Source: Bacteroidia bacterium (GTDB taxonomy: Bacteria > Bacteroidota > Bacteroidia > B-17B0 > Aurantibacillaceae). Taken from it: a stretch of 64,000 nt of DNA. This document shows positions 1 through 64,000 of this stretch, piece after piece. Both the position numbers and the translations under genes were made by a program. Below the pieces are notes generated by a model, which was not told the origin of the DNA, made no database searches, and worked only from the letters and a program-made list of their open reading frames with translations. The number at the start of each line of letters is the position of its first letter. Within the stretch, counting starts at the first letter, position 1. The stretch is from the NCBI GenBank assembly GCA_016787785.1, contig JAEUTO010000008.1:1-64000 (forward strand), written 5' to 3'.

Positions 1-849
1 CACAAAGCAGAAGATGTAAATATTCCACTTAAGGTTTTCATTAAATGCTCGGATTGTAATCAGCCATTTACAGGCTACATTGTAAAGAAGAAGAACTTGT
101 ACTACTACAAATGCAGAACAAACGGCTGTAAGTGCAATAAAAGTGCAAAAGAAATGCACCGTTTGTTTTCGGAGGAGCTTGAGAAATACGAAGTAAAGCC
201 TGATTTAACCGAAGCAATCAAACTTGAATTAGAAAGCACCTACCATGAACTGAATAAAGACTCCGTTGAAAAGGAAGCGATCCTTAAGGCGAGAATTGTC
301 GAACTAACCAAGGATATAGAAACGCTAGAGGAGAAGCACTTCATAAAAGAGGAGATGCCCAAGGAAACCTACGAACGTTTTAGAGTAAAATACACTAAGG
401 AATTTGATAAAATCCGAAAGGAAATGGCGACTTGCGGGATTTCCATTTCGAACCTAAAAGAAATGATAAATGAAGCTGTATTTATTTGCCAAAACCTGCG
501 CCAACTGTGGCAAGATGGCGGTATTACACTGAAAGAAGCATTGCAAAATTTACTCTTTCCTAACGGTTTGGTATATGACAAGAAAACGGGGGCATTTCGA
601 ACCTCAGAAATCAACTTTATAATCGCACAAATCGCCCGACACACGGGCGATTTGGCTTTAATAAAAAAGGGACTTAGTTCTCTTTTTGAGCCTAAGTCCC
701 TTTCAGCGGAGAAAGAGGGATTCGAACCCTCGGTACAGTTTCCCGTACGCATGTTTAGCAAACATGTCCTTTCGGCCACTCAGGCATCTCTCCTTTTTTT
801 CATTGCAAATTTAATTAATTTTTTATTAATTTTTATAATTTTTTTCTAA
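1..849 (+). CDS. Serine site-specific recombinase, C-terminal part (partial, enters from the left)
   Basis: The reading frame is open from base 1, so the catalytic N-terminus lies outside the window. What is visible is the recombinase zinc ribbon (a CxxC pair at about bases 46-57 and a second Cys cluster, KCRTNGCKC, at about 106-135), then a long charged coiled coil (about bases 200-430), as in large serine recombinases of Bacteroidota mobile elements. The frame has no stop before 847-849 and therefore runs through the complement of the terminator and the whole tRNA-Ser gene. The last 60 or so residues (EGFEPSV, then a hydrophobic tail) are thus antisense tRNA and AT-rich spacer, not a protein domain. 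The natural protein probably functions to about base 660. It most likely marks the right edge of an integrated element. Confidence 0.85.
   Translation, partial: HKAEDVNIPLKVFIKCSDCNQPFTGYIVKKKNLYYYKCRTNGCKCNKSAKEMHRLFSEELEKYEVKPDLTEAIKLELESTYHELNKDSVEKEAILKARIVELTKDIETLEEKHFIKEEMPKETYERFRVKYTKEFDKIRKEMATCGISISNLKEMINEAVFICQNLRQLWQDGGITLKEALQNLLFPNGLVYDKKTGAFRTSEINFIIAQIARHTGDLALIKKGLSSLFEPKSLSAEKEGFEPSVQFPVRMFSKHVLSATQASLLFFIANLINFLLIFIIFF
664..703 (-). terminator. Rho-independent terminator of tRNA-Ser
   Basis: A 12-bp perfect stem (666-677 with 692-703, GGGACTTAG core) with a 14-nt loop is followed on the minus strand by a T-run. It sits directly downstream of the 3' end of tRNA-Ser and could also end a rimM-tRNA transcript. 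It lies inside the read-through tail of the convergent recombinase frame. Confidence 0.8.
707..793 (-). tRNA. tRNA-Ser (anticodon GCU)
   Basis: Read on the minus strand, the 87-nt sequence folds as a class II tRNA. The acceptor GGAGAGA pairs with TTTCTCC. The anticodon stem CATGT/ACATG encloses the loop TTGCTAA, with anticodon GCT at 757-759. There is a long variable arm, and a T-arm with the TTCGAAT loop closed by GAGGG/CCCTC. The discriminator is G and CCA is not encoded, so the CCA-adding enzyme must supply it. It decodes AGC/AGU serine codons. It lies 60 nt downstream of rimM on the same strand, and its 3' end faces the recombinase gene, a usual geometry for integration into a tRNA gene. 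Confidence 0.96.
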
Positions 850-852
850 ATA

Positions 853-1355
853 TTAAATATCGTCTAAATACACGTCTATCAAGCCTTCCGGGGCATTAAA
901 AAAGAGTTTTTTTGCATTTTCATCTATCTTTTCAATAAAAGCATCCACTAATGGCAAAATTATTTCTTTCTCGCCATGTTTAACACTCAAAAGCACCTGA
1001 TGTCCATTATCGCTTACATTAAAAACGGTTCCTAAAACACCGAATTTTTTATCGACGATCTCAAAGCCCAGCCAGTCAAATTCTTCTTCTGTTTTATAAA
1101 TTAACGCGCTGTCAATTGAAACTTCTTTACCTATCAATAATTTTGCTTTTTCTATAGTGTCAATATCTTCCAAATGAACGATGAATCCATTATTATTTTC
1201 AGAAAAAACTTTAACAAAATAAGGCGCTACACCGGTTTGTGTCTCTATGAACACTGCCTTTACATCTTCGAAATAAAAATCTTTATTTGCTTTTAAGATA
1301 AGCTGACCATTCACTCCATGGGTCTTACTAAAATATCCTATAGCCGAAAGATCCA

Positions 1356-1356
<1 letters not shown>
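853..1356 (-). CDS. rimM: 16S rRNA-processing / ribosome maturation factor RimM
   Basis: This 167-residue protein has the RimM layout: an N-terminal beta-barrel opening with a GYFSKTHGVNGQL motif (about residues 7-19) and a C-terminal PRC-barrel from about residue 90 (EEEFDWLGFEI onward, ending in PEGLIDVYL). RimM binds ribosomal protein S19 and helps mature the 30S head. The ATG overlaps the pyrG stop by one base (TAATG), suggesting translational coupling and a shared transcript. Length is normal for the family. In many bacteria rimM sits with rpsP and trmD; here it follows pyrG instead. Confidence 0.95.
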
Positions 1357-3011
<1,655 letters not shown>

Positions 3012-3067
3012 TTAATTTTTTTTAAGCATTACCAACAATTATGGACTGTTAGCAAGCTTATAAGGCC

Positions 3068-5188
3068 CTATATCATAATCCCAATTACACAAACGTCATC
3101 AACCTGCTCAAAATTCCTTTTCCAATCATTAAAATTCTTAGTTAAAAGGGTAGATTTTTCAGATAAAACACGATCATTTATTGAAATTAAAAAGCTCTTG
3201 AAATTTTTTGACATTAATTTTTTGCCCTCGGCACCCCCAAATTGATCAGCGTAACCATCCGTAACCAAATACAGGGTGCAATTGTCATTTAAAGGCAGTT
3301 GATGAGTTATAAACGGTTTTTGATGGTCGGAAATACCTATTGGCTGCTTATTAGCTTTGATCTCGATCAGCTCCTTCACATCCGTTGATAATTTTGGTAC
3401 TATCCAAAGTGAATTATTGGCGCCGGCCCATTTAAGCGTTTTGTTTTTTTTATGAATGCTTAAAAAAGAAATATCCATTCCATCCTTTACCTGACCAATA
3501 GATCTAGAAAAAGTTTCTAAAACTAATTCACGTGTTTTGTCAAGAATTTTTCCGGGATCGGTTAAATTAAATTCTTTTACCGACCGCGTTAAGGCATTGC
3601 TGCAAACAACGCTCACCATTGCGCCGGGCACACCATGACCTGTGCAATCTGCAGCTGCTATGAATAAGTGATCGTTATTATCCTCGAAAAAATAAAAATC
3701 GCCGGCAACAATATCCTTTGGCTGATAGACAACAAAGGCATCACCCTTTAATTTTAAAAAACTCTCTTTTATAACGTTTACTTGCGGTAAAATAGCGTCC
3801 TGCAAACGTTTGGCATAATTGATGGAATCAACTATTTCTTTTTGCTTCTCTTCAATTAAGTGTTTTTGCCGTTGTGTTTCTTTTTCTTTTTGCTCTATAA
3901 TTGCCTTTTGCTTTTGCGTAACTTTAAAACGATTAAAAATAAATACAGAGAACAGGAGAACCAAAACCAAGCCTCCATACAAAGCATATTTTTGCGTTTT
4001 TTCTTGTTTGAGTTGAATAGCGGAAATCCTTTTTTCTTCAGAAATTTTTATACTATCGGCAACTGCTTTTTTCTCGTAATCGTATTTAAGTTGTTTTTGA
4101 ATGATGATTTTATTATTGTTTAGGTTTATTAAAGTATCTTTTAACCTCACAAATTTTTTATAATATTCAAATCCCGGTTCAAATTTTCGTTGCTCGATAT
4201 AGGCGTTGCTCAAATCCTTTAGAATATCTCTTTCTCTTGCCTCTATGCCCAGTTCCTTTGACAAGTTAAGCGCCATTAGATAATATTCTTCAGAAAGCTT
4301 GTAGTTTTTTGTTTTTAAATTAACAACTCCTAAATGATGATACACAGAAGTTATGCCCAACCTGTCGCCGATCTCCTTTCTTAACGTTAAACTTTTTTTC
4401 AGATACTCCTCAGCGAGCTGATATTTTTTAAGGCCAATATACGATAATCCAATATTTCCGTAAGCGCCGGCAATATCAAGTTTACTGCCGGTTTCCTGAC
4501 TTAATTTAAGCGCTTTCATAAAATAATCAATGGCAAGTTGATGCTTTTTTTTGCCTTCATAAATGCCGCCAATATTCCCATAACAAATTTCAATATTTTT
4601 TTTGTTACCTAACTGTTCGGCCATTTTTATGCATTCGAAGTTATAGTGAATAGCTTTAGCGTCATCGCCTATTGAGCTATATATATTTGCAATATTGCCC
4701 AAACTATTGGCCACTCCCTGTTTATTGCCCACCTCTTCTTTTAATTTTAAACTTCTCAATTGATGATCAAGCGCTTTTGGATAATCGGACATGTTCCAGT
4801 AAATGTTACCCATGTTACCCAAAACTTTAGCTACCCCGTTTTTGTCTTTAATTTTTTCACGTAAGCTTAACGCTTTTTCAAAATAACTTAAAGCATTTTG
4901 ATATTCATTCTTAATACTATATCCCAATGCAATAACGTTATAAACGTTTCCAATATGTTTTGAGCTGTTTTGTTTTTGCGCAATTGCAAGGGCCTCATTA
5001 CCATATTTAATGGTCATGTCAGGGTCTGAGTCAAAAAAAGCAAAAGCGAGATCATACAGTACATTTACCTTTTGCGTATCGGCCGGTAAAGTCGAAAGTA
5101 TTTTTTTTAACGAGTCTATTTTTTTGTTTTGCGAGGTTGCCGTTTTGCCAACACATAACAAAATAAAAAATATAATTACTCTTCTCAT
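3068..5188 (-). CDS. TPR-SpoIIE protein phosphatase, downstream copy of a tandem pair
   Basis: A 706-residue sensor phosphatase. It has a signal peptide (MRRVIIFFILLCVG, residues 1-19), then at least seven tetratricopeptide repeats to about residue 350, a transmembrane segment at about 400-421, a short coiled coil, and a SpoIIE/PP2C phosphatase domain from about 480. Metal-binding motifs are visible: DIVAGDFY, ADCTGHGVPGA (about 510-522) and DGYADQFGG (about 645). The fold predicts an exported TPR domain sensing through the membrane to a cytosolic Ser/Thr phosphatase. Known SpoIIE/RsbU proteins dephosphorylate anti-sigma-factor antagonists, but no such partner is in the window. It follows a paralogue by 4 nt and is probably the last gene of its operon. 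Confidence 0.88.
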   Translation of the reverse strand: MRRVIIFFILLCVGKTATSQNKKIDSLKKILSTLPADTQKVNVLYDLAFAFFDSDPDMTIKYGNEALAIAQKQNSSKHIGNVYNVIALGYSIKNEYQNALSYFEKALSLREKIKDKNGVAKVLGNMGNIYWNMSDYPKALDHQLRSLKLKEEVGNKQGVANSLGNIANIYSSIGDDAKAIHYNFECIKMAEQLGNKKNIEICYGNIGGIYEGKKKHQLAIDYFMKALKLSQETGSKLDIAGAYGNIGLSYIGLKKYQLAEEYLKKSLTLRKEIGDRLGITSVYHHLGVVNLKTKNYKLSEEYYLMALNLSKELGIEARERDILKDLSNAYIEQRKFEPGFEYYKKFVRLKDTLINLNNNKIIIQKQLKYDYEKKAVADSIKISEEKRISAIQLKQEKTQKYALYGGLVLVLLFSVFIFNRFKVTQKQKAIIEQKEKETQRQKHLIEEKQKEIVDSINYAKRLQDAILPQVNVIKESFLKLKGDAFVVYQPKDIVAGDFYFFEDNNDHLFIAAADCTGHGVPGAMVSVVCSNALTRSVKEFNLTDPGKILDKTRELVLETFSRSIGQVKDGMDISFLSIHKKNKTLKWAGANNSLWIVPKLSTDVKELIEIKANKQPIGISDHQKPFITHQLPLNDNCTLYLVTDGYADQFGGAEGKKLMSKNFKSFLISINDRVLSEKSTLLTKNFNDWKRNFEQVDDVCVIGIMI

Positions 5189-5192
5189 TCAA

Positions 5193-7373
5193 TTATATTT
5201 TTACTCCAATTACACAAACATCGTCAACTTGCTCATATGTTCCTTTCCACGAATTGAAATTTTTTGCAATAGTATTTGCCTGCGCATCTAAAGGCAAGGT
5301 ATTTATTGAACGCAATAATTCTTTGAAGTTCTTTGACTTCAATTTTTTACCTTCTTCGCCACCAAACTGATCAGCATAACCGTCAGTAATTAAATAAAAT
5401 ATTTGCCCTGCAACTAAAGGCAGCGTTTGCGTAATAAATGGTTGCGGGTCATCCGACCGACCTATTGGTTGCTTATTTGGCTTTAATTCCTGCAACAAAT
5501 TTGTTTCTCCTTGTTCAATATACCATAGCGGGTTGTTAGCGCCGCTCCAGGTAATTGTTTTATTTTTTTTGTTAATACATAGTAAGGAAATATCCATACC
5601 ATCTTTTACCTGCCCAACCGATTTAGAAAATGTGTCTAAAACTAAATCTGTTGTTTTATCCAGTATTTTTCCGGGATCTGTTAAGCTAAATTCTTTTACC
5701 GAGCGCGTTAAGGCGTTACTGCAAACAACACTTACCATAGCACCCGGAACCCCATGACCAGTGCAATCTGCTGCGGCAATAAATAAATGATCATTATTAT
5801 CTTCAAAAAAATAAAAATCGCCGGCAACAATATCTTTTGGTTGATAAACAACAAAAGCGTCGCCATTTAATTTTGAAAAACTTTCTTTGATCGAACTTAC
5901 CTGCGGCAAAATAGCATCCTGTAAACGTTTGGCATAATTAATTGAGTCTAAAACCTCTTTTTGTTTTTCTTCCACCAAATGCTTTTGTTTCTCGACCTCA
6001 AGCTTTTGTAAACTGATGATGTGGTTGGATTTTTTACTAAGGGTTAAATTTTTATAGATCATAATTGCAAATACTACTAAAAATATTAAACCAATAATAA
6101 GGGCGTAAGAAACTATCTTTTGCTGCTTTAATTGAGTAGCATTAAGTTCTCCTTGTTGTTTTAAAATTTGATTTTCCTGTTCCTTTTTATCGGTTTCAAA
6201 TTTGGTAGATAATTCCTGTATGGTATTATTACTTTCTGAATTTAAAAGCGAATCTTTCATTATAATACTTTCTTTTGCGTAGTAAAGTGCCAGTTTACAA
6301 TCGCCATAGTTATCATAAGCAGCAGTTAAATTTTCAAGAATGCCATATTGCACAAGATAATCATTTGCATTTTTAGCATCGGCTAAAACTTCTTCAGCTA
6401 ACCTTATTCCCTTTAATAGTTTGTCTTTCGAAGGTTCAAGTCGTCCAATTAAAATAATATTACCCGCCATGTTCGCTACATCACTGTAGTTATGGATCTT
6501 TAAAGCTTTTTGGGCAACAATTGACTTTTGAAAATAATAATCTGCCGAATACAGGTATTTTAAACTATTGTATTTATTACCGAGATCAAAATTTATAACA
6601 CCAATATTACCCAATGTTTCTATCATGCCAACGCTATCATTTAACTGTTTTCTTATTTCGAAACTTTGAAAATGATAATTTCTTGCAATACTCAATAAAT
6701 TACTGTCTTTTTCAATTCTACCTTTGTATCCGTTTGTAACACCAAGGTTAGAAAGGATCATTGAGGTTAGCCTGGGGTCGTTTTCTGTGTAAGCCTCGGC
6801 TTTTTTATAATACTCTATTGCTTTAGCGAAATCTGCGGGGTTCTTATTAGTGCCACCAAGCGCACTGTATGAATTTGCAAGACTATTATAAGCATTCATA
6901 ATATCTTCTTTGTTCTTGTACTTTTCGCGAATGGCAATTGCTTTTAAAATATTCTCGATGGAGAATTTGAAATTACCAGTAACCCTATATATCACACCAA
7001 TTTCGAGGTAACCACTCGCTAATTCTTTTTCCAGGCCATTCTCAAGAGCAAACCTGGTGGCTTTTCTTAGAGTATCTATGGCCATTTGAAACTTTGACTG
7101 CCGTTTTAAAGACGCTGCATGATACCTTAATACTTTTGAAAATAGGTTTTTATGATTTAATGCGGTTAATGTTTTTGCTTTATAAAAATAGGTATCCGAT
7201 TTTTCTATATCGCCACTTTTAGAATAGATATTACCAAGGTGAAAGAACACCATTGCTTTAACGGAATCATGCGTCGGTTTTTTTTCTTCAAGAAGCAGGG
7301 AGTCTAGCTTTTTATTTTGCGTTACAGCAATAAGCGGTAAACACAAAATAAAAATATAGCTTATTAAACGCAT
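5193..7373 (-). CDS. TPR-SpoIIE protein phosphatase, upstream copy of a tandem pair
   Basis: A 726-residue paralogue of the next gene, with the same plan: signal peptide (residues 1-18), degenerate tetratricopeptide repeats to about 390, a transmembrane segment at about 420-441, a linker coiled coil, then a SpoIIE/PP2C domain from about 508. The catalytic half is nearly identical to its neighbour (DIVAGDFYFFEDNND, GHGVPGAMVS and DGYADQFGG are all shared), while the TPR halves differ strongly, implying a duplication with changed input specificity. It starts 5 nt after the aminotransferase stop and ends 4 nt before the second copy, so all three genes are probably cotranscribed. The substrate is unknown. 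Confidence 0.88.
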   Translation of the reverse strand: MRLISYIFILCLPLIAVTQNKKLDSLLLEEKKPTHDSVKAMVFFHLGNIYSKSGDIEKSDTYFYKAKTLTALNHKNLFSKVLRYHAASLKRQSKFQMAIDTLRKATRFALENGLEKELASGYLEIGVIYRVTGNFKFSIENILKAIAIREKYKNKEDIMNAYNSLANSYSALGGTNKNPADFAKAIEYYKKAEAYTENDPRLTSMILSNLGVTNGYKGRIEKDSNLLSIARNYHFQSFEIRKQLNDSVGMIETLGNIGVINFDLGNKYNSLKYLYSADYYFQKSIVAQKALKIHNYSDVANMAGNIILIGRLEPSKDKLLKGIRLAEEVLADAKNANDYLVQYGILENLTAAYDNYGDCKLALYYAKESIIMKDSLLNSESNNTIQELSTKFETDKKEQENQILKQQGELNATQLKQQKIVSYALIIGLIFLVVFAIMIYKNLTLSKKSNHIISLQKLEVEKQKHLVEEKQKEVLDSINYAKRLQDAILPQVSSIKESFSKLNGDAFVVYQPKDIVAGDFYFFEDNNDHLFIAAADCTGHGVPGAMVSVVCSNALTRSVKEFSLTDPGKILDKTTDLVLDTFSKSVGQVKDGMDISLLCINKKNKTITWSGANNPLWYIEQGETNLLQELKPNKQPIGRSDDPQPFITQTLPLVAGQIFYLITDGYADQFGGEEGKKLKSKNFKELLRSINTLPLDAQANTIAKNFNSWKGTYEQVDDVCVIGVKI

Positions 7374-7378
7374 TACAG

Positions 7379-8482
7379 CTAGTTAAAAAACTTTTTTATG
7401 GTAGCTGCAACGTACTCCTGTTCTTCAGGCTTTAAACCCGGATACAGAGGCAGACTTAAAGAGGTTTCTGCGATCTTTTCCGCTAAAGGAAATTGGCCTT
7501 TTTTAAAATTCATTTCCTTGTAGGCTTCTTGTAAATGCGGCGGAATAGGATAATGTATCAAAGAACCTATTGTGTTTTTTGTTAAATGTTCCTGCAAGGC
7601 ATCGCGTTTATTTGTCCTTATAACATATTGGTGATACACGTGCGTGCAATTATCTGCAATATCGGTTAACGTAATATCGCCAACACCTTTTAATAATTTG
7701 GTATAAATAGCAGCCATGTCTAAACGCGTTTTTGTCCAGCTATTTAAATATTTCAATTTTACATTCAGTATCTCCGCCTGCAATTCATCTAATCTGGAAT
7801 TAACACCTTTTATCTCGTTAAAATATTTTTTTTGCGAACCGTAATTGCGAATAACATTTGCTTTATGATTTAGATCTGCGTTATTTGTTGTAATGGCGCC
7901 AGCGTCGCCAAGCGCACCTAAATTTTTTGCAGGATAAAAACTGGTTGCATTAATATCGCCAAAGCTACCGGTTATCTTTCCATTGCAAGTGGCGGCTTGC
8001 GCTTGCGCATTATCTTCAACAACAAATAAATTATGTTTTTTTGCAATAGGCATAATTTTATCCATTTCGCAACATTGTCCGAATAAATGAACAGGCATAA
8101 TTGCTTTTGTTTTTTTTGTAATTGCCGCTTCGATAAGTTCGGGGTTAATATTAAAGGTTGATTCTCTTGGTTCCACGGGCACAGGTGTTGCACCAACATA
8201 AGAAACTGAAAGCCACGAAGCGATGTATGTGTTTGATGGCACTATTACTTCGTCACCCGGACCAATTCCAAGAGTTTTTAAAGCAATGATCAGCGCATCT
8301 AAGCCATTTGCAAGTCCTGTACAATAAGTTGTAGTTGAAAATGCAGCGTAATTTTTTTCGAATTCCTTTAAACTATTGCCCATAATATACCAATGGCTAT
8401 CATAAACTTTCTCAAAGGCTTTTGTAAGTTCAGCTTTTAAAGGATCGTGCGTTCCTGCAAATGAAAAAAAAGGAATGTTCAT
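7379..8482 (-). CDS. DegT/DnrJ/EryC1/StrS-family sugar aminotransferase
   Basis: A full-length (367 residues) PLP-dependent fold-type I aminotransferase of the family that makes amino sugars on nucleotide carriers. The PLP lysine is Lys186 in SFYPAKNLGALGDAGA. The ring-stacking and Asp region is VVEDNAQ (Asp157), and phosphate-binding residues are near GLANGLDAL (56-63). The C-terminal IHYPIPPHLQEAY motif resembles FdtB/QdtB-type enzymes that aminate 3-keto-6-deoxyhexoses, but substrate cannot be read from sequence. It is the first gene of the leftward operon with two SpoIIE phosphatases. No other deoxysugar genes are nearby, so the link with the phosphatases may be only transcriptional. Confidence 0.9.
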   Translation of the reverse strand: MNIPFFSFAGTHDPLKAELTKAFEKVYDSHWYIMGNSLKEFEKNYAAFSTTTYCTGLANGLDALIIALKTLGIGPGDEVIVPSNTYIASWLSVSYVGATPVPVEPRESTFNINPELIEAAITKKTKAIMPVHLFGQCCEMDKIMPIAKKHNLFVVEDNAQAQAATCNGKITGSFGDINATSFYPAKNLGALGDAGAITTNNADLNHKANVIRNYGSQKKYFNEIKGVNSRLDELQAEILNVKLKYLNSWTKTRLDMAAIYTKLLKGVGDITLTDIADNCTHVYHQYVIRTNKRDALQEHLTKNTIGSLIHYPIPPHLQEAYKEMNFKKGQFPLAEKIAETSLSLPLYPGLKPEEQEYVAATIKKFFN

Positions 8483-8556
8483 AGTAATGCTTTTATATTG
8501 TGAAATTACTATTTTTTTGCTTATTCGGGGCGAACCAATGGAAAATTTTGCCCGGA

Positions 8557-10902
8557 TTATTTCTTAAAGATACCCATGGTTTCAAGCTCTTCAAGGGTAA
8601 TACGCTTGTTCTTATAAATAACGGTTACAAAAGCATCATTTTGCCCTGCAACAACAACTTTTTTATTGTGTTGGTAGGCAGCTCTAAGGGTTTTAAATGA
8701 TCCACCAACAGTTATCCTTGTTACCCCATCTACCAATAAAAGGTTCTCTAATTTACCACAATCTTTCAAGTGCGGAAAATCGTAAGCCTTTGGGAATTTA
8801 AAGGCTGCGATCTGAACCCTAAAATCTAAACTATCTGCACTTATATCAGGATATTTGTCGGTAAATAATTTTATTTTTTCCTGTGCAGGCGTTTGCGGTA
8901 CAAAATTTTCAACCGTCATATTTGCCGGTCTTACAACTGTTTTTGGTGTTGAAGGAACTGTTGGCGATATAACAATTGCCGTTGCAGGCTCCATAGCTTT
9001 GATAATAGCAAGGGTTGAGGTGGCCTTTGAGTTTGTAGCGGTTGGTGTTGAGTTTATTGTCGGCGTTACTTTAGCAACAGCAGTTGTTGTGGTTGACCCA
9101 ACCGTATTTGTTTTAACAACCGCTACAGTGGGGCTTGAATTTACAGTAGGGGTTACTTTGGCAACTGTTGGGCTTGTGACTGCAACAGTATTTGTTTTTA
9201 CAACGGCAACTGTTGGAGTTGAAATTTTTGTAACTGCAACAGTTGGCGCAGAGGCAGCAATAGTTGGTGTTACTTTAGCAACGAGTACCGTAGGCGTTAC
9301 AATTGTTTTTAACGTATCTGGTTTACGATCAAAATCAATATTTTGTATCCGTTCAACATAACCGCTAATTCCATTTGTTGAAACGGTAATTGTTTGAGCT
9401 TGTAATTTTGTTCTTGAATACGTTATTTTATATTGAGCACCAGGAGGCAACGACACCAGATATTTCCCTTTGTTAGAGCGCAGATTTTTGTAAACAGAAT
9501 TTGTTCCCGAAACAAGCTCTACTTTTATTTCCGCATCAACAGACTCGCTGCCTTTGGCAATATCACCTTTTAATAAAAGTACAGAAGGTTTGTTGCTGTC
9601 AAATCCTGTTTCAACCAAATAAATATCTTTTAAGCCCTGTCCGCCTTTTTTTCCACTACTATAATATCCTTTTGCCCCATTGGCAGCCATAACAAAATAA
9701 ATATCGTCATCAGGTGTGTTAATGGGATAACCAACATTCTCAATACTTCTAAATGTTGAATCTTTTAGATCCATATTTGCCCTAAAAACATCATAACCAC
9801 CGCTGCTCTTTAAGCCTTTTGAACTGTAAAATAATGTTCTGCCATCTGCGTGCATAAATGGTGCGTCTTCGTCGTAAGGCGTATTTACCGAGTCGCCAAG
9901 ATTTGTAATTTTTCCCCAGGTAGAATCGGGTAATAACTTTGCACTAAAAATATCTTTTCCACCAAAGCCACCGCTGCGCTCGCTCGAAAAATAAATTGTT
10001 TTACCATCTGGAGACAAAGAACAGTGCCCTTCCCATGAATAAGAGTTTATTTTACCTTTTAATTTTGCAGGTTGTGAGTAAGTATCGCCAATTAAATAAC
10101 TGGCATAAATATCACCATGGCCATCCGTTACGTCTTTGTACGTGAACATCACCAGGCCATCCTGGCTTAAAGACATCACTGCATCGTTGCCGGTTGTATT
10201 GATATAATCAACTGCAACAGGTTCCTGGAATTTATCGTTTATTTTTTTGGAAAAATAAATATCAGATGTATAAATACCATTTGGATCGGGCTGCAGATAA
10301 CCGTTTAACTTTCCTCCCTTGCTCTTAGCACCTGTATAATTAAAGAGCATCACTGCCTCGTCAATTGATATGGCGGGAAGATAATCTTCATCTGGGGAAT
10401 TGAGTTCAGTAACGTTTGTTACTTTTGCTTTGGTAGGGTTTGAATTATAAGTTTTAGCATTAAGAATATATCGCTTTAAAAGCTCTCCTTTAGCTTTCTC
10501 CTCTGCTTTTATACGTTTATAAGAAAGGTGTTTGTTTACAAGCTCTATGGCTTCATCAAATTTGTAATTGTAATGGTAGGCCCGCGCCAGATCATATTCT
10601 ATCTGATCGATATTTGCATTATTAGCGTACACTTCTGATAAAGCCGTTAAACACTCCTGGTATTTATCGCTCCTGTAAAGGCAGCAAATGCCATATAAGT
10701 ATTTTATAAAATCTTCTTTGGGGTGGCTAAGGTGAATGTTCTCAAATATTGGCAAAGCAATTTTATAATTTGCTTCCTCGTATAACAACAAAGCATTGTC
10801 TAAAGAATCCCGCTCTGCCATACGCCATTTACGCGTATTGGTGATCTGCGAGGAAGCCACAAAAAATATTATCTGAAAAACGATTATTAAAAATATTCTC
10901 AT
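8557..10902 (-). CDS. PD40 beta-propeller envelope protein with Thr/Val/Pro-rich linker and SPOR-like C-terminus
   Basis: I start at the ATG at 10902 (MRIFLIIVFQIIFFVASSQ, a signal peptide; 781 residues). A longer start would overlap the upstream gene. After a TPR-like helical region (about 20-150) come PD40/WD40-like propeller repeats (SPDGKTIYFSS, HADGRTLFYSS; about 170-450), a small CarboxypepD/PEGA-like beta domain, a linker of degenerate Thr/Val/Pro/Lys repeats, and a C-terminal domain beginning FRVQIAAFK that resembles SPOR or related peptidoglycan-binding modules. The layout recalls T9SS/gliding PorE-type proteins, but the OmpA domain is replaced. A role linking outer membrane to cell wall is inference. 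The glycosyltransferase stop is 4 nt upstream. Confidence 0.75.
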   Translation of the reverse strand: MRIFLIIVFQIIFFVASSQITNTRKWRMAERDSLDNALLLYEEANYKIALPIFENIHLSHPKEDFIKYLYGICCLYRSDKYQECLTALSEVYANNANIDQIEYDLARAYHYNYKFDEAIELVNKHLSYKRIKAEEKAKGELLKRYILNAKTYNSNPTKAKVTNVTELNSPDEDYLPAISIDEAVMLFNYTGAKSKGGKLNGYLQPDPNGIYTSDIYFSKKINDKFQEPVAVDYINTTGNDAVMSLSQDGLVMFTYKDVTDGHGDIYASYLIGDTYSQPAKLKGKINSYSWEGHCSLSPDGKTIYFSSERSGGFGGKDIFSAKLLPDSTWGKITNLGDSVNTPYDEDAPFMHADGRTLFYSSKGLKSSGGYDVFRANMDLKDSTFRSIENVGYPINTPDDDIYFVMAANGAKGYYSSGKKGGQGLKDIYLVETGFDSNKPSVLLLKGDIAKGSESVDAEIKVELVSGTNSVYKNLRSNKGKYLVSLPPGAQYKITYSRTKLQAQTITVSTNGISGYVERIQNIDFDRKPDTLKTIVTPTVLVAKVTPTIAASAPTVAVTKISTPTVAVVKTNTVAVTSPTVAKVTPTVNSSPTVAVVKTNTVGSTTTTAVAKVTPTINSTPTATNSKATSTLAIIKAMEPATAIVISPTVPSTPKTVVRPANMTVENFVPQTPAQEKIKLFTDKYPDISADSLDFRVQIAAFKFPKAYDFPHLKDCGKLENLLLVDGVTRITVGGSFKTLRAAYQHNKKVVVAGQNDAFVTVIYKNKRITLEELETMGIFKK
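8930..9310 (-). repeat. Degenerate in-frame repeats coding a Thr/Val/Pro-rich linker
   Basis: Within the PD40 gene, the peptide AKVTPT(I/V) occurs three times and PTVAVVKTNTV twice. At DNA level the matching 'GTTACTTT(A/G)GCAAC' segments start near 9065, 9150 and 9270. The spacing is irregular and the copies are diverged, so this is an old expansion or a compositionally constrained linker rather than a fresh tandem repeat. Confidence 0.7.
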
Positions 10903-10906
10903 AATT

Positions 10907-12319
10907 TTATTGACCACTAAAAATGGTAAACTCAATGCCTTTATAAAACTTTGTTGAAAATACTTTTTTATTTCTAGTTATGAAATGTTTTTCGATGGGA
11001 TTAGTATTATTTTTTATATTGTGATATGACTGAACAAGAAAGATCCTTGCGTCTTTTGTTGGGTTAATTTTGCTCAAAGCAGTAGCATCATTCATTGCAA
11101 AGATATTGTTGACCTTACAAATCGAGTCAACTAGTTTATAATTTAGGAACTTGCCGTATGAATAATATAAGAACAAACCCAAATTATCACTTGTATTAAT
11201 AATAACTATGTCGTTATCTCTTTTGTTTCCTTTTATAACCTGCGACAAAGACCGGTAATCACTTGGCCATTTTTTGACGAGATCAACACTATATACTTCA
11301 AATCCAGTTAGTAGGATGATAATTATTATACCAATTTTTTTGAAAGAAAATAATTGATGTACAAAAAGTACTGTGGCAAAGGGAATACAAAAAATCAGAT
11401 ATCTTGGTAAGAACATGGGTTTAAAAGAACCTATTATAAATAAAAAAAAGATCGAGAAAAAACCAAGCATCAAACAATAGAGTTTTGCCCGGTCAGCATC
11501 TTCAACTTTTTTTGTAAAATACCTGAAAGTAAAAAAAACCAAAACAGCAATAACAACTGCTGCAGTTAACCTATTATAAAAAAGATAGGAAAGACCTGAA
11601 ATTAAGTCTTTAAAACCGGCCGGCTCTAACCAGAAATCATCTTTTTTATTGAAATTTAAAATGTTAAGGAATTGCTTTTTTGTAAACCTCAACAACACAA
11701 AACCAACGATAATTAAAGTTTGTATCGCAAAAAAAGAAACGTATTTTTTTCTATGAAAAAATAAGATGATCAGGTATTGAACAAATACAATTAAACCCGC
11801 GAGGTAATGCGTGTAGATGATCAGGAAATTTACAAATGACAATACTATCAAATTAAGCACTTTTGGTTCTTTTAAATATTTAAAGAACTGAGTGGTTGAG
11901 ATAATCGCAAGTAAAAGGACCAAGGAATATGCTCGGGTTTCCTGAGAATAAAAAAGAATAAAATTTGATACTGTTAAAAGCACAGCGCTCACAACTGCAG
12001 TTCTGTTGTCGAAATTTTTGCGCGCAAACAGGTAAAATAAACCAATTGAAATTGCCACAAATAAAACACTTAAAAACCTTGAATTGAACTCACTAATTGG
12101 AATAATAGAGTGCCATACCCATAAGCAATAATAATAAAAAGGGGGGTTATTATCCCATTCGGCCTCGTGTTTTATATGTCCAAAATCAAGCTGCGTATCC
12201 TTGATGCTGATCATCTCATCATACCAAAAGGGCGTGATATCTAAAAAAAAAGATTTTAGAATTACATTGGCAATGATAATTAAGATAAAAAATAAGTATT
12301 TATTGTTAAGATATGCCAT
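10907..12319 (-). CDS. Polytopic membrane glycosyltransferase (GT39/ArnT-like, PMT_2 type)
   Basis: A 470-residue protein with about 10 or more hydrophobic segments. The first periplasmic loop carries an acidic motif (DITPFWYDEMIS, about residues 27-38) followed by NNPPFYYY (about 58-65), the pattern of lipid-phosphate-sugar-dependent glycosyltransferases such as ArnT and PMT_2 proteins. These transfer a sugar from a polyprenyl-phosphate carrier on the outer face of the inner membrane. The acceptor is unknown. The C-terminal 130 residues form a soluble domain. It is the first gene of a two-gene leftward unit with the PD40 protein and is divergent from a T9SS client. Confidence 0.8.
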   Translation of the reverse strand: MAYLNNKYLFFILIIIANVILKSFFLDITPFWYDEMISIKDTQLDFGHIKHEAEWDNNPPFYYYCLWVWHSIIPISEFNSRFLSVLFVAISIGLFYLFARKNFDNRTAVVSAVLLTVSNFILFYSQETRAYSLVLLLAIISTTQFFKYLKEPKVLNLIVLSFVNFLIIYTHYLAGLIVFVQYLIILFFHRKKYVSFFAIQTLIIVGFVLLRFTKKQFLNILNFNKKDDFWLEPAGFKDLISGLSYLFYNRLTAAVVIAVLVFFTFRYFTKKVEDADRAKLYCLMLGFFSIFFLFIIGSFKPMFLPRYLIFCIPFATVLFVHQLFSFKKIGIIIIILLTGFEVYSVDLVKKWPSDYRSLSQVIKGNKRDNDIVIINTSDNLGLFLYYSYGKFLNYKLVDSICKVNNIFAMNDATALSKINPTKDARIFLVQSYHNIKNNTNPIEKHFITRNKKVFSTKFYKGIEFTIFSGQ

Positions 12320-12521
12320 TTAGCTTCAGAAAAGGGTATAATTACCGCTTGCACTAAATATACTAAGCTTTAATTGCCAAACAAAATTAATTTATGGAGG
12401 TTCCGTGGCAAACTTCAGCACCAAAGCTAACCTCTACTAACCCCTCACAAAGTTGAATAATATCGTTTATTTTCGCTATATTTACTACCAAGGATTTATA
12501 GGGTAATATTTGAACGAACAG

Positions 12522-14021
12522 ATGAAAAAAAGTTTAATAATTTTATTTTTATTTATTGGTATTTACTCACGGTCACAACCAAATCCAAACAACTGGGACA
12601 CCGCATGGGTATCCAGTTTTGGGGGACCAAGTATTGATTTTGGGAGAGATATAAAAGAAACTGGTGACAAGGGGTTTATTATTGCAGGAACAACAACTAG
12701 TTTTGGCAATGGAAATTCATCTTTCTATCTTATTAAAACCGATAGTACAGGTATACATCAGTGGAGCAGGTCGATTGGAACAAGTAATAACGACGCAGCA
12801 TATTCTATTGAGATCTCAAACGATGCCAATTATTTTATTGCAGGCTTCTCAAATTGGAACTTACAGAAGGGATACGACGGTTACCTAATTAAAGCAGATA
12901 ATTTAGGAAATATTATTTGGACAAAGAATTACGGTGGCACTGATTGGGATTTTATTTACAATTCATGTATGATGCCCGATGGCGGTTTAATATTGTGTGG
13001 TGAAACCTACTCTCAATCAAATGGGGGCGCAGATGCCTATCTAATTAGAACTGATGCAAATGGTGACACTCTATGGACAAAAAAAATAGGCACAGCTGGC
13101 AATGATGCTTTTTATTCTGTTGAGCAAAGAAACAACCGCATATATGTTGCGGGTAAATCTTTTAATTCTACCACTAACAAAAGCGATGCTTCTATCTATA
13201 AATTGGATTTTAGTGGGAACATTCTACAACAAAATTTTTTAGGTAATAGTTCAGAAGATAGCGAATACAAAGACCTCGCTTTCACCGGCAATAATAACAT
13301 TTTACTGTGCGGAAAAAGAACTTCCGGATCAAACAATTTTTATATTTTTCGAAAAACTGACACTACAAATTTTAGCCAGCTCAATTCGCTCTCCAGTACC
13401 CAAAATTTTTACTTCGAATCCATAGTTGAAGGATATAATAATGATGTATATACATTAACAACTAGTCCTGGTGGGCTAGGCGGTTTATCTGCGCTATATT
13501 TTCGGTTCAACTCAGCATTTAACTATTTACAAAATGCTAATTTTGGTGGTGCCAAAGACGAAGAGGGTTTTGAAATAATAAAAACCAGCAGAGGATATGC
13601 ATTTATTGGCTCTACTACCTCTTATGGAAATCAAAATTCTTCTCCTGACAAAAATGTTTATCTAGTAATATTTAACAAAAAAAATCTTGTAAACGATTAC
13701 TACATTTTGCTTACAGAGTTCCAGGATAATTTGCCAATGGTTAATATTCATGAAAATATAATTAATACACAAAAAGCCGTTATTTATCCTAACCCTATAA
13801 ACACAATTTACACAATACGATTTGAAGATAATTCACTTGATGGAAAAATTTTAAATTATCAGTTATTTGATCAGCTGGGTAAATTAGTAAGCGAAGAGAA
13901 TTTATTAGTAACCAACAATCATATTATCTTAGATAGAAAAGATATTACTAAGGGCATTTACACCTACAGACTTAAATTCAATTCAATCATCATTAACACA
14001 GGCAAAATATCTGCCGAGTAA
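12522..14021 (+). CDS. Secreted propeller-like protein with T9SS type A sorting domain
   Basis: I start at the ATG at 12522 (MKKSLIILFLFIGIYSRSQ, a signal peptide; 499 residues) rather than the TTG four codons upstream. The body repeats 'DKGFIIAGTT', 'DGGLILCGET', 'YAFIGSTTS' at about 50-residue intervals, each with a (Y/F)LIKTDxxG strand, the pattern of a beta-propeller common in Bacteroidota secreted proteins. The C-terminus (from IYPNPI, about residue 425) is a T9SS type A sorting domain ending in KGIYTYRLKFN, so the protein should be exported and attached to or released from the cell surface. No catalytic residues are recognisable. The next gene starts 5 nt downstream. Confidence 0.85.
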   Translation: MKKSLIILFLFIGIYSRSQPNPNNWDTAWVSSFGGPSIDFGRDIKETGDKGFIIAGTTTSFGNGNSSFYLIKTDSTGIHQWSRSIGTSNNDAAYSIEISNDANYFIAGFSNWNLQKGYDGYLIKADNLGNIIWTKNYGGTDWDFIYNSCMMPDGGLILCGETYSQSNGGADAYLIRTDANGDTLWTKKIGTAGNDAFYSVEQRNNRIYVAGKSFNSTTNKSDASIYKLDFSGNILQQNFLGNSSEDSEYKDLAFTGNNNILLCGKRTSGSNNFYIFRKTDTTNFSQLNSLSSTQNFYFESIVEGYNNDVYTLTTSPGGLGGLSALYFRFNSAFNYLQNANFGGAKDEEGFEIIKTSRGYAFIGSTTSYGNQNSSPDKNVYLVIFNKKNLVNDYYILLTEFQDNLPMVNIHENIINTQKAVIYPNPINTIYTIRFEDNSLDGKILNYQLFDQLGKLVSEENLLVTNNHIILDRKDITKGIYTYRLKFNSIIINTGKISAE

Positions 14022-14026
14022 TTTTT

Positions 14027-15253
14027 ATGATTTCAAAACAATACTTGAAACATCTTGGGTTAACCGTTTTTTTTTACTTATTTCTAGCACTTATTTTTTA
14101 CTTCTATTTAATTTACAAAGGGAATTTAAACTTCCTTGATAATTACCATTTTTTGCGTTTCGATGCGCGGTTATACCTGGACATAAGAGACAACGGATAT
14201 CATGAAAGTTGGCTCTGTGCTTTTTTTCCTGCCTTCCCTGTTTTTTGGAAAATAGTAAATGCTTCCGTGATTGGCATTTCTGTTTTAAACTCCGTTATTT
14301 TTATCGTATGTATAAGCTTACTCTCTGCCACTTATAAAATGGATTGGATACGACAGTTATTTTTCCTGTCGATACCTTCATTTGTATTTATGTTTGTGCC
14401 CTACACCGAAGCATTATTTTTTGCAACAGGTACCCTCTTAATTGTTGGTTTAAAAGAAAATAAACTAATATTAATTATTTTGGGTTTATTAATTGGGAGT
14501 TTTGTAAGGCCCACAACTTTTGTTTTTATTCCTGCAATTTTAGGCTGTTATTTTTTGACTGAGCAAAATTATAAAACAAGTTTAAAAAAAGCCATTATTC
14601 CAATTGTAGCCTTAGTCCTTGGTCTGTTTATTACAATGTCTGTTCATTTTTACTACACAAATAAGTGGTTTATATTTTTTGAAGCTCAAAAATTGTGGAA
14701 AAATTACTTACACTTTCCGAATTTTCCATTAAAAAGTTGGGGAGGAGATGGGTCGTCTCGCTTTGATGGCAGCGCACTTGCCATTTCAATAATTTGCGGG
14801 ATATATATATTAAATTTATTTGCAAAAAAAATAAAAAGCAACCTTAGTGTTTCCAAAGATCTCGTCTTTTCTTTACTTTATATGTGTGGAACTTCTATGC
14901 TTATTATTGCTTACAGAGATGGGAATTTGTATAGCTTAAATAGGTTTATTTACGCCACACCTTTTATTATTGTTGTACTTTATTATTTTTTCACAAACTA
15001 TATATTTCATTTAAAACATGTATGGTTTATCATTATTCTTTCAGAAATATTCTGGCTTTTGTTCGAAAGCTATAATCACATTCATAATCTTCTTCTATAC
15101 AGTGCAGTAAGCTTATACTTTGTAATGCTTTTACTCACAAAACATACAAATAAATTAATTTCCAATTTTAGCATTTTTGCCTTAATTGCTATAAACTGCA
15201 TTGGACTAATAAAATTGTATTATCGCTTTTTAAATAATGGCTGGGTTGGGTAA
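14027..15253 (+). CDS. Integral membrane protein, PIG-V-like mannosyltransferase fold
   Basis: A 408-residue protein with about 10 membrane segments. Near the N-terminus are FLRFDARLYLDIRDNGY (about 44-60) and CAFFPAFPVFW (about 65-75), matching the 'RWDAxWY...GY...FFPLYP' signature of PIG-V/GPI mannosyltransferase-2-like and related GT-C enzymes, where the Asp is catalytic. These use dolichyl- or polyprenyl-phosphate sugars outside the inner membrane. It probably shares a transcript with the upstream secreted protein and ends 2 nt from the stop of a convergent gene. Acceptor and sugar are unknown; an O-antigen or protein glycosylation role is possible. Confidence 0.65.
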   Translation: MISKQYLKHLGLTVFFYLFLALIFYFYLIYKGNLNFLDNYHFLRFDARLYLDIRDNGYHESWLCAFFPAFPVFWKIVNASVIGISVLNSVIFIVCISLLSATYKMDWIRQLFFLSIPSFVFMFVPYTEALFFATGTLLIVGLKENKLILIILGLLIGSFVRPTTFVFIPAILGCYFLTEQNYKTSLKKAIIPIVALVLGLFITMSVHFYYTNKWFIFFEAQKLWKNYLHFPNFPLKSWGGDGSSRFDGSALAISIICGIYILNLFAKKIKSNLSVSKDLVFSLLYMCGTSMLIIAYRDGNLYSLNRFIYATPFIIVVLYYFFTNYIFHLKHVWFIIILSEIFWLLFESYNHIHNLLLYSAVSLYFVMLLLTKHTNKLISNFSIFALIAINCIGLIKLYYRFLNNGWVG

Positions 15254-15255
15254 AA

Positions 15256-16509
15256 TTATTTGAATTTTTTTGCTAAGCTAAAAAACAGCCCCTGGCCCGA
15301 TGAACTTTTTGGAACAAAATACCCTTGCAAACTATTGCTGCCAATACGCAAAAACCAGTTCTTGCAATTCCATGTTACAGATGTACCAACGTTTAACCTT
15401 ACATAACCACCATAACCCACATGTAAACCAAACATTACATTTTTTACGCGGTATTCGGGCTCTATAAAAATGTAAGGCTTATAATTTGCATTAAAAATAT
15501 ATCTGAATCCGGTTTGCAAACAAAACAATTCCTGCCTCCCGAAATAAATTTTATTAATGATGATCAAATTAGTTGGAATGTTAGTATTAAAATTCTCTGT
15601 TCTTGCATTGGTTAATCCCCTCAATAAACTATCTCTGTTTATACGGTTAAGTGTTGAATCTTTAAGATCGGCAATATTATTTACGGTGTAACCGCTAAAG
15701 CGTAAACTTGAGTCGCTATTATATTGCACGCTATTATTAAGCCAGTGTATAAAACCAATATTATTTGCATTGGCAATTAACACGCTTCGTTTACCAACAT
15801 TACTTTTGTATGGTGTTTCAAAAAATATATCTGCACTCGCACCAACGCCGTTAAAACCGGTAATTCTTTTATTATTTGTATCGCTTATAGCCAAATTAAA
15901 ATTTGAATTGAATACCAGCTCGCTTCCATCTGCCGATGTATATAAACCCGAATTTTTATTGGTCTTTAAATAAAATAATTGTTCGCCTTTTAAGAACGAG
16001 AGTGAGACGCCTATCTTGCCAACCGAATCAACCTTATGCATAATAACACCAAATTTTACTTCCTGAAATCGTAGCGCATTGAGGTTGCAATTTTCTAAAT
16101 TTGCGGTTAAGCCTCTGTAAGAATCGTTGCCATAAAATAATAAATTGTAAAAATCTTTAGAGTAAGTTGCATTTAGTATTTCCTGATTCTTAAAGCCAAT
16201 TAAAAAATCAAATTTGCTGTTCCCTCTTATAAAAGTACTTACATCGTAATTTAAATTAATACCGAAATTATTTTTCTGCCTTAGGTGTTTCGAAGATTCT
16301 TTTTTAAGATCATTATCTATATAGCCGCCAAAAATTAATTTATTGGTAAGACTGCTGCTCATACCGTTACTACCTGCATCAAAATCAAGATTAACCGAAA
16401 CGCTGCGTTTTACACTTTCGTAATTAATAAATTCGGTATTGTATTGAGCTATTACAACAGTATAGAGAATAAAAAATAAAAAGCTTATGTAAATTTTATT
16501 ATTGCCCAT
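15256..16509 (-). CDS. Outer-membrane beta-barrel-like protein (DUF5723-type)
   Basis: A 417-residue exported protein: signal peptide to about residue 21 (FFILYTVVIAQ), then alternating hydrophobic strands and tyrosine- and asparagine-rich turns throughout, ending in LFFSLAKKFK, a terminal aromatic strand as in outer-membrane barrels. The composition and the opening 'SVNLDFDAGSNG' resemble DUF5723/PorV-like Bacteroidota proteins, but I assign the family only tentatively. Its ATG overlaps the stop of the upstream lipoprotein by one base (TAATG), so they are translationally coupled and probably act together at the outer membrane. Confidence 0.65.
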   Translation of the reverse strand: MGNNKIYISFLFFILYTVVIAQYNTEFINYESVKRSVSVNLDFDAGSNGMSSSLTNKLIFGGYIDNDLKKESSKHLRQKNNFGINLNYDVSTFIRGNSKFDFLIGFKNQEILNATYSKDFYNLLFYGNDSYRGLTANLENCNLNALRFQEVKFGVIMHKVDSVGKIGVSLSFLKGEQLFYLKTNKNSGLYTSADGSELVFNSNFNLAISDTNNKRITGFNGVGASADIFFETPYKSNVGKRSVLIANANNIGFIHWLNNSVQYNSDSSLRFSGYTVNNIADLKDSTLNRINRDSLLRGLTNARTENFNTNIPTNLIIINKIYFGRQELFCLQTGFRYIFNANYKPYIFIEPEYRVKNVMFGLHVGYGGYVRLNVGTSVTWNCKNWFLRIGSNSLQGYFVPKSSSGQGLFFSLAKKFK

Positions 16510-18107
16510 TAATTTTGATTCACGTTATAATTTAACTCGGCAACAATGTTTATATCAAAGGAATAATTTTCATACAATTTAATATCCGGAGGATTTGGTG
16601 GCATTATAAAATAGGTTACTAATTTTATTGTTTTTGTCTTCTTTAAATTTTCAATTCTTACTTTAGTTACGGGCACATTTAATTTAGTTTGGGTGGCGTT
16701 AATAACTATATTTTGTGCATCTACAACCCCTTTTTCCATGAAATTATTACCCGGTGTAAATAACGAATCTATTACCTGATTTTGATCATTAATTAAATAA
16801 GCCTGCAACTGCGCACGAAAAGGATAACTATTTAATGCGGAAATAACAAAGTTACCGGAGTTTACATTTTCAAGTTGCTTTACATTTGTAAAATCTACAG
16901 TAGAATTTGAAGTTAATTTAAAATAACTTGCATTAAAACGTAATGGAATATTCACATCAGCAAATACCCGAATACCTGTATTATAAAAAGCAAAATCATT
17001 ATAACCTGATAAATTACCAAGAGGATTAACATTAATACTCCCCTGATACGATATCTTATTAGGTAGATTGGACAAAAAAGGAACGATATTACTATTTGAA
17101 CTTGTAACTGAAATAGTTTTACTGCTTGGATAAATTGTATTACCACTTTTTGTTGCCCGGTTAATATTTATGTTTGAGAAAAGACCATTGGTAAGCGGCA
17201 CAGTATTATTATTAATTGAATTTATTGCTTTTATATTCGAAAGGCTTGCATTAAACTCTGCACCAAATTCGTTTAAGATCTTGAAATTTAAAGTAGCATT
17301 GTTAAGCATAAAATTAGATGCCTGAAAATTCTCAAAAATATCGAAACGTGCAGTGTCTAAAGGAAGCGTAATTGTTTGTTGCCCGAAATATCCCTCCACG
17401 TAGTTAGGGATAATATTTGAGTAGGTTAAATAAGCATTAGCGCCATCGCCATAGTTTGCGGTAACTGAGCTAGCTCCGGGATTTAACGTAACCGTATAAG
17501 CCTGAACTATTGTATTATAAACATTACCACTCAAGCCTTGCATATTAAGACTGTATCCAGAGAGATCATACGTTTTAAACAGCGTATCATGATTCGGCAA
17601 TAAAGGCGGCACAGTTTCAAATATTGTAAATGGCAATCCATTTTTCTTTGCACTTGGAATGACATAAATAAGATCTAATGGTTGGGAAAGACTGTTTGTA
17701 AGTTTAACCTTTAACAAACCACTTCTTACGTCAATTTTTTTAAGGGCTACTCCGTTGGAAATGTTAAAGTTAAGCTCCGTCGAGGGAAAAAAAGTGAGGG
17801 CTTGTCCGGGCACAAGGGCAACTCCAAAAGGTGAAGGTACGGTGAACGAGTTTACAATAGATGTATCAGGTAAATTCAATAAGGAATCCAGTTTTATGGC
17901 AGTAATTTCGCGGGTTACATTAAGACTTAAAAGCCCGGTATTATCAGCACTAAAAATAGAATCGCCAATAAAATTCTTAATATTTAGTGAGCTCTTTACT
18001 ACCGGAAAAACAACATCTACATCCCAGTTTGCAGAAACAGGCTTCCTGCAACTGTGGAAAGCGACTAAAATCAATAATAAAATACAAATTTTTCTTAAAA
18101 GACCCAT
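16509..18107 (-). CDS. Large lipoprotein of unknown function
   Basis: I place the start at the ATG at 18107 (MGLLRKICILLLILVAFHSC, lipobox with the acylated Cys at about residue 20; 532 residues), because the longer form puts 24 hydrophilic residues before the signal. The mature part is beta-rich, Asn/Ser/Thr-rich and without Cys motifs, with LEA/immunoglobulin-like character (repeated 'NFKILNEFGAEFNASLSNIK' type strands). I know no function. It is coupled by a TAATG overlap to a DUF5723-like barrel protein. A TAnnTTTG promoter box lies only 6 nt before the ATG, implying a nearly leaderless message. Confidence 0.7.
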   Translation of the reverse strand: MGLLRKICILLLILVAFHSCRKPVSANWDVDVVFPVVKSSLNIKNFIGDSIFSADNTGLLSLNVTREITAIKLDSLLNLPDTSIVNSFTVPSPFGVALVPGQALTFFPSTELNFNISNGVALKKIDVRSGLLKVKLTNSLSQPLDLIYVIPSAKKNGLPFTIFETVPPLLPNHDTLFKTYDLSGYSLNMQGLSGNVYNTIVQAYTVTLNPGASSVTANYGDGANAYLTYSNIIPNYVEGYFGQQTITLPLDTARFDIFENFQASNFMLNNATLNFKILNEFGAEFNASLSNIKAINSINNNTVPLTNGLFSNININRATKSGNTIYPSSKTISVTSSNSNIVPFLSNLPNKISYQGSINVNPLGNLSGYNDFAFYNTGIRVFADVNIPLRFNASYFKLTSNSTVDFTNVKQLENVNSGNFVISALNSYPFRAQLQAYLINDQNQVIDSLFTPGNNFMEKGVVDAQNIVINATQTKLNVPVTKVRIENLKKTKTIKLVTYFIMPPNPPDIKLYENYSFDINIVAELNYNVNQN

Positions 18108-18113
18108 TATATA

Positions 18114-18121
18114 CAAATATA
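18114..18121 (-). promoter_or_regulatory. Probable promoter -7 box of the 18107 lipoprotein gene
   Basis: The minus strand reads TATATTTG, an exact TAnnTTTG match. Only 6 nt separate it from the chosen ATG, so the transcript would be leaderless or nearly so. No clear TTTG is visible at -33. Confidence 0.4.
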
Positions 18122-18153
18122 TGTCATTTATGCGAGCCTTAAAAATGTTTGTT

Positions 18154-18187
18154 TTTGTAAAAACAGCCGTTTTTTTCACTACATTTG
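18154..18187 (+). promoter_or_regulatory. Probable promoter of the 18198-22941 run
   Basis: TTTG (18154-18157) is followed after 22 nt by TACATTTG (18180-18187), an exact -7 box. The ATG is 10 nt beyond, so the leader would be only about 5-7 nt. It is divergent from the promoter box on the other strand. Confidence 0.5.
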
Positions 18188-18197
18188 TATCTACAAA

Positions 18198-18623
18198 ATG
18201 ACTTTCGGCTTCCGGTTTTTTATATCTTGGCTTTTATCCGCAATAGTAATGTTCACACTGTTTTATGTGTGGCATGGTTATTTTCTTAACGACTTTAAAC
18301 GTATCAATTTTCCGCTTATCTGGTTTGTAACCTTTGCAGCTTGTACCTACCTCATTTTTGGTGCAGGTATTTACTTTTTATACGAGTCTCAACCGCTTAA
18401 AAAGATAAGAAGTTTTATTATGAGAGGCTTATTTTGTGGGGTTGTTGCCGGGTTTTCTCTTTTTATGATCTCAACAATCGTTAACATTTCGCTTACCAAG
18501 CATCTAAGCATGAATCACCTTATGGTAGACTGCGCCTGGCAAATAGCCGAACAAACCATTGGGGCTATGGTAGTAGTAGTATTTAAAATCATTATTCATG
18601 AACCTGTTCATGAGCATGCTTAG
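18198..18623 (+). CDS. Small four-helix membrane protein, unknown function
   Basis: 141 residues with four predicted transmembrane helices (about 7-27, 40-62, 74-96 and 113-130), a short cytoplasmic loop (ESQPLKKIRS) and a His-containing tail HEPVHEHA. No catalytic motif or family is recognised. It begins a rightward run with the PASTA protein 38 nt downstream. The C-terminal histidines could bind metal, but this is speculation. Confidence 0.65.
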   Translation: MTFGFRFFISWLLSAIVMFTLFYVWHGYFLNDFKRINFPLIWFVTFAACTYLIFGAGIYFLYESQPLKKIRSFIMRGLFCGVVAGFSLFMISTIVNISLTKHLSMNHLMVDCAWQIAEQTIGAMVVVVFKIIIHEPVHEHA

Positions 18624-18661
18624 TTCATAGAGCATTGCCTAAAACCCTTTTTAATTTTGAT

Positions 18662-19273
18662 ATGAGCAATTTTTTTTCTTTTTTAAAATCAAAACAATTT
18701 TTTGTTCATTTTGCTATCATTCTTGCTACTCTTTTTTTGGTGTTTTTTTGCCTTATTAAATGGCTAAGTTCTTACACAAACCATGGCGATTTTGTTGAAG
18801 TGCCCGACTTTAAAGGCCAGCAAATAGGCAATTTAAAATCTTTTGTAACAAATAAAGATATTTCATTTCAGATTATTGACAGCATTTACGACCCAAAAGA
18901 AAAATCGGGAATAGTATTACGCCAGGAACCTGAGGCAAAAAGTAAGGTTAAACACAATAGAACCATCTATTTATACGTTACAGGCATGGTAGCACCGCAA
19001 ATTCAAATGCCAAAATTAATAGACAGAAGCGAAAGACAAGCAAGACTCATAATTCAGACCTACGGGCTTAAGATCGGCCATGTAACTGAAAAACAAGCTG
19101 ATTGTAATGGTTGTGTTCTGTCGCAAACAATTGATGGCAAGGAAATTGAACCCGGAGCAGCCGTAAAAAAAGGAAGTAAAATCAGCCTTGTGGTTGGTAT
19201 AAAAGACAACAGTTATATTTCAAATCCCGGAGATACAGCAACAAGCCAGGATCCGGATTTTGACAAAGAATAA
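18662..19273 (+). CDS. PASTA-domain membrane protein
   Basis: The start is the ATG at 18662 (203 residues); the more upstream TTG has no support. A short cytoplasmic tail and one transmembrane helix (about 13-35) precede two periplasmic PASTA repeats. The first runs from VEVPDFKGQQIGNL (about 43) with the typical VLRQEPEAKSKVK, the second from MPKLIDRSERQARLI (about 115) with the GAAVKKGSKI signature. PASTA domains bind peptidoglycan or beta-lactam-like ligands. Bacteroidota often keep this gene next to an RluA-type synthase, as here. There is no kinase domain, so a structural or sensing role at the cell wall is most likely. Confidence 0.88.
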   Translation: MSNFFSFLKSKQFFVHFAIILATLFLVFFCLIKWLSSYTNHGDFVEVPDFKGQQIGNLKSFVTNKDISFQIIDSIYDPKEKSGIVLRQEPEAKSKVKHNRTIYLYVTGMVAPQIQMPKLIDRSERQARLIIQTYGLKIGHVTEKQADCNGCVLSQTIDGKEIEPGAAVKKGSKISLVVGIKDNSYISNPGDTATSQDPDFDKE

Positions 19274-19275
19274 AT

Positions 19276-21171
19276 ATGTTTAAGAATATCATACATAGTT
19301 TTTTACTACTTCTAACAGCAACTTCTTTTGCCCAGGAAGGAATAAAACCATTGACTGCAAACATCAATTATTTATACGGTGATCTTAAAGTTGTTTCGAA
19401 TGAAAATACTTCAATTCAACAAAATAAAGCGGCATCGTTAACCTTGCCTTTTTTAGATGATTTCTCCTACTCGCCTACTAAATCCTATCCAAATCAAAGT
19501 TTGTGGAGCGATTCATCAACTTACATTAATTCAGGTTTTGGAATTGCACCGCTAAGCATTGGTGTAGCAACATTTGACGGTTTAAATAAGCGCGGCTATC
19601 CTTATACGCCTAATTTGGCCAATATGTCTTCGTCTTTACCTGCAGATACATTAACAAGTAAGGCCATTAATTTAGCACCCTTTTCTTCACCGGTTGTTGA
19701 TACTTCTTTAGCCCTATCTTTTTATTACCAGGCGCGAGGCAATGGCGACAACCCGGAAATTACAGATTCTTTATTGGTAGATTGTTACAAACCACTTGAA
19801 GGTAAATGGAAAACAGAATGGTTTAAGCGTGGTAATTCAAGTCCAAATACCCTCGATACAATGTTTAAACGCGCTTTTATACAAGTAAAAGATACTGCTT
19901 ACTTACACGATGGTTTTAAATTCCGCTTTAGAAACAAAGCTACAACCGCCGGAGATTTTGATCATTGGCATGTTGACTATGTATATTTCAACAACAACAG
20001 AAATTCTTTTTTAGATACTACCTACAACGATTATTCAATTGGATATATTCCTTCTCCATACCTTAAAAATTATTCTTCTATGCCATGGCGGCAATACGAT
20101 ACTGCTGACCGGGCTTACAAGAATACCGTGTTCATTCGTAATAACGGTACAAATATTGGTACGCTTAACTATTCAAACAATACCTACGACAAAACAAATA
20201 CATTCGTTAATAATTATATCGGTGGTAGTTTTCCTAGCCTGGGTGTTTTTGATACTGCGGGCTGGCTTAATCATGCGCCAATGACCAATCCAACTTACAA
20301 CTACACATTTGCACCAATGACCAATACTCAAGAGTATACCATCAAGCATTACATATTTAGAACAAGCCCTGACTTTATTTCACAAAATGATACAGTTTTA
20401 CAAAAACAAACTTTCTCAAATTATTATGCTTTTGATGACGGTAGCGCCGAAGGTGGTTATTATGTAAATGGCGTTGGTGGCAAAATGGCCACAAAATACA
20501 CACTGCGCGTAAGCGACACGCTGCGTGCCGTTAGGATCTATTTTGATCCGGTAGGCTCTATAACGCTTTCACAAAGTTATTATTTTAGAATAAATATTTG
20601 GTTACCCGGCACTTCAGGCCCAGGCTTAGTGCTTTACAGAGACAGTGTTAAGAACCCCGCTTATTACTCAAATGGGACATTTAATAAATTTTCAGAATAT
20701 GCACTTACTACACCATTGATCTTATCACCTGGCACATATTATATTGGTATGCAACAACAGGTTGCTACGGGTATTGTTGTTGGCTTTGATAAAAACATCG
20801 ATCATTCATCAAGTCTGTATTACGATTCAGGTAATGGTTGGACACAATCTTCTATTCGCGGCTCTATTATGATGCGCCCTGTATTTGGCTCAGAATTACC
20901 GGTTGGTTTAAAAGAGAATTTAACTTCTAAGAATAATTTATTTTCAATTTATCCTAATCCTGCTTCCGATCAGTTCATGATCCGTTCTGAACAAATTGAT
21001 AATGCTTCGTACACGCTCGTTAACACAATGGGACAAACAGTTATTGAAAATAAAATTGAAAGTCAGCAGCAATCTGTAACTACAGAAAATTTAAGTAACG
21101 GTATTTATTTTTTGATCTTAAAAGTTAAAGGGCAATTAGTGCAACAAAATAAAATAATCATACAGCATTAA
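19276..21171 (+). CDS. Secreted protein with T9SS type A sorting domain
   Basis: 631 residues. A signal peptide (SFLLLLTATSFAQ, to about 20) is followed by beta-sandwich regions rich in Tyr, Asn and Thr, including an 'AFDDGSAEGGYYVNGVGG' segment (about 385) often seen in Bacteroidota surface proteins of the MAM/jelly-roll type. The C-terminus is a T9SS type A sorting domain starting IYPNPASDQF and ending NGIYFLILKVKG..NKIIIQ. No catalytic residues are seen. It starts 2 nt after the PASTA gene stop and ends 6 nt before the pseudouridine synthase, so the three are cotranscribed, a gene order conserved in several Bacteroidota. Confidence 0.86.
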   Translation: MFKNIIHSFLLLLTATSFAQEGIKPLTANINYLYGDLKVVSNENTSIQQNKAASLTLPFLDDFSYSPTKSYPNQSLWSDSSTYINSGFGIAPLSIGVATFDGLNKRGYPYTPNLANMSSSLPADTLTSKAINLAPFSSPVVDTSLALSFYYQARGNGDNPEITDSLLVDCYKPLEGKWKTEWFKRGNSSPNTLDTMFKRAFIQVKDTAYLHDGFKFRFRNKATTAGDFDHWHVDYVYFNNNRNSFLDTTYNDYSIGYIPSPYLKNYSSMPWRQYDTADRAYKNTVFIRNNGTNIGTLNYSNNTYDKTNTFVNNYIGGSFPSLGVFDTAGWLNHAPMTNPTYNYTFAPMTNTQEYTIKHYIFRTSPDFISQNDTVLQKQTFSNYYAFDDGSAEGGYYVNGVGGKMATKYTLRVSDTLRAVRIYFDPVGSITLSQSYYFRINIWLPGTSGPGLVLYRDSVKNPAYYSNGTFNKFSEYALTTPLILSPGTYYIGMQQQVATGIVVGFDKNIDHSSSLYYDSGNGWTQSSIRGSIMMRPVFGSELPVGLKENLTSKNNLFSIYPNPASDQFMIRSEQIDNASYTLVNTMGQTVIENKIESQQQSVTTENLSNGIYFLILKVKGQLVQQNKIIIQH

Positions 21172-21177
21172 TTAACC

Positions 21178-22251
21178 ATGTCTAAGTTGGAAGAAGAGCC
21201 GGATGAAATAAGTGGCGAAGAAGAACAAACCCTTTACGAACATCACAACATCAAAGTAGAAAAAGGACAAGTGTCTATGCGTATTGATAAATTTATCATG
21301 ATACGTATTGCTCATTCTACGCGCACAAAAATTCAAAATGCCTGCGATGAAGGAAGGGTTTTAGTGAATGGCAAATCTGTTAAATCTAATTACAAAACAA
21401 AACCGCTCGACGAAATTTCTATTGTTCTTACTGTTCCGCCGCGTGATATAGAAGTTGTACCCGAGAATATTCCTTTAGATATTACATTTGAAGACGATTA
21501 CATTGTACTCATCAATAAAAAACCAGGCATGGTGGTTCACCCTGCTTACGGTAATTATAGGAGTACATTGGTAAATGCGTTAGCATATCATTTTCAGAAT
21601 TTACCAAAAACAAAAACAAAATTAAATAACGATCTGTATTTAGAACGTCCGGGTTTAGTACACCGTATCGATAAAAATACGTCAGGAATTATTATCATCG
21701 CTAAAACAGATCTTGCTATGACGCGCCTGGCAAAAGATTTTTTTGATCGCACCATGGATAGAAAATATATTGCTATCTGTTGGGGTGATTTAAAAGAAGA
21801 TGAAGGAACTATTACCGGAAATGTTGGACGTGACCCACGCGACAGAAAAAAAATGTTTGTATTTCCTCCCGGAAGTGAAGAAGGAAAACATGCAGTAACA
21901 CATTACAAAGTAATTGAGCGGTTTGGTTACGTAACCTTTATTGAATGTAAATTAGAAACAGGTCGCACACATCAAATACGCGTACACATGAAAAGTATTG
22001 GCCACCCATTGTTTAACGATAATGAATATGGTGGCGATATTATTTTAAAAGGATTGAATACAGCAAAGTACAAACAGTTCATCCAAAACTGCTTTGAGTT
22101 ATTGCCGCGCCAGGCACTTCACGCCAAAACACTTGGCATTACCCACCCTATTACGGGCGAAAAACTATTCTTTGATAGCGAGATCCCAGCAGATATGCAA
22201 GCTGTATTGGATAAGTGGAGAAAGTATATGAAGGATAAAGTGTTGGAGTAA
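21178..22251 (+). CDS. RluA/RluD-family pseudouridine synthase
   Basis: A 357-residue enzyme that isomerises uridine to pseudouridine in rRNA (RluD-like: 23S helix 69 by family resemblance, not proved here). An N-terminal S4 RNA-binding domain (RIDKFIMIRIAHSTRTKIQ, about 32-90) is followed by the catalytic domain, with the motif II aspartate in LVHRIDKNTSGIIIIAKT (about 160-177) and motif III GRTHQIRVHM (about 260-270). An acidic N-terminal extension of about 30 residues is typical of Bacteroidota homologues. It lies in the PASTA-T9SS-RluD run. Confidence 0.95.
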   Translation: MSKLEEEPDEISGEEEQTLYEHHNIKVEKGQVSMRIDKFIMIRIAHSTRTKIQNACDEGRVLVNGKSVKSNYKTKPLDEISIVLTVPPRDIEVVPENIPLDITFEDDYIVLINKKPGMVVHPAYGNYRSTLVNALAYHFQNLPKTKTKLNNDLYLERPGLVHRIDKNTSGIIIIAKTDLAMTRLAKDFFDRTMDRKYIAICWGDLKEDEGTITGNVGRDPRDRKKMFVFPPGSEEGKHAVTHYKVIERFGYVTFIECKLETGRTHQIRVHMKSIGHPLFNDNEYGGDIILKGLNTAKYKQFIQNCFELLPRQALHAKTLGITHPITGEKLFFDSEIPADMQAVLDKWRKYMKDKVLE

Positions 22252-22260
22252 AAATATGTA

Positions 22261-22941
22261 ATGATGAAAAAACTAAAATTACTTTTTTTGTTTTTCACAG
22301 TAACCGTTTTGGTATGCTGTGCAAAGAAATTATTTTTTCATGTTGAAGTAAAAGGCACAGTTATGGATTATTTTTCAAATAAGCCCATTCCTTCAACTAT
22401 TAAACTTTATGGACTTTACAAAACCGCTGACCCTGGCTACTCAGAAAAGCTTTTAGAAACGGTTAGCACAGACGGGAACGGGAATTTCAAAATACGAACT
22501 AAAGCCATGAAGTCTGAAAAATATTTTATCATTTTTCAAGGAAAGACAACGTATAATTACAATAACTTGCCCGAAAATGTTGGACATATTTATGATATTT
22601 CTATTGAACCAAAAAAAACAAAAGATTTCGGTCAACTATTTGAATCAACCCATACTTTCTACTGTAAGGCAATTATAACTCATACCTCTTCATTACCATA
22701 TGATTTTTACATTTCCGATCCGTTTCCTGTCTCAAACACTATTAGTTTTCATAACTGTCCTACTGGAACCTCAAATACATTTACATACTTTCGTGGGCTT
22801 TCAAAAACTGAGTATGAGGAAAGCAATCATACTTTTATTTTTCATTATGGACTTTCCGGGCCATCAATAGTTGGTGGCGGAACAATTTCACTTCCAATAC
22901 AGAATAATAAGGATACCGTTTACACTACAATAGAATACTAA
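22261..22941 (+). CDS. Putative lipoprotein with carboxypeptidase-regulatory-like domain
   Basis: 226 residues; a second ATG at 22264 is an equally good start. The signal peptide ends in VTVLVCCAKK, a plausible lipobox with Cys at about 20. The next 70 residues (VEVKGTVMDYFSNKPIPSTIKLYG, then TDGNGNFKIRTKA) have the pattern of a CarboxypepD_reg-like beta-sandwich. The C-terminal half is unassigned. It is the last rightward gene before the convergent M43 protease, 9 nt after the pseudouridine synthase. Function unknown. Confidence 0.6.
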   Translation: MMKKLKLLFLFFTVTVLVCCAKKLFFHVEVKGTVMDYFSNKPIPSTIKLYGLYKTADPGYSEKLLETVSTDGNGNFKIRTKAMKSEKYFIIFQGKTTYNYNNLPENVGHIYDISIEPKKTKDFGQLFESTHTFYCKAIITHTSSLPYDFYISDPFPVSNTISFHNCPTGTSNTFTYFRGLSKTEYEESNHTFIFHYGLSGPSIVGGGTISLPIQNNKDTVYTTIEY

Positions 22942-22960
22942 GCCAATTAAGCAATAGTAA

Positions 22961-24958
22961 TTACTTACTCAACATCATTCTCTTCACAGTTCTTTCTGTT
23001 CCACTTTTTATCTCCACTAAATAAACACCGCTTTCCTGATTGCCAAGATCTACCGGATAAACATTTTGCGTTGCGTTATTTATTTTATTTGAATACACTG
23101 CTTGACCCAACATATTATAAACCGTTACATCCATATTTTGCGAATTCGCAAAAGTGGTAACGATGTTGAAATTTCCTGTAGACGGATTCGGAAATAAATT
23201 AACAGCGCTGCTTAAAAATGTATTTTCTTTTACACCTGTAGCACAATCAATAATTGGTAAAATAGCAAGGTTAAAATTACGTGAGCCACCCCATGATGTT
23301 TTCATATCATGCCAGCTATTATCGCTCCATTTTTCCCACGCTGTGTTGGTTGTGCCGGTCATTTTATCAAACACAACTACTGTATCTCCTGCAGTGTTTG
23401 GCAGCGTTACCGAAGCAAAAAATCCACCCGAAGTAGGCGCATTAATTGGTGATGAAAATGTAAACTTATACGGCATGATCACCGGCACTCCAAATGCGAG
23501 CCCCGGATTACCGCAATAACTAACGCTGGTTGTGTTTGTTGTTGCAGCAATAGTAGCTAAGTTTGATGTGGTTGAACCTAATAAGGTACCAGGAGCAGAA
23601 GATGCTGAAGTTCCGCTGTAAATATTCATATCCACGTTAGCAGTTCCATCAGTACCTACACCTGTATAATTAAAAAACAATACCACCACACCACTAATTA
23701 TTGGATTAGTTGCCGATGAATATTTTGAAGTACTAATAAATTCGGCTTTTTCCTTATCTCCAAAACAATTAGTACCGGAAATATAACCGGCCTTACCAGC
23801 CCCTTGAATACAACCCGGATCACCCGGACTTGCTGTTGCTCTTCTCATACCCAATGGATTTGCAAGGGTATCAGTATTCGAAAAATTAGAAACTGTATAA
23901 GAACAAGCAACGGCCGATCCGCTGCATAACGTAGCCGAACTTGCCGTTAATTGTGTTCTGAAAGGACAATTTGCCATCGCTGTTTGAATACGGTCTCGTT
24001 GATCAAGGCTGAACATATACATACAGGCATCATCCGAGTAATCCATAAAGTTGATGAACATATCGCCATCCGGACCATTTGAACAGGTTACATGCGGATA
24101 GGTTGGACATCCTGTATTTTCTTGTTGTTGATTAGGCGTATCGTTACAAAAATCATTACCACAAGATGCATCGCCCCAAATATGACGTAAACCTAACCAG
24201 TGACCAATTTCATGTGTTGCCGTTCTTCCTTTATCAAATGGTGGCGAGAGTGTTCCAACATTACCAATACTTTTGCTCCAGCACCAAACGCCATCTGTTG
24301 TTGCAGTTCCAAGACCACTACTTAAACCCGAAAGTGTTGAACCAACAGGAAAAGTTGCATAACCCAGTAAACCAACCGAAGAGTTTACATCAGATATCCA
24401 GATATTTAAATAAAGTGCTGGATCCCAAATTGTATTTGGTTTAATAGTTGATTCAATATAATTCCTAAAATTAGTAGTTGTACCAAACGATGTTGGATCG
24501 GCCCAACTGTTTGCTACATAGCTTATTCTTTCAATTCCTGGCTCAGCTAATGTAGCGCCGGCAGGATTTTTTTGAGCCAAACAAAAATTTACGTTGCAAT
24601 TTGCAAGTAAAGAACCAAAAGCTGTAGTTGAAATATTTCCAACATTAAAACCTGTTCCGGCAAAATCATTATTTAAAATAGTTATCTGAGAATTTATTTG
24701 TGCCTGCGAAATGTTTGGGTAAGAGCCTACACTTTGTCCACCATGAATAACGTGAAAAATTACAGGTATTGAATAATTGGTGGCTTGACCCTTACCAGCT
24801 AAATTAGCTTGTTTGGTCTCTTCTACTTTTTTATTGAACCAGTCGTTCCACTCTTTACCGGGATCCAGGCTTCCACAATTTCTTTTACTTTGTGAATAAG
24901 AGATAACAGACATAACACAAAAAATGCCTGCCAAAAAATAAGTAGATGTTTTTTTCAT
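22961..24958 (-). CDS. Secreted M43 (pappalysin/cytophagalysin-like) zinc metalloprotease, T9SS client
   Basis: 665 residues. A signal peptide (to about 22) precedes a metzincin catalytic domain with the extended zinc motif HEIGHWLGLRH (about residues 249-259) and a downstream Met-turn region in MDYSDDACMYMFS (about 305), as in the M43 family with its Cys-rich loops. The glutamate is the catalytic base and three His bind zinc. A beta-rich middle region (about 350-575) and a T9SS type A sorting domain (LFPNPSTGNF onward, ending GVYLVEIKSG) follow. The protein should be released or surface-bound and digest extracellular protein. The gene stands alone, convergent with the 22261 gene. Confidence 0.93.
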   Translation of the reverse strand: MKKTSTYFLAGIFCVMSVISYSQSKRNCGSLDPGKEWNDWFNKKVEETKQANLAGKGQATNYSIPVIFHVIHGGQSVGSYPNISQAQINSQITILNNDFAGTGFNVGNISTTAFGSLLANCNVNFCLAQKNPAGATLAEPGIERISYVANSWADPTSFGTTTNFRNYIESTIKPNTIWDPALYLNIWISDVNSSVGLLGYATFPVGSTLSGLSSGLGTATTDGVWCWSKSIGNVGTLSPPFDKGRTATHEIGHWLGLRHIWGDASCGNDFCNDTPNQQQENTGCPTYPHVTCSNGPDGDMFINFMDYSDDACMYMFSLDQRDRIQTAMANCPFRTQLTASSATLCSGSAVACSYTVSNFSNTDTLANPLGMRRATASPGDPGCIQGAGKAGYISGTNCFGDKEKAEFISTSKYSSATNPIISGVVVLFFNYTGVGTDGTANVDMNIYSGTSASSAPGTLLGSTTSNLATIAATTNTTSVSYCGNPGLAFGVPVIMPYKFTFSSPINAPTSGGFFASVTLPNTAGDTVVVFDKMTGTTNTAWEKWSDNSWHDMKTSWGGSRNFNLAILPIIDCATGVKENTFLSSAVNLFPNPSTGNFNIVTTFANSQNMDVTVYNMLGQAVYSNKINNATQNVYPVDLGNQESGVYLVEIKSGTERTVKRMMLSK

Positions 24959-25008
24959 GGGGATAAATTTTAATTGAAATTACAAAATTGTACTGAGATA
25001 CTAAAAAA

Positions 25009-26421
25009 TTAATCGAAGATCTTTCCGGGGTTAAAAATATAATTAGGGTCGAATACTTTTTTAATGTTCTTCATTAACTCCAGGTGATACTGACTAAACA
25101 CAATTGGCAGATAACTTTTTTGTACCAGGCCAATGCCGTGTTCGCCACTAATAGTGCCGCCTAAGGCTTTACACAACTCAAATATTTCTGTAATACCCTT
25201 TGGCAGATCGTTATCCCAAACGGCGTCACTTAAATCGCCTTTAATAATGTTAACGTGTAAATTACCATCACCCGCATGCCCATAACATACCGATTTAAAT
25301 CCATACTTTTTACCAATGGCTTTTACACCATTTAAAAGTGCGGGTAATTCTGCACGTGGTACGACAGTATCTTCTTCTTTGTATACACTATTACTTTTCA
25401 CTGCCTCACCCACTTTACGACGTATTTTCCATAATGCATTTTTTTGTTCTGCACTGTCGGCAAATAAAATTTCGTCACAATTGTTTTTTTGCATTACTGC
25501 ACTAATAGTTTCACAATCGCCCATTAGCACATCCACATTATTTCCGTCAACCTCAACTAACAAAAGCGCCTGCCACTCGGGTTTAATTTCAAAATTAACT
25601 TCGCCTGAATACTTTATGCTCCACTCTATGGCGTCGCGCTCCATAAATTCCATAGCGCTTGGCACAATTCCTTCTCTAAAAACTTCGCCAACCGCTTTAC
25701 AAGCATCCTCAGCAGAGTTAAAGGGAATTAACATCAACAGATCGTGTTTAGGAAGTGGAATTAATTTAAAAACAATTTTAGTTACTATACCCAAGGTGCC
25801 CTCGCTGCCAACCATTAAATGTGTAAGGTTGTAACCGGTAGAATATTTTAACGTGTTGGCTCCGGTCCAGATTATTTCGCCGTTAGGCATTACTACTTCT
25901 AAATTCAAAACATAATCTCGCGTGGTACCGTACTTAACGGCTTTTGGTCCACCACTACTATGCGCAATATTGCCACCCAAACTGCAACTTCCCCAGCTTG
26001 CCGGATCGGGAGGATAGAACAATCCTAACTTCTTTACTTCTTCCTGAAAAATATAATTAATTACCCCGGGTTCTACGGTTGCCTGTAAGTTACGCTCATC
26101 AATTGAAAGGATCTTGTTGAATTTTTCCATACTCAATAACACGCCGCCTTTAATGGGCAATGCCCCGCCACTTAAGCCCGTACCCGCACCGCGCGTGGTT
26201 AATGGAATTTTATTGTTGTTACAAATTTTAGCAATAGCTGCTACCTGCTCTACTGTTTGAGGCTTTACAACCACATCAGCAAAAAAAACAAGATCCTCGG
26301 TCTCATCCTGTCCGTATTTTTCCAGTTGTTCTTTGTCGGAACTAATGAAGTCGCTACCAACAAGGCTTTCGAGCTCCCTGAAGGTTATTGACGTTACCTT
26401 GTTATAATTAATGCTTGTCAT
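25009..26421 (-). CDS. FAD-linked oxidase, GlcD / D-lactate dehydrogenase type
   Basis: 470 residues, the usual length for GlcD. The N-terminal PCMH FAD-binding domain shows PLTTRGAGTGLSGGALP (about 75-92) and the SSGGPKAVKYGTTRDYVL segment (about 160-175). The C-terminal FAD-oxidase domain has GHAGDGNLHVNI (about 390) and GGTISGEHGIG (about 430), both substrate or FAD contacts. Members oxidise glycolate, D-lactate or other 2-hydroxyacids and pass electrons to quinone or a partner Fe-S protein. No glcE/glcF partner lies alongside, so a single-subunit D-2-hydroxyacid dehydrogenase is more likely. Upstream is the repeat-flanked GxxExxY gene, divergently oriented. Confidence 0.93.
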   Translation of the reverse strand: MTSINYNKVTSITFRELESLVGSDFISSDKEQLEKYGQDETEDLVFFADVVVKPQTVEQVAAIAKICNNNKIPLTTRGAGTGLSGGALPIKGGVLLSMEKFNKILSIDERNLQATVEPGVINYIFQEEVKKLGLFYPPDPASWGSCSLGGNIAHSSGGPKAVKYGTTRDYVLNLEVVMPNGEIIWTGANTLKYSTGYNLTHLMVGSEGTLGIVTKIVFKLIPLPKHDLLMLIPFNSAEDACKAVGEVFREGIVPSAMEFMERDAIEWSIKYSGEVNFEIKPEWQALLLVEVDGNNVDVLMGDCETISAVMQKNNCDEILFADSAEQKNALWKIRRKVGEAVKSNSVYKEEDTVVPRAELPALLNGVKAIGKKYGFKSVCYGHAGDGNLHVNIIKGDLSDAVWDNDLPKGITEIFELCKALGGTISGEHGIGLVQKSYLPIVFSQYHLELMKNIKKVFDPNYIFNPGKIFD

Positions 26422-26505
26422 TTAAAAATATTAATATAAAAGTAATAATTTTGAGGCTAGATAAAATTTATTGCAGATTTATAATTAACAATTTACAATT
26501 AATAA

Positions 26506-26526
26506 TTAACCACATAGACACATAGT
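26506..26526. repeat. Left arm of a perfect 21-bp inverted repeat
   Basis: The arm begins TTAAC and contains two tandem octamers, CACATAGA and CACATAGT. It ends 4 nt before the ATG of the GxxExxY gene and is the exact reverse complement of 26956-26976. The 13 bases 26501-26513 are also found identically at 54641-54653. Confidence 0.95.
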
Positions 26527-26530
26527 ATAG

Positions 26531-26956
26531 ATGGATGGTAAAATTATTACAAAAAAGTATCTTGATGAGTTAACTTATGAAGTGGTTGGTTCAGCAATTG
26601 AAGTGCATAAAACCTTGGGGCGTGGATTATTGGAAAGTGTCTATCATCAATGTATGCAGCAGGAGTTACGACATAGAAAAATAAATTTTTGCACAGAGAT
26701 GAAAATCCCTTTAACCTATAAAGAAACGCAACTTAATCTTGATTTCAGGTGTGATCTTTTTATTGAAAATTGTCTCGTTACTGAATTAAAATCTATAAAC
26801 GGCACTATCTCTGTTTTTGAAGCGCAGCTTCTAACCTATATGAAGCTTTTAAAAGTGCCAAAAGGTATTCTTATAAATTTTAATTGCACTAATATATTTG
26901 GCGAAGGTCAAAAAACGTATGTAAATGAATATTTTAAATTATTAAATGAAAAGTAA
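26531..26956 (+). CDS. GxxExxY protein (PD-(D/E)XK nuclease-superfamily fold)
   Basis: 141 residues with the family signature GLLESVY (about 35-41). A PD-(D/E)XK-like core is present: Asp in LDFRCDLFI (about 73-81) followed by ELKSI (about 88-92), the usual D...ExK arrangement. GxxExxY proteins are widespread, patchily distributed and biochemically poorly characterised. The gene is wrapped precisely by a perfect 21-bp inverted repeat. The left arm ends 4 nt upstream of the ATG, and the right arm starts on the last base of the stop codon. This suggests it moves, or once moved, as a unit with its repeats. Confidence 0.93.
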   Translation: MDGKIITKKYLDELTYEVVGSAIEVHKTLGRGLLESVYHQCMQQELRHRKINFCTEMKIPLTYKETQLNLDFRCDLFIENCLVTELKSINGTISVFEAQLLTYMKLLKVPKGILINFNCTNIFGEGQKTYVNEYFKLLNEK

Positions 26957-26976
26957 CTATGTGTCTATGTGGTTAA
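26956..26976. repeat. Right arm of the 21-bp inverted repeat
   Basis: This arm is the exact reverse complement of 26506-26526. It begins on the final A of the GxxExxY stop codon and ends in GGTTAA, 14 nt before the TatD-like GTG start. No exact target-site duplication is evident outside the arms. Confidence 0.95.
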
Positions 26977-26990
26977 AAATATAAAGCAGA

Positions 26991-27638
26991 GTGTTTATTA
27001 ATATACATACACATTTTCAATTATACGACGCCAATATAGAATTGGTAAACCTGAATATGGATTCTACTGTAAAGGCCAATCATTATTCTTACGGCTTGCA
27101 CCCATGGCATTTGGATAAAACAACTTATGAAGAGCAACTGGCCAAATTAAAAATAGTAGCCCACGAAAAACGTTGTTTGGCTATTGGTGAATGTGGTTTA
27201 GATAAAATAAGTAAGACCGATTTTGATTTTCAGACGGAAGTTTTTATTGAGCAGATAAAAATTGCTAATGAAATAAATAAACCTTTGATCGTGCATTGTG
27301 TTAAAGCTTTTAACGAGCTTATAAACTGTTTGAATTTAAATGATAACACAGTGCCTGTTATTGTGCATGGCTATAACAATAACGACAATATTGCAAGAGT
27401 TTTAGTTAATCAGGGTTATTATTTTTCGTTCGGAAAAGCGCTGCTGGGCTACGAATCAAACGCTGCAAAAGCAATAAGAATTGTTGGACGAAAGAATTTT
27501 TTCCTGGAGACCGATGATAGCGATCTTTCAATAAAATACATTTACAAAAAAGCTGCGGAGCTTTTAGGAATTGACGAAGAAATAATTAAACAACAAATAC
27601 AAAGTAATTTTGAAACTGTTTTTAAAACAACATTATAA
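26991..27638 (+). CDS. TatD-family metal-dependent hydrolase (short form)
   Basis: 215 residues from a GTG start that puts the family-defining metal motif HTHF at residues 5-8. Other TatD motifs follow: GLHPWHL (about 36), AIGECGLD (about 60-67), the metal-binding His in LIVHC (about 97), VHGY (about 124) and the ETDDSD carboxylates (about 175). TatD enzymes are Mg-dependent DNases or phosphoesterases. At about 215 residues it is shorter than the 255-260 of E. coli TatD but matches a compact Bacteroidota subgroup. The stop overlaps the tcdA ATG (TAATG), so the two are coupled. Confidence 0.88.
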   Translation: MFINIHTHFQLYDANIELVNLNMDSTVKANHYSYGLHPWHLDKTTYEEQLAKLKIVAHEKRCLAIGECGLDKISKTDFDFQTEVFIEQIKIANEINKPLIVHCVKAFNELINCLNLNDNTVPVIVHGYNNNDNIARVLVNQGYYFSFGKALLGYESNAAKAIRIVGRKNFFLETDDSDLSIKYIYKKAAELLGIDEEIIKQQIQSNFETVFKTTL

Positions 27639-28390
27639 TGGATACAAGTTGGATGGAACGCACCTCGTTATTGGTGGGAAAAAAAGGACTGGAAAAATTA
27701 AATAACGCGCATGTACTTATTGTTGGACTTGGTGGTGTAGGATCTTATGCTGCAGAAGCCATTGCCAGGAGCGGCGTTGGTAAAATGACAATTATTGATG
27801 GTGACACCGTTGACCCCACTAATCGTAACAGACAACTACAAGCTTTGGTTTCAACACATGGGCAAAACAAAGCGCACTTAATGGGTGAAAGAATTAAATT
27901 GATCAATCCGGAGATCGATCTTACCGTTGTAGATTCTTTTAAAACACCCGACGACATGAAAGAATTCATGAAACAAAAATTTACTTATGTTATTGATGCC
28001 ATAGATAGCATTTCGCCAAAATTATATCTATTACAAATGGCCTATTACAATAACCAACGTATTATTTCAAGTATGGGTGCAGGTGGTAAAATGGACCCTA
28101 CCCAGATACAGGTGGTAGATATTTCTAAAACGGAGGTTTGCCCAATGGCCCAGTATGTGCGAAAACGTTTGCGCTACATGAACATTTATAAAGGCATTAA
28201 ATCTGTTTTTAGTGCCGAGAATCCGGCAAAACACTCAATCATGAAAACAGACGGAAGCAAATATAAAAAATCAGCCTATGGTACAATTTCTTACTTACCG
28301 GCAGCATTTGGTTTAACCTGTGCATCGGTTGTTATTAGAGATATTGTTGAATGGAAGGAAGTAAAAACGCCTAAGAAAAAAGCGAAATAA
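27638..28390 (+). CDS. tcdA: tRNA threonylcarbamoyladenosine dehydratase (TcdA/CsdL)
   Basis: 250 residues of the E1/ThiF/MoeB superfamily. The nucleotide-binding GLGGVGSYAAEAIARSGVG lies at about 31-49, DGDTVDPTNRNRQ (about 55-67) contains the ATP-binding Arg/Asn pair, and DAIDSISPK (about 116) follows. TcdA cyclises t6A37 of ANN-decoding tRNAs to ct6A using ATP. The C-terminal part is of the YgdL type rather than the MoeB or ThiF type, with no paired CxxC zinc motifs. It is translationally coupled to the TatD-like gene. Confidence 0.92.
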   Translation: MDTSWMERTSLLVGKKGLEKLNNAHVLIVGLGGVGSYAAEAIARSGVGKMTIIDGDTVDPTNRNRQLQALVSTHGQNKAHLMGERIKLINPEIDLTVVDSFKTPDDMKEFMKQKFTYVIDAIDSISPKLYLLQMAYYNNQRIISSMGAGGKMDPTQIQVVDISKTEVCPMAQYVRKRLRYMNIYKGIKSVFSAENPAKHSIMKTDGSKYKKSAYGTISYLPAAFGLTCASVVIRDIVEWKEVKTPKKKAK

Positions 28391-28528
28391 TCTTTTTAGT
28401 TCACACAACATCTGATAAATACCTTTGTTTAACGCTCTAAAAAAAATACCAATAAGTTCGCTTATCTGGTAATATTGGTTATTTTTACTATTCGTTTTAG
28501 TTGTTAAATTTTATCTATTTACAATTTT

Positions 28529-31500
28529 TTGAAAACAAAATACATAATCCTGTTTATTTTGCTTTGGCAACAAATTGTGTCACAAAAAAGCTTTCAGCCT
28601 GCATTTTACAACCTTGATCCCGAAATTTTCCAGGCAAAAAACGTTAGGCTTATAAAAAAAGATAATAAGAACGGCTTTTGGCTACTTGCAGATAGAGGAC
28701 TGGGGCATTATAACGGCTATTACACGCGTTATTACTCTTACAAAGAAAATGACAAAAATTCGCCTCTAAATAAAAATCTACAAAATCTATTTATTGCCAA
28801 AAACGGCGTTGTTTGGTTTGGTTATGCAAATGAAAGTGCCATAAGCTGTTTTGATCCTGAAACCGAAAAATTCACACATTACAAATCCGACTCCGCAAAA
28901 TCCGGAACATTTCCTCATCAAGGCGTATTGTCTGAATTTTATGAAGATTCGCAGGGTCGATTCTGGATAAGCACATGGGGAGGAGGTTTAGCATTATTGA
29001 ACAGAAAAACCGGACAGTTTGAACAGTATTTAGCTGACGAAAAACGTCCAAAGGCAAATGGTATTCCATTTAATACTGTGAGAGGCATTCTTGAAATTGA
29101 AAAAGACAAATTTTTGGTCACATTTTTTGAAGAAAAGCCTAAGGCGCTGCCCGTTATTTTTGATGCGGCAAAAAAAACTTTCACACCATTTCAAATAGAA
29201 GATTGTTTTAAAAATTTAGATAAAGAAATGGCCGAAACCATTAAACATTGTTTAACGCTGGCTCATTACGTTTACAGAGACAAAAGCGGGGTGTTTTGGT
29301 TTGGCACTTACAGTGGACTGATTTGTATTGACCCCAATAACAAAACTGCCGCGCGTATTTCTGGTAAAGCATTCGATAACAAATTTACAAGCCTCGAAAA
29401 TACCCGTGATTATATTATTGATGACCATAATAATTTATGGACAAATACCGTTAATTCGGGCATTATGATAGTAAACCTTGAAACCAAAAAAGCTTTCTAT
29501 CATAAACAATTATTTAATTGCGAAACATGCGTAGGCAGTAACCTTATTGGTTCTTTTACAAAAGATAATGAAGATAACATTTGGGTTAACCATGGCAATG
29601 GCGGAGTTAGCGTGTATTATCCATTACGGCAAGAATTCAGAGTAAAACTTTGGGCGGATCTTAATCTGGATTTTACAAATCCTTCACATCAAAGCATTCC
29701 GGTAAATCAAATGCTCTTGCGCGGCAAAGACAAACTGTATATTTCAAATGCAAACGGTATTGCGGTTTACAATTACAAAACCGACAGCCTTTTAAAACCC
29801 ATACAGTCATCTAAAAAAAAGGCGCTGGGCGGTAGAGAAAAACATATTTTAAGCTTTAAGATTTTTAATAATAATTTATTTTATCAGGCTATAACCAACG
29901 AACTTGTACCTCATGTTGTAAAGCAAAACCTTAAAACAAGAGAGGAAACCAGTTTCAAAGAGGATACCCTAATTAATTCAATTTTCTTTTATACAGATAG
30001 CTTATTGCCACCCATGGGAATTTTTGGCTCAACTGACAATTATAAGGTGTATAACGAACAACTAAATAAATTTGAAAAACTTTATATTCCCGAAAAAAGC
30101 ACTGCTGCTGAGCCATATTATTCGGAAATTTTAAAGAATGGGAAATACTTTTTTGGATGTGGCACAAGAGGTTTTTTTACTTTTGACCCGCGCTCAAAAA
30201 AGAGCATGAAATATTCAAGCGAAAAACAAAGAGATAAACCTTTTGCAGACAGCACTATTAACGCATATTACTACGATAAGACTTCTACTGTTTGGATAGC
30301 CTGTAGTAACGGAATTTACTCGTTTGATGAGAATACCGAAGAAATAAAGAATTGGAATAATGAAATCGGCATAAATAACCTATCCATTCTGCAGATAGCA
30401 ACCGATGCAAAAAAAGATCTTTGGTTTGCCTCCAGTAAGGATCTTTTTAATTTTAATTTTAAAACCAAAAATTTATACAAATACACAAAAGACCTGGGGT
30501 TAAACGGCGATGGCTTTAATCACAAAAGAGCTTTAGCTTATATTCCGGTTGCGGATGACGGCAACATTTTTTTTGCAACAATAAAAGGGTTACTGATGGT
30601 TAACCCATCAAAATTACAAGTTCCGCAAACTGCCCCAAGATTGTCTATTTACAACGTAAGCATTAATGATTCGGCATTGTCGAAGAATGAATTAAATGAT
30701 TTTTTAAATTCAAACATAAATTTAAACTGGGATAAAAATTTTATAACCTTTGAGTTAAATACCAATCAGGTATTTACACCCACTCCAAATAAATTTTATT
30801 ATAAATTAATTGGGTTGGAAGACAAATGGATCGATAACGGGCCCTCAAATAAAATACGATTTGCAAACTTAAACGACGGAACTTATCAATTACAAGTAAA
30901 ATGTATAAACTCGTATAATATCGAAAGCGAAATTCTAACTCAGAAATTCGTGATCACCCAACCTTTTTGGAAAACCTGGTGGTTTATTTTGCTTTGCATT
31001 TTAGCACTTTTCGGAGCAATGATATTGGTTATTAAACATAGGGAAAAAGCCTCGGAACTTAGAAAATTGCAATTAGAAGATACTATTAAAGAAAGAACGA
31101 AAGAGATAATGCTTCAAAAAGAAGTAATTGAAGAAAAACAAAAAGAATTAACGGATTCCATAAAATATGCGCAGCGTATACAAAATGCTCTTTTGGCCAG
31201 TAAATCAATTTTAGATAAGCATTTGAAAAATTATTTTATTTATTTTAACCCAAAAGATATTGTGAGCGGTGATTTTTATTGGGCAACAAGTATGCACGAT
31301 AAGTTTTATTTAATTATTGCAGACAGCACCGGTCACGGTGTACCAGGCGCTTTTATGAGTCTTTTAAATATTAATTTTTTAAATGAGGCCATAAATGAAA
31401 AAAACATTCAACAACCTAATTTGATCTTAGACCATGTGCGCCAACGCCTTGTCCAAAATTTGGCAGAAGACGGCAGCGCCGAAGGAGGAAAAGATGGTAT

Positions 31501-31900
31501 GGACTGCAGCTTATTATGCTTCGACTTTAAAGCTAAAATATTAGAATTTGCCTGCGCCAACAACCCTGTTTTAATTGTGAGAAAAGGGGTTGCTATAGAG
31601 CCTGAAAGCGACAGGATGCCGGTAGGTAAATCTCCAAAGGAAACAACGCCGTTTACAAATCATAAATTTAGTTTAGAAAGCGGTGATGTGATCTATGCCC
31701 TTACCGATGGATATGCAGATCAGTTTGGTGGTGAAAACGGAAAAAAATTGAAATACAAATATCTCAAACAATTGATATTAGACAATAATCATCTAGGTTT
31801 AAGCGAGCAGCAGCAGGTTTTAATGAATAATTTTGTTGCCTGGAAGCGCGACAATGAGCAGGTTGACGATGTTTGCATTGCAGGCATAAAAATTATTTAG
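28529..31900 (+). CDS. Two-component-type propeller / Y_Y_Y sensor with SpoIIE phosphatase output
   Basis: 1123 residues starting at a TTG (no ATG fits before the signal peptide KTKYIILFILLWQQIVSQ). The periplasmic part is a two-component-regulator propeller (GVWFGYANES, RFWISTWGGGL, NLWTNTVNSG, TVWIACSNG) followed by a Y_Y_Y domain (about 750-810). One transmembrane helix (about 814-838) and a coiled coil lead to a SpoIIE/PP2C domain from about 905, with KDIVSGDFYW, DSTGHGVPGA and DGYADQFGG. It lacks the histidine-kinase and regulator domains of hybrid sensors with the same front end, so the output is protein dephosphorylation. The gene stands alone. Ligand and substrate are unknown. Confidence 0.9.
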   Translation: MKTKYIILFILLWQQIVSQKSFQPAFYNLDPEIFQAKNVRLIKKDNKNGFWLLADRGLGHYNGYYTRYYSYKENDKNSPLNKNLQNLFIAKNGVVWFGYANESAISCFDPETEKFTHYKSDSAKSGTFPHQGVLSEFYEDSQGRFWISTWGGGLALLNRKTGQFEQYLADEKRPKANGIPFNTVRGILEIEKDKFLVTFFEEKPKALPVIFDAAKKTFTPFQIEDCFKNLDKEMAETIKHCLTLAHYVYRDKSGVFWFGTYSGLICIDPNNKTAARISGKAFDNKFTSLENTRDYIIDDHNNLWTNTVNSGIMIVNLETKKAFYHKQLFNCETCVGSNLIGSFTKDNEDNIWVNHGNGGVSVYYPLRQEFRVKLWADLNLDFTNPSHQSIPVNQMLLRGKDKLYISNANGIAVYNYKTDSLLKPIQSSKKKALGGREKHILSFKIFNNNLFYQAITNELVPHVVKQNLKTREETSFKEDTLINSIFFYTDSLLPPMGIFGSTDNYKVYNEQLNKFEKLYIPEKSTAAEPYYSEILKNGKYFFGCGTRGFFTFDPRSKKSMKYSSEKQRDKPFADSTINAYYYDKTSTVWIACSNGIYSFDENTEEIKNWNNEIGINNLSILQIATDAKKDLWFASSKDLFNFNFKTKNLYKYTKDLGLNGDGFNHKRALAYIPVADDGNIFFATIKGLLMVNPSKLQVPQTAPRLSIYNVSINDSALSKNELNDFLNSNINLNWDKNFITFELNTNQVFTPTPNKFYYKLIGLEDKWIDNGPSNKIRFANLNDGTYQLQVKCINSYNIESEILTQKFVITQPFWKTWWFILLCILALFGAMILVIKHREKASELRKLQLEDTIKERTKEIMLQKEVIEEKQKELTDSIKYAQRIQNALLASKSILDKHLKNYFIYFNPKDIVSGDFYWATSMHDKFYLIIADSTGHGVPGAFMSLLNINFLNEAINEKNIQQPNLILDHVRQRLVQNLAEDGSAEGGKDGMDCSLLCFDFKAKILEFACANNPVLIVRKGVAIEPESDRMPVGKSPKETTPFTNHKFSLESGDVIYALTDGYADQFGGENGKKLKYKYLKQLILDNNHLGLSEQQQVLMNNFVAWKRDNEQVDDVCIAGIKII

Positions 31901-32369
31901 TACCGCGCCATTTTAAACAAGCAAATTTTAACCTACCCCGCAACAGATTTGTTAAACAAGAACTTATTTTAATTTTAAGAAAAGGGATATTTATTTATTT
32001 AGGCCCATTAAGATCATCAATACAAAAGCGAAAAGAATTTGATACGAAAGATGTTTAGAAAAGAACATTTCGTTAGCAGTGATAATTAAACGATTCATAA
32101 AGGGTTTTTTGAGATTTTTATACAGTTATAAATATCACTAATATGTTTTTAAAATACCAGCATTTTAACACTCTTAAATTGCCAATTTAGACAAATTAAA
32201 GTTTTTACCCCCTAAAAAACAGACCTGTTTAATGTAAAAAGCCTTGCAATACAACCGGTATTTTCCTTCTTCACCCTCACTTTGGAGTACTTTAATATCA
32301 AATACTAAAACACAATCTGGGTTAAAGACAAAAAAAACTCCCTCGTTTTGGGAGGGAGTTTAAAAAATT
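31901..32369. other. 469-bp region without a recognisable gene
   Basis: I find no convincing reading frame or RNA gene here. Two short palindromes are visible: a 15-bp one (TAAATTG C CAATTTA, 32175-32189) and an AAACAG/CTGTTT pair near 32216-32230. The only clear element is the terminator at 32331-32361, which belongs to the convergent gene on the right. Confidence 0.5.
32331..32361 (-). terminator. Terminator of the 32370-33035 gene
   Basis: A perfect 10-bp stem (32335-32344 with 32352-32361, ACTCCCTC core) with a 7-nt loop runs into a T-run on the minus strand, 8 nt after the gene's stop codon. Confidence 0.9.
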
Positions 32370-33035
32370 TTATTCTGTTTCTTCTTTTGGCGTATCACCA
32401 ACTTTTTCAACTTCAACATCTGATTTAGTTGAAGCGCTGGCAGAAGGATAATAGGAATTGAATTCATTTACTGAATTGGCAACCTGTTCTTTTCTGAAAG
32501 TAAATTTATCAAGGTTCTCCCAGGTTGCAATTTGATCTTTTAAATAAGGTTTAATTTCTTTTTTATAGAATTTTGGATTAAGGCGTTTCATTTCGCGTAA
32601 CTCTGCTGACGCCTGATCGGCTTTTGTATCCTGAATAAAATAAATACTCTCAATACCCGGTTGACCCATTACCTGACCATCAAATTTATATTCATAAAAA
32701 CAAAGGCGTCCTTTTGAAAGATATTCTACATAAACTTCAGCATCTTCCAACGGCATTAGAACAAAATTCCTACCATCAAAGCCATAACATTTTGCTTTTT
32801 TTGGACTGATAGCAACAACTTTTCCGGGTCCTTTTGCTTTAAAATTAAATCCTTTATAAAAATCAGCTTCGCCACCAATTGGATTGGATTGTACCTCGCC
32901 TTTAATTGTATCTCCCTTTAAATTACAGTAATAACCCGGTGTAAGCGTAGGAGCCATCTTTGGGTCTTTACCCTTTGGCTGTGCCATTATAACAGCTGTA
33001 GAAGCTATAAATAACGCTGAAAGCAATTTCTTCAT
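32370..33035 (-). CDS. Exported protein of unknown function
   Basis: 221 residues with a clear signal peptide (MKKLLSALFIASTAVIMAQ). The mature part starts with a lysine-rich segment and a small beta-rich domain (GYYCNLKGDTIKGEVQ, about 34-49; PGKVVAISPKKAKCYGFDG, about 68-86) that resembles Bacteroidota proteins in which a 'KGDTIKG' turn opens a barrel-like domain. The C-terminal 60 residues are acidic, ending in SDVEVEKVGDTPKEE. No family is assigned. It has its own consensus promoter (33059-33089) and strong terminator, so it is a single-gene unit. Confidence 0.65.
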   Translation of the reverse strand: MKKLLSALFIASTAVIMAQPKGKDPKMAPTLTPGYYCNLKGDTIKGEVQSNPIGGEADFYKGFNFKAKGPGKVVAISPKKAKCYGFDGRNFVLMPLEDAEVYVEYLSKGRLCFYEYKFDGQVMGQPGIESIYFIQDTKADQASAELREMKRLNPKFYKKEIKPYLKDQIATWENLDKFTFRKEQVANSVNEFNSYYPSASASTKSDVEVEKVGDTPKEETE

Positions 33036-33058
33036 AATTTTAGATTTGTAATTAATAC

Positions 33059-33089
33059 CAAATATATTTATATATGCTTTAAACTCAAA
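33059..33089 (-). promoter_or_regulatory. Consensus Bacteroidota promoter for the 32370-33035 gene
   Basis: On the minus strand TTTG (33089-33086) and TATATTTG (33066-33059) are separated by 19 nt, matching both elements exactly. There are 23 nt from the -7 box to the ATG. Confidence 0.75.
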
Positions 33090-33130
33090 ATTTAAAGACT
33101 CATTTTATGATTTTTTAAAGTAATGGGTAT

Positions 33131-33162
33131 AAAAAATCCCCCAAAACAGCGTTTTGAGGGAT
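33131..33162 (-). terminator. Terminator of clpP
   Basis: A hairpin with stem 33136-33147 / 33151-33162 (one mismatch, 3-nt loop) is followed by six T on the minus strand, 17 nt after the clpP stop. Confidence 0.88.
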
Positions 33163-33179
33163 CTTAAGAGAAGTTATTG

Positions 33180-33851
33180 TTATTTTCTTTCTAGAACCTC
33201 ATCTATCATACCGTAATCTTTAGCTTCCTGTGCTATCATCCAATAGTCACGATCGCTATCAGCCCATACTTTTTCATAGGTTTGTCCGCTATGTGTAGCA
33301 ATGATATCGTACAATTCTTTCTTTAATTTCTGGATCTCGCGAGCAGTAATTTCTATGTCACTTGCCTGCCCTTCGGCGCCGCCTAATGGTTGGTGGATCA
33401 TAATACGTGCATGTTTTAATGCAGTACGTTTTCCTTTTGCTCCGGCACACTGTAACACGGCACCCATACTTGCAGCCATACCTGTACAAATAGTTGCTAC
33501 ATCCGGCTTAATGATCTGCATAGTATCATAAATACCTAATCCTGCATAAACAGATCCGCCGGGAGAGTTAACGTAGATCTGAATATCTTTTTTAGCATCA
33601 ACGCTTTCTAAAAAAAGCAATTGCGCCTGAACGATATTAGCAACCTGGTCGTTAATACCTGTTCCTAAAAAGATGATACGGTCCATCATCAAACGCGAAA
33701 AAACGTCCATTTGCGCTACGTTAAGCTGGCGCTCTTCGATAATATATGGAGTTAAAGAAGACTGGATACGTGAAGTATAACTATCATAAGTTAAACTATT
33801 AATGCCTACATGTTTTGTAGCATATTTTTTGAATTCATTATTGTCGAACAT
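33180..33851 (-). CDS. clpP: ATP-dependent Clp protease proteolytic subunit
   Basis: 223 residues with the ClpP serine-protease signatures: the catalytic Ser in GMAASMGAVL (about 120-129), the catalytic His in RIMIHQPLGG (about 145-154), and the Asp expected in the following DIEITAREI / DRDYWM region. FLGTGINDQVAN (about 60) is the hydrophobic-pocket strand. Cytosolic ClpP tetradecamers degrade unfolded proteins fed by ClpX. The about 25-residue N-terminal extension is usual in Bacteroidota. clpX and tig are not adjacent, unlike in many genomes. A full consensus promoter and a terminator show a monocistronic unit. Confidence 0.97.
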   Translation of the reverse strand: MFDNNEFKKYATKHVGINSLTYDSYTSRIQSSLTPYIIEERQLNVAQMDVFSRLMMDRIIFLGTGINDQVANIVQAQLLFLESVDAKKDIQIYVNSPGGSVYAGLGIYDTMQIIKPDVATICTGMAASMGAVLQCAGAKGKRTALKHARIMIHQPLGGAEGQASDIEITAREIQKLKKELYDIIATHSGQTYEKVWADSDRDYWMIAQEAKDYGMIDEVLERK

Positions 33852-33873
33852 AATTTTAAATTTTTAATTAAAC

Positions 33874-33905
33874 CAAATGTAGTGTTTGGATGTTGTTCTT
33901 TCAAA
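33874..33905 (-). promoter_or_regulatory. Consensus Bacteroidota promoter for clpP
   Basis: On the minus strand TTTG (33905-33902) and TACATTTG (33881-33874) are separated by 20 nt, both exact matches. The -7 box is 22 nt from the clpP ATG. Confidence 0.78.
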
Positions 33906-34070
33906 TAATGTGCAAAATTTTATTAACGCTAAATTGTCATGTATTGGGCTTTTTGAACAAAGCAGTAAAATTGAGAAGAATTTATCCATTGATTAACTTT
34001 TAGCTGTTATTAAGTTAATTGATAATGAGATAATTAAGCCTAAAAAAATGCAAATTTTGCAGTATAAATC

Positions 34071-34922
34071 GTGAAAGACAGTTATTGTATATTAAACGGT
34101 CATTTGATCAGCATTTACGAACCAAGTGTTGCGTTCAACAACCGCGCCTTCAGGTATGGCGACGCTTTGTTTGAGAGTATACGTTTTTGCAACAACAAGG
34201 TAATGTTCTTACGCGACCATATTACGCGTTTAAAATTAGGCATGACAGTTTTGCGCATGAACCTGCCAGCCGAATTTAATACCGAGAACATTAACGAGCT
34301 AATAATGCAATTATTAAAACATAATACGCATGCGCCAAATGCCAGAATAAGGTTAACGGTTTTTAGAAATGAAGGTGGTTATTATACACCCGAAACAAAT
34401 GATATTTCATTTTTAATCGAAAGCGAGGAAATTGAAGGCCCTTACGAATTAAATCAAAAAGGTTTTTGGGTGGATGTTTATTCTGATCTGAAAAAACCCA
34501 TAAACAAATTATCCAACTTAAAAACAGCAAATGCTTTGTTTTACGTAATGGCCGGTTTGGCAAAACAAAGTATGAAGCTGGATGAATGCTTTTTAATTAA
34601 CGATACCGGAACAATTTGCGAAAGCATAAGTTCCAATATTTTTATTGTGAAGAATGGCACCATTTACACACCGCCTTTAAGTGAAGGTTGCGTAGCGGGT
34701 ATTATGCGCAAACAAATAATGAACTTAGCTACACAAAATAAAATTCTAACGTTTGAAAGCCCTGTTACTATTAACACGCTAATGAACGGTGATGAAGTTT
34801 TTTTAACTAACAGCATTAAAGGCATACAATGGGTGGGCCAGTTCAAACAAAAATATTACACTAATAAATTTGCACAATTATTTACAGATAAACTAAACCA
34901 ACTTACAACAGCCATACAATAA
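34071..34922 (+). CDS. Class IV PLP aminotransferase (IlvE / PabC-like)
   Basis: 283 residues from a GTG start. The fold-type IV motifs are present: FNNRAFRYGDALFES (about 22-36), Arg in HITRLKLGM (about 46-54), the PLP-binding lysine in NKLSNLKTANALFYV (about 145-159), the glutamate in INDTGTICESISSNIF (about 172-190), and FLTNSIKGIQWV (about 243-254). This family includes branched-chain aminotransferase, D-amino-acid transaminase and 4-amino-4-deoxychorismate lyase. At this length the sequence fits PabC-like or BCAT-like members and I cannot choose between them. The next gene starts within 2 nt. Confidence 0.88.
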   Translation: MKDSYCILNGHLISIYEPSVAFNNRAFRYGDALFESIRFCNNKVMFLRDHITRLKLGMTVLRMNLPAEFNTENINELIMQLLKHNTHAPNARIRLTVFRNEGGYYTPETNDISFLIESEEIEGPYELNQKGFWVDVYSDLKKPINKLSNLKTANALFYVMAGLAKQSMKLDECFLINDTGTICESISSNIFIVKNGTIYTPPLSEGCVAGIMRKQIMNLATQNKILTFESPVTINTLMNGDEVFLTNSIKGIQWVGQFKQKYYTNKFAQLFTDKLNQLTTAIQ

Positions 34923-34923
34923 T

Positions 34924-35316
34924 ATGTACCAACAAATTATAGGCGTTATTGAAGCCACACTTAAGACCCTTGGCATAAACGCCACTGAAGCAAAGGTAAA
35001 TGAAGGACAGTATAACATCAGCAAAGATAAAAGCACAGAAGTGTTGCTGGATGTGTGGGAAGAAAATGAACGTGTGTTCTTTCAGGCCTTAAGCCCGGTA
35101 ACAAAGTTACAAGATCCAAAAAAAGCAGAAGTATTAATGATGTTGCTTGAAGAGAATCATGGTTTGGTAGAAGCTTCATTTACAATAGCCAAAGATGATA
35201 TCATTATAAAAGAAACCATTGAGTGTTCGGCCTTCTTTAATCAGGAAAGAGCCATTGCTACTATATCGCGTATTGCTTTTTATTCGGAGACATACAGGAA
35301 GAAGTGGGAAATGTAG
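34924..35316 (+). CDS. YbjN-like protein
   Basis: 130 residues, soluble, with the alternating strand-helix pattern of the YbjN/type III secretion chaperone-like fold (VLLDVWEENERVFFQALSPV, about 39-58; ASFTIAKDDIIIKETIECS, about 86-104). Family members are small cytosolic proteins often linked to chaperone functions, with no known enzyme activity. The start is 1 nt after the aminotransferase stop, so the two are cotranscribed. No function can be given beyond the fold. Confidence 0.65.
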   Translation: MYQQIIGVIEATLKTLGINATEAKVNEGQYNISKDKSTEVLLDVWEENERVFFQALSPVTKLQDPKKAEVLMMLLEENHGLVEASFTIAKDDIIIKETIECSAFFNQERAIATISRIAFYSETYRKKWEM

Positions 35317-35333
35317 TAGGGTTTTAGGATTTA

Positions 35334-35359
35334 TGACATAAGATTTAAGACTTATGTCA
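35334..35359. terminator. Hairpin between convergent genes
   Basis: A 9-bp perfect stem, TGACATAAG (35334-35342) with CTTATGTCA (35351-35359), has an 8-nt loop. It lies between the YbjN-like gene and the glycosyltransferase and includes the latter's TGA stop. A T-rich stretch follows on the plus strand, so it may terminate the rightward transcript. Confidence 0.5.
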
Positions 35360-36667
35360 AGAAATTTTTTCTAACAATTTACATAATTCCTTCGTCAATT
35401 CTTTACGGCTGTATTTATTTACCTCGACCTCTTTAGCTTCTGTTACTTTGCCATTAAAGTAAGCAAGAATATTTTTTTCCAGAGTTACCTCATCGTTAAA
35501 ATCACTTATCAAACCTGTATTGGTCTCGTTAATAATTTTTGCAAGATCGCCATCTACAGGACCAATTGCCAATATGGGGACTTTGGCAGACATGTATTCA
35601 AAAAATTTACCGGTTAAAATACCCTTTGCATTTTTGGTATTGTTAACCAACAATAACAATAATTTAGAGCGCTGCTGCTCTTCTATTACTTTATTGTGTG
35701 GCAAATATTCTATTTTATTTACGAATTGAGTCAAACCAAATTGTTCAATTTGCTCTTTTACATAAATATCAATTTTACCAACTAATTTAATTTCTAATTG
35801 CTTTCTAAGATCTGAATTCTCAGTTATTATTTTTTTCAAAACCTTCCACAACACCTGCGGATTGCGATCCTTAACTAAAGTACCAATATGGGCAATACTA
35901 AATTTTTTATCTTTATTGATAGCTCCGGTTTGCAGATCTTCCGTATCAAAACCGTTGGTAATTACTTTAAATTTATCAAGATCCTTTCCTCCGGCCGTCT
36001 TATACATTTCCAAGAACTCATCGCTCATGGTTTGGCCAACACTTAAAACAATATTGGCATTTTGCAGAACTGATAATTCTTGTTTGTGATGTTTGGCATC
36101 TGCACTCTTACTCAACATTAATTTTTCATAAAAATCGATGTTGGTCCATGGGTCACGAAAATCAGCGATCCACTTTAAATTGTTGTGTTTTTGTTTTAAG
36201 CCTAAGGCAATTAAATGCATAGAGTGCGGCGGCCCGCTGCTAATAACAAGATCAATAGCGTTCTTTTGAATGTATTCGCTCAGATATTTTATACTTGGTT
36301 TTATCCAGTATTTACGTGCGTCAGGAATAAAAAAATTCCCTCTTATCCACACGCTTATTTTTTCGGTTAGGCCGGCCTTTTTATTCTCGCTCAAAAAAGA
36401 AGCATTTATTTTATCATCTTTTTTTCTGCCGATAAATTTTTTGTAGAAGTCATAGGGTTCCCAGATAGGCGTCTTTAAAACCGTTGTTCCCTTCGGTATA
36501 TCTTTTTGAAGACTATCATCTATCACCGGCATCTCACCGTTCTCGGCTGTGTAAACAACAGGCTCAAAACCAAACTCGCGCATGTACTTTACAAATTTAA
36601 GCCAGCGTTGTACACCTGCCCCACCACTTGGCGGCCAATAATAAGTAAGAATAAGTACCTTCTTCAT
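35357..36667 (-). CDS. GT4-family glycosyltransferase (GT-B fold)
   Basis: 436 residues. The N-terminal domain opens with MKKVLILTYYWPPSGGAGVQRW, the standard GT4 glycine-rich acceptor loop. The C-terminal domain has AHIGTLVKDRNPQVLW (about 258-273) and the EX7E-like region around GILTGKFFEYMSAKVPILAIG (about 342-362). GT4 enzymes use nucleotide-activated sugars in the cytosol, usually for capsule, lipopolysaccharide or exopolysaccharide. No other biosynthetic glycan genes adjoin it. The gene stands alone, with a hairpin at each end. Confidence 0.9.
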   Translation of the reverse strand: MKKVLILTYYWPPSGGAGVQRWLKFVKYMREFGFEPVVYTAENGEMPVIDDSLQKDIPKGTTVLKTPIWEPYDFYKKFIGRKKDDKINASFLSENKKAGLTEKISVWIRGNFFIPDARKYWIKPSIKYLSEYIQKNAIDLVISSGPPHSMHLIALGLKQKHNNLKWIADFRDPWTNIDFYEKLMLSKSADAKHHKQELSVLQNANIVLSVGQTMSDEFLEMYKTAGGKDLDKFKVITNGFDTEDLQTGAINKDKKFSIAHIGTLVKDRNPQVLWKVLKKIITENSDLRKQLEIKLVGKIDIYVKEQIEQFGLTQFVNKIEYLPHNKVIEEQQRSKLLLLLVNNTKNAKGILTGKFFEYMSAKVPILAIGPVDGDLAKIINETNTGLISDFNDEVTLEKNILAYFNGKVTEAKEVEVNKYSRKELTKELCKLLEKIS

Positions 36668-36702
36668 TTAGTAATGTAAAACTACAAATATTATTCTAAT
36701 GA

Positions 36703-36734
36703 AAATAGCCGCAATCTTTGGATCGCGGCTATTT
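36703..36734 (-). terminator. Likely terminator of the 36755-39286 gene
   Basis: A perfect 10-bp stem (AAATAGCCGC, 36703-36712, with 36725-36734) with a 12-nt loop lies 21 nt after the stop codon. The T-run on the minus strand is short. Confidence 0.65.
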
Positions 36735-36754
36735 AAACAAATGATTAAGCTAAA

Positions 36755-39286
36755 TTATTTTGCGACAACGAATTTTTTGGTTGACACAACTTGCCCCTCC
36801 TGCGAAATTTTTGCAAGATACACCCCATTAGCAAAAGCAGAAACATCGATTGTTGTATTGCTTTCTGTTTTGTTTAAGGTTGTTTTTGAAACCAATCTTC
36901 CTGTAAGATCAAATACCTCAACCATATCAAATTTGCCATTTAATTTAGAATCAACTGTTATCTGGCCCGAAGTTGGGTTAGGGAAGAGATCAATGCCATC
37001 CACGGCTGCATTTTTAAATTCAAAATTACCGGTTGGTAATAAGCTTCCAACTTTCATACCATTTCCAAAACTGGTAACCCACATTTCGTTTTGGTTAAAT
37101 GGATTAAAGAATACGCGCTCGGGCTGTTGAAATGGATAACTTTGTACAATTGAAAAAGTTGGCGTTGCAGCATTGATATTATTTGATTGCCATAAGCCCT
37201 GCCCTTCTGTAGTTAAGAAAACCTGACTGGCATTTGCCGGATTAAAAGTTACTGAAGTAACACGGTCTAATATTGTTCCGGTTAATTTTGTCCATGCTAA
37301 ACCTTTATTTGTTGTTTTGTAAAGACCACCTAAACCATTTGGTGGGCCACCCCAACCACTAAACACACAAACGTACCAGGTGCTCTGTGTAGGATCGTTA
37401 GGGTCGAGTACAATGTCTTTTGTCCAATAATACATACCTGTGTGCGAAAGATCTGTCCAACTGTTTAAAGCAGGATCGTAAATAAATACGCCAGAGCTTG
37501 CGGTAAATGCGCCTGCACCCGTTCTGCGACCTGAATAAGTGGCCACCAATTTTCCATCATTTAACACTACTAAACTTGCAGGATGTTTTTCGGTACGGGG
37601 CGGATTTGGCAATAAGGTCCAGTTAGATGTTGCCAGATTTTGTAGGTCGCTTGTAACATAAACGCCTCCTGTACCGGTGCCACCGCTATAATGAATTACG
37701 CTAGCGTACGCGCGGTTAGGGTTATTTGGATCCAGCGCAACCCAAAAAACAGGGTGATTAAATATTTTTAAATTTTGCCACGATGCGCCGTTCGTAGTTG
37801 AATAAATTATTTTTCCGTTAGCATCTGTTGCATCAAGGATATTGTCTTGTAAACGCGTACTCTGATACATGTCGTGGATGTTTGATGTTCCGGCATACAG
37901 CGTACCGTTAGTAGGATGTTTTGCGATACGATACATTGAATTAGCAGTGTGACCTGTGTAATTGAACGACCATGAGGTTCCTGCATCTGTACTTCTTATG
38001 CCACGAATATCAGAAAAACAGGCAAACATATTATTAGCGTTCATCCATTCAACCTGCCAGCAAGTTGTATTTTCTATACCAACGCTTTGATAACTTGTGT
38101 TTGGAGGTGTAGTTGCATTTGCAGGATGTTGGCCTGTTGGATCAACATAGGCCTGCGACCAGCCAGTACCGCCATTATTTGTTTTATGTACAAAACCAAA
38201 ATCTCCAAAGATCACGCTTTGCGAATTGTTAGGCGCAACAGCTAAACCAAACGGACACTCGCCGTAGCTCCAGGGACGATCACCACCTTGCCCACTCCAA
38301 CCCGTGATGATATTTTGATTTGTTGTTGTGTTAAAAACGTGCGACCAACCTGTTCCTGCGTTGGTTGTTTTTAAAACATCAGGATAAGAACTGCTATTAC
38401 TTCCTGCAAGATAAACTGTATTAATATCGTTACCCGCCATACCAACAAACATCGGGAAATCGGTTGTTAAATTTATACCTGTCATTTTTGGAACCCAATT
38501 TCCTGCACCATAATCTACCGCATAAACACCTTTTGCAAATTGGTAATAATCAGAACCTACAATGCCAACGTAAATATCTGCCACATTAGCTGTAATGCAA
38601 AAAAAACGAGTGGTTGGTCCAACCTTAGCACCTGCAAAAGACCAGATCCTTTCTGTGGCTGGCAAACCCGTAATAGCAACTGTACTAAAAGAAGTTCCTC
38701 CGTTTGTAGAAACTAAAACACCATCATTTGTTCCTATGTAAATATTATTGCCGTCAAAAAAAACACCACCTACAACATTTCCTGCTCCGGTATTTGTAGC
38801 AGTGTGAATGCTTGTAAAAGTATTTCCTCCATTTCCTGAAAAATAAATATTGCCGTAATAAGAAATAATTACCCGTTGTGGATTATTGTAATCTGCATCA
38901 ATACTAAAAGTTTCTTCGGTGTTATTTGGGTTTCCTGGCAGCACAGTCCACGTAACACCATTATCAGTGCTTTTCATTGGTTGCACCATATTGTTAGCGT
39001 AACTAATTGAATAAAGCAGACCCACGCTTGATGTAAAACAAACTTTTGAGTTATGTCCGCCAATTAGCTGTTGAAAATTTACCTGACTATAGGATGCACC
39101 AAAATTGGTGGTGTGAAAAAGCTCACCCATATCACATGAAATATAATATTCGTTGTTGTTTGCAGGGTTAATGGCACATGCAAAAAGCGCCCCACCACCG
39201 CCAATACCTCTTGATGCAAAAGAAGCCGGTTGAGCAATTGATAAATAACCAAGGGCGATAAATAATAGACTAAATATTTTTTTCAT
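36755..39286 (-). CDS. Secreted BNR/VPS10-type beta-propeller protein, T9SS client
   Basis: 843 residues. After the signal peptide (LLFIALGYLSIAQ) the protein consists of repeated sialidase-type Asp-box blades (STDNGVTWTVLP, STNGGTSFSTV, TTNAGTGWSHV, STDAGTSWSFN, TTNKGLAWTKL), forming one or two propellers as in VPS10/sortilin-like and GH74-like proteins. A T9SS type A sorting domain from LFPNPTSGQI (about 770) ends in GVYLAKISQEG. GH74-like xyloglucanases share this fold but the catalytic Asp pair is not identifiable by eye, so I call no enzyme activity. It should be a large surface or secreted protein. It is preceded leftward by a hairpin terminator. Confidence 0.85.
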   Translation of the reverse strand: MKKIFSLLFIALGYLSIAQPASFASRGIGGGGALFACAINPANNNEYYISCDMGELFHTTNFGASYSQVNFQQLIGGHNSKVCFTSSVGLLYSISYANNMVQPMKSTDNGVTWTVLPGNPNNTEETFSIDADYNNPQRVIISYYGNIYFSGNGGNTFTSIHTATNTGAGNVVGGVFFDGNNIYIGTNDGVLVSTNGGTSFSTVAITGLPATERIWSFAGAKVGPTTRFFCITANVADIYVGIVGSDYYQFAKGVYAVDYGAGNWVPKMTGINLTTDFPMFVGMAGNDINTVYLAGSNSSSYPDVLKTTNAGTGWSHVFNTTTNQNIITGWSGQGGDRPWSYGECPFGLAVAPNNSQSVIFGDFGFVHKTNNGGTGWSQAYVDPTGQHPANATTPPNTSYQSVGIENTTCWQVEWMNANNMFACFSDIRGIRSTDAGTSWSFNYTGHTANSMYRIAKHPTNGTLYAGTSNIHDMYQSTRLQDNILDATDANGKIIYSTTNGASWQNLKIFNHPVFWVALDPNNPNRAYASVIHYSGGTGTGGVYVTSDLQNLATSNWTLLPNPPRTEKHPASLVVLNDGKLVATYSGRRTGAGAFTASSGVFIYDPALNSWTDLSHTGMYYWTKDIVLDPNDPTQSTWYVCVFSGWGGPPNGLGGLYKTTNKGLAWTKLTGTILDRVTSVTFNPANASQVFLTTEGQGLWQSNNINAATPTFSIVQSYPFQQPERVFFNPFNQNEMWVTSFGNGMKVGSLLPTGNFEFKNAAVDGIDLFPNPTSGQITVDSKLNGKFDMVEVFDLTGRLVSKTTLNKTESNTTIDVSAFANGVYLAKISQEGQVVSTKKFVVAK

Positions 39287-39372
39287 AGCTTTTGGGTTTT
39301 AGTTACTATGAAGTTACTAAATAAATTTAGATTTTAAAATAAAAGGCCATGAAATGCGAAATTTGTTGAAAA

Positions 39373-40530
39373 TTACCGGTGTTTTACCATGATCTTTTTT
39401 GTTGAGGTTTGACTAGTATTATTAAAAGCCACTTTTAATAAATAAACACCGTCGTTCAGATCTTTTGTATCAATAACTAGTGCATCTGCTTTTAAAACAT
39501 TCTCGCTTATACAAACCAGGTCGCCTAAAACTGTATATAGTTTTACTTCACTTATGTTTTGTCCTGCAACGCTAATAGTTGTGTTTGCAGGATTGGGATA
39601 AGCAGTTGCCATTAATGAATTATTATTTTCTTTTATACCTACTGCTTTTAAATTCCAGCCTATCTCTTTTAATATTCCTAACTCCCATGGTGCAGGGATA
39701 CGAACAGTGTCTCCTACACCCCAGTAGTAAGACATAATTGTATTAGCGTATGATTGATGAATATGCAAAAGATCAACCCCAATTGTAAAAGTTCCGGCTC
39801 CGCCCGATAAACGTACTGGTGTATTTGAATGAGATGTATTAGCGTATAATGGTCCGCTAAAATAAATCGCGCCATTTTTTAAACTGTCTCCTAAGGCGTT
39901 AGAATTTTGCGGCGCACAGGTAGTTAAATGATTGCCGGATGTTTTAACCATGTATTTATCAAAGATGCCGGGTACGCTATCTTGCCCATGCCATGGAAAA
40001 GAAGTAGCAATTGGAAAAGTGGAAGAAGGAATATTACCAAAAGAACCTTTGCCATTTGCATCTACGTAACCATCACTGTAAAAGCCTAAACCATGGCCTA
40101 TTTCATGCATAGCTGTTGAAATAAAATCGGTTTTATTTGAAGGTGGTTTTCCTGTTCCAAAATAATAAGGTGTAAATAAATTAAAATAAATATCCATATC
40201 GTATTCACCAACATTTGTTTCGCTGCCAGCAAGTTGATTGGCTAAGGAAGTTACATATAGTGTATTTGTAACGGGTGCATTTGGAAAATTTTTTCTTCCG
40301 TTTGCAAATGTGATCGCAGAAAAAGGAAGAAAAGAGGCGTTCACGATAAAAACATTTACTTTAATTGGAACATTGATCTGTAAATAATTACTCCACTTTT
40401 GTCCGGCAATTTGCAAAGCTGTTGCAAAGCCCGTGGGTTGTGTGCCTGTTATAGTAAATGAAAAAGTATTAACCTGCGCGTTAATACAGATGGAAAATAA
40501 TAAAGCGATTACAAGTATAATTTTTTTCAT
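39373..40530 (-). CDS. Secreted metalloprotease-like protein (HExxHxxGF), T9SS client
   Basis: 385 residues. After the signal peptide (ALLFSICINAQ) come a beta-rich segment and a putative zinc motif, HEIGHGLGF (about residues 143-151, within AMHEIGHGLGFYSDGYV), of the gluzincin/metzincin HExxHxxG type with Phe in the place of the third His. A third ligand is not obvious in sequence. A T9SS type A domain (AYPNPANTT onward, ending GVYLLKVAFN) follows. It would act extracellularly, if active. A separate gene with its own start, 86 nt upstream of the BNR protein. Confidence 0.75.
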   Translation of the reverse strand: MKKIILVIALLFSICINAQVNTFSFTITGTQPTGFATALQIAGQKWSNYLQINVPIKVNVFIVNASFLPFSAITFANGRKNFPNAPVTNTLYVTSLANQLAGSETNVGEYDMDIYFNLFTPYYFGTGKPPSNKTDFISTAMHEIGHGLGFYSDGYVDANGKGSFGNIPSSTFPIATSFPWHGQDSVPGIFDKYMVKTSGNHLTTCAPQNSNALGDSLKNGAIYFSGPLYANTSHSNTPVRLSGGAGTFTIGVDLLHIHQSYANTIMSYYWGVGDTVRIPAPWELGILKEIGWNLKAVGIKENNNSLMATAYPNPANTTISVAGQNISEVKLYTVLGDLVCISENVLKADALVIDTKDLNDGVYLLKVAFNNTSQTSTKKIMVKHR

Positions 40531-40546
40531 GAAATTTGAATTTTAT

Positions 40547-40579
40547 TAAAAAACAAAGGCTACCGATTTGGTAGCCTTT
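40547..40579 (-). terminator. Terminator of the cytochrome oxidase cluster
   Basis: A perfect 10-bp stem, AAAGGCTACC (40555-40564) with GGTAGCCTTT (40570-40579), and a 5-nt loop run into a T7 stretch on the minus strand, 7 nt after the subunit IV stop. Confidence 0.93.
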
Positions 40580-40585
40580 ACTATT

Positions 40586-41062
40586 TTAGTGATGTTCTTC
40601 ACTGTGCGCTGCTTCTGTAGCGTGCGCATCACCACCACCGTGGTGACCACTTTTAAGTTCTTTTTGTTGATCGATAAAGATCTGATCTACACGTGTAACA
40701 TTACGTGGATAACCAGAATACACGCCCTCAACTAAAATAATAAAAACAGCATATAATATAAAAGTAATGTAAGGTAATAAGATAATGTATTTAAAGAACT
40801 TAACCTCATGACCTAAGTGCATAAACCATAAAACGATGGCTGCAGCTTTAACAACGGTTAAACCAATAAATAAAACTTTTAACCATAAAGCACCTGTCCA
40901 ACCGTGACCAGGAGCCATAGATCCAATAATTAATTCAAAGATCGTTATTGCTAACATTATCCAAAACACATTCCATAACGTACGGCGGGCTTTTTTTCCA
41001 TGAGCCTCGTCATGGTTATACATTGTTTCGTAATGTGGATAATCATCGTGAAATTCTGACAT
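40586..41062 (-). CDS. Cytochrome c oxidase subunit IV family protein
   Basis: 158 residues with three transmembrane helices (about 33-52, 61-82 and 94-114), matching the bacterial subunit IV fold (ALWLKVLFIGLTVVKAAAIVLWFMHLGHE). It stabilises the heme-copper oxidase core and has no redox centre. The cytosolic N-terminal MSEFHDDYPHYETMYNHDE and the C-terminal HHGGGDAHATEAAHSEEHH are unusually rich in His. It follows subunit III by 42 nt in an operon with heme O synthase and a second subunit-III-like gene. Subunits I and II are not in the window. Confidence 0.88.
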   Translation of the reverse strand: MSEFHDDYPHYETMYNHDEAHGKKARRTLWNVFWIMLAITIFELIIGSMAPGHGWTGALWLKVLFIGLTVVKAAAIVLWFMHLGHEVKFFKYIILLPYITFILYAVFIILVEGVYSGYPRNVTRVDQIFIDQQKELKSGHHGGGDAHATEAAHSEEHH

Positions 41063-41104
41063 AATAGTTAAGTTTTAAATTCTTTAATTTTATTAATTAT
41101 TAAA

Positions 41105-41863
41105 TTACAATAAGTAGAAGAAGGTAAATACGAATACCCAAACAAGATCTACAAAGTGCCAGTATAAACCAACTTTTTCGATCATTTCATAATGACCGCG
41201 TTTTTCGTAAGTTCCTTTTAAAACATTTAAGAAAATAGTTAAGTTAATGATAACACCCGAGAATACGTGGAAACCGTGGAAACCAGTAATAAAGAAAAAG
41301 TAATTGGCAAACTGCGGAACACCATATTCATTAACCGCCATTGTAGCGCCATGATACACTTGCTTCACATAACCACCAGCGCCATTGTTAACTGCCTGAT
41401 CCCAAACATTTCTCCATGCACCACCGTGACCTTCAGGTCCACCAACATGAGTTCCAACAATGAAATGATACCACTCCCATGCCTGAGAACCAACGAACAT
41501 AGCACCACCAACAATTGTCCAGAACATCCAAACGGTTACGCCTCTTCTATCCATTCTATGACCCGCTTCTACAGCCAAAACCATAGTAACAGATGACATA
41601 ATTAAAATAAAGGTCATCAAACCTACATAAGCCAAAGGCAAATGTTGTTCGATGAAAGGAAAGTGAGTAAAAACGTTTTCAGCTTTAGGCCAAACCTCGG
41701 CATACTTGTGACGGATAAATCCATAAGAAACCAATAAACCACCAAAAGTTAAAGCATCGGATACAAGGAAAAACCACATCATCATTTTTCCGTAACTTAC
41801 CCTAAATGGTGATTGACCACCATCCCAAGCTGCTTTTGCGTCAAATTCTGCTACGTGCGCCAT
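41105..41863 (-). CDS. Heme-copper oxidase subunit III
   Basis: 252 residues with about five or more transmembrane helices, with KMMMWFFLVSDALTFGGLLVSYGFIRH near the N-terminus (about 26-52), GGAMFVGSQAWEW (about 120) and the C-terminal GFHGFHVFSGVIIN (about 195-208) and YWHFVDLVWVFVF (about 233-245) signatures of COX3. It lacks metal centres and supports proton uptake and stability. A 38-nt gap separates it from the second subunit-III-like gene upstream. The pair plus subunit IV is a familiar Bacteroidota arrangement. Confidence 0.93.
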   Translation of the reverse strand: MAHVAEFDAKAAWDGGQSPFRVSYGKMMMWFFLVSDALTFGGLLVSYGFIRHKYAEVWPKAENVFTHFPFIEQHLPLAYVGLMTFILIMSSVTMVLAVEAGHRMDRRGVTVWMFWTIVGGAMFVGSQAWEWYHFIVGTHVGGPEGHGGAWRNVWDQAVNNGAGGYVKQVYHGATMAVNEYGVPQFANYFFFITGFHGFHVFSGVIINLTIFLNVLKGTYEKRGHYEMIEKVGLYWHFVDLVWVFVFTFFYLL

Positions 41864-41901
41864 AATTAAATTTAAATTGTGTTAAAAATACTGTTGCAAT
41901 A

Positions 41902-42504
41902 TTAACGATAAAAATATAAAAACAAAAACAAATACACCCATAAAATATCAAGAAAATGCCAATAAATTGCAGTAAGCTCAATACCAAGGCTATCAGAGGC
42001 AGAATATTTTTTCAACAGCGACTTTGTTAATGAAACCATGAGCGCTATTAAACCGCCCATCATATGCGCCAGGTGCAGAAAAGCAATGATTATTAAAAAA
42101 GAGCCTGATGCATTGCTGAATTTCCCTCCAAAATAGATCCCCTGCGCTGCCAACAGCTTCCAGCCGCTATATTGTGTGTAAAAAAAGGCAAAACCAAGTA
42201 AAAGTGTTGCTAGCAGAGCAATACTTGTTAGTTTATAATTATCTTTTTTTATGGCACGCTGTGCTATAAACATGGTTAAACTGCTGGTAACAATTATGGC
42301 TGTACTTATCAATAAAATTGGCGGCAATTGAAAAACCAACCAGTTACCATTTTGAGCTCTAACTACGTAAGCACTGGTTAAGCCGGCAAAAAGCATAACT
42401 ATACTTACTATACCTATCCAAAGTAATGGTTTTGCTGCTTTGCGTTTAGCCAGTCGCAGCTCTTCTTTGTGAGGTTTTTCTTTTTTGATTTTTGCTTGTT
42501 CCAC
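41902..42504 (-). CDS. Second heme-copper oxidase subunit III-like protein
   Basis: 200 residues with about five transmembrane helices, shorter than the neighbouring subunit III. It keeps ASGSFLIIIAFLHLAHMMGG (about 132-151) and ends with YWHFLDILWVYLFLFLYFYR, the COX3 C-terminal signature. In Bacteroidota two subunit III-type proteins commonly follow ctaB, as here. It starts 11 nt after the heme O synthase stop. Whether both subunits join one complex is not known from sequence. Confidence 0.9.
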   Translation of the reverse strand: MEQAKIKKEKPHKEELRLAKRKAAKPLLWIGIVSIVMLFAGLTSAYVVRAQNGNWLVFQLPPILLISTAIIVTSSLTMFIAQRAIKKDNYKLTSIALLATLLLGFAFFYTQYSGWKLLAAQGIYFGGKFSNASGSFLIIIAFLHLAHMMGGLIALMVSLTKSLLKKYSASDSLGIELTAIYWHFLDILWVYLFLFLYFYR

Positions 42505-42515
42505 TTTTTTAAGTT

Positions 42516-43409
42516 TTAAGATTTGGTCATTAATGCTAACTGAACTACCGGTAAGTAAATTAAAGTAACGTAAAATAATTTTTTTGCATAAGCATCGGTT
42601 GGTAAACGGTAAAAATTATAGGCTTGCAACAATAGCGCGAAACCACAGATAACGCAAACGCTTACGCTAATGATACCAACAAATTGAAAGACGAATGGGA
42701 AAATGCTTGTAATTAATAAAAATACAGAATAGATCAATATCTGAAACTTTGATCCATTGTCTTTGCCACCTTTTGAGGGCAGTAAATGAAAGCCTGCCTT
42801 TGCATAATCATCGCTATAGAACCAGGCCAACGACCAAAAGTGAGGAAATTGCCAAACAAATTGTATCATGAATAATAAAAATGCAAAAAAAGAGATCTCT
42901 CCAAAACCCTCGGTTGCTGCAACGGCGCCAATTAACGTTGGTAACGCGCCCGGAAATGCACCAACGAAAACGGATAGCGGGGTAATTCGTTTCAACGGCG
43001 TATAAACAACGGCATATAAAATAATAGAAATAAACCCTAAAATGCCACATAGAGGATTTGTGAAAACCCATAACAAAATGGTTCCTGCAACACCAGAAAT
43101 AGTACAAAAAATAAAAGCTTCCGTATCGGATAAGACACCGGTAGGCATAGGCCGATTTTTGGTACGATTCATCAAACGATCGAGGTCTTTTTCAATTATT
43201 TGATTAAAACCGTTAGCAGCAGAAGTTACCAAAATACCACCTATTGTTAACGCAAAAATAACGTTCACATTAATTTCCCTGGCCGCAGTAAAATAGGTGA
43301 TAATTGCTGAAAAAACAACCAGCGAACCCAAACCAAACTTGGTTAACTTAAGAAAACCCGAAAACTTCGAATAAGCGGGGTTGACTGTATTATTGTGGGT
43401 ATTTTCCAA
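42516..43409 (-). CDS. ctaB: Protoheme IX farnesyltransferase (heme O synthase)
   Basis: 297 residues from a TTG start (no in-frame ATG precedes the first helix). UbiA-type polyprenyltransferase motifs are present: the Asp-rich NGFNQIIEKDLDRLMNRTKNRP (about 66-87), a second motif near YTPLKRITPLSVFVGAFPGALP, and FPHFWSLAWFYSDDYAKAG (about 192-210). The inner-membrane enzyme farnesylates heme B to heme O for the oxidase encoded just downstream. It is the first gene of the four-gene leftward oxidase operon. A TAnnTTTG box lies 8 nt upstream of the TTG, so the leader would be very short. Confidence 0.95.
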   Translation of the reverse strand: MENTHNNTVNPAYSKFSGFLKLTKFGLGSLVVFSAIITYFTAAREINVNVIFALTIGGILVTSAANGFNQIIEKDLDRLMNRTKNRPMPTGVLSDTEAFIFCTISGVAGTILLWVFTNPLCGILGFISIILYAVVYTPLKRITPLSVFVGAFPGALPTLIGAVAATEGFGEISFFAFLLFMIQFVWQFPHFWSLAWFYSDDYAKAGFHLLPSKGGKDNGSKFQILIYSVFLLITSIFPFVFQFVGIISVSVCVICGFALLLQAYNFYRLPTDAYAKKLFYVTLIYLPVVQLALMTKS

Positions 43410-43417
43410 ATGCGCTG

Positions 43418-43425
43418 CAAATTTA
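43418..43425 (-). promoter_or_regulatory. Possible promoter -7 box of ctaB operon
   Basis: The minus strand reads TAAATTTG, an exact TAnnTTTG. Only 8 nt separate it from the TTG start. A TTG at -33 is not at the expected spacing. Confidence 0.35.
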
Positions 43426-43561
43426 GAACTATTATTAATAATAAGAGAGAATGCAACTCAAAAAAAATAATAGCGTAAAAGAACAAAACAGACAAAAAGT
43501 CAAATATTTCCCCTTTTTTTTTAAATGTTAAAAAAATTAGGTAGTAATTAAAATATTTTTC

Positions 43562-43569
43562 TATTTTTG
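43562..43569 (+). promoter_or_regulatory. Promoter -7 box of the 43597 TPR lipoprotein gene
   Basis: TATTTTTG matches TAnnTTTG exactly, with TTAG 21 nt upstream (3 of 4 at -33) and 27 nt to the ATG. Confidence 0.6.
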
Positions 43570-43596
43570 TGGCGATAATAAATCTAAACTTTAAAG

Positions 43597-45333
43597 ATGA
43601 ATTCAAAATTTTTACGTACGATAGGGGCCGGTTTGTCGGTGGCGGTAATTTTAACAAGCTGCGATGGGCTTGGAAAAATGCTAAAAAAACAAAAAGACAT
43701 TAAGTATACAGTGTCGCCAAATCCGATTGAAATGCATGGAGACAGCATTCAATTCAGTGTTAACGGTAAATTTAACCCTAAGTTATTTGCTAAAAAAGTG
43801 ACTTTAACCCTTACTCCGGTTGTAAAAGGCAATGGTGGGGAAAAAGCTTTAAAGCCAGTAGTGTTAGTTGGTGAAAAAGCCACAGGTTCAGGCCAAAAAA
43901 TTGGTTATTCAACTGGTGGTACTTTTAACTACACTTCTGAAAAATTTGCTTACGAACCATATATGCGCAACGCTAAAGTTGAAGTGCGTGCAGTTGGTAC
44001 CGTAAAAAAGAAAGAGAAAAAGTTTGATCCGGTTGAATTAGCCGATGCTACCATGGTTACTTCTTTATTAGTTCGTAACGACGAAAAAGGAATAATGGGT
44101 AAAGATGCATTTGTTAAAACAACACCTGCAAATCAAACAACACACATATATTATACAATTAACGCTTCTAACGTTCGTCCGGCCGAAATGAAATCGGAAG
44201 AAATGAAAGCTGTTAACGATTTTATCTCAAAGAACTTAAGTTCACCTTGGTACGAATTTAAAGGTATCTCTGTTTCAGCTTATGCTTCTCCGGATGGTGA
44301 AACTGATAAAAATGAGAACTTAGCTAAAGACCGTGCTAAAACCGGTTCTACTGCTGTAATGAGCGAGTTCACAAAAAACAAAAATAAAGATATCACTTTC
44401 GGTAAAACGAAAGAACAATATCAAGTTGGTACAACTAAAGAAGACTGGGAAGGTTTTAAATCTTTAATGGAAGCTTCTACAATGGCTGACAAAGATCTTA
44501 TCTTACGTGTTTTAACTATGTATTCAGATCCTGAGCAACGTCGTAAAGAGATCAAAAATCTTTCTAAAACTTATGTTGAGTTAGCTGAAAAAGTATTACC
44601 AAAATTACGCCGTTCTGAAATCACAATCAACGTTGACAAAAAATCACGTACTGATGAGCAGATCACTAAATTAATGACTTCTAACCCTGATAGTTTATCT
44701 ATTGAAGAGTTATTATACGGTGCTAACTTAACGAACGATGTAAATACAAAAGTTCAGGTTTACACATCTGCTGAAAAACAATTTCCAACAGACTGGAGAG
44801 GTCCTAATAACTTAGGTGTTGCTTTATTATTACAAAACAAAGTTTCTGAAGCAGGTGCTGCATTTAAACGTGCTTCTGCCATCAACGCTTCTCAAGCTGA
44901 GGTTAACAACAACTTAGGTATCATTGAAGCTAAAAACGGTAACCGTATTGCTGCAATGGATCTTTACAAAAAAGCTGGTGGTGCTCCTGAAACAAAATAC
45001 AACATGGGTATCTTAGATGTACGTAATGGTAAATATTCTGATGCTGTTAGTGAGTTTGGTGATTACAAAGGTCATAACAAAGCTTTAGCTCAATTATTAG
45101 CTGGTACTCCAGGTGCAGTTAAAGAAACTATTGATGCCAGCAACGAAAAAGAAATGGGATATAGCTACTACTTAAAAGCAGTTGCTGCTGCCCGTGGCGG
45201 AAACAACGCTGATGTTCTTAGCAACTTAAAAACAGCTATCGAAAAAGATGGTGCTTTAAAAGCTTATGCTAAAGACGATGTTGAATTCGTAAAATTACGC
45301 GCTGATGCAGGATTTACCGGAATGGTAAACTAA
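43597..45333 (+). CDS. TPR lipoprotein with OmpA-like segment, probably abundant
   Basis: 578 residues. The lipobox (SVAVILTSC, Cys about 24) predicts an outer-membrane lipoprotein. The mature protein has an N-terminal beta domain (TVSPNPIEMHGDSIQFSVNG, about 38-57), a middle segment with FKGISVSAYASPDGE (about 222-236), the OmpA-like peptidoglycan-binding pattern, and C-terminal tetratricopeptide repeats (about 395-575). Codon choice is strikingly uniform (TTA, GGT, GAA, AAC dominate), and it has a good promoter box and a strong terminator, so I infer high expression. Bacteroidota encode similar cell-envelope proteins whose role is not established. It forms a monocistronic unit. Confidence 0.82.
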   Translation: MNSKFLRTIGAGLSVAVILTSCDGLGKMLKKQKDIKYTVSPNPIEMHGDSIQFSVNGKFNPKLFAKKVTLTLTPVVKGNGGEKALKPVVLVGEKATGSGQKIGYSTGGTFNYTSEKFAYEPYMRNAKVEVRAVGTVKKKEKKFDPVELADATMVTSLLVRNDEKGIMGKDAFVKTTPANQTTHIYYTINASNVRPAEMKSEEMKAVNDFISKNLSSPWYEFKGISVSAYASPDGETDKNENLAKDRAKTGSTAVMSEFTKNKNKDITFGKTKEQYQVGTTKEDWEGFKSLMEASTMADKDLILRVLTMYSDPEQRRKEIKNLSKTYVELAEKVLPKLRRSEITINVDKKSRTDEQITKLMTSNPDSLSIEELLYGANLTNDVNTKVQVYTSAEKQFPTDWRGPNNLGVALLLQNKVSEAGAAFKRASAINASQAEVNNNLGIIEAKNGNRIAAMDLYKKAGGAPETKYNMGILDVRNGKYSDAVSEFGDYKGHNKALAQLLAGTPGAVKETIDASNEKEMGYSYYLKAVAAARGGNNADVLSNLKTAIEKDGALKAYAKDDVEFVKLRADAGFTGMVN

Positions 45334-45350
45334 TTCAAAATAAAATTAAA

Positions 45351-45383
45351 AAAAACCTTCTCCTCAAGAGAAGGTTTTTTTTT
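45351..45383 (+). terminator. Strong terminator of the TPR lipoprotein gene
   Basis: A stem of 12 or so bp (CCTTCTC paired with GAGAAGG, extended by flanking A/T pairs) with a 5-nt loop (45363-45367) is followed by a T9 run, 18 nt after the stop. Confidence 0.95.
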
Positions 45384-45439
45384 GCCCCATTTTTTAGCTG
45401 TATTATAATTATATTTACATCAATAATTCTCAAATAACC

Positions 45440-46312
45440 ATGTCGCAATTCCCGGAAACCGAATTAATCTTAAGCTCTCAAAACAGGGTATATCATATTA
45501 ATTTACGAAATGAGGATATTGCAGACGACGTAATTGTTGTTGGCGACCAAAATCGTGTAGCACAGATCTCAGGCTACTTCTCTAAAATAGATTTTAAGAC
45601 CGAGCATCGTGAATTTATAACGCATACAGGTATTTATAACGGAAAAAGAATTACCGTTCTTAGCACAGGCATTGGCACCGATAATATTGATATTGTTTTG
45701 AACGAACTGGATGCTGCCGTAAACATTAATTTAGAAAAAAGAGAATTAAATCCTACACCAAGAAAATTAAATATCATTCGTTTAGGAACAAGTGGCGCTT
45801 TGCAAGGAGATATTCCTGTAAACGGATTAGTTGCCAGCTCGCATGGCATTGGACTTGATGGTTTATTGAATTTTTACGAAGGTTGGAAAACTATAAATGA
45901 GAATGAAATAAGCGAAGCCTTTATTAAACATACCAACTGGCAAAACAATTTACCCTACCCCTATTGCGTTGCTGCAAGCAAACTATTATTGGATCGGTTT
46001 AAAGAAAATATACATGTTGGTATTACTGCTACAGCCCCTGGTTTTTATGGCCCGCAGGGCAGACAAATTAGGTTAAAATCTTCAGCTCCAAACTTGAACG
46101 AACTGCTTACCGATTTTAAATTAGGCGATCAACGCATAACAAATTTTGAAATGGAAACTTCTGCGCTGTATGGTTTGGGAAAATTACTAGGGCATGAATG
46201 TCTGACCATTTGCGTAATTATTGCTAACCGCGTACGTAAAGAATTTACCAGTGATTATAAAAAAAGTGTACAGATACTTATTGAAAGTTGTTTAAATAAA
46301 TTATCAAACTAA
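45440..46312 (+). CDS. Uridine phosphorylase-like nucleoside phosphorylase
   Basis: 290 residues of the PNP/UDP phosphorylase superfamily (NP-I). Signatures are VVGDQNRVAQIS (about 34-45, phosphate/ribose site), STGIGTDNIDIVLNEL (about 75-90), RLGTSGALQGDIP (about 115-127) and FEMETSALYGLG (about 235-246, the ribose-binding Glu-Met-Glu). They phosphorolyse uridine or another nucleoside to base and ribose 1-phosphate in nucleoside salvage. The C-terminal 45 residues are typical of Bacteroidota uridine phosphorylases. It is 3 nt from pyrF, linking pyrimidine salvage and de novo genes in one unit. Confidence 0.88.
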   Translation: MSQFPETELILSSQNRVYHINLRNEDIADDVIVVGDQNRVAQISGYFSKIDFKTEHREFITHTGIYNGKRITVLSTGIGTDNIDIVLNELDAAVNINLEKRELNPTPRKLNIIRLGTSGALQGDIPVNGLVASSHGIGLDGLLNFYEGWKTINENEISEAFIKHTNWQNNLPYPYCVAASKLLLDRFKENIHVGITATAPGFYGPQGRQIRLKSSAPNLNELLTDFKLGDQRITNFEMETSALYGLGKLLGHECLTICVIIANRVRKEFTSDYKKSVQILIESCLNKLSN

Positions 46313-46315
46313 AAT

Positions 46316-47128
46316 ATGACAAGAAGCCAATTAATAGAACAGATAAGAACGAAAAAGAATTTTTTGTGCGTGGGTTTAGATCCTGATATTGAAAAAATGC
46401 CGAAGCATATTTTAAATGATGAGGATGATCCTATTTATGAATTCAACAAAAAAATAATTGACGCCACTGCACCCCATTGCGTAGCATTTAAACCAAACAC
46501 CGCTTTTTACGAGGCTTATGGATTGAATGGTATTGAGAGTTTAGAGCACACTTTAAAATACATTAAACAAAATTATCCGGATCATTTTTTAATTGCCGAT
46601 GCAAAGCGTGGCGACATTGGTAACACAAGTACTATGTATGCCAAAGCTTTTTTTCAACGTTTAAATTGCGATGCTATAACTGTTGCACCTTATATGGGAA
46701 GCGATTCAGTAATTCCTTTTTTAAAGTATGATGGCAAATGGGCTATTGTTTTAGGATTAACAAGCAACGAAGGCTCGGCAGATTTTCAGCAAAAAAAGAT
46801 AGATGGTAGAGAATTATATTTAAATGTAATTGAAACCTCTTCTAAATGGGGCACAAAAGAAAATATGATGTTTGTAGTTGGCGCTACAAAAGCTCAAATG
46901 CTTGCAGACATTAGAAAGATCATACCAGAACATTTTTTATTAGTACCGGGTGTTGGTGCACAAGGTGGAAGTTTAGCCGATGTGTGCAAACATGGCCTAA
47001 CAAAAGATATTGGTTTACTTGTCAACTCAAGTCGCGGAATTATTTATGCATCTAACGGAAAAGATTTTGCAGAGAAAGCCGCAGAAGAAGCAATGAAAAT
47101 GGCCAACGAAATGAAACAGTTTATTTAA
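46316..47128 (+). CDS. pyrF: Orotidine 5'-phosphate decarboxylase
   Basis: 270 residues, the length of the longer (type 2) subfamily. The active-site motif DAKRGDIGNTS (about 91-101) contains the Lys-Asp couple that drives decarboxylation of OMP to UMP. FLCVGLDPDIEKMP (about 16-29), VAPYMGSDS (about 123) and the phosphate-binding LVPGVGAQGG (about 212-221) support it. It is the last step of UMP synthesis, upstream of PyrG (also in this window at 1356). It lies between the nucleoside phosphorylase and a DUF3467 gene in one rightward run. Confidence 0.96.
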   Translation: MTRSQLIEQIRTKKNFLCVGLDPDIEKMPKHILNDEDDPIYEFNKKIIDATAPHCVAFKPNTAFYEAYGLNGIESLEHTLKYIKQNYPDHFLIADAKRGDIGNTSTMYAKAFFQRLNCDAITVAPYMGSDSVIPFLKYDGKWAIVLGLTSNEGSADFQQKKIDGRELYLNVIETSSKWGTKENMMFVVGATKAQMLADIRKIIPEHFLLVPGVGAQGGSLADVCKHGLTKDIGLLVNSSRGIIYASNGKDFAEKAAEEAMKMANEMKQFI

Positions 47129-47139
47129 AAAGAATTAAT

Positions 47140-47454
47140 ATGGAAGAAAATCAAAACCAAAACCAGCCGCATTTAGATATTGAATTAAGTGAAGAAATAG
47201 CAGAAGGAATTTATTCTAATCTTGCTATCATCACCCACTCTCAAAGTGAATTTGTAATTGATTTTATTAAGATCATGCCGGGTGTTCCAAAAGCAAGGGT
47301 AAAATCACGCATTGTGTTAACGCCACAACATGCAAAACGCCTGGTTAAGGCGCTTGCAGATAATATCTCTAAATTTGAGCAAATGAACGGAAAGATCAAA
47401 GATCTTGAAAATGGTTTCCCAATGAATTTTGGTGGACCAACCGCGCAGGCTTAG
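47140..47454 (+). CDS. DUF3467 protein
   Basis: 104 residues, soluble. The core EIAEGIYSNLAIITHSQSEFVIDF (about 20-43), with VKSRIVLTPQHAKRLVKAL (about 56-74), is the DUF3467 signature, a family conserved across Bacteroidota with no assigned function. Gln/Asn-rich ends flank the core. It lies 11 nt after pyrF, probably cotranscribed, and its stop is 1 nt from the stop of the convergent T9SS gene. Confidence 0.88.
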   Translation: MEENQNQNQPHLDIELSEEIAEGIYSNLAIITHSQSEFVIDFIKIMPGVPKARVKSRIVLTPQHAKRLVKALADNISKFEQMNGKIKDLENGFPMNFGGPTAQA

Positions 47455-47455
47455 T

Positions 47456-48310
47456 TTATTGTTTAACGATCTTGGCTGTTCTTATTTGTCCGTTAACTTT
47501 TAACTGGGCAAAATAAACTCCTTGCGGCAAATCGTAAACAGGTATCTCTGCTTTATACTTGCCCGCTGTTTGTTTATCCTCATAAAAAATAGTTTTCATT
47601 TCCTTGCCTGTTATGTCAAATAGTTTTAATTCGCATACCGACGTCTCAGTTAAATTGTAGATCATAAAAGCCATGTTAGTTGATGGTTGCGGATACACTT
47701 GCTCTATACCTTCTTCAACCGTCGTTTCTTTTACGCCCGTGTTTACATCAGGCCCCATCGTGAGATCATCAATAATTGCCCATGTACCTGTTGCAGGTAT
47801 ATGTACACCTTGTCCATCAACACCCTGTCCCGATAAATAAACACTTATAAAAACAGTGTCAGCAAATGTTATTGGAAATGTTGTGAAATTAAAACTGGCG
47901 GTAAATTGCTTATAAACAGAAGTAGAGGCAGTAGTAAAAGAATAGGCAATTGCGTATGGCGAATTAGTAGTTGTTTGATACAAGTAAGGATTAAAAACCA
48001 AAGAGTCGCCGGCAACAATATTACACTTATACCACCCTTGCACTGAAGAAGGCAATCCCACGGTAGAGAATACGCCTAAAACCGCTCCCTGCACACTATA
48101 ACTCGCGGCACTTAAGCCTCTGATATAAGCAGCGTGATTACCGGTGTGAGAAGCTGATGTATCACGGATCTGGTAAGAACTGTAATTGTAGAAAGTGGTG
48201 TTATAATTATTAGGTTTATTACCGGTAACACTTTCAAAACCTGGATTAAGTATTTGACCGTGTATTTGTACCGTAACTATTGCTAAAGCTAAAAGTAGAA
48301 TTTTCTTCAT
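47456..48310 (-). CDS. Secreted protein with T9SS type A sorting domain
   Basis: 284 residues. Signal peptide (LLLALAIVTVQIHGQ) then a carbohydrate-binding or jelly-roll-like beta-sandwich (ILNPGFESV, HTGNHAAYIRG, VQGWYKCNIVAGDSLVFNPYL), and a C-terminal sorting domain from VYPQPSTNM, ending QGVYFAQLKVNG. The second motif residue is Gln rather than the usual Asn in PNP. The middle resembles 'NPGFE' surface-binding modules, hence possible glycan or protein binding. It ends 1 nt from the stop of the DUF3467 gene and faces away from tex. Confidence 0.83.
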   Translation of the reverse strand: MKKILLLALAIVTVQIHGQILNPGFESVTGNKPNNYNTTFYNYSSYQIRDTSASHTGNHAAYIRGLSAASYSVQGAVLGVFSTVGLPSSVQGWYKCNIVAGDSLVFNPYLYQTTTNSPYAIAYSFTTASTSVYKQFTASFNFTTFPITFADTVFISVYLSGQGVDGQGVHIPATGTWAIIDDLTMGPDVNTGVKETTVEEGIEQVYPQPSTNMAFMIYNLTETSVCELKLFDITGKEMKTIFYEDKQTAGKYKAEIPVYDLPQGVYFAQLKVNGQIRTAKIVKQ

Positions 48311-48466
48311 ATTATTCTGTTTTTCTTATTAATAAATAGATACGCATTTCGTTCAGAAATGGTTGGTTTTTATACTTTAAATATAAACAAAAGTTTCGTT
48401 TTTGTTGAAAAAACAAGTTCAATAAGCGGTTTAAGCTCGCTATTTTTATAGAAAAGACATTTAACC

Positions 48467-50710
48467 ATGACCGAACTATCAATGCACCTTAAAATTGCTG
48501 CTCTATTAAAAATTGATTCAAAAAGTGTTACTGCAACCATAGAACTTTTAGATGAAGGTGGCACTGTTCCATTTATCTCACGTTACCGTAAAGAAGCAAC
48601 CGGTAGTTTAGATGAAGTACAGATCATGCAAATTCGTGACGAGATCGAACGTTTAAGACAGCTCGAACAACGCCGTGATTCTATTTTAAAATCGATCGAT
48701 TCTCAAAATAAATTAACACCAGAATTAAAAGAACAAATTCTTGCTGCCGAAACTTTAAATAAACTCGAAGATCTCTATCTGCCTTACAAACCAAAACGCA
48801 GAACAAAAGCTACAATTGCAAAAGAAAAAGGTCTTGAACCATTAGCGCTATTAATTTTAGAACAAAAAACTAATTCCATTCTTGAGGAAGCAGAAAAATT
48901 TGTTTCAGATGAAAAAGAAGTTGCCTCTGCATCAGATGCACTGCAAGGCGCACGTGATATCATTTCTGAAATAATGAGTGAAGATGCTATAATAAGAGAA
49001 AACATAAGAGAGCTTTTTAAAAGAACTGCAACTATTAAAAGTCGACTAATTAAAGGAAAAGAAGAAGCAGGCGAAAAATTTGAAGATTATTTTGAGTGGG
49101 AAGAAAAATTAATGACCTGTCCTTCGCACCGTTTACTGGCAATGCGCCGTGGTGAAAAAGAAGATATTTTAATTTTAGATATTACTGTAGATACCGAAGA
49201 AGCGCTTGCTATAGCCGAGAAAAAAATGATCGTCTCGCGTGGTGAAGCTGCGAACCAAATTAAAGAAGCTATTGAAGACGGTTACAAACGTTTACTGCAG
49301 CCAAGCATTGAAGCAGAAATGCGATTAATGACAAAACATATAGCTGACGAAAAAGCTATTGTTGTTTTTGCCGATAATTTACGCGAATTATTATTAGCTC
49401 CACCGTTAGGCCAAAAAGCAATTTTAGGATTAGATCCCGGATTTAAATCGGGCTGTAAAGTTGTTGCCCTAGATAAGCAAGGGAAATTATTGGAAGAGAC
49501 TGTTATCTACCCACATGAACCGCAACGTAAAACCGTAGAAGCGGAGATGGTAGTACTAGCCTTCTGCCAAAAACATAATATCGAAGCGATCGCCATTGGA
49601 AACGGAACAGCATCGCGTGAGACAGAACAATTTATTCGCAACATCGATATTTTACCAAAAGAAATTCCCGTTATTGTTGTAAGCGAGGCAGGTGCTTCTG
49701 TTTATTCAGCAAGCGAAGTTGCACGTGAAGAATTTGCAGCTTATGATCTAACTGTTAGAGGTGCAGTTTCAATTGGCAGAAGATTAGCTGACCCCTTGGC
49801 TGAGTTGGTTAAAATAGATCCTAAATCAATCGGGGTTGGACAATACCAACATGATGTTGATCAAACACATCTAAAAAATAAACTCGATGAGGTAGTTGGC
49901 GGTTGTGTAAACGCCGTTGGTGTAGAATTAAATACTGCTTCCAAACAATTACTTTCATACGTATCAGGTATTGGCCCTGTGTTAGCGCAAAACATAGTTG
50001 ATTATAGAAATGAACACGGTGAATTTAAATCGCGCAAACAATTAAAAGAAGTACCCCGCATGGGCGAAAAAGTATTTGAACAATGCGCAGGATTTTTACG
50101 CGTAAAAAATGGCGTACATCCTTTAGACAAAAGTGCAGTGCATCCGGAAAGCTACTATATCGTAGAAAAAATGGCGGCTGACCTTAATTGTAGCATTGAT
50201 GAGTTGATCGAAAACAAAGATCTGAGAAAACAAATTCAGGTTTTAAAATATGTTACAGATACAGTTGGTTTGCCAACGTTAAAAGATATTTTATTGGAAC
50301 TCGAAAAACCCGGACGCGATCCGCGTAAAGGATTTGAAGTTTTTAGCTTCGATGATAACGTTCACAAAATCTCAGATCTGCACGAAGGAATGCGTTTACC
50401 CGGCATAGTTACAAATGTTACTAATTTTGGTGCCTTTGTAGATGTTGGCGTGCATCAGGATGGTTTGGTTCATATTTCGCAATTGGCAGATGAGTTTGTT
50501 GATGATCCAAATAAAATTGTTAAAGTTGGGCAAAAAGTTTGGGTAACTGTTAGCGAAGTAGATGTTAAACGTAAACGCATTGCTTTAAGCATGAAGGGCG
50601 AAGTGCAAGTTGTAAAACAAACAAAACCAAAAGTTGAAAAAGAAGAAGTTTATGATCCAAACGATATAAACAGCGCTTTAGCTGCACTTAAAAATAAATT
50701 CAAAAAATAA
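48467..50710 (+). CDS. tex: Tex-family RNA-binding transcription accessory protein
   Basis: 747 residues with the complete Tex layout: N-terminal Tex_N helical region, central YqgF-homology RNase H fold domain (ILGLDPGFKSGCKVVALD, about 320-337), helix-hairpin-helix (LSYVSGIGPVLAQNIVDYRN, about 500-519), and a C-terminal S1 domain (about 645-715, MRLPGIVTNVTNFGAFVDVGV). Tex binds nucleic acid and RNA polymerase and affects transcription and stress tolerance. A full-length, apparently intact copy. Its stop overlaps the next ATG (TAATG). Confidence 0.96.
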   Translation: MTELSMHLKIAALLKIDSKSVTATIELLDEGGTVPFISRYRKEATGSLDEVQIMQIRDEIERLRQLEQRRDSILKSIDSQNKLTPELKEQILAAETLNKLEDLYLPYKPKRRTKATIAKEKGLEPLALLILEQKTNSILEEAEKFVSDEKEVASASDALQGARDIISEIMSEDAIIRENIRELFKRTATIKSRLIKGKEEAGEKFEDYFEWEEKLMTCPSHRLLAMRRGEKEDILILDITVDTEEALAIAEKKMIVSRGEAANQIKEAIEDGYKRLLQPSIEAEMRLMTKHIADEKAIVVFADNLRELLLAPPLGQKAILGLDPGFKSGCKVVALDKQGKLLEETVIYPHEPQRKTVEAEMVVLAFCQKHNIEAIAIGNGTASRETEQFIRNIDILPKEIPVIVVSEAGASVYSASEVAREEFAAYDLTVRGAVSIGRRLADPLAELVKIDPKSIGVGQYQHDVDQTHLKNKLDEVVGGCVNAVGVELNTASKQLLSYVSGIGPVLAQNIVDYRNEHGEFKSRKQLKEVPRMGEKVFEQCAGFLRVKNGVHPLDKSAVHPESYYIVEKMAADLNCSIDELIENKDLRKQIQVLKYVTDTVGLPTLKDILLELEKPGRDPRKGFEVFSFDDNVHKISDLHEGMRLPGIVTNVTNFGAFVDVGVHQDGLVHISQLADEFVDDPNKIVKVGQKVWVTVSEVDVKRKRIALSMKGEVQVVKQTKPKVEKEEVYDPNDINSALAALKNKFKK

Positions 50711-51987
50711 TGGCAAAGGTTGAGCAGTTAAAATGTCCCTCGTGCGGAGCTACAGAAGTATCGCACATAAGCGGCATTAATTACCAATGCGACTATTGCC
50801 ATAGTACATTTTTGGTGAAGAACGAAAATCCTTTTCATCAGGTTCATCCCCAAAAGCCCATTAGTGTAACTCCTATTAACATAAAACCTGCAAGGATCTT
50901 TATAGTTGTTGCTATTCTTATGGCAATTATTGGAGGCGCTGCAAGTGTTTTTGTACTTACCCTTAGCAATAAAGCTGTTACGAGCGGCACTTCATTTTTG
51001 AGTGATTGGCAAAAACCCGGAGTAGATAATTACAATTGTTTAGCCGGCAGTAAAGGAGCTGTAGTTTGGCTTGTGTTAAAAACACAAACCAACAAATTAG
51101 ACAGCGTTAAATATTGGTTACGACTAGTTGACCCAGTTACAAAAAAAATAATTTCAGAAGAAGCCTTGGGCAAACCCAAAGCCTGGAAAGAACTATTTAA
51201 CCAATCAAAAATATTTGATAACGAATATTATGTAAGTAACGATACCGTTTACAACGTTTCTGAAGATGGCGGCATACAAGGCTTTGCACTGTATACCGGA
51301 AAAAGGTTATTTGGAAACGAATGGTTCGAAAAAAGATTTCCTCAGTTAAAACAAGGTTTGATTAAAACAGACAAGGAATATTACAGAAACCGAATTAAAA
51401 TAAGTTCAGCAGCAGGAGATGATCTTTATTATTATTTAGATTCAAAATTATTGTTAACAGAAAAAGAAGCAGAGAAAGTAAATTCAGAAGAGCGCGTTTT
51501 TGAAGAGAATATCTATCTATCTCAAAATAAAAAGGCACAGCTTTATTTATGTAATATGAAAAGAAATAGTGGCGATAGTTACAACATTTCCGATAGTTAT
51601 GTAGAGCAGCTCAAATCAAGCAATAACTATATGAGCTCGTATATCAAAAGCATAAAACCTATAAGTGATTCCATTTATGCAATGGCTACTCCCATTAAAA
51701 AATACGACGATAAATTATTATTCTTTTACGCGTCCAATTTTTCAAAACAGGCTGATGGCGTGCTCGCTTTGGTGGATAAGAGCGGCCAATTTGCCTGGAG
51801 GAATAAAGATAGCACCTTCAAGAAAATTGTTACCACTAATTCAAGCGACAACATTTATTTAAGATACAATTTAGGCAAAGATCTTATAGTTATAAATATA
51901 AGTGGCTCCATTAACCAAAGTGTTGGCGTAAATTTAAAGACCGGTAAGACCCAGTTTGTTTTTAATCAATCTTACTCCCTCGACTAA
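50710..51987 (+). CDS. Zinc-ribbon membrane-anchored protein of unknown function
   Basis: 425 residues. A short N-terminal zinc ribbon (CPSCG...CDYCH, about 9-31) precedes one transmembrane helix (about 56-82, IFIVVAILMAIIGGAASVFVLTL), then an about 340-residue C-terminal domain with an odd composition of alternating beta and Lys/Asn-rich segments. The arrangement resembles PA2928-type proteins, but I am not sure of the family. Translation is coupled to tex by the TAATG overlap, and aroE begins 2 nt after it. No function is assigned. Confidence 0.65.
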   Translation: MAKVEQLKCPSCGATEVSHISGINYQCDYCHSTFLVKNENPFHQVHPQKPISVTPINIKPARIFIVVAILMAIIGGAASVFVLTLSNKAVTSGTSFLSDWQKPGVDNYNCLAGSKGAVVWLVLKTQTNKLDSVKYWLRLVDPVTKKIISEEALGKPKAWKELFNQSKIFDNEYYVSNDTVYNVSEDGGIQGFALYTGKRLFGNEWFEKRFPQLKQGLIKTDKEYYRNRIKISSAAGDDLYYYLDSKLLLTEKEAEKVNSEERVFEENIYLSQNKKAQLYLCNMKRNSGDSYNISDSYVEQLKSSNNYMSSYIKSIKPISDSIYAMATPIKKYDDKLLFFYASNFSKQADGVLALVDKSGQFAWRNKDSTFKKIVTTNSSDNIYLRYNLGKDLIVINISGSINQSVGVNLKTGKTQFVFNQSYSLD

Positions 51988-51989
51988 TT

Positions 51990-52727
51990 ATGATAAATTT
52001 TGGCCTCATTGGCAGATCTCTCTCGCACTCTTTTTCTAAAACTTACTTTGACAAAAAATTCAAAGAGCAAGGACTTACAGATCACAAGTATCAAAATTTT
52101 GAATTGGAAAATATAGAACAATTTAAAAAAGTACTGGCAACCGAAAATTTGAAAGGACTAAACGTCACTAATCCTTACAAAGAAGATATTATTCCTTTTT
52201 TAGATATGCTCAGCGTTGAAGCAAAAGAAATTGGCGCGGTTAATTGCATTAAGATAGAGAACAACAAAACAACCGGCTATAATACAGATGCATATGGCTT
52301 TGGACAAAGCATAAAACCTTTTTTGGATACTACTCACGAAAGGGCTTTAATATTGGGTACCGGCGGTGCCAGCAAAGCTGTGGCTTATGCATTAAAAAAA
52401 ATTGGGGTAGAGGTTTTTTTCGTCAGCACATCAGCAAAAAAAAATACAAACACTTTTTTTTATGATGAAATAAACGAAAGGGTAATGGATGCGTTTAAAT
52501 TGATCATAAATACTACGCCTTTAGGTCTTTATCCAAATACTGTTGAATCGCCTGCCCTGCCCTATCATTTGTTTACAGACAAACATTTGGCCTATGATCT
52601 TATCTATAATCCCGAACAAACGGCCTTTTTAAAACAGGCCAAAGAAAAGGGTGCTACAACTATTAACGGACTTAGTATGTTACACCTTCAGGCCGAAAAA
52701 AGTTGGGAAATATGGTGTCTAGTGTAA
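51990..52727 (+). CDS. aroE: Shikimate dehydrogenase
   Basis: 245 residues, slightly shorter than the usual 270. FGLIGRSLSHSFSKTYF (about 4-20) holds the shikimate-binding SxS, NVTNPYKED (about 59-67) the catalytic Lys, and GTGGASKAVAY (about 121-131) the NADPH-binding loop. The C-terminal Gln in SMLHLQAEKS (about 229-238) is conserved. It makes shikimate from 3-dehydroshikimate for aromatic amino acids. It is cotranscribed with tex and the zinc-ribbon gene. An A9 run in the middle keeps the frame intact. Confidence 0.94.
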   Translation: MINFGLIGRSLSHSFSKTYFDKKFKEQGLTDHKYQNFELENIEQFKKVLATENLKGLNVTNPYKEDIIPFLDMLSVEAKEIGAVNCIKIENNKTTGYNTDAYGFGQSIKPFLDTTHERALILGTGGASKAVAYALKKIGVEVFFVSTSAKKNTNTFFYDEINERVMDAFKLIINTTPLGLYPNTVESPALPYHLFTDKHLAYDLIYNPEQTAFLKQAKEKGATTINGLSMLHLQAEKSWEIWCLV

Positions 52728-52728
52728 C

Positions 52729-52788
52729 AGGTAAAATGGCAAATGTAAAATGAATAATATTCAAAAACGCACATATTCCATCTTACCT
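52729..52788. repeat. Imperfect inverted repeat downstream of aroE
   Basis: AGGTAAAATGG (52729-52739) and its near complement CCATCTTACCT (52778-52788, 10 of 11) flank a 38-nt AT-rich centre. Additional AAATGTAAAATG-type words lie inside. It probably ends the tex-aroE transcript or is a small palindromic repeat. Confidence 0.5.
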
Positions 52789-52844
52789 ATTACATTTTCC
52801 ATTATCCTTATGGAATTGAAATAAAACTGCGTCTTATTATTAAA

Positions 52845-54170
52845 ATGTTCAAGTACAAAATATATACGCTTATCTTTCTATTTGTTCTGGCTTTTAATTT
52901 TGTTAGATCACAAAATGCTAAGATCTTTATAAAAGGAAAAGTTATTGAAACCGGCTCCGGTAAATTTATTGAAGGCGTTGCAATACAGGTTTCAAACACA
53001 TCTTTTGCAACTTATTCAAATAAAACAGGTGAATTTACTTTAGACCTTCCAAAAAAAGCCATTTATAAATTGTTGGTATCTCATGTGAGTTATCAAAGTT
53101 TTATTAAAGAGGTAAAAGCAGGGAGTTCAGATACAGTTAATGTAACTATCGGCCTCCTTCAGCGATCAAATCTATTAGACAGCATTTCAGTATACGCAAC
53201 ACACAAGCCCGAAACACTTGTTGGTAAAACCAATTACAGCATTTTTGATTTTGATTTTTATGAAGACAAATTAATTCTATTGACCGCTCAAAACTCATTA
53301 AGCAAAGCACAGATACAACTTTCTACTTACGAAGGAAAAATAATCTCATCGTACGACCTTCCAAAAGAAGCCGGTGAAGCAAAACATTTTTTTCATGACT
53401 ATGAAGGTTATACAGATGTGATCTGTAAAGATTCTGTTTTTAGATTGGATGTTTTAAATACAGAACTTATGGTTATGCCTATCAACCAAAAAGATTTTAC
53501 CAGGTTTATTGAACCAATTGAAGATACTGCCAACAGCCATTTTTACTATCATGATAACTGGGAAAAATACCCTCTCTTCAATTATTATTATTTAAGAACG
53601 AACGATTCGCTTAACCATTTATTAGCAACCATCACCAATAGCGACTTAATGAAACTTTATAATCTGGAATATTATTATTTGCCACCGCAAATGCAATTAG
53701 AAGCCAGAAGAATTGCACAATATTATAAAACCGATAAACGCATTGTAGCCGCGCTTTTAAGTGGTTTTACCCAAAGCATGTTCTATGAACCTCTTTATGC
53801 GCCAATTTTTATTTTAAAAGATACTGTTTGCATTTTTAATCATCACAACAATTTTTTATATCATTACAACAAGCAAAATAAATTAATTGATAGCATTTCT
53901 ATTTCTTACCATCATCCAAAGAACTGGCGAGAGTGGAAAAAACAATTGTTTGTAGATGAACTTTCCAATAAAGTATATGCTTTCTTTAGCAAAAATGGCC
54001 ACCATTATTTAAAACATATCGATCATCAAACCGGCAAAGAAGTTGGCACTTACAAGTTAAAACATCACAGCGCCGAAAAAATAAAAATTAAAGATGGCTA
54101 CGTGTACTATGTTTACAGGCCCTTCGACAGTACACAGGAAAGGTTTTTGTACAGGGAGAGAATAGAATAA
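52845..54170 (+). CDS. Exported protein with carboxypeptidase-like regulatory domain and propeller-like C-terminus
   Basis: 441 residues. A signal peptide (LIFLFVLAFNFVRSQ) is followed by a CarboxypepD_reg-like beta-sandwich (KGKVIETGSGKFIEGVAIQVSNTS, about 30-52; the TGEFTLDL motif, about 62-69). The remaining 320 residues are beta-rich with Tyr/His-rich strands and look like a propeller of the 6-bladed type (STYEGKIISSYDLP, about 160), with no catalytic motif. No TonB plug or barrel is present, so it is not a receptor. It may be a periplasmic or surface accessory protein. Followed in 9 nt by a SRPBCC gene. Confidence 0.6.
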   Translation: MFKYKIYTLIFLFVLAFNFVRSQNAKIFIKGKVIETGSGKFIEGVAIQVSNTSFATYSNKTGEFTLDLPKKAIYKLLVSHVSYQSFIKEVKAGSSDTVNVTIGLLQRSNLLDSISVYATHKPETLVGKTNYSIFDFDFYEDKLILLTAQNSLSKAQIQLSTYEGKIISSYDLPKEAGEAKHFFHDYEGYTDVICKDSVFRLDVLNTELMVMPINQKDFTRFIEPIEDTANSHFYYHDNWEKYPLFNYYYLRTNDSLNHLLATITNSDLMKLYNLEYYYLPPQMQLEARRIAQYYKTDKRIVAALLSGFTQSMFYEPLYAPIFILKDTVCIFNHHNNFLYHYNKQNKLIDSISISYHHPKNWREWKKQLFVDELSNKVYAFFSKNGHHYLKHIDHQTGKEVGTYKLKHHSAEKIKIKDGYVYYVYRPFDSTQERFLYRERIE

Positions 54171-54179
54171 ATAACAAAC

Positions 54180-54656
54180 ATGCCGGTAATTGAAATAGAA
54201 ACAAAAATAAAAGCAAGCATTGAAGTTTGTTTTGACCTAGCAACAAGCATTGATCTTCACATTGTTTCAACAGATGGAACCAACGAAAAAGCCATAGATG
54301 GTATTACCAGCGGCTGCGTAAAACAAAATGACTTTGTTACATGGGAGGCAACTCATTTTGGTATACGACAACAGCTAACATCCTTTATTCCTTTGGTTAA
54401 CCGACCCTACCATTTCAGGGACGAACAAAAAAAAGGAGTCTTTAAATATTTTAAACATGATCATTATTTTGAAACGGTTGGCGAATTTGTGATTATGAAA
54501 GACAGGTTTGAATACGAATCGCCTTATGGCTTATTTGGAAAACTATTTAACCAACTTGTCCTTACAAAACACCTCACCAAATTTTTAATAAAAAGAAATA
54601 ACGTTATAAAAGATTTTGCTGAATCTGGAAGGTGGAAAGAAATAATTAACCACTAA
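54180..54656 (+). CDS. SRPBCC-family (START/Bet v 1-like) protein
   Basis: 158 residues with the helix-grip fold: N-terminal strand IEIETKIKASIEVCFDLATSIDLH (about 4-27), then the strand pairs FVTWEATHFGIRQQLTSFIP (about 55-74) and FETVGEFVIMKDRFEYESPYG (about 98-118), and a long C-terminal helix (about 125-150). Members are ligand-binding or cell-division-inhibitor-like proteins (SULA-related annotations are common but weak). Its last codons, IINH-stop, coincide with the start of a 22-nt repeat arm (54646 onward). Confidence 0.75.
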   Translation: MPVIEIETKIKASIEVCFDLATSIDLHIVSTDGTNEKAIDGITSGCVKQNDFVTWEATHFGIRQQLTSFIPLVNRPYHFRDEQKKGVFKYFKHDHYFETVGEFVIMKDRFEYESPYGLFGKLFNQLVLTKHLTKFLIKRNNVIKDFAESGRWKEIINH

Positions 54657-54736
54657 GAACACAAAGATTTTTCACAAAGAGCTCAAAGAAAACCACTTTG
54701 TGTTCATAGCGCCTTCTTTGTGTATTTTGTGGTTAA
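54646..54736. repeat. 91-nt palindromic element with imperfect terminal inverted repeats
   Basis: The 22-nt ends (54646-54667 and 54715-54736) are inverted repeats matching at 19 of 22 positions, both starting TTAACCAC outside. Inside, GAACACAAAG (54657-54666) pairs perfectly with CTTTGTGTTC (54696-54705). The end design (TTAACCAC, then A-rich ACAC words) resembles the arms around the GxxExxY gene at 26506. The left arm overlaps the end of the SRPBCC gene and supplies its stop codon. Confidence 0.85.
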
Positions 54737-54747
54737 ATAAAATGGAA

Positions 54748-55317
54748 TTATTCTTTTTTCTTAAGATACTCATCTGTAAAATGCGCATTGTGTTTTGGTT
54801 TCGCGAATTTTTCAGAGTTGTATTCCTTTGAAGCATTTTTTGGAATAGATAACGATTTCCAGTTATTATTGCTCAGCATTTTTCCTATAAAAACAATTTG
54901 TCCTACATGGTAAGGATAATGTGCCAATTGCCTTAAGATGGCGTCAGTAACGGAGCATCCCTGGTTACGAATATAAATTGTTTTTTGCAGATCCGCTTCA
55001 GTTAAAGAATTTAAAGTGGTGAATAAACAGTTCCAACCGGTATTCCAAACTTCCAGCAATTGTGCTTTTGTTTTAATATCGTTCTCAAACTCACCATCAC
55101 GGTTACGTGATTCTTTTTCGCCATCTGTAGTTAAAAAATCCGTCCACCTGCTTAACATATTGCCATGCAAATGTTTCACGATAATGCCAATACTGTTGCT
55201 GTCTTCATTATACATATAAAACAACTGCTCATCATTTAACTGATCAAAGGTTTTTTCCCCCAACAACTTATAATATTCAAATTGCTTTTTTGCGGCTTCT
55301 AAAAAATTATTTCCCAT
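54748..55317 (-). CDS. DinB-like/DUF1572 protein
   Basis: 189 residues of the DinB/YfiT four-helix metalloenzyme superfamily, DUF1572 type. Putative metal-binding histidines are in VKHLHGNMLSRW (about 47-58) and the C-terminal LAHYPYHVGQIVFIGKML (about 131-148; HxxxH pattern). Members are typically small stress-related proteins of unknown activity, some metal-dependent thiol transferases. It lies alone on the minus strand beside the 54646 element. Confidence 0.85.
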   Translation of the reverse strand: MGNNFLEAAKKQFEYYKLLGEKTFDQLNDEQLFYMYNEDSNSIGIIVKHLHGNMLSRWTDFLTTDGEKESRNRDGEFENDIKTKAQLLEVWNTGWNCLFTTLNSLTEADLQKTIYIRNQGCSVTDAILRQLAHYPYHVGQIVFIGKMLSNNNWKSLSIPKNASKEYNSEKFAKPKHNAHFTDEYLKKKE

Positions 55318-55340
55318 GGTTGCTCTAAAAATATACTTAA

Positions 55341-56144
55341 TTATTCGTCCTTCTTTTTCGCGCCCTTATTATAATCTACGTGGTTAAACGCTTTATGCCC
55401 TTCTTCTGTATTATTGTTTTGATAGCCTTTGTCACTGTTATATCCCGCGCCTTTCTCCTGTTTCCAACGCTTATAACATTGCATTATTTTCGAGTAAAGT
55501 TCAACACCATCGTGCGTAATTATAAAATCATTGCTCACATTATAACAGTATTTTCTAAAAGCATAATAATCTATGTTATCGTCTCCTGTTAATTTTCTAA
55601 GTATTTCAGGACTTAATTTTTTTTGCACTTCTTCCTCTATCAAAAGGTCTTCAAATATCTTTGCCAGTTTTCGAACTTGCCGTCCTTCGCTGCTAAATTG
55701 CATGTAAAGCGCGGTAATGGGGCTGGAGGCGTAATCCATCGTCTTAATTCTGCTTCTGTCAATAATGGATTTCATGTATTCACGCTCATACGGTTTAACT
55801 TTAAACGAGTTAACAGTTACGGTATTTAAATTAATAAACTGCTTATCCATTATTATTTTAACCTCTCCTCTGCCATTAGGTGCAAGTTGACTTACCGGAA
55901 TGTACATTTTTGAATAGCCAACATAAGAACAGATAAGCGTATCGTTATTATTGGATAATAGTAAAAACCTACCGTCATTATCCGTCATAGTGCCATTACC
56001 ATTACTTTTATTGATGATATAAACGAAGGGCATTACGGTGTTACTGTCTTTCTCAACAATAACGCCTTTTAAGGTCCTTTGTGCGTTAAGGCAGTTAACT
56101 ATTACAGTTAATCCAAGCAGTAGTATAAGCCTATTAGGATTCAA
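55341..56144 (-). CDS. Exported protein with carboxypeptidase-like regulatory domain
   Basis: 267 residues from a TTG start; the codons before it give no better start. The signal peptide (RLILLLGLTVIVNCLNAQ) precedes a CarboxypepD_reg-like domain (LKGVIVEKDSNTVMPFVYI, about 24-42; DNDGRFLLLSNNNDT, about 56-70), of the type in TonB-dependent receptor extensions but with no plug or barrel. The C-terminal 170 residues are charged, with Lys/Glu/Tyr helices and an Asn/Gly/Lys-rich tail. No function is known. It is probably a periplasmic or surface-associated partner. Confidence 0.65.
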   Translation of the reverse strand: MNPNRLILLLGLTVIVNCLNAQRTLKGVIVEKDSNTVMPFVYIINKSNGNGTMTDNDGRFLLLSNNNDTLICSYVGYSKMYIPVSQLAPNGRGEVKIIMDKQFINLNTVTVNSFKVKPYEREYMKSIIDRSRIKTMDYASSPITALYMQFSSEGRQVRKLAKIFEDLLIEEEVQKKLSPEILRKLTGDDNIDYYAFRKYCYNVSNDFIITHDGVELYSKIMQCYKRWKQEKGAGYNSDKGYQNNNTEEGHKAFNHVDYNKGAKKKDE

Positions 56145-56262
56145 TGCTATAAATTTAGCTTTCTAAACTATATTTATAAACACATAGTTAATAAATTAAC
56201 CTTTTTTAGGCACAAAAATCTTTCTGAAAAAGGCTTATTTGGCGTAAATTTAAGGTCTACCA

Positions 56263-57984
56263 ATGGAAAATTTTATAGTATCGGCCCGTAAGTACCGCCC
56301 ACAGCTCTTTAACACAGTTGTTGGTCAAGGCCATATTACAAATACTTTAAAAAATGCCATTATCAACAAACAGCTGGCGCAGGCCTATTTGTTCTGCGGG
56401 CCTCGTGGTGTGGGCAAAACAACCTGTGCCCGTATCTTTGCCAAAACGATCAACTGCTTTAATATCAACGCAAACGGTGAGGCTTGTGATACCTGCGATT
56501 CATGCACTTCCTTTAATTCCGGGGCTTCATTAAATGTTTATGAGTTAGATGCGGCAAGTAATAACTCTGTTGAAGATATCCGTAATTTAGTTGACCAGGT
56601 GAGGTTTGCTCCTCAGTTAGGCGAATACAAAGTATATATCATTGACGAGGTGCACATGTTGAGCACTGCCGCTTTTAATGCGTTTTTAAAAACGCTTGAA
56701 GAGCCTCCTAAACATGCTAAGTTTATTTTAGCTACTACAGAAAAGCATAAGATCATTCCAACTATACTTTCACGTTGCCAGGTATTTAATTTTAACCGTA
56801 TTAAAACGGATGATATAAGCTCACACCTTGCCTTTATGGCAAAAGAAGAGCATGTTACCTTTGAGCCGGAAGCTTTGCATGTGATCGCGCAAAAAGCTGA
56901 TGGTGGTTTACGCGATGCTTGCTCTATATTTGATCAGATGGTTGCTTTTACCGGAAACCATTTGACTTACAAGCAGGTTGTAGAAAATTTAAATGTTTTA
57001 GATTACGACTATTATTTTAAAATAACAGATTGCTTTTTGAGTCAGCAAATGCCTGAAATCATGCTCACTTTTGATGACATTTTGAAAAAAGGATTTGACG
57101 GGCACAATTTTTTAATTGGTTTAGGCGAGCATTTACGAAATTTATTAGTAAGCAAAGATCCGCAAACCATTTCGCTTATTGAAGTTAGTGATGCACTTAA
57201 GAAGCGTTATGTAGAGCAATCGCAAAAATGCAACCTCACTTTTTTATTGAAGTCATTAGCTTTAATAAGTAAAACAGATGTAAATTACAAAAGCGCCAAG
57301 AACCAACGCCTGCTCGTTGAAATGGCACTCATGCAACTCACTTTTTTAACCGCGTCGCCAGATGCGGAAAAAAAAAATGATGAGTTAGAAACTTTATTCG
57401 AGAAAAAAGCGGAAACAGAACAAACAACCGCTACTGCTGCATCCACTTTTAATGCTTCACAAAATCCAGAAATTAAACTGGCAACTAAACCAAGCGTATC
57501 GTTTGACCAGCTAAAAATAAAATCTGCTTTCAGTTTAAACGAGACAAAGACAAATTACACAAATAAACCTATTGAGTCTGCCCTTAATGCAACCGAGGAC
57601 ACCCCAAAAGAAGCGAACAAAGATGTGACCATTGATGATGTTAAAAGTGTAATAGCAACCTATGCTGCCAATAAACACAAAAGTGGTGCAAAACAAATAG
57701 CAACTACTTTATCGATGGCGCAAATAAATTTTTCAAATAAGACCATTACTTTAAATATTAATAACGAATCGCAGAAAGAGACTTTGATGGAGATCAGACA
57801 ACAATTTTTGGATGAACTCCGCAAATTACTTTGCAATAATTTAATTAGCCTGGAGATAGCAACTACTGTTAGCGAAGCTCAGGCCAAAGCCTTTAAACCT
57901 ATTGATATATTTAAGAATATGGCCGAAAAAAATCCGGCCCTCCTAGAGCTAAAAAAACGTTTCGATTTAGAAATAGATTACTAA
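56263..57984 (+). CDS. dnaX: DNA polymerase III subunit gamma/tau
   Basis: 573 residues. The AAA+ clamp-loader ATPase has the P-loop GPRGVGKTTC (46-55), zinc-binding cysteines CDTCDSC (about 75-81), Walker B DEVHM (about 128) and the sensor SRC (about 170). Domain III ends near residue 366. A Lys/Glu/Thr-rich linker and a tau-type C-terminal domain follow. It loads the beta clamp and couples polymerase to helicase. Immediately after domain III, codons 369-372 contain an A10 run (57368-57377). In the -1 frame two TGA codons follow at once, and the +1 frame stops within 12 nt, so slippage would give a 372-residue gamma-like form. Confidence 0.96.
   Translation: MENFIVSARKYRPQLFNTVVGQGHITNTLKNAIINKQLAQAYLFCGPRGVGKTTCARIFAKTINCFNINANGEACDTCDSCTSFNSGASLNVYELDAASNNSVEDIRNLVDQVRFAPQLGEYKVYIIDEVHMLSTAAFNAFLKTLEEPPKHAKFILATTEKHKIIPTILSRCQVFNFNRIKTDDISSHLAFMAKEEHVTFEPEALHVIAQKADGGLRDACSIFDQMVAFTGNHLTYKQVVENLNVLDYDYYFKITDCFLSQQMPEIMLTFDDILKKGFDGHNFLIGLGEHLRNLLVSKDPQTISLIEVSDALKKRYVEQSQKCNLTFLLKSLALISKTDVNYKSAKNQRLLVEMALMQLTFLTASPDAEKKNDELETLFEKKAETEQTTATAASTFNASQNPEIKLATKPSVSFDQLKIKSAFSLNETKTNYTNKPIESALNATEDTPKEANKDVTIDDVKSVIATYAANKHKSGAKQIATTLSMAQINFSNKTITLNINNESQKETLMEIRQQFLDELRKLLCNNLISLEIATTVSEAQAKAFKPIDIFKNMAEKNPALLELKKRFDLEIDY
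57368..57377 (+). other. A10 slippery run in dnaX (candidate gamma/tau frameshift site)
   Basis: Ten A residues follow GCGG (57364-57367) in codons 369-372. In frame 0 they encode Glu-Lys-Lys-Asn. One extra A, or a -1 ribosomal shift, gives Lys then TGA TGA (57378-57383). The +1 frame reads AUG AUG AGU UAG. Confidence 0.7.
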
Positions 57985-58013
57985 ATTTACAATGCAAAAA
58001 AAATCCCGGGCAA

Positions 58014-60980
58014 ATGATGAATAACAAACTAAACTTCTTTCTTGTTGCTTTATTGTTAACGTTTTTTTCATTTGCACAAACACCCGTAAAAAAAAATAAA
58101 CAATTAGGTAACGCAACTCCAATTGCCGATCTTAAACAAGCCGGCTTAAATTATGAATATGCTTTGAACGATCCGTTAAAAACACGTATCTACACGTTAA
58201 AAAATGGAATGAAAGTGTATTTATCAGTTTATAAAGACGCACCACGTATTCAAACATTTATTGCAGTTAAAGCCGGAAGTAAGAATGATCCGCCAAACGC
58301 AACGGGCCTTGCACATTATTTGGAACATATGGTGTTTAAAGGTACCGATACCTACGGAACAAAAGATTTTAAAAAAGAAGAAGCGGAGATAAAAAAGATA
58401 GAAAATCTTTACGAAGTATATCGTCAAACAAAAGATGAAGCAAAACGCAAGATCATTTATCACCAGATTGATAGCGTAAGTGGTGTTGCGGCAAAGTACG
58501 CGATAGCAAACGAATATGATAAAATGCTTGCCACCATTGGTGCAGATGGCACTAACGCATTTACTTCTTTTGATCAAACCGTTTATGTTAACGACATTCC
58601 GGCCAACCAAATTGACACCTGGCTAAAGATAGAGGCTGAACGCTTTCGCAAACCTGTTCTACGCTTGTTTCATACAGAGTTAGAGGCCGTTTATGAAGAA
58701 AAGAACCGAAGTCTTGATAATGACAATGATAAAGTTTACGATGCCATCATGTCTGGTCTTTTTAAAAATCATACTTACGGCACACAAACTACCATCGGCA
58801 CAATCGATCATTTAAAAAACCCCTCACTTATCGAGATAAATAAATTTTACAATAAATATTACGTTCCAAATAATATGGCCATTATTATGAGCGGTGATTT
58901 TGATCCCGATAAAGTAATTATAGATATTGAAAAACATTTTGGAAGTTACGCTGCAAAACCCGTAGAAGACTACAGTTATAAACCCGAAGAACCTATCACG
59001 TCAAAGATCGTAAAAACGGTTGTAGGCCCCGATCCTGCAAGTGTTAACCTGGCCTGGAGAACTGCCGGCGAAGGAACAACTGATGCTGATATGGGTGATC
59101 TAATGGCTGCAATATTGTATAATGGTACCGCAGGTTTGATGGACATTAATTTAAACCAGGCGCAAAAAGTATTAAACAGCAATAACATCTTTTACGTTTT
59201 AAAAGACTATGCCATGTTTGGTATGACTGGAGAACCTAAACAAGGGCAATCATTAGAAGAAGTTGAACAATTACTTTTAAGTCAAATTGAATTGGTAAAA
59301 AAAGGAGAGTTTCCTGATTGGTTATTGCAAGCCGTTATTACTGATCTAAAACTCAGAAAAACAAAAGAACTCGAACAAAATTCTTCACGCGCTTTCGAAA
59401 TGCTGGATGCTTTTGTAAATAATATTAAATGGCAAAAATCTGTTGATAGAATAGAACGTATCTCAAAGATCACAAAAAAAGAAATAGTTGATTTCGCAAA
59501 TAAGAACTTTACGAATTCAAATTACGTTGCAGTGTACAAAAAAACAGGTGAGAATGCTCCAGCTGAAAAGGTTGTAAAACCTGCTATTACGCCAATTGAA
59601 GTAGACAGAGATCACTCTTCGAAATTCGTTCAAACCATTAATGCAGCAGTGCCTTCAAAAATAGAACCCAAGTTCTTAGATTATGAAAAAGATATTTTAA
59701 AATCAACTTTAAAATCCAATATCCCACTTTTATACAATAAAAATAACGAGAATAAATTATTTGAATTGTATTACAAATTTGAGATGGGTAAAAACAACGA
59801 CAAGTTGTTGCCTATTGCAGTTAAGTACATTCCTTACCTTGCCACAGAAGGAATGGATGCTGCAAAGATCAAACAGGAATTCTATCGTCTGGGCTGCTCT
59901 TTTAACGTTTTTAGCGACGGCGACAATACCTGGATAAGCCTGGTTGGCTTAAATGATAATTTTGAAACAGCATTAAAATTATTTGAGAAAATACTCGATA
60001 AACCTGTAGTGGATGAAACTGTCTTAAAGAATTTATTGGCAGACATTATCAAATCACGCAACGATCTTAAGTTACAAAAAGAAGTAATTTTACATTCTGC
60101 TATGCTTAATTACGCGCGTTTTGGCGCTGTTAACCCTTTTACTTACCTGTTAACTGAAGAGGAGATTAATAAAATAACTACAACCGACATTAAGAACAAG
60201 ATAAAGTCATTAATAAGCTTTGAGCATCGGGTTTTATATTACGGACCAAGTGAATTGGAAGAGGTGAAATCGATGGTAAATTCGTATCACAATGTACCTG
60301 AAAAATTATCAGCAATACCTCCCACGTATAATTTTGTAGAAAGAACACTTGATAAAACAGTGTATGTAGTGGACTTTGATATGACACAGGTTGAAATACT
60401 GATGCTCTCAAACGGAATAAAATATGACCCAAACAACGTTCCTGTTATTGCATTATATAATAATTATTTTGGCGGAGGAATGAGCAGTATTGTTTTCCAG
60501 GATCTCCGCGAATCAAAAGCTCTGGCTTATTCAACAGGTTCGGGTTATAGCGCGCCAAATAAGTTCAATAAAAACTATTTTAATAGTTCGTACATCGGTT
60601 CGCAAGCCGACAAGCTGAGTGAAGCAATGAAAGGCCTTAGCGATCTTTTAAATAACATGCCAAGATCTGAAGCTGGCTTTAACTCTTCGAAAGAATTGAT
60701 ATTACAGGAAATGAGGACACACCGTGTAACCAAATCGGATATATTCTTTAATTACCTGTCTGCAGAAAACATGGGTAACAAAATAGATATTCGAAAAGAT
60801 ATTTATCAAAAAGTTCAAAATTATAAATTTGAGGATATAGAGAAATTCCAAAAAGAGAATGTTAAGGGCAAGCCTGTTACAGTATTGGTATTAGGAAAAA
60901 AAGAAAATTTGGATCTAAAAGTTCTTGAAAAATATGGAACGGTTAAATTTTTAACGTTAAAAGAAGTATTCGGATATTAA
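58014..60980 (+). CDS. Two-domain M16 (insulinase-family) zinc peptidase
   Basis: 988 residues. Signal peptide (LLLTFFSFAQ, to about 21), then an N-terminal M16 domain with the inverted zinc motif HYLEH (101-105) and the third ligand Glu within LEAVYEEKNR (about 222-232). The second M16 half (from about 560, FLDYEKDILK) lacks the HxxEH motif, as usual for the inactive half, but retains the Arg/Tyr substrate-grip region near RESKALAYS (about 838-846). Two-domain M16 proteases act in the periplasm or secretome to degrade small peptides. The gene follows dnaX by 29 nt and ends 20 nt before a hairpin. Confidence 0.93.
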   Translation: MMNNKLNFFLVALLLTFFSFAQTPVKKNKQLGNATPIADLKQAGLNYEYALNDPLKTRIYTLKNGMKVYLSVYKDAPRIQTFIAVKAGSKNDPPNATGLAHYLEHMVFKGTDTYGTKDFKKEEAEIKKIENLYEVYRQTKDEAKRKIIYHQIDSVSGVAAKYAIANEYDKMLATIGADGTNAFTSFDQTVYVNDIPANQIDTWLKIEAERFRKPVLRLFHTELEAVYEEKNRSLDNDNDKVYDAIMSGLFKNHTYGTQTTIGTIDHLKNPSLIEINKFYNKYYVPNNMAIIMSGDFDPDKVIIDIEKHFGSYAAKPVEDYSYKPEEPITSKIVKTVVGPDPASVNLAWRTAGEGTTDADMGDLMAAILYNGTAGLMDINLNQAQKVLNSNNIFYVLKDYAMFGMTGEPKQGQSLEEVEQLLLSQIELVKKGEFPDWLLQAVITDLKLRKTKELEQNSSRAFEMLDAFVNNIKWQKSVDRIERISKITKKEIVDFANKNFTNSNYVAVYKKTGENAPAEKVVKPAITPIEVDRDHSSKFVQTINAAVPSKIEPKFLDYEKDILKSTLKSNIPLLYNKNNENKLFELYYKFEMGKNNDKLLPIAVKYIPYLATEGMDAAKIKQEFYRLGCSFNVFSDGDNTWISLVGLNDNFETALKLFEKILDKPVVDETVLKNLLADIIKSRNDLKLQKEVILHSAMLNYARFGAVNPFTYLLTEEEINKITTTDIKNKIKSLISFEHRVLYYGPSELEEVKSMVNSYHNVPEKLSAIPPTYNFVERTLDKTVYVVDFDMTQVEILMLSNGIKYDPNNVPVIALYNNYFGGGMSSIVFQDLRESKALAYSTGSGYSAPNKFNKNYFNSSYIGSQADKLSEAMKGLSDLLNNMPRSEAGFNSSKELILQEMRTHRVTKSDIFFNYLSAENMGNKIDIRKDIYQKVQNYKFEDIEKFQKENVKGKPVTVLVLGKKENLDLKVLEKYGTVKFLTLKEVFGY

Positions 60981-61000
60981 AATTTAAGATCTAAGATTGA

Positions 61001-61028
61001 AGATTTAAGAAGTGTATATCTTAAATCT
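61001..61028 (+). terminator. Hairpin after the M16 gene (possible terminator / small repeat)
   Basis: A perfect 10-bp stem AGATTTAAGA (61001-61010) with TCTTAAATCT (61019-61028) and an 8-nt loop is followed by short related words (CTAAGATCT). It shares AAGATTTAAGA with the hairpin at 35334, so it may be an interspersed repeat. There is no strong T-run. Confidence 0.5.
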
Positions 61029-61059
61029 AAGATCTGAAATCACAAATCTAAAATTATAT

Positions 61060-62226
61060 ATGGTTTCTTTCGAAAATACAGAAAACGCATTCAAAGCAAA
61101 AACAAATTCAGAACTAAATCGTTCGTATTGGTTATTTAAATTGATCGGCAATCCGCTTTTGGTAAAGATGGGCGCTAACTTTGGCCCGTTAGCATTAAAT
61201 GTTGGTTTTAAAGGCTTAATTAAAAGCACCATCTTTAAACAATTTGTTGGTGGCGAAACAATTCATGATTGCTCATTAACAATTACCGAATTGGGAAAAT
61301 ATAATATTGGTACTATTTTAGATTACAGTGTTGAAGGTAAGGAGAGCGAAGGTGATTTTGATAATTGCAAAGTAGAAACTTTGGAAACAATTAAAATGGC
61401 GCAGAATGATAAGAACATCCCTTTCTGCGTTTTTAAAGTTACGGGTTTAGCAAGATTTGAACTGTTAGAAAAAGTGAGCGCAAAAAAAACACTAAACGAT
61501 GCAGAAAAACAGGAATGGCAGCGTGTAAAAGATCGTGTTAGTGCAATTTGTAGTTCTGCTTTCCAGGCCAACCAGGCCATTTTTATTGATGCGGAAGAGA
61601 GTTGGATTCAACCTGCAATTGATGATCTTGCAAACGAAAATATGGCGCTTTACAATAAGAACAAAGCCATTGTTTACAATACTTATCAATTCTACCGTCA
61701 CGATAGATTAAGTTATTTAACTGAATCCATCAAAACCGGAAAAACTAACGGTTACCATATTGGCGCAAAATTAGTGCGTGGTGCATATATGGAAAAGGAA
61801 AGAAAGCGTGCTCAGGAAATGGGATACCAATCCCCCATTCAACCCAGCAAAGAAGCCAGCGATAAAGATTATGACCAGGCTTTAAAACTGTGTGTTGATA
61901 ATATTGATGTTATTGGTTTATGTGCCGGAACCCACAACGAAAAAAGCAGTTCGTACCTTGTTGAACTGATGCAACAAAAAAATATTCCGCCGGCCGATAA
62001 ACGCATTTATTTTTCTCAGTTATTTGGTATGAGCGACCATATAAGCTACAATCTATCTCTTAATAATTACAACGTTGCCAAATATGTGCCTTACGGCCCC
62101 GTAAAAGAAGTCCTTCCTTATTTGATAAGAAGGGCCCAGGAAAACACGAGTGTTAAAGGTCAAACAGGCCGCGAGCTAAACCTTATAATGAAAGAGAAAA
62201 AAAGAAGGTCAGAATTAAAGAAATAA
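61060..62226 (+). CDS. Proline dehydrogenase
   Basis: 388 residues from the ATG at 61060 (MVSFENTENAF); the track's longer form would translate through the hairpin upstream. The PutA-type TIM barrel signatures are present: FKVTGLARFELLEKVS (about 127-142), AIFIDAEESWIQPAID (about 174-190, FAD-binding Asp/Glu), the Arg-rich VRGAYMEKERKRAQEMGY (about 243-260), GTHNEKSS (about 293) and RRAQEN (about 362). It oxidises proline to 1-pyrroline-5-carboxylate using FAD and donates electrons to quinone. This is the single-function form, without the P5C dehydrogenase half. Confidence 0.92.
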   Translation: MVSFENTENAFKAKTNSELNRSYWLFKLIGNPLLVKMGANFGPLALNVGFKGLIKSTIFKQFVGGETIHDCSLTITELGKYNIGTILDYSVEGKESEGDFDNCKVETLETIKMAQNDKNIPFCVFKVTGLARFELLEKVSAKKTLNDAEKQEWQRVKDRVSAICSSAFQANQAIFIDAEESWIQPAIDDLANENMALYNKNKAIVYNTYQFYRHDRLSYLTESIKTGKTNGYHIGAKLVRGAYMEKERKRAQEMGYQSPIQPSKEASDKDYDQALKLCVDNIDVIGLCAGTHNEKSSSYLVELMQQKNIPPADKRIYFSQLFGMSDHISYNLSLNNYNVAKYVPYGPVKEVLPYLIRRAQENTSVKGQTGRELNLIMKEKKRRSELKK

Positions 62227-62280
62227 TACACACATTTCTTACCTACTTTTTGCCTTTAAAATCGTACTTTTACTAGCTAA

Positions 62281-63681
62281 ATGTACTCTTTTCTTAACCA
62301 AAATATTTTTAAACAGATAAAAGATTGTGCCGACGATCTTAACGTTGATGCTTATGCCATTGGTGGTTATGTGCGCGATATTTTTTTGGAACGCACTAGT
62401 AAAGATATCGATATTGTGACTATTGGTAAAGGAATTGACCTTGCAACTGCTTTACATAAAAAGTTAGGGGAAGGTTCTCACCTCTCTACTTTTAAAAATT
62501 TTGGTACCGCACAGGTAAAATACAACGATCTTGAAATTGAATTTGTTGGCGCTCGCAGAGAAAGTTATAACCGCGATTCGCGCAAACCAATTGTTGAAGA
62601 TGGCACATTGGAAGACGATCAGAATCGCCGGGACTTTACTATAAACGCATTGGCAATTGGCGTTTCAAAACAAAATTTCGGAAAACTACTGGATCCGTTT
62701 AACGGGTTAAAAGACCTGGAAAATAAAATATTAAGAACACCACTCGATCCAAACATAACCTACAGCGATGATCCTTTGCGCATGATGCGTGCTATTCGCT
62801 TTGCAACACAATTGAACTTCACTATCCATCCTGAATCCTTAAAAGCCATTACAACCAATAAAGAGCGCATACATATTGTTTCAAAAGAACGTATAAGCGA
62901 TGAGTTAAATAAGATCATTCTTGCGCCCATTCCATCGGTTGGCTTTAAATTACTTTTTGATACTGGTCTTTTGCACATTATATTTCCTGAAATGGTAAAA
63001 CTACAAGGTGTTGAAGTTATTAATGGCTTATCGCATAAAGATAATTTTTACCATACGTTAGAAGTTTTGGATAACACCGCTAAAAAAAGTGATAATTTAT
63101 GGTTACGTTGGGCTGCTATTTTACACGACATTGCAAAACCGGCCACCAAACGTTTTGAAGAAGGACATGGTTTTACGTTTCATGGACACGAAGATAGAGG
63201 CGCGCGCATGGTGCCGAAGATCTTTACCAACTTAAAATTACCGCTTAACGAAAAAATGAAGTACGTGCAAAAACTAGTCGAACTTCATTTGCGTCCAATA
63301 GTACTAGCCAAAACAGAAGTTACAGATAGCGCTGTGCGCCGTTTATTATTTGAAGCAGGCGATGAGATTGACGATCTGATGCTTCTATGCGAAAGTGATA
63401 TCACCACAAAAAATCCGAACAAAGTAAAACGTTACATGTTGAATTTTGAAATAGTGCGTAAAAAATTAGTTGAGCTGGAAGAGAAAGATAAGATACGCAA
63501 ATGGCAACCACCTATTAGTGGCGAAGACATCATGAAACTCTACAACCTAATGCCCGGTAAGGAAATTGGCATCTTAAAGAATTCTTTAAAAGATGCGATC
63601 TTAGATGGAGAAGTTGAGAATAACTACGAGAGCGCTAAAAAATTCCTTGATAAAAAATTTGAAGAGGTAAAACAAAAATAA
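62281..63681 (+). CDS. cca: CCA-adding-type tRNA nucleotidyltransferase / HD domain protein
   Basis: 466 residues of the class II nucleotidyltransferase family. The catalytic head motif GGYVRDIFLERTSKDIDIV (about 29-47) contains the DxD metal-binding pair, and the RRDFTINALAI motif (about 117-127) lies in the neck-body region. An HD phosphohydrolase-like domain follows (LHDIAKPATKR, about 281; HGHED about 302). Its CCA end-adding activity is consistent with the tRNA-Ser in this window, whose gene lacks CCA. The C-terminal part is helical. It is single-copy in the window and is followed immediately by the GSCFA gene. Confidence 0.93.
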   Translation: MYSFLNQNIFKQIKDCADDLNVDAYAIGGYVRDIFLERTSKDIDIVTIGKGIDLATALHKKLGEGSHLSTFKNFGTAQVKYNDLEIEFVGARRESYNRDSRKPIVEDGTLEDDQNRRDFTINALAIGVSKQNFGKLLDPFNGLKDLENKILRTPLDPNITYSDDPLRMMRAIRFATQLNFTIHPESLKAITTNKERIHIVSKERISDELNKIILAPIPSVGFKLLFDTGLLHIIFPEMVKLQGVEVINGLSHKDNFYHTLEVLDNTAKKSDNLWLRWAAILHDIAKPATKRFEEGHGFTFHGHEDRGARMVPKIFTNLKLPLNEKMKYVQKLVELHLRPIVLAKTEVTDSAVRRLLFEAGDEIDDLMLLCESDITTKNPNKVKRYMLNFEIVRKKLVELEEKDKIRKWQPPISGEDIMKLYNLMPGKEIGILKNSLKDAILDGEVENNYESAKKFLDKKFEEVKQK

Positions 63682-64000
63682 ATGCAATTTCATTTAAATT
63701 ACACGCCACCAAAATTTGATTTCGATATCAATCACAAACATAATTTGTTTTTGATAGGCTCTTGTTTTTCAGAAAATATTGGCGCATTATTAAAGCAGCA
63801 TAAATTTAATACCAGTTCAAATCCAAATGGTATATTATTTAATCCCGCCAGTATTCACCAGAGTTTAACAGATATTTTAAATGCAAAAGACCTTAGTGAT
63901 AATTTTATTTTATCGCGAAATGGCCTTTATTACAGTTACCTTCATCACACCTCGATAAATGCGCCTTCGGCAAACGAGCTAAAAGAAAACGTAAACTCAC
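63682..64000 (+). CDS. GSCFA-domain protein, N-terminal part (continues past the window)
   Basis: An ATG directly follows the cca stop with no gap and the frame stays open to the window end (106 codons visible). The start, MQFHLNYTPPKFDF, is followed by FLIGSCFSENIGALL (about 26-40), which contains the GSCFA-family signature motif (GSCF) with its SGNH-like nucleophile region. The family is widespread in Bacteroidota and predicted to be an acyl or glycan esterase/ligase-like hydrolase, without a firm function. It is probably cotranscribed with cca. Confidence 0.85.
   Translation, partial: MQFHLNYTPPKFDFDINHKHNLFLIGSCFSENIGALLKQHKFNTSSNPNGILFNPASIHQSLTDILNAKDLSDNFILSRNGLYYSYLHHTSINAPSANELKENVNS

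Follow-up and report, generated by a model that had tools for sequence, protein, structure and literature searches.

The closest described counterparts of the locus analysed here are the REP/BIME/REPIN repeats and their RAYT (TnpA-REP) genes, in which an enzyme gene lies between two inverted copies of a dispersed repeat. RAYT genes have been described as always flanked by inverted REPs, as coevolving with them and as correlating with REP abundance (PMC2817692), and also as vertically inherited, single-copy genes (PMC8049555). Their product is a Y1 HUH transposase and the REPs are GTAG-headed palindromes. The REP/RAYT hairpins are kept by compensatory change, the repeats are extragenic and the enzyme gene is long retained (PMC2817692, PMC8049555). 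A second comparison is offered by MITEs, short non-autonomous copies whose terminal inverted repeats are also those of a longer element with a gene, the parent insertion sequence. The third concerns the intervening sequences (IVSs) of the 23S rRNA: that of Coxiella encodes a member of the S23 four-helix-bundle family and carries terminal inverted repeats together with tandem heptamers, and the origin and function of IVSs are described as unclear (PMC4990558).

The window, i.e. the whole stretch of 64,000 nucleotides that we analysed, contains a GxxExxY gene (26531..26956, + strand, 141 aa) whose ATG lies at 26531 and whose stop codon ends at 26956. The gene is enclosed by two arms. The left arm core (26506-26526, +, TTAACCACATAGACACATAGT) is the exact reverse complement of the right arm core (26956-26976, -, ACTATGTGTCTATGTGGTTAA), and each is built of two tandem octamers: CCACATAG (26510-26517) and ACACATAG (26518-26525) on the left, CTATGTGT (26957-26964) and CTATGTGG (26965-26972) on the right. 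On both points, the perfect 21-bp inverted repeat and its octamer composition, we agree with an earlier note on this DNA. With three mismatches allowed, the arm 16-mer occurs in only two places of the window, both at the unit, for 0.25 expected. The boundaries given in that note hold for the arm cores but not for the full extent, which is nearer 26497-26985: conservation among copies reaches about 9-10 nt beyond the arms as a AAAATTTAA-type tract, so that the arms including this AT-rich tract span 26497..26526 (+) and 26956..26985 (-). Likewise, the framing of the gene “to the base” is exact in the window and does not hold as a rule. Across relatives 0-158 nt separate the end of the left arm from the start codon, and up to 175 nt separate the stop codon from the right arm.

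The left neighbour is a glcD-like FAD oxidase gene (25009..26421, -), a host gene that is a conserved neighbour in relatives; the right neighbour is a tatD-like hydrolase gene (26991..27638, +), which in about 20 relatives is separated from glcD by a short spacer alone, the unit being missing. GxxExxY is the sole ORF of the unit, in line with the reported absence of a transposase. That absence extends to the Y1 (RAYT) type in the whole genome, where a search for Y1_Tnp (PF01797) gave no match while positive controls were detected; RAYT-driven REPs are thereby ruled out.

The GxxExxY protein belongs to its family according to the TIGR04256 HMM (124 bits for a curated cut-off of 35), and PF13366 (PDDEXK_3) scores 121 bits for a cut-off of 22. 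The single-sequence AF2 model was poor, and an alignment-based model was used instead (pLDDT 93.7). Its nearest solved folds in Foldseek are Cas4 SSO0001, RecE, ACE1 and RecB, with modest scores. No variation is seen among 66 relatives at E35, D75, E85, K87, Q99 and Y103, E85-x-K87 corresponding to the ExK motif. By its predicted fold and by the active-site layout E, D, ExK and QxxxY, both shared with the nuclease domains of Cas4, RecE and RecB, the protein is a putative RecB/Cas4-like PD-(D/E)XK nuclease. Unlike these enzymes it consists of a single minimal domain, and neither Cas1/Cas2, nor a helicase, nor an Fe-S cysteine cluster is evident. The dN/dS between three orthologues is about 0.05, i.e. 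strong purifying selection, which indicates that the protein is functional and retained; RAYTs, in contrast, are reported to be fast-evolving. An anti-phage defence protein was rejected as a candidate, no PADLOC model matching, and so was a phage-borne gene, since phage records gave no match and plasmid records only eight, distant ones. Among the open-access papers searched, two name the GxxExxY family and neither deals with its function; literature searches with the arm sequences returned nothing relevant.

The arms belong to a family dispersed in this genome (4.6 Mb), where 63 matches with at most two mismatches were found, 29 forward and 34 reverse, for 3 with the reversed pattern used as control. 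Almost all of them face inward in pairs, at a distance of about 120-140 bp, as short gene-less elements. There are only two long pairs, each with a GxxExxY gene inside, and one of these genes is dead: the second pair (contig C6:228.4-228.9 kb) encloses a broken copy with stop codons. In 61 short elements, from this genome and relatives, the conserved end consists of the AAAATTTAA tract plus CCACATAGNNACATAG and stops about 10 nt outside. Gene-bearing and gene-less copies have the same ends, as MITEs do with their parent elements. The short copies differ from MITEs in that they are no internally deleted versions of the gene-bearing unit and possess a conserved hairpin of their own. This central hairpin is present in most of the 61 elements, with a median stem score of 9 (shuffled sequences: median 5, maximum 7). 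The 61 elements display 41 different stem sequences, hence the pairing is maintained while the sequence varies, as expected for a covarying hairpin. The four elements tested for ssDNA folding gave z-scores of -4.3 to -6.5. With RNAalifold the outer arms alone were paired and compensatory pairs did not emerge, since the central hairpins fail to align column by column; they were therefore scored per element. No element locus had an Rfam match above the gathering score, which eliminates a known structured RNA as a candidate, and in the Rfam scan of the window tRNA alone was matched, with no rRNA.

Two observations lie beside this family. A third GxxExxY gene of the genome (L002, G000:C10:194043-194387) belongs to a distant clade and has inverted ACGAAT-type repeats, not CACATAG. 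In the relative G076, one locus (L393, C1:794300-813300) departs from the usual arrangement in close inward pairs: it holds a cluster of many CCACATAGACACATAG copies in the same direction, and reverse copies follow some 15 kb away. This cluster could be an amplified array.

Most GxxExxY genes of 80 relatives, which were taken from a named genome collection, lie between inverted arms of the AACCACATAGNNACATAG type, in Bacteroidota, Ignavibacteriaceae and Pyrinomonadaceae/Acidobacteria. An inverted-repeat score of at least 14 was reached by 57 of the 78 GxxExxY genes vs 5 of 331 neighbouring ORFs, and three of these five are themselves flanked by CACATAG repeat copies. Neighbouring ORFs served as the control here, an earlier cross-locus control having been spoiled by the shared motif. 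For the other GxxExxY clades the same score was reached by 49/114 genes vs 11/600 in the cross-locus control. Altogether inverted tandem ~8-mers flank the majority of 192 GxxExxY genes, and in the phylum-wide sample the arms of the other clades are of the types CACNGAG, CGCNRAG, CACAAAG, CRCRGATT and, for a few, ACKAAT.

Motif and protein clade go together. The clade of the window was defined, for the motif count, by a score of at least 200 with a model built from proteins only, the arms having no part in the definition. Its 81 members comprise 65 genes with CACATAG arms, none with another motif and 16 without scorable arms. Outside the clade (n = 111), 91 genes have another motif, a fraction to be taken as descriptive since the motif classes were named after viewing part of the same data, and a single one has CACATAG; that gene (L115) is frameshifted and is a clade member according to its source search. 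Well-supported branches of the tree give CACATAG one origin, spanning Bacteroidota, Ignavibacteria and Acidobacteria. The pairing of this nuclease clade with its repeat is thus well supported.

At the scale of genomes, GxxExxY genes are found in 122 of the 247 sampled in the phylum, and the exact MCACATAGNNACATAG in 20 of the 247, all of which hold some GxxExxY gene. With the cognate clade set at a score of at least 189, the repeat is present in 12/16 genomes with the clade vs 8/231 without it (Fisher p 2.5e-12; p 1.3e-8 when only genomes with any GxxExxY gene are considered), these phylum-level p values being inflated by the shared ancestry of related, non-independent genomes. Repeat and protein co-segregate, with a correlation between copy number and cognate gene, as for REP and RAYT. 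There are exceptions: eight genomes have the exact repeat and no clade member (e.g. G192 with 20 copies and G245 with 18), four have a clade member and no exact repeat, and within one genus the contrast in copy number is not significant (p 0.11).

Filled and empty sites were compared. Three genomes have the unit between glcD and tatD: this genome, UBA2475 (93% protein identity) and MGR_bin351 (92%). In about 20 same-genus relatives this spacer is short, typically 70-150 bp, and the unit is absent, which provides the empty sites whose mapping had been proposed. Among the empty genomes, G270 is a closer relative of UBA2475 than the window; presence is thus patchy, whether by loss, by replacement or by gain on several occasions. 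The earlier note had described a self-contained, repeat-associated, mobile-like unit, to which it opposed a pattern of arm-less homologues with glcD and tatD synteny everywhere. That pattern is not the one observed, since the two nearest homologues keep both the synteny and the arms, and the other homologues have the arms and not the synteny. The gene-less copies with the same ends, the clade-specific motifs, the filled and empty sites and the absence of a transposase from the unit all favour the mobile-like unit.

Two other sites show the same contrast. Between tatD and the next gene (27629..27640) UBA2475 (L070) has a gene-less CACATAG element of about 130 bp, its insertion also including 20-30 bp outside the arms; the window and MGR_bin351 (L071) have no such element. 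In another, unrelated genus, four genomes have a CACAGAG/CACAAAG-armed unit directly behind a stop codon, a fifth retains a decayed form made of the arms and a GxxExxY tail, and three lack it. This second filled/empty site is independent of the glcD-tatD case. Neither the tatD site nor the empty site of the second genus shows a clear target-site duplication, the flanks having diverged. The lack of a DDE or tyrosine transposase distinguishes the system from MITEs and insertion sequences, and the lack of a clear duplication may do so too. Orthologous sites of the short elements show turnover, with a nested insertion and with elements exchanged for those of other octamer families, and for most of this genome's own elements no clean empty state is found.

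Some of these sites deserve mention. In the relative G247, short elements with CACTAATT/CACGAATT arms and their own central hairpin stand where this genome has CACATAG elements (L258/L262), and one such element is nested inside a CACATAG element (L250). G248 (L243) has a plain hairpin of the intrinsic-terminator type, GCCACATAG-CTCTAAA-CTATGTGGCTTTTTT, at the position that corresponds to a full element of this genome (L059:934-1070), which suggests that the element collapsed to, or arose from, a terminator. Two empty glcD-tatD spacers, L439 (G271) and L438 (G266), hold apparent remnants of other arms, TTGACTATTGACTAT-like and AACCGCAAAGA respectively, hinting that this spacer was struck repeatedly.

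The locus is probably the gene-bearing member of a REP/RAYT-like repeat family that uses a Cas4/RecB-type PD-(D/E)XK nuclease in place of an HUH transposase. The system works like REP/RAYT and yet is not a member of it, the enzyme being unrelated and the arms, made of tandem octamers and not of GTAG-headed palindromes, being built differently. Hairpins kept by compensatory change, an extragenic location and a long-retained enzyme gene are common to both. Against this reading stand the lack of a clear target-site duplication, the 20-30 bp inserted outside the arms near tatD, the genomes in which repeat or clade member occurs alone, the 16 clade genes with no scorable arms, and the similar framing of four-helix-bundle genes. 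The GxxExxY protein would recognise the tandem octamers of its own clade as inverted arms, after their extrusion as a hairpin or cruciform, and would nick or resect them. In this way a structured copy would reach new positions, by insertion or templating, close to the 3' ends of genes and to operon junctions, and gene-less copies that share the arms would be mobilised in trans. The gene-bearing unit would sit co-directional with its neighbours, apparently on host transcription, and would eventually decay to arms-only remnants. Judging from sequence comparisons, the protein may bind the arms and may cut or process them; its substrate would be DNA rather than RNA, and the best explanation is that it, and not another factor, would move the elements. 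If the pairing holds, it would give the GxxExxY family a role, explain large intergenic repeat sets and provide nuclease/target pairs with a clade-varying recognition code readable from genomes. A nuclease and its matching repeat, clade by clade in many bacteria, would constitute an undescribed partnership, similar to known mobile repeat systems and relying on an unrelated enzyme.

Transcription of the unit bears on the alternatives. In 62 of 77 loci the gene-bearing unit reads in the same direction as its two neighbours, and host-driven transcription fits since the start codon comes immediately after the arm. The window is an exception, glcD being divergent from GxxExxY. Upstream of the unit, TAATTTTG (26446..26453, +) resembles the Bacteroidota -7 promoter motif, TAnnTTTG; it stands where the empty relatives have their TAAGTTTG-like motifs in the tatD leader, and it may drive GxxExxY and then tatD together. 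The predicted RNA of the unit closes with a 21-bp stem made by the arms, so their pairing in the transcript, evoked previously, is plausible. This stem and the location of units inside transcription units would also suit a selfish insertion acting at the RNA level, as in the 23S rRNA IVSs: the RNA stem would be cut (e.g. by RNase III) or would terminate transcription, the gene would be harmless between host genes, the nuclease would act on RNA or do something unrelated, and spread would occur by recombination or another route. In the Coxiella IVS, indeed, the terminal stem measures 28 bp and the S23 ORF is preceded by tandem heptamers (PMC4990558), and both systems enclose a small orphan gene in a stem whose inverted ends carry short tandem repeats; four-helix-bundle genes, the type encoded in 23S IVSs, can be framed in the same way (see below). 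The unit nevertheless differs from an IVS by its intergenic location, outside rRNA, and by its protein fold. This explanation supplies no mobility route for gene-less copies with the same arms and their own hairpin, and co-segregation of motif and protein is unexpected for mere insulator arms. We consider it unlikely.

Rather improbable is the proposal that the short elements are host-selected bidirectional terminators or 3'-end structures, the GxxExxY gene having been captured between two of them or using them as operators. It would account for the T-rich tracts after the arms, for the plain terminator at one orthologous site and for the avoidance of divergent intergenic regions (0/30 elements in this genome and 2/33 in relatives, from gene-pair orientations that rest on mechanical ORF calls). 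Filled and empty sites, nesting and replacement by other octamer families are, however, signs of turnover, and clade-specific motifs over three phyla are unlike host terminators. We give still less credit to an unrecognised enzyme, encoded elsewhere in the genome, that would move all elements with these arms, GxxExxY being cargo or accessory. GxxExxY has no transposase fold and the eight genomes with the repeat and no clade member would fit such an enzyme, but in this genome nothing other than GxxExxY is found between the arms, and it is this protein, not the host, that the motif tracks.

The REP/RAYT-like reading can be extended, tentatively, to an undescribed class of mobile repeats, in which a stand-alone Cas4/RecB-like nuclease would read a clade-specific tandem-octamer code and spread itself together with gene-less hairpin elements. 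It would form one branch of wider “octamer-armed” small genes including four-helix-bundle genes, and hence the 23S rRNA IVSs; this larger picture is possible rather than probable. For four-helix-bundle genes (TIGR02436), inverted tandem ~8-mer arms reach a score of at least 14 in 12/32 cases vs 1/400 in the cross-locus control. This framing and the repeats of the Coxiella IVS suggest the wider class, and the shared style means that such framing is not exclusive to the nuclease. The intergenic four-helix-bundle copies may be linked to the 23S rRNA IVSs, for which the octamer-armed pattern suggests a possible origin. The TIGR02436 loci L403-L432 and L068-L069 have inverted tandem arrays of other motifs, e.g. 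AAGTATCAAGAT, CAGCTATTAG and AAGTAACTGAG.

Follow-up and report, generated by a model that had tools for sequence, protein, structure and literature searches.

Evidence for a probable slippage site at the gamma/tau border of dnaX in Bacteroidota

Within the window, a 64,000-nucleotide stretch of DNA from an Aurantibacillaceae genome (GenBank assembly GCA_016787785.1, contig JAEUTO010000008.1), the dnaX gene carries ten consecutive A residues at the very point where the clamp-loader domains end, with stop codons waiting in both other frames. The question raised by this locus is whether the run allows a single gene to yield two products, a gamma-like and a tau-like DnaX, and if so by what means.

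The dnaX gene of the window and its A10 run

Identification of the gene as dnaX is provided by the NCBIfam models PRK14971 (745.3 bits, cut-off 685) and TIGR02397 (435.8 bits, cut-off 250), and no second full-length dnaX match was found in the 4.6-Mb genome. Tau is encoded in one uninterrupted frame, and the features of the locus are as follows:

56263-57984, plus strand: dnaX, full-length tau-like open reading frame of 573 aa, above the cut-offs of PRK14971 and TIGR02397
56263-57378, plus strand: part encoding clamp-loader domains I-III, residues 1-372, common to both products (Pfam domains; predicted fold)
57368-57377, plus strand: A10 slippery run, codons 369-372 (GAA AAA AAA AAT), from the sequence; at least A9 at 210 of the 250 junctions
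57378-57383, plus strand: TGA TGA, the first two -1 frame codons after the run, which would end a 372-aa gamma with one extra A in the mRNA
57377-57388, plus strand: +1 frame ATG ATG AGT TAG, which would end a 374-aa gamma with one A fewer in the mRNA
57364-57609, plus strand: linker, residues 368-449, predicted disordered and beginning at the run (AlphaFold2, pLDDT below 50)
57631-57963, plus strand: tau-only C-terminal domain, residues 457-567, predicted folded (AlphaFold2)

Codons 369-374 read GAA AAA AAA AAT GAT GAG, and Pfam places DNA_pol3_delta2 at residues 22-180, the ATPase lid at 185-231 and gamma3 (domain III) at 236-371. The original prediction had located ten A residues directly after the clamp-loader domains, at codons 369-372 of 573, and the end of domain III at residue 371 bears this out. 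Its reading of the neighboring frames was equally accurate: TGA codons occupy 57378-57380 and 57381-57383 in the -1 frame, and a TAG lies at 57386-57388 in the +1 frame. The further claim that slippage in either direction yields 372 residues held for one extra A and failed for one A fewer, for which 374 residues are predicted. Over the range of run lengths, the predicted products are 371 aa for A8, 374 for A9, 573 for A10, 372 for A11, 375 for A12 and 574 for A13, and the predicted masses are 41.9 kDa for the 372-aa product, 42.1 kDa for the 374-aa product and 64.3 kDa for the full product.

An AlphaFold2 model of DnaX, built on a 40-sequence alignment, is folded to approximately residue 361, disordered from 368 to 449 and folded again from about 457 to 567. 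Its C-terminal part is composed of helices and strands, with block pLDDT values of 83-90 up to residue 530 and 61-77 beyond, and its best matches among solved structures are E. coli clamp-loader chains, with about 360 columns aligned. Given these predicted boundaries between folded and disordered parts, the linker starts at the run, and the short products would therefore end with the clamp-loader module. A separate run of nine A residues is present at 58088-58096 of the window, in the early part of the following gene (58014-60980), which is peptidase-like by eye.

Conservation of the run, its flanking stops and the split relatives

Conservation was assessed across 250 dnaX junctions, comprising 38 from the genus (the window gene, L001, included), 43 from the rest of the family, 80 from named contigs and 89 from a phylum sample; the latter, which leans to near kin, consists of 60 of 60 same-class junctions and 29 from better-scoring others, read out of 245 matching genomes. 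The 81 own-family junctions were read from 87 genomes, among which G006, G042, G045, G056 and G068 gave no dnaX match and only weak hits to other proteins. Rows were excluded where they represented other AAA proteins (L002-L005), a C-terminal fragment (L126), a match ending at residue 324 at a contig edge (L168), or duplicates of the L031 genome (L127) and of the window (L169).

In 210 of these 250 genes the end of domain III is marked by a run of A9 to A13 (A9 in 21, A10 in 171, A11 in 16, A12 and A13 in one each), while border runs of A8 occur in none, A7 in two and shorter runs in 38. The run of nine or more is found in 81/81 genes of the own family, 63/80 on named contigs, 56/60 of the same-class sample and 10/29 outside the class, and it persists after thinning of the set to below 80% identity (87/120) or below 70% identity (56/79). 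The device is thus not universal, 40 of the 250 genes and most of those from outside the class being without it. Elsewhere in domains I-III of the collected genes, over 260 kb, no A9 or longer and two A8 were found, and the 530 nt downstream of the run contain five runs of A9 or longer in 130 kb.

Within the family, all 81 junctions show an uninterrupted G followed by A10 or A11 in one common phase, and none contains a synonymous AAG interruption. In 31 own-family genes with no net indel, residues 369-371 each have a single codon spelling, while the other residues between 356 and 385 are spelled by 3-20 codons each, so that the expectation of a run kept amid varying flanking codons was met by the relatives. 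In the same 31 genes, AAG is present in some genes at 15 of 16 other conserved lysine columns, the exception being column 30. Over the 210 run-bearing genes the run is found in each of the three codon phases (148, 41 and 21 genes), which indicates that nucleotides rather than a peptide are being kept.

The stops that flank the run are similarly conserved. Here the tau frame was defined as that open for at least 100 codons after the run, control positions were taken further down the same genes, and 37 of the 40 run-less genes served for comparison, three of the 250 being without a clear tau frame. Both non-tau frames close within six codons in 182 of the 210 run-bearing genes, as compared with 685 of 4200 control positions (16%) and 3 of 37 run-less genes; after thinning to below 80% identity the figure is 67/87. 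Considered separately, a stop falls within six codons in 203/210 genes for the frame at -1 to tau (control 44%) and in 188/210 for that at +1 (control 37%). Among single-frame genes, both stops fall within six codons in 35/35 from the genus, the +1 stop thus included in every one, and in 27/27 from the rest of the family. The -1 stop beside the run, which relatives were expected to retain, lies within two codons in 34 of the 35 genus genes.

While tau is encoded in one uninterrupted frame in 145 of the 210 run-bearing genes, the other 65 are split at this point, with gamma in the zero frame and tau in the -1 frame (61 genes) or the +1 frame (four genes). Among cultivable relatives, Chitinophaga terrae DSM 23920 (L079) has a single-frame gene with A10, and Halpernia humi DSM 21580 (L109) a split gene with A11. 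Splits within the genus are those of G007 and G030 (A10, -1) and G003 (A11, +1), and the rest of the family contains 16 more. Domains I-III of G003 are 99% identical to those of the window DnaX. Both L031 (G003) and L148 (G058) have A11 instead of A10 and tau in the +1 frame, a state that is either real or a homopolymer assembly error.

Several observations describe the part of these genes that follows the run. In the group coded f5 g15, 14 of 14 sampled genomes carry a split dnaX, and in eight of these split genes the tau frame opens with (A/V)EQFIIPP after the run; by eye, FIIPP is encoded in frame 0 in single-frame relatives such as L198. The tau-only part of split genes shows an excess of third-position substitutions, with counts at codon positions 1, 2 and 3 of 1347, 1032 and 2750 in these eight genes and of 1281, 1040 and 1751 in six own-family split genes. 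Within the first 12 codons after the run, the eight genes give 16, 53 and 67 substitutions, an excess weaker at position 2 than coding predicts.

Separate translation of the tau part from its own start is unlikely for most split genes, since the first tau-frame ATG, present in 62 of the 65, lies at a median of about 98 codons past the run, and 55 of the 65 have no tau-frame start codon between -20 and +40 nt of the gamma stop. A separate start is possible in the ten that do have ATG, GTG or TTG in this interval (L031, L089, L091, L108, L115, L148, L214, L218, L220 and L226) and in three more with a start codon further upstream of the gamma stop (L077, L150 and L201). Tau is expected to be needed by the replicase. 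Judging from their sequences, split genes could hardly make it without slippage.

The two layouts have been exchanged repeatedly. On a FastTree tree of domains I-III, whose weak inner support and long-branch warnings make all of the following counts rough, at least 27 layout changes are found among 208 run-bearing rows, with nine within the family and one within the genus. When the set is restricted to the 169 genes with exactly A10, a subset that removes homopolymer miscounts, at least 21 changes are found, where shuffled labels give a mean of 45.8 and a least value of 37. The A10 run itself is kept in 54 of the 65 split genes (54 of the 169 A10 genes on the tree).

Probable slippage by RNA polymerase and its alternatives

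The run very probably makes both gamma and tau by slippage, and we would place at roughly 80% the probability that it is a programmed site at which RNA polymerase stutters, in the manner of Thermus. The comparison shows the sequence itself, its conservation, the stops on both sides and the split relatives; that slippage occurs, that it is transcriptional, how strong it is and that the cell uses gamma are inferences. RNA polymerase would stutter on the A10 tract and give rise to dnaX mRNAs with 9, 10, 11 or more A residues, of which those with 10 (or 13) would be translated into a tau-like DnaX of 573 or 574 aa. Any other run length would lead to a stop within four codons and to a gamma-like DnaX of 371-375 aa that keeps domains I-III without the linker and the tau-only C-terminal domain. 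As slippage would fill all frames, the choice of templated frame would matter little, and this would account for relatives that swap tau in frame for gamma in frame while the run stays. RNA polymerase slippage would likewise explain the length threshold, the two-sided closure and the free codon phase.

Such a scheme has precedents. In Thermus thermophilus, dnaX is described as undergoing transcriptional slippage on A9 (PMC1088944). The window gene resembles that of Thermus in carrying tau in a single frame, in having an A-run ahead of the tau-only part and in the nearby stops of both other frames, while it differs in having A10 rather than A9, in belonging to another phylum and in having relatives that flip to gamma in frame. 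The DNA of the window gene shows the Thermus-type features of at least nine A residues at the end of the clamp-loader domains, near stops on both sides and an uninterrupted tau.

A second precedent is the set of 17 two-ORF dnaX genes from 12 genera in which tau requires a -1 shift (Antonov et al., 2013; PMC3711429). In the text available from that study, 12 of the 17 have poly-A, nine of them A10, programmed transcriptional realignment is suggested, and the three named species, with 7-9 A, belong to Chlorobium and Chloroherpeton (PMC3711429). Bacteroidota may be among the nine species with A10. The -1 split relatives found here are of the same type. Gamma in the zero frame, with tau reached by a frame change, is the layout of 65 of 210 run-bearing genes; the window gene is single-frame. 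The text available from that study contains no mention of the run in single-frame genes of Bacteroidota, of repeated flips or of +1 splits (PMC3711429), and nothing further on slippage or frameshifting in dnaX or the clamp loader of Bacteroidota was found in the literature searched by title and abstract start. The window gene thus joins the known slippage-type dnaX genes, whose distribution is wider and more fluid than we found described: the type extends to most Bacteroidota sampled, and the templated product has been swapped many times while the run stays. Split dnaX genes are easily annotated as truncated, and none of the 17 two-ORF genes is reported to be annotated as such in RefSeq (PMC3711429).

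A further paper states that a single nucleotide can interchange the roles of gamma and tau when efficiency is about 50%, and that the place of gamma in E. coli has long been disputed (PMC5009743). The layout swaps constitute a natural test of that idea of role reversal, and our findings suggest that gamma is under selection in Bacteroidota.

How, then, might the run act otherwise? The alternative that survives best, and which we nonetheless regard as unlikely, is that the ribosome slips by -1 on A_AAA_AAA within the run, producing gamma in the window gene and tau in split relatives. Like E. coli dnaX with its -1 ribosomal frameshift (RF00382), the window gene would produce gamma from the gene for tau, with the change falling at a similar point of the protein. 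An A10 run would hold a slippery A-heptamer in any phase, 61 of the 65 splits need the -1 shift that ribosomal slippage would also give, and 11 of 87 genes have a Shine-Dalgarno-like 5-mer in the 25 nt upstream, as compared with one of 87 in a control stretch, by a pattern that missed the E. coli signal. Yet a ribosome needs seven A residues, and the observed threshold is 9-10, with no A8 and two A7 among the 250 junctions although A7 would do; the +1-to-tau frame is closed as well; and there are four +1 splits, two of which, with A11, are possible miscounts. A ribosomal shift in the -1 direction only accounts less well for closure of both frames than does two-sided slippage.

Nor does the window run share the slippery heptamer or the hairpin of E. 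coli dnaX. It is followed by T and so lacks the A_AAA_AAG heptamer, and it has no stable hairpin after it: the rank of the downstream structure within its own gene is 0.93 for the window, with a median of 0.51 over 87 genes and thus no enrichment, as compared with 0.05 for the E. coli control. This in-gene rank was used in place of a z-score test, in which the E. coli control reached only -0.76 and which was therefore powerless. The Rfam DnaX frameshift element RF00382 was absent from the window gene and from two split relatives, while the E. coli control scored 96.8 bits. With a threshold of 9-10, both frames closed, splits in both directions and no hairpin enrichment, the evidence leans to transcriptional over ribosomal slippage.

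It is very improbable that the run is instead a mutational hot spot or phase-variation tract, the length of which is altered by DNA polymerase slippage and whose split genes are broken or recently mutated. Homopolymers are indeed mutable and prone to assembly error, 16 of the 250 sites have A11, a length that explains the +1 splits of G003 and G058; against this, 171 of the 210 runs are exactly A10, the split genes largely keep that length, whole clades such as f5 g15 share the split state, and split genes retain a long tau frame with its third-position excess. Least credible of all is that lysine codons happened to form a homopolymer beside chance stops, a reading which, common as off-frame stops are (a given frame is closed by the sixth codon at 44% and 37% of control positions), is rejected for the gene family by the conservation of the run while phases and encoded residues differ, by the off-frame stop controls, by the codon spelling and by the thinned sets, in keeping with the original view that tract and double stop argue against chance.

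The A10 run alone proves nothing about function. The 4.6-Mb genome has A10 at 12 positions, in 11 runs, as against about 938 expected from a first-order Markov model of the window, and only two of the 11 are interior to a sense frame of at least 150 codons, that of dnaX and an A11 run in a gene of the GH3/beta-lactamase family. Of the other nine, three begin such a frame or nearly so, within codons 1-7, one is antisense to a frame of this kind and five touch none. Seven other genomes have from 7 to 163 A10 positions each, and avoidance of A10 is thus dependent on lineage; the case for function therefore rests on conservation rather than rarity. Runs are commoner inside genes of G001, a member of the same genus, where, among 20 runs examined (of 32), seven fall within an open frame of 120 codons or more and four at the edge of one, and the notion that every A10 within a gene is programmed was rejected accordingly. 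One of those seven runs of G001 is situated in a frame that is biotin-ligase-like by eye.

A border UAG in Bacteroidales and a run in a second gene

Three dnaX genes without an A-run (L076, L102 and L112) present another arrangement, in which gamma ends at 366-367 aa with TAG and the same frame continues for 189-254 codons to the tau C-terminus. In the Bacteroidales family of L102's genome, 117 of 121 genomes have a dnaX match and 47 of these 117 matches contain exactly one TAG, which was at the gamma/tau border in all 30 of the 47 loci read; G417 also has the border TAG, its match having ended earlier and so being listed without a stop. These 30 together with L076 and L112 give 32 UAG loci (range L340-L369 plus L076, L102 and L112). 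All 32 share the context TAG-AT[TA]-GCN-AG and a tau frame of 186-254 codons, and their final tau stop is TGA in 25, TAA in five and TAG in two. Counted from the T of TAG, a CA[CT][GA][GA] motif begins 26, 27 or 29 nt downstream; 25 loci have it in codon phase 2 and seven in phase 0, and its occurrence in two phases points to RNA rather than peptide.

With a permissive finder and no null, 32/32 loci allow a candidate hairpin, three to five pairs long, after the UAG. It showed no excess stability relative to synonymous recoding (0/32 at the 5% level) and no significant covariation (140 of 500 shuffles reach the observed value), and for these loci RNAalifold gave no structure and Rfam no relevant family. 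A model of the element built from 22 loci and run on 61 genomes, with 103 candidates scored per genome, gave six matches, one per genome and all at dnaX, and missed two TAG-bearing genomes of the 61 (G339 and G382).

On the sequences, readthrough of the UAG would be the simplest reading of these loci, its rival being reinitiation at AUU or AUA. Reassignment of TAG to sense is unlikely, as stretches of at least 150 codons in the 32 loci, counted roughly in six frames, end with TAG in 111 cases, TGA in 101 and TAA in 68. Relatives in the same family show other layouts: in L383-L388 gamma ends soon after an A9 or A10 run, as read from the gamma end, and in L370-L377, from relatives of the UAG-bearing genomes, dnaX is one uninterrupted frame with neither UAG nor an A-run above four and apparently makes tau only. 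On balance, we incline slightly to the view that Bacteroidota meet a constant requirement for both gamma and tau by interchangeable devices, either the widespread A10 slippage, with a templated frame that drifts between the two, or, in part of one Bacteroidales family, UAG readthrough that replaces the run and would constitute a third way beside slippage and ribosomal frameshifting. If true, the UAG version would be a case, in a bacterial replication gene, of stop-codon readthrough whose 3' context is conserved. No UAG readthrough for dnaX is described in the titles and abstract starts searched, nor did the literature search yield a paper on stop codon readthrough in Bacteroidales. In three other Bacteroidales dnaX genes without A9 or longer, L099, L379 (G430) and L380 (G447), gamma ends, with TAA in the first and TAG in the other two, and is followed by a long open stretch in a different frame.

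The other interior run of the window genome is located as follows:

G000 C6:409081-409091, minus strand: A11 run in the GH3/beta-lactamase-family gene, L262

This run lies between a GH3_C match (residues 282-442) and a beta-lactamase-family match (residues 484-837), 856 residues having been read of a 980-codon frame. Matches to the gene were found in 77 of 87 genomes, and 50 loci (L270-L319) were collected, of which 48, the window genome's included, were read and two (L301 and L305) left out. In these own-family fusion genes a run of A9-A12 is present near the domain border in 29 of 48 and A4-A7 in 19, and three of the 29 run-bearing genes are split at the run, two to -1 and one to +1. Elsewhere in the fusion genes there is one A9 in 74.6 kb. 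Stops close both off frames within six codons in 22 of the 29 run-bearing genes, as compared with none of the 19 run-less genes and 213 of 1120 control positions. To judge by these patterns, the run appears to be the same device, here in a second protein of two domains.
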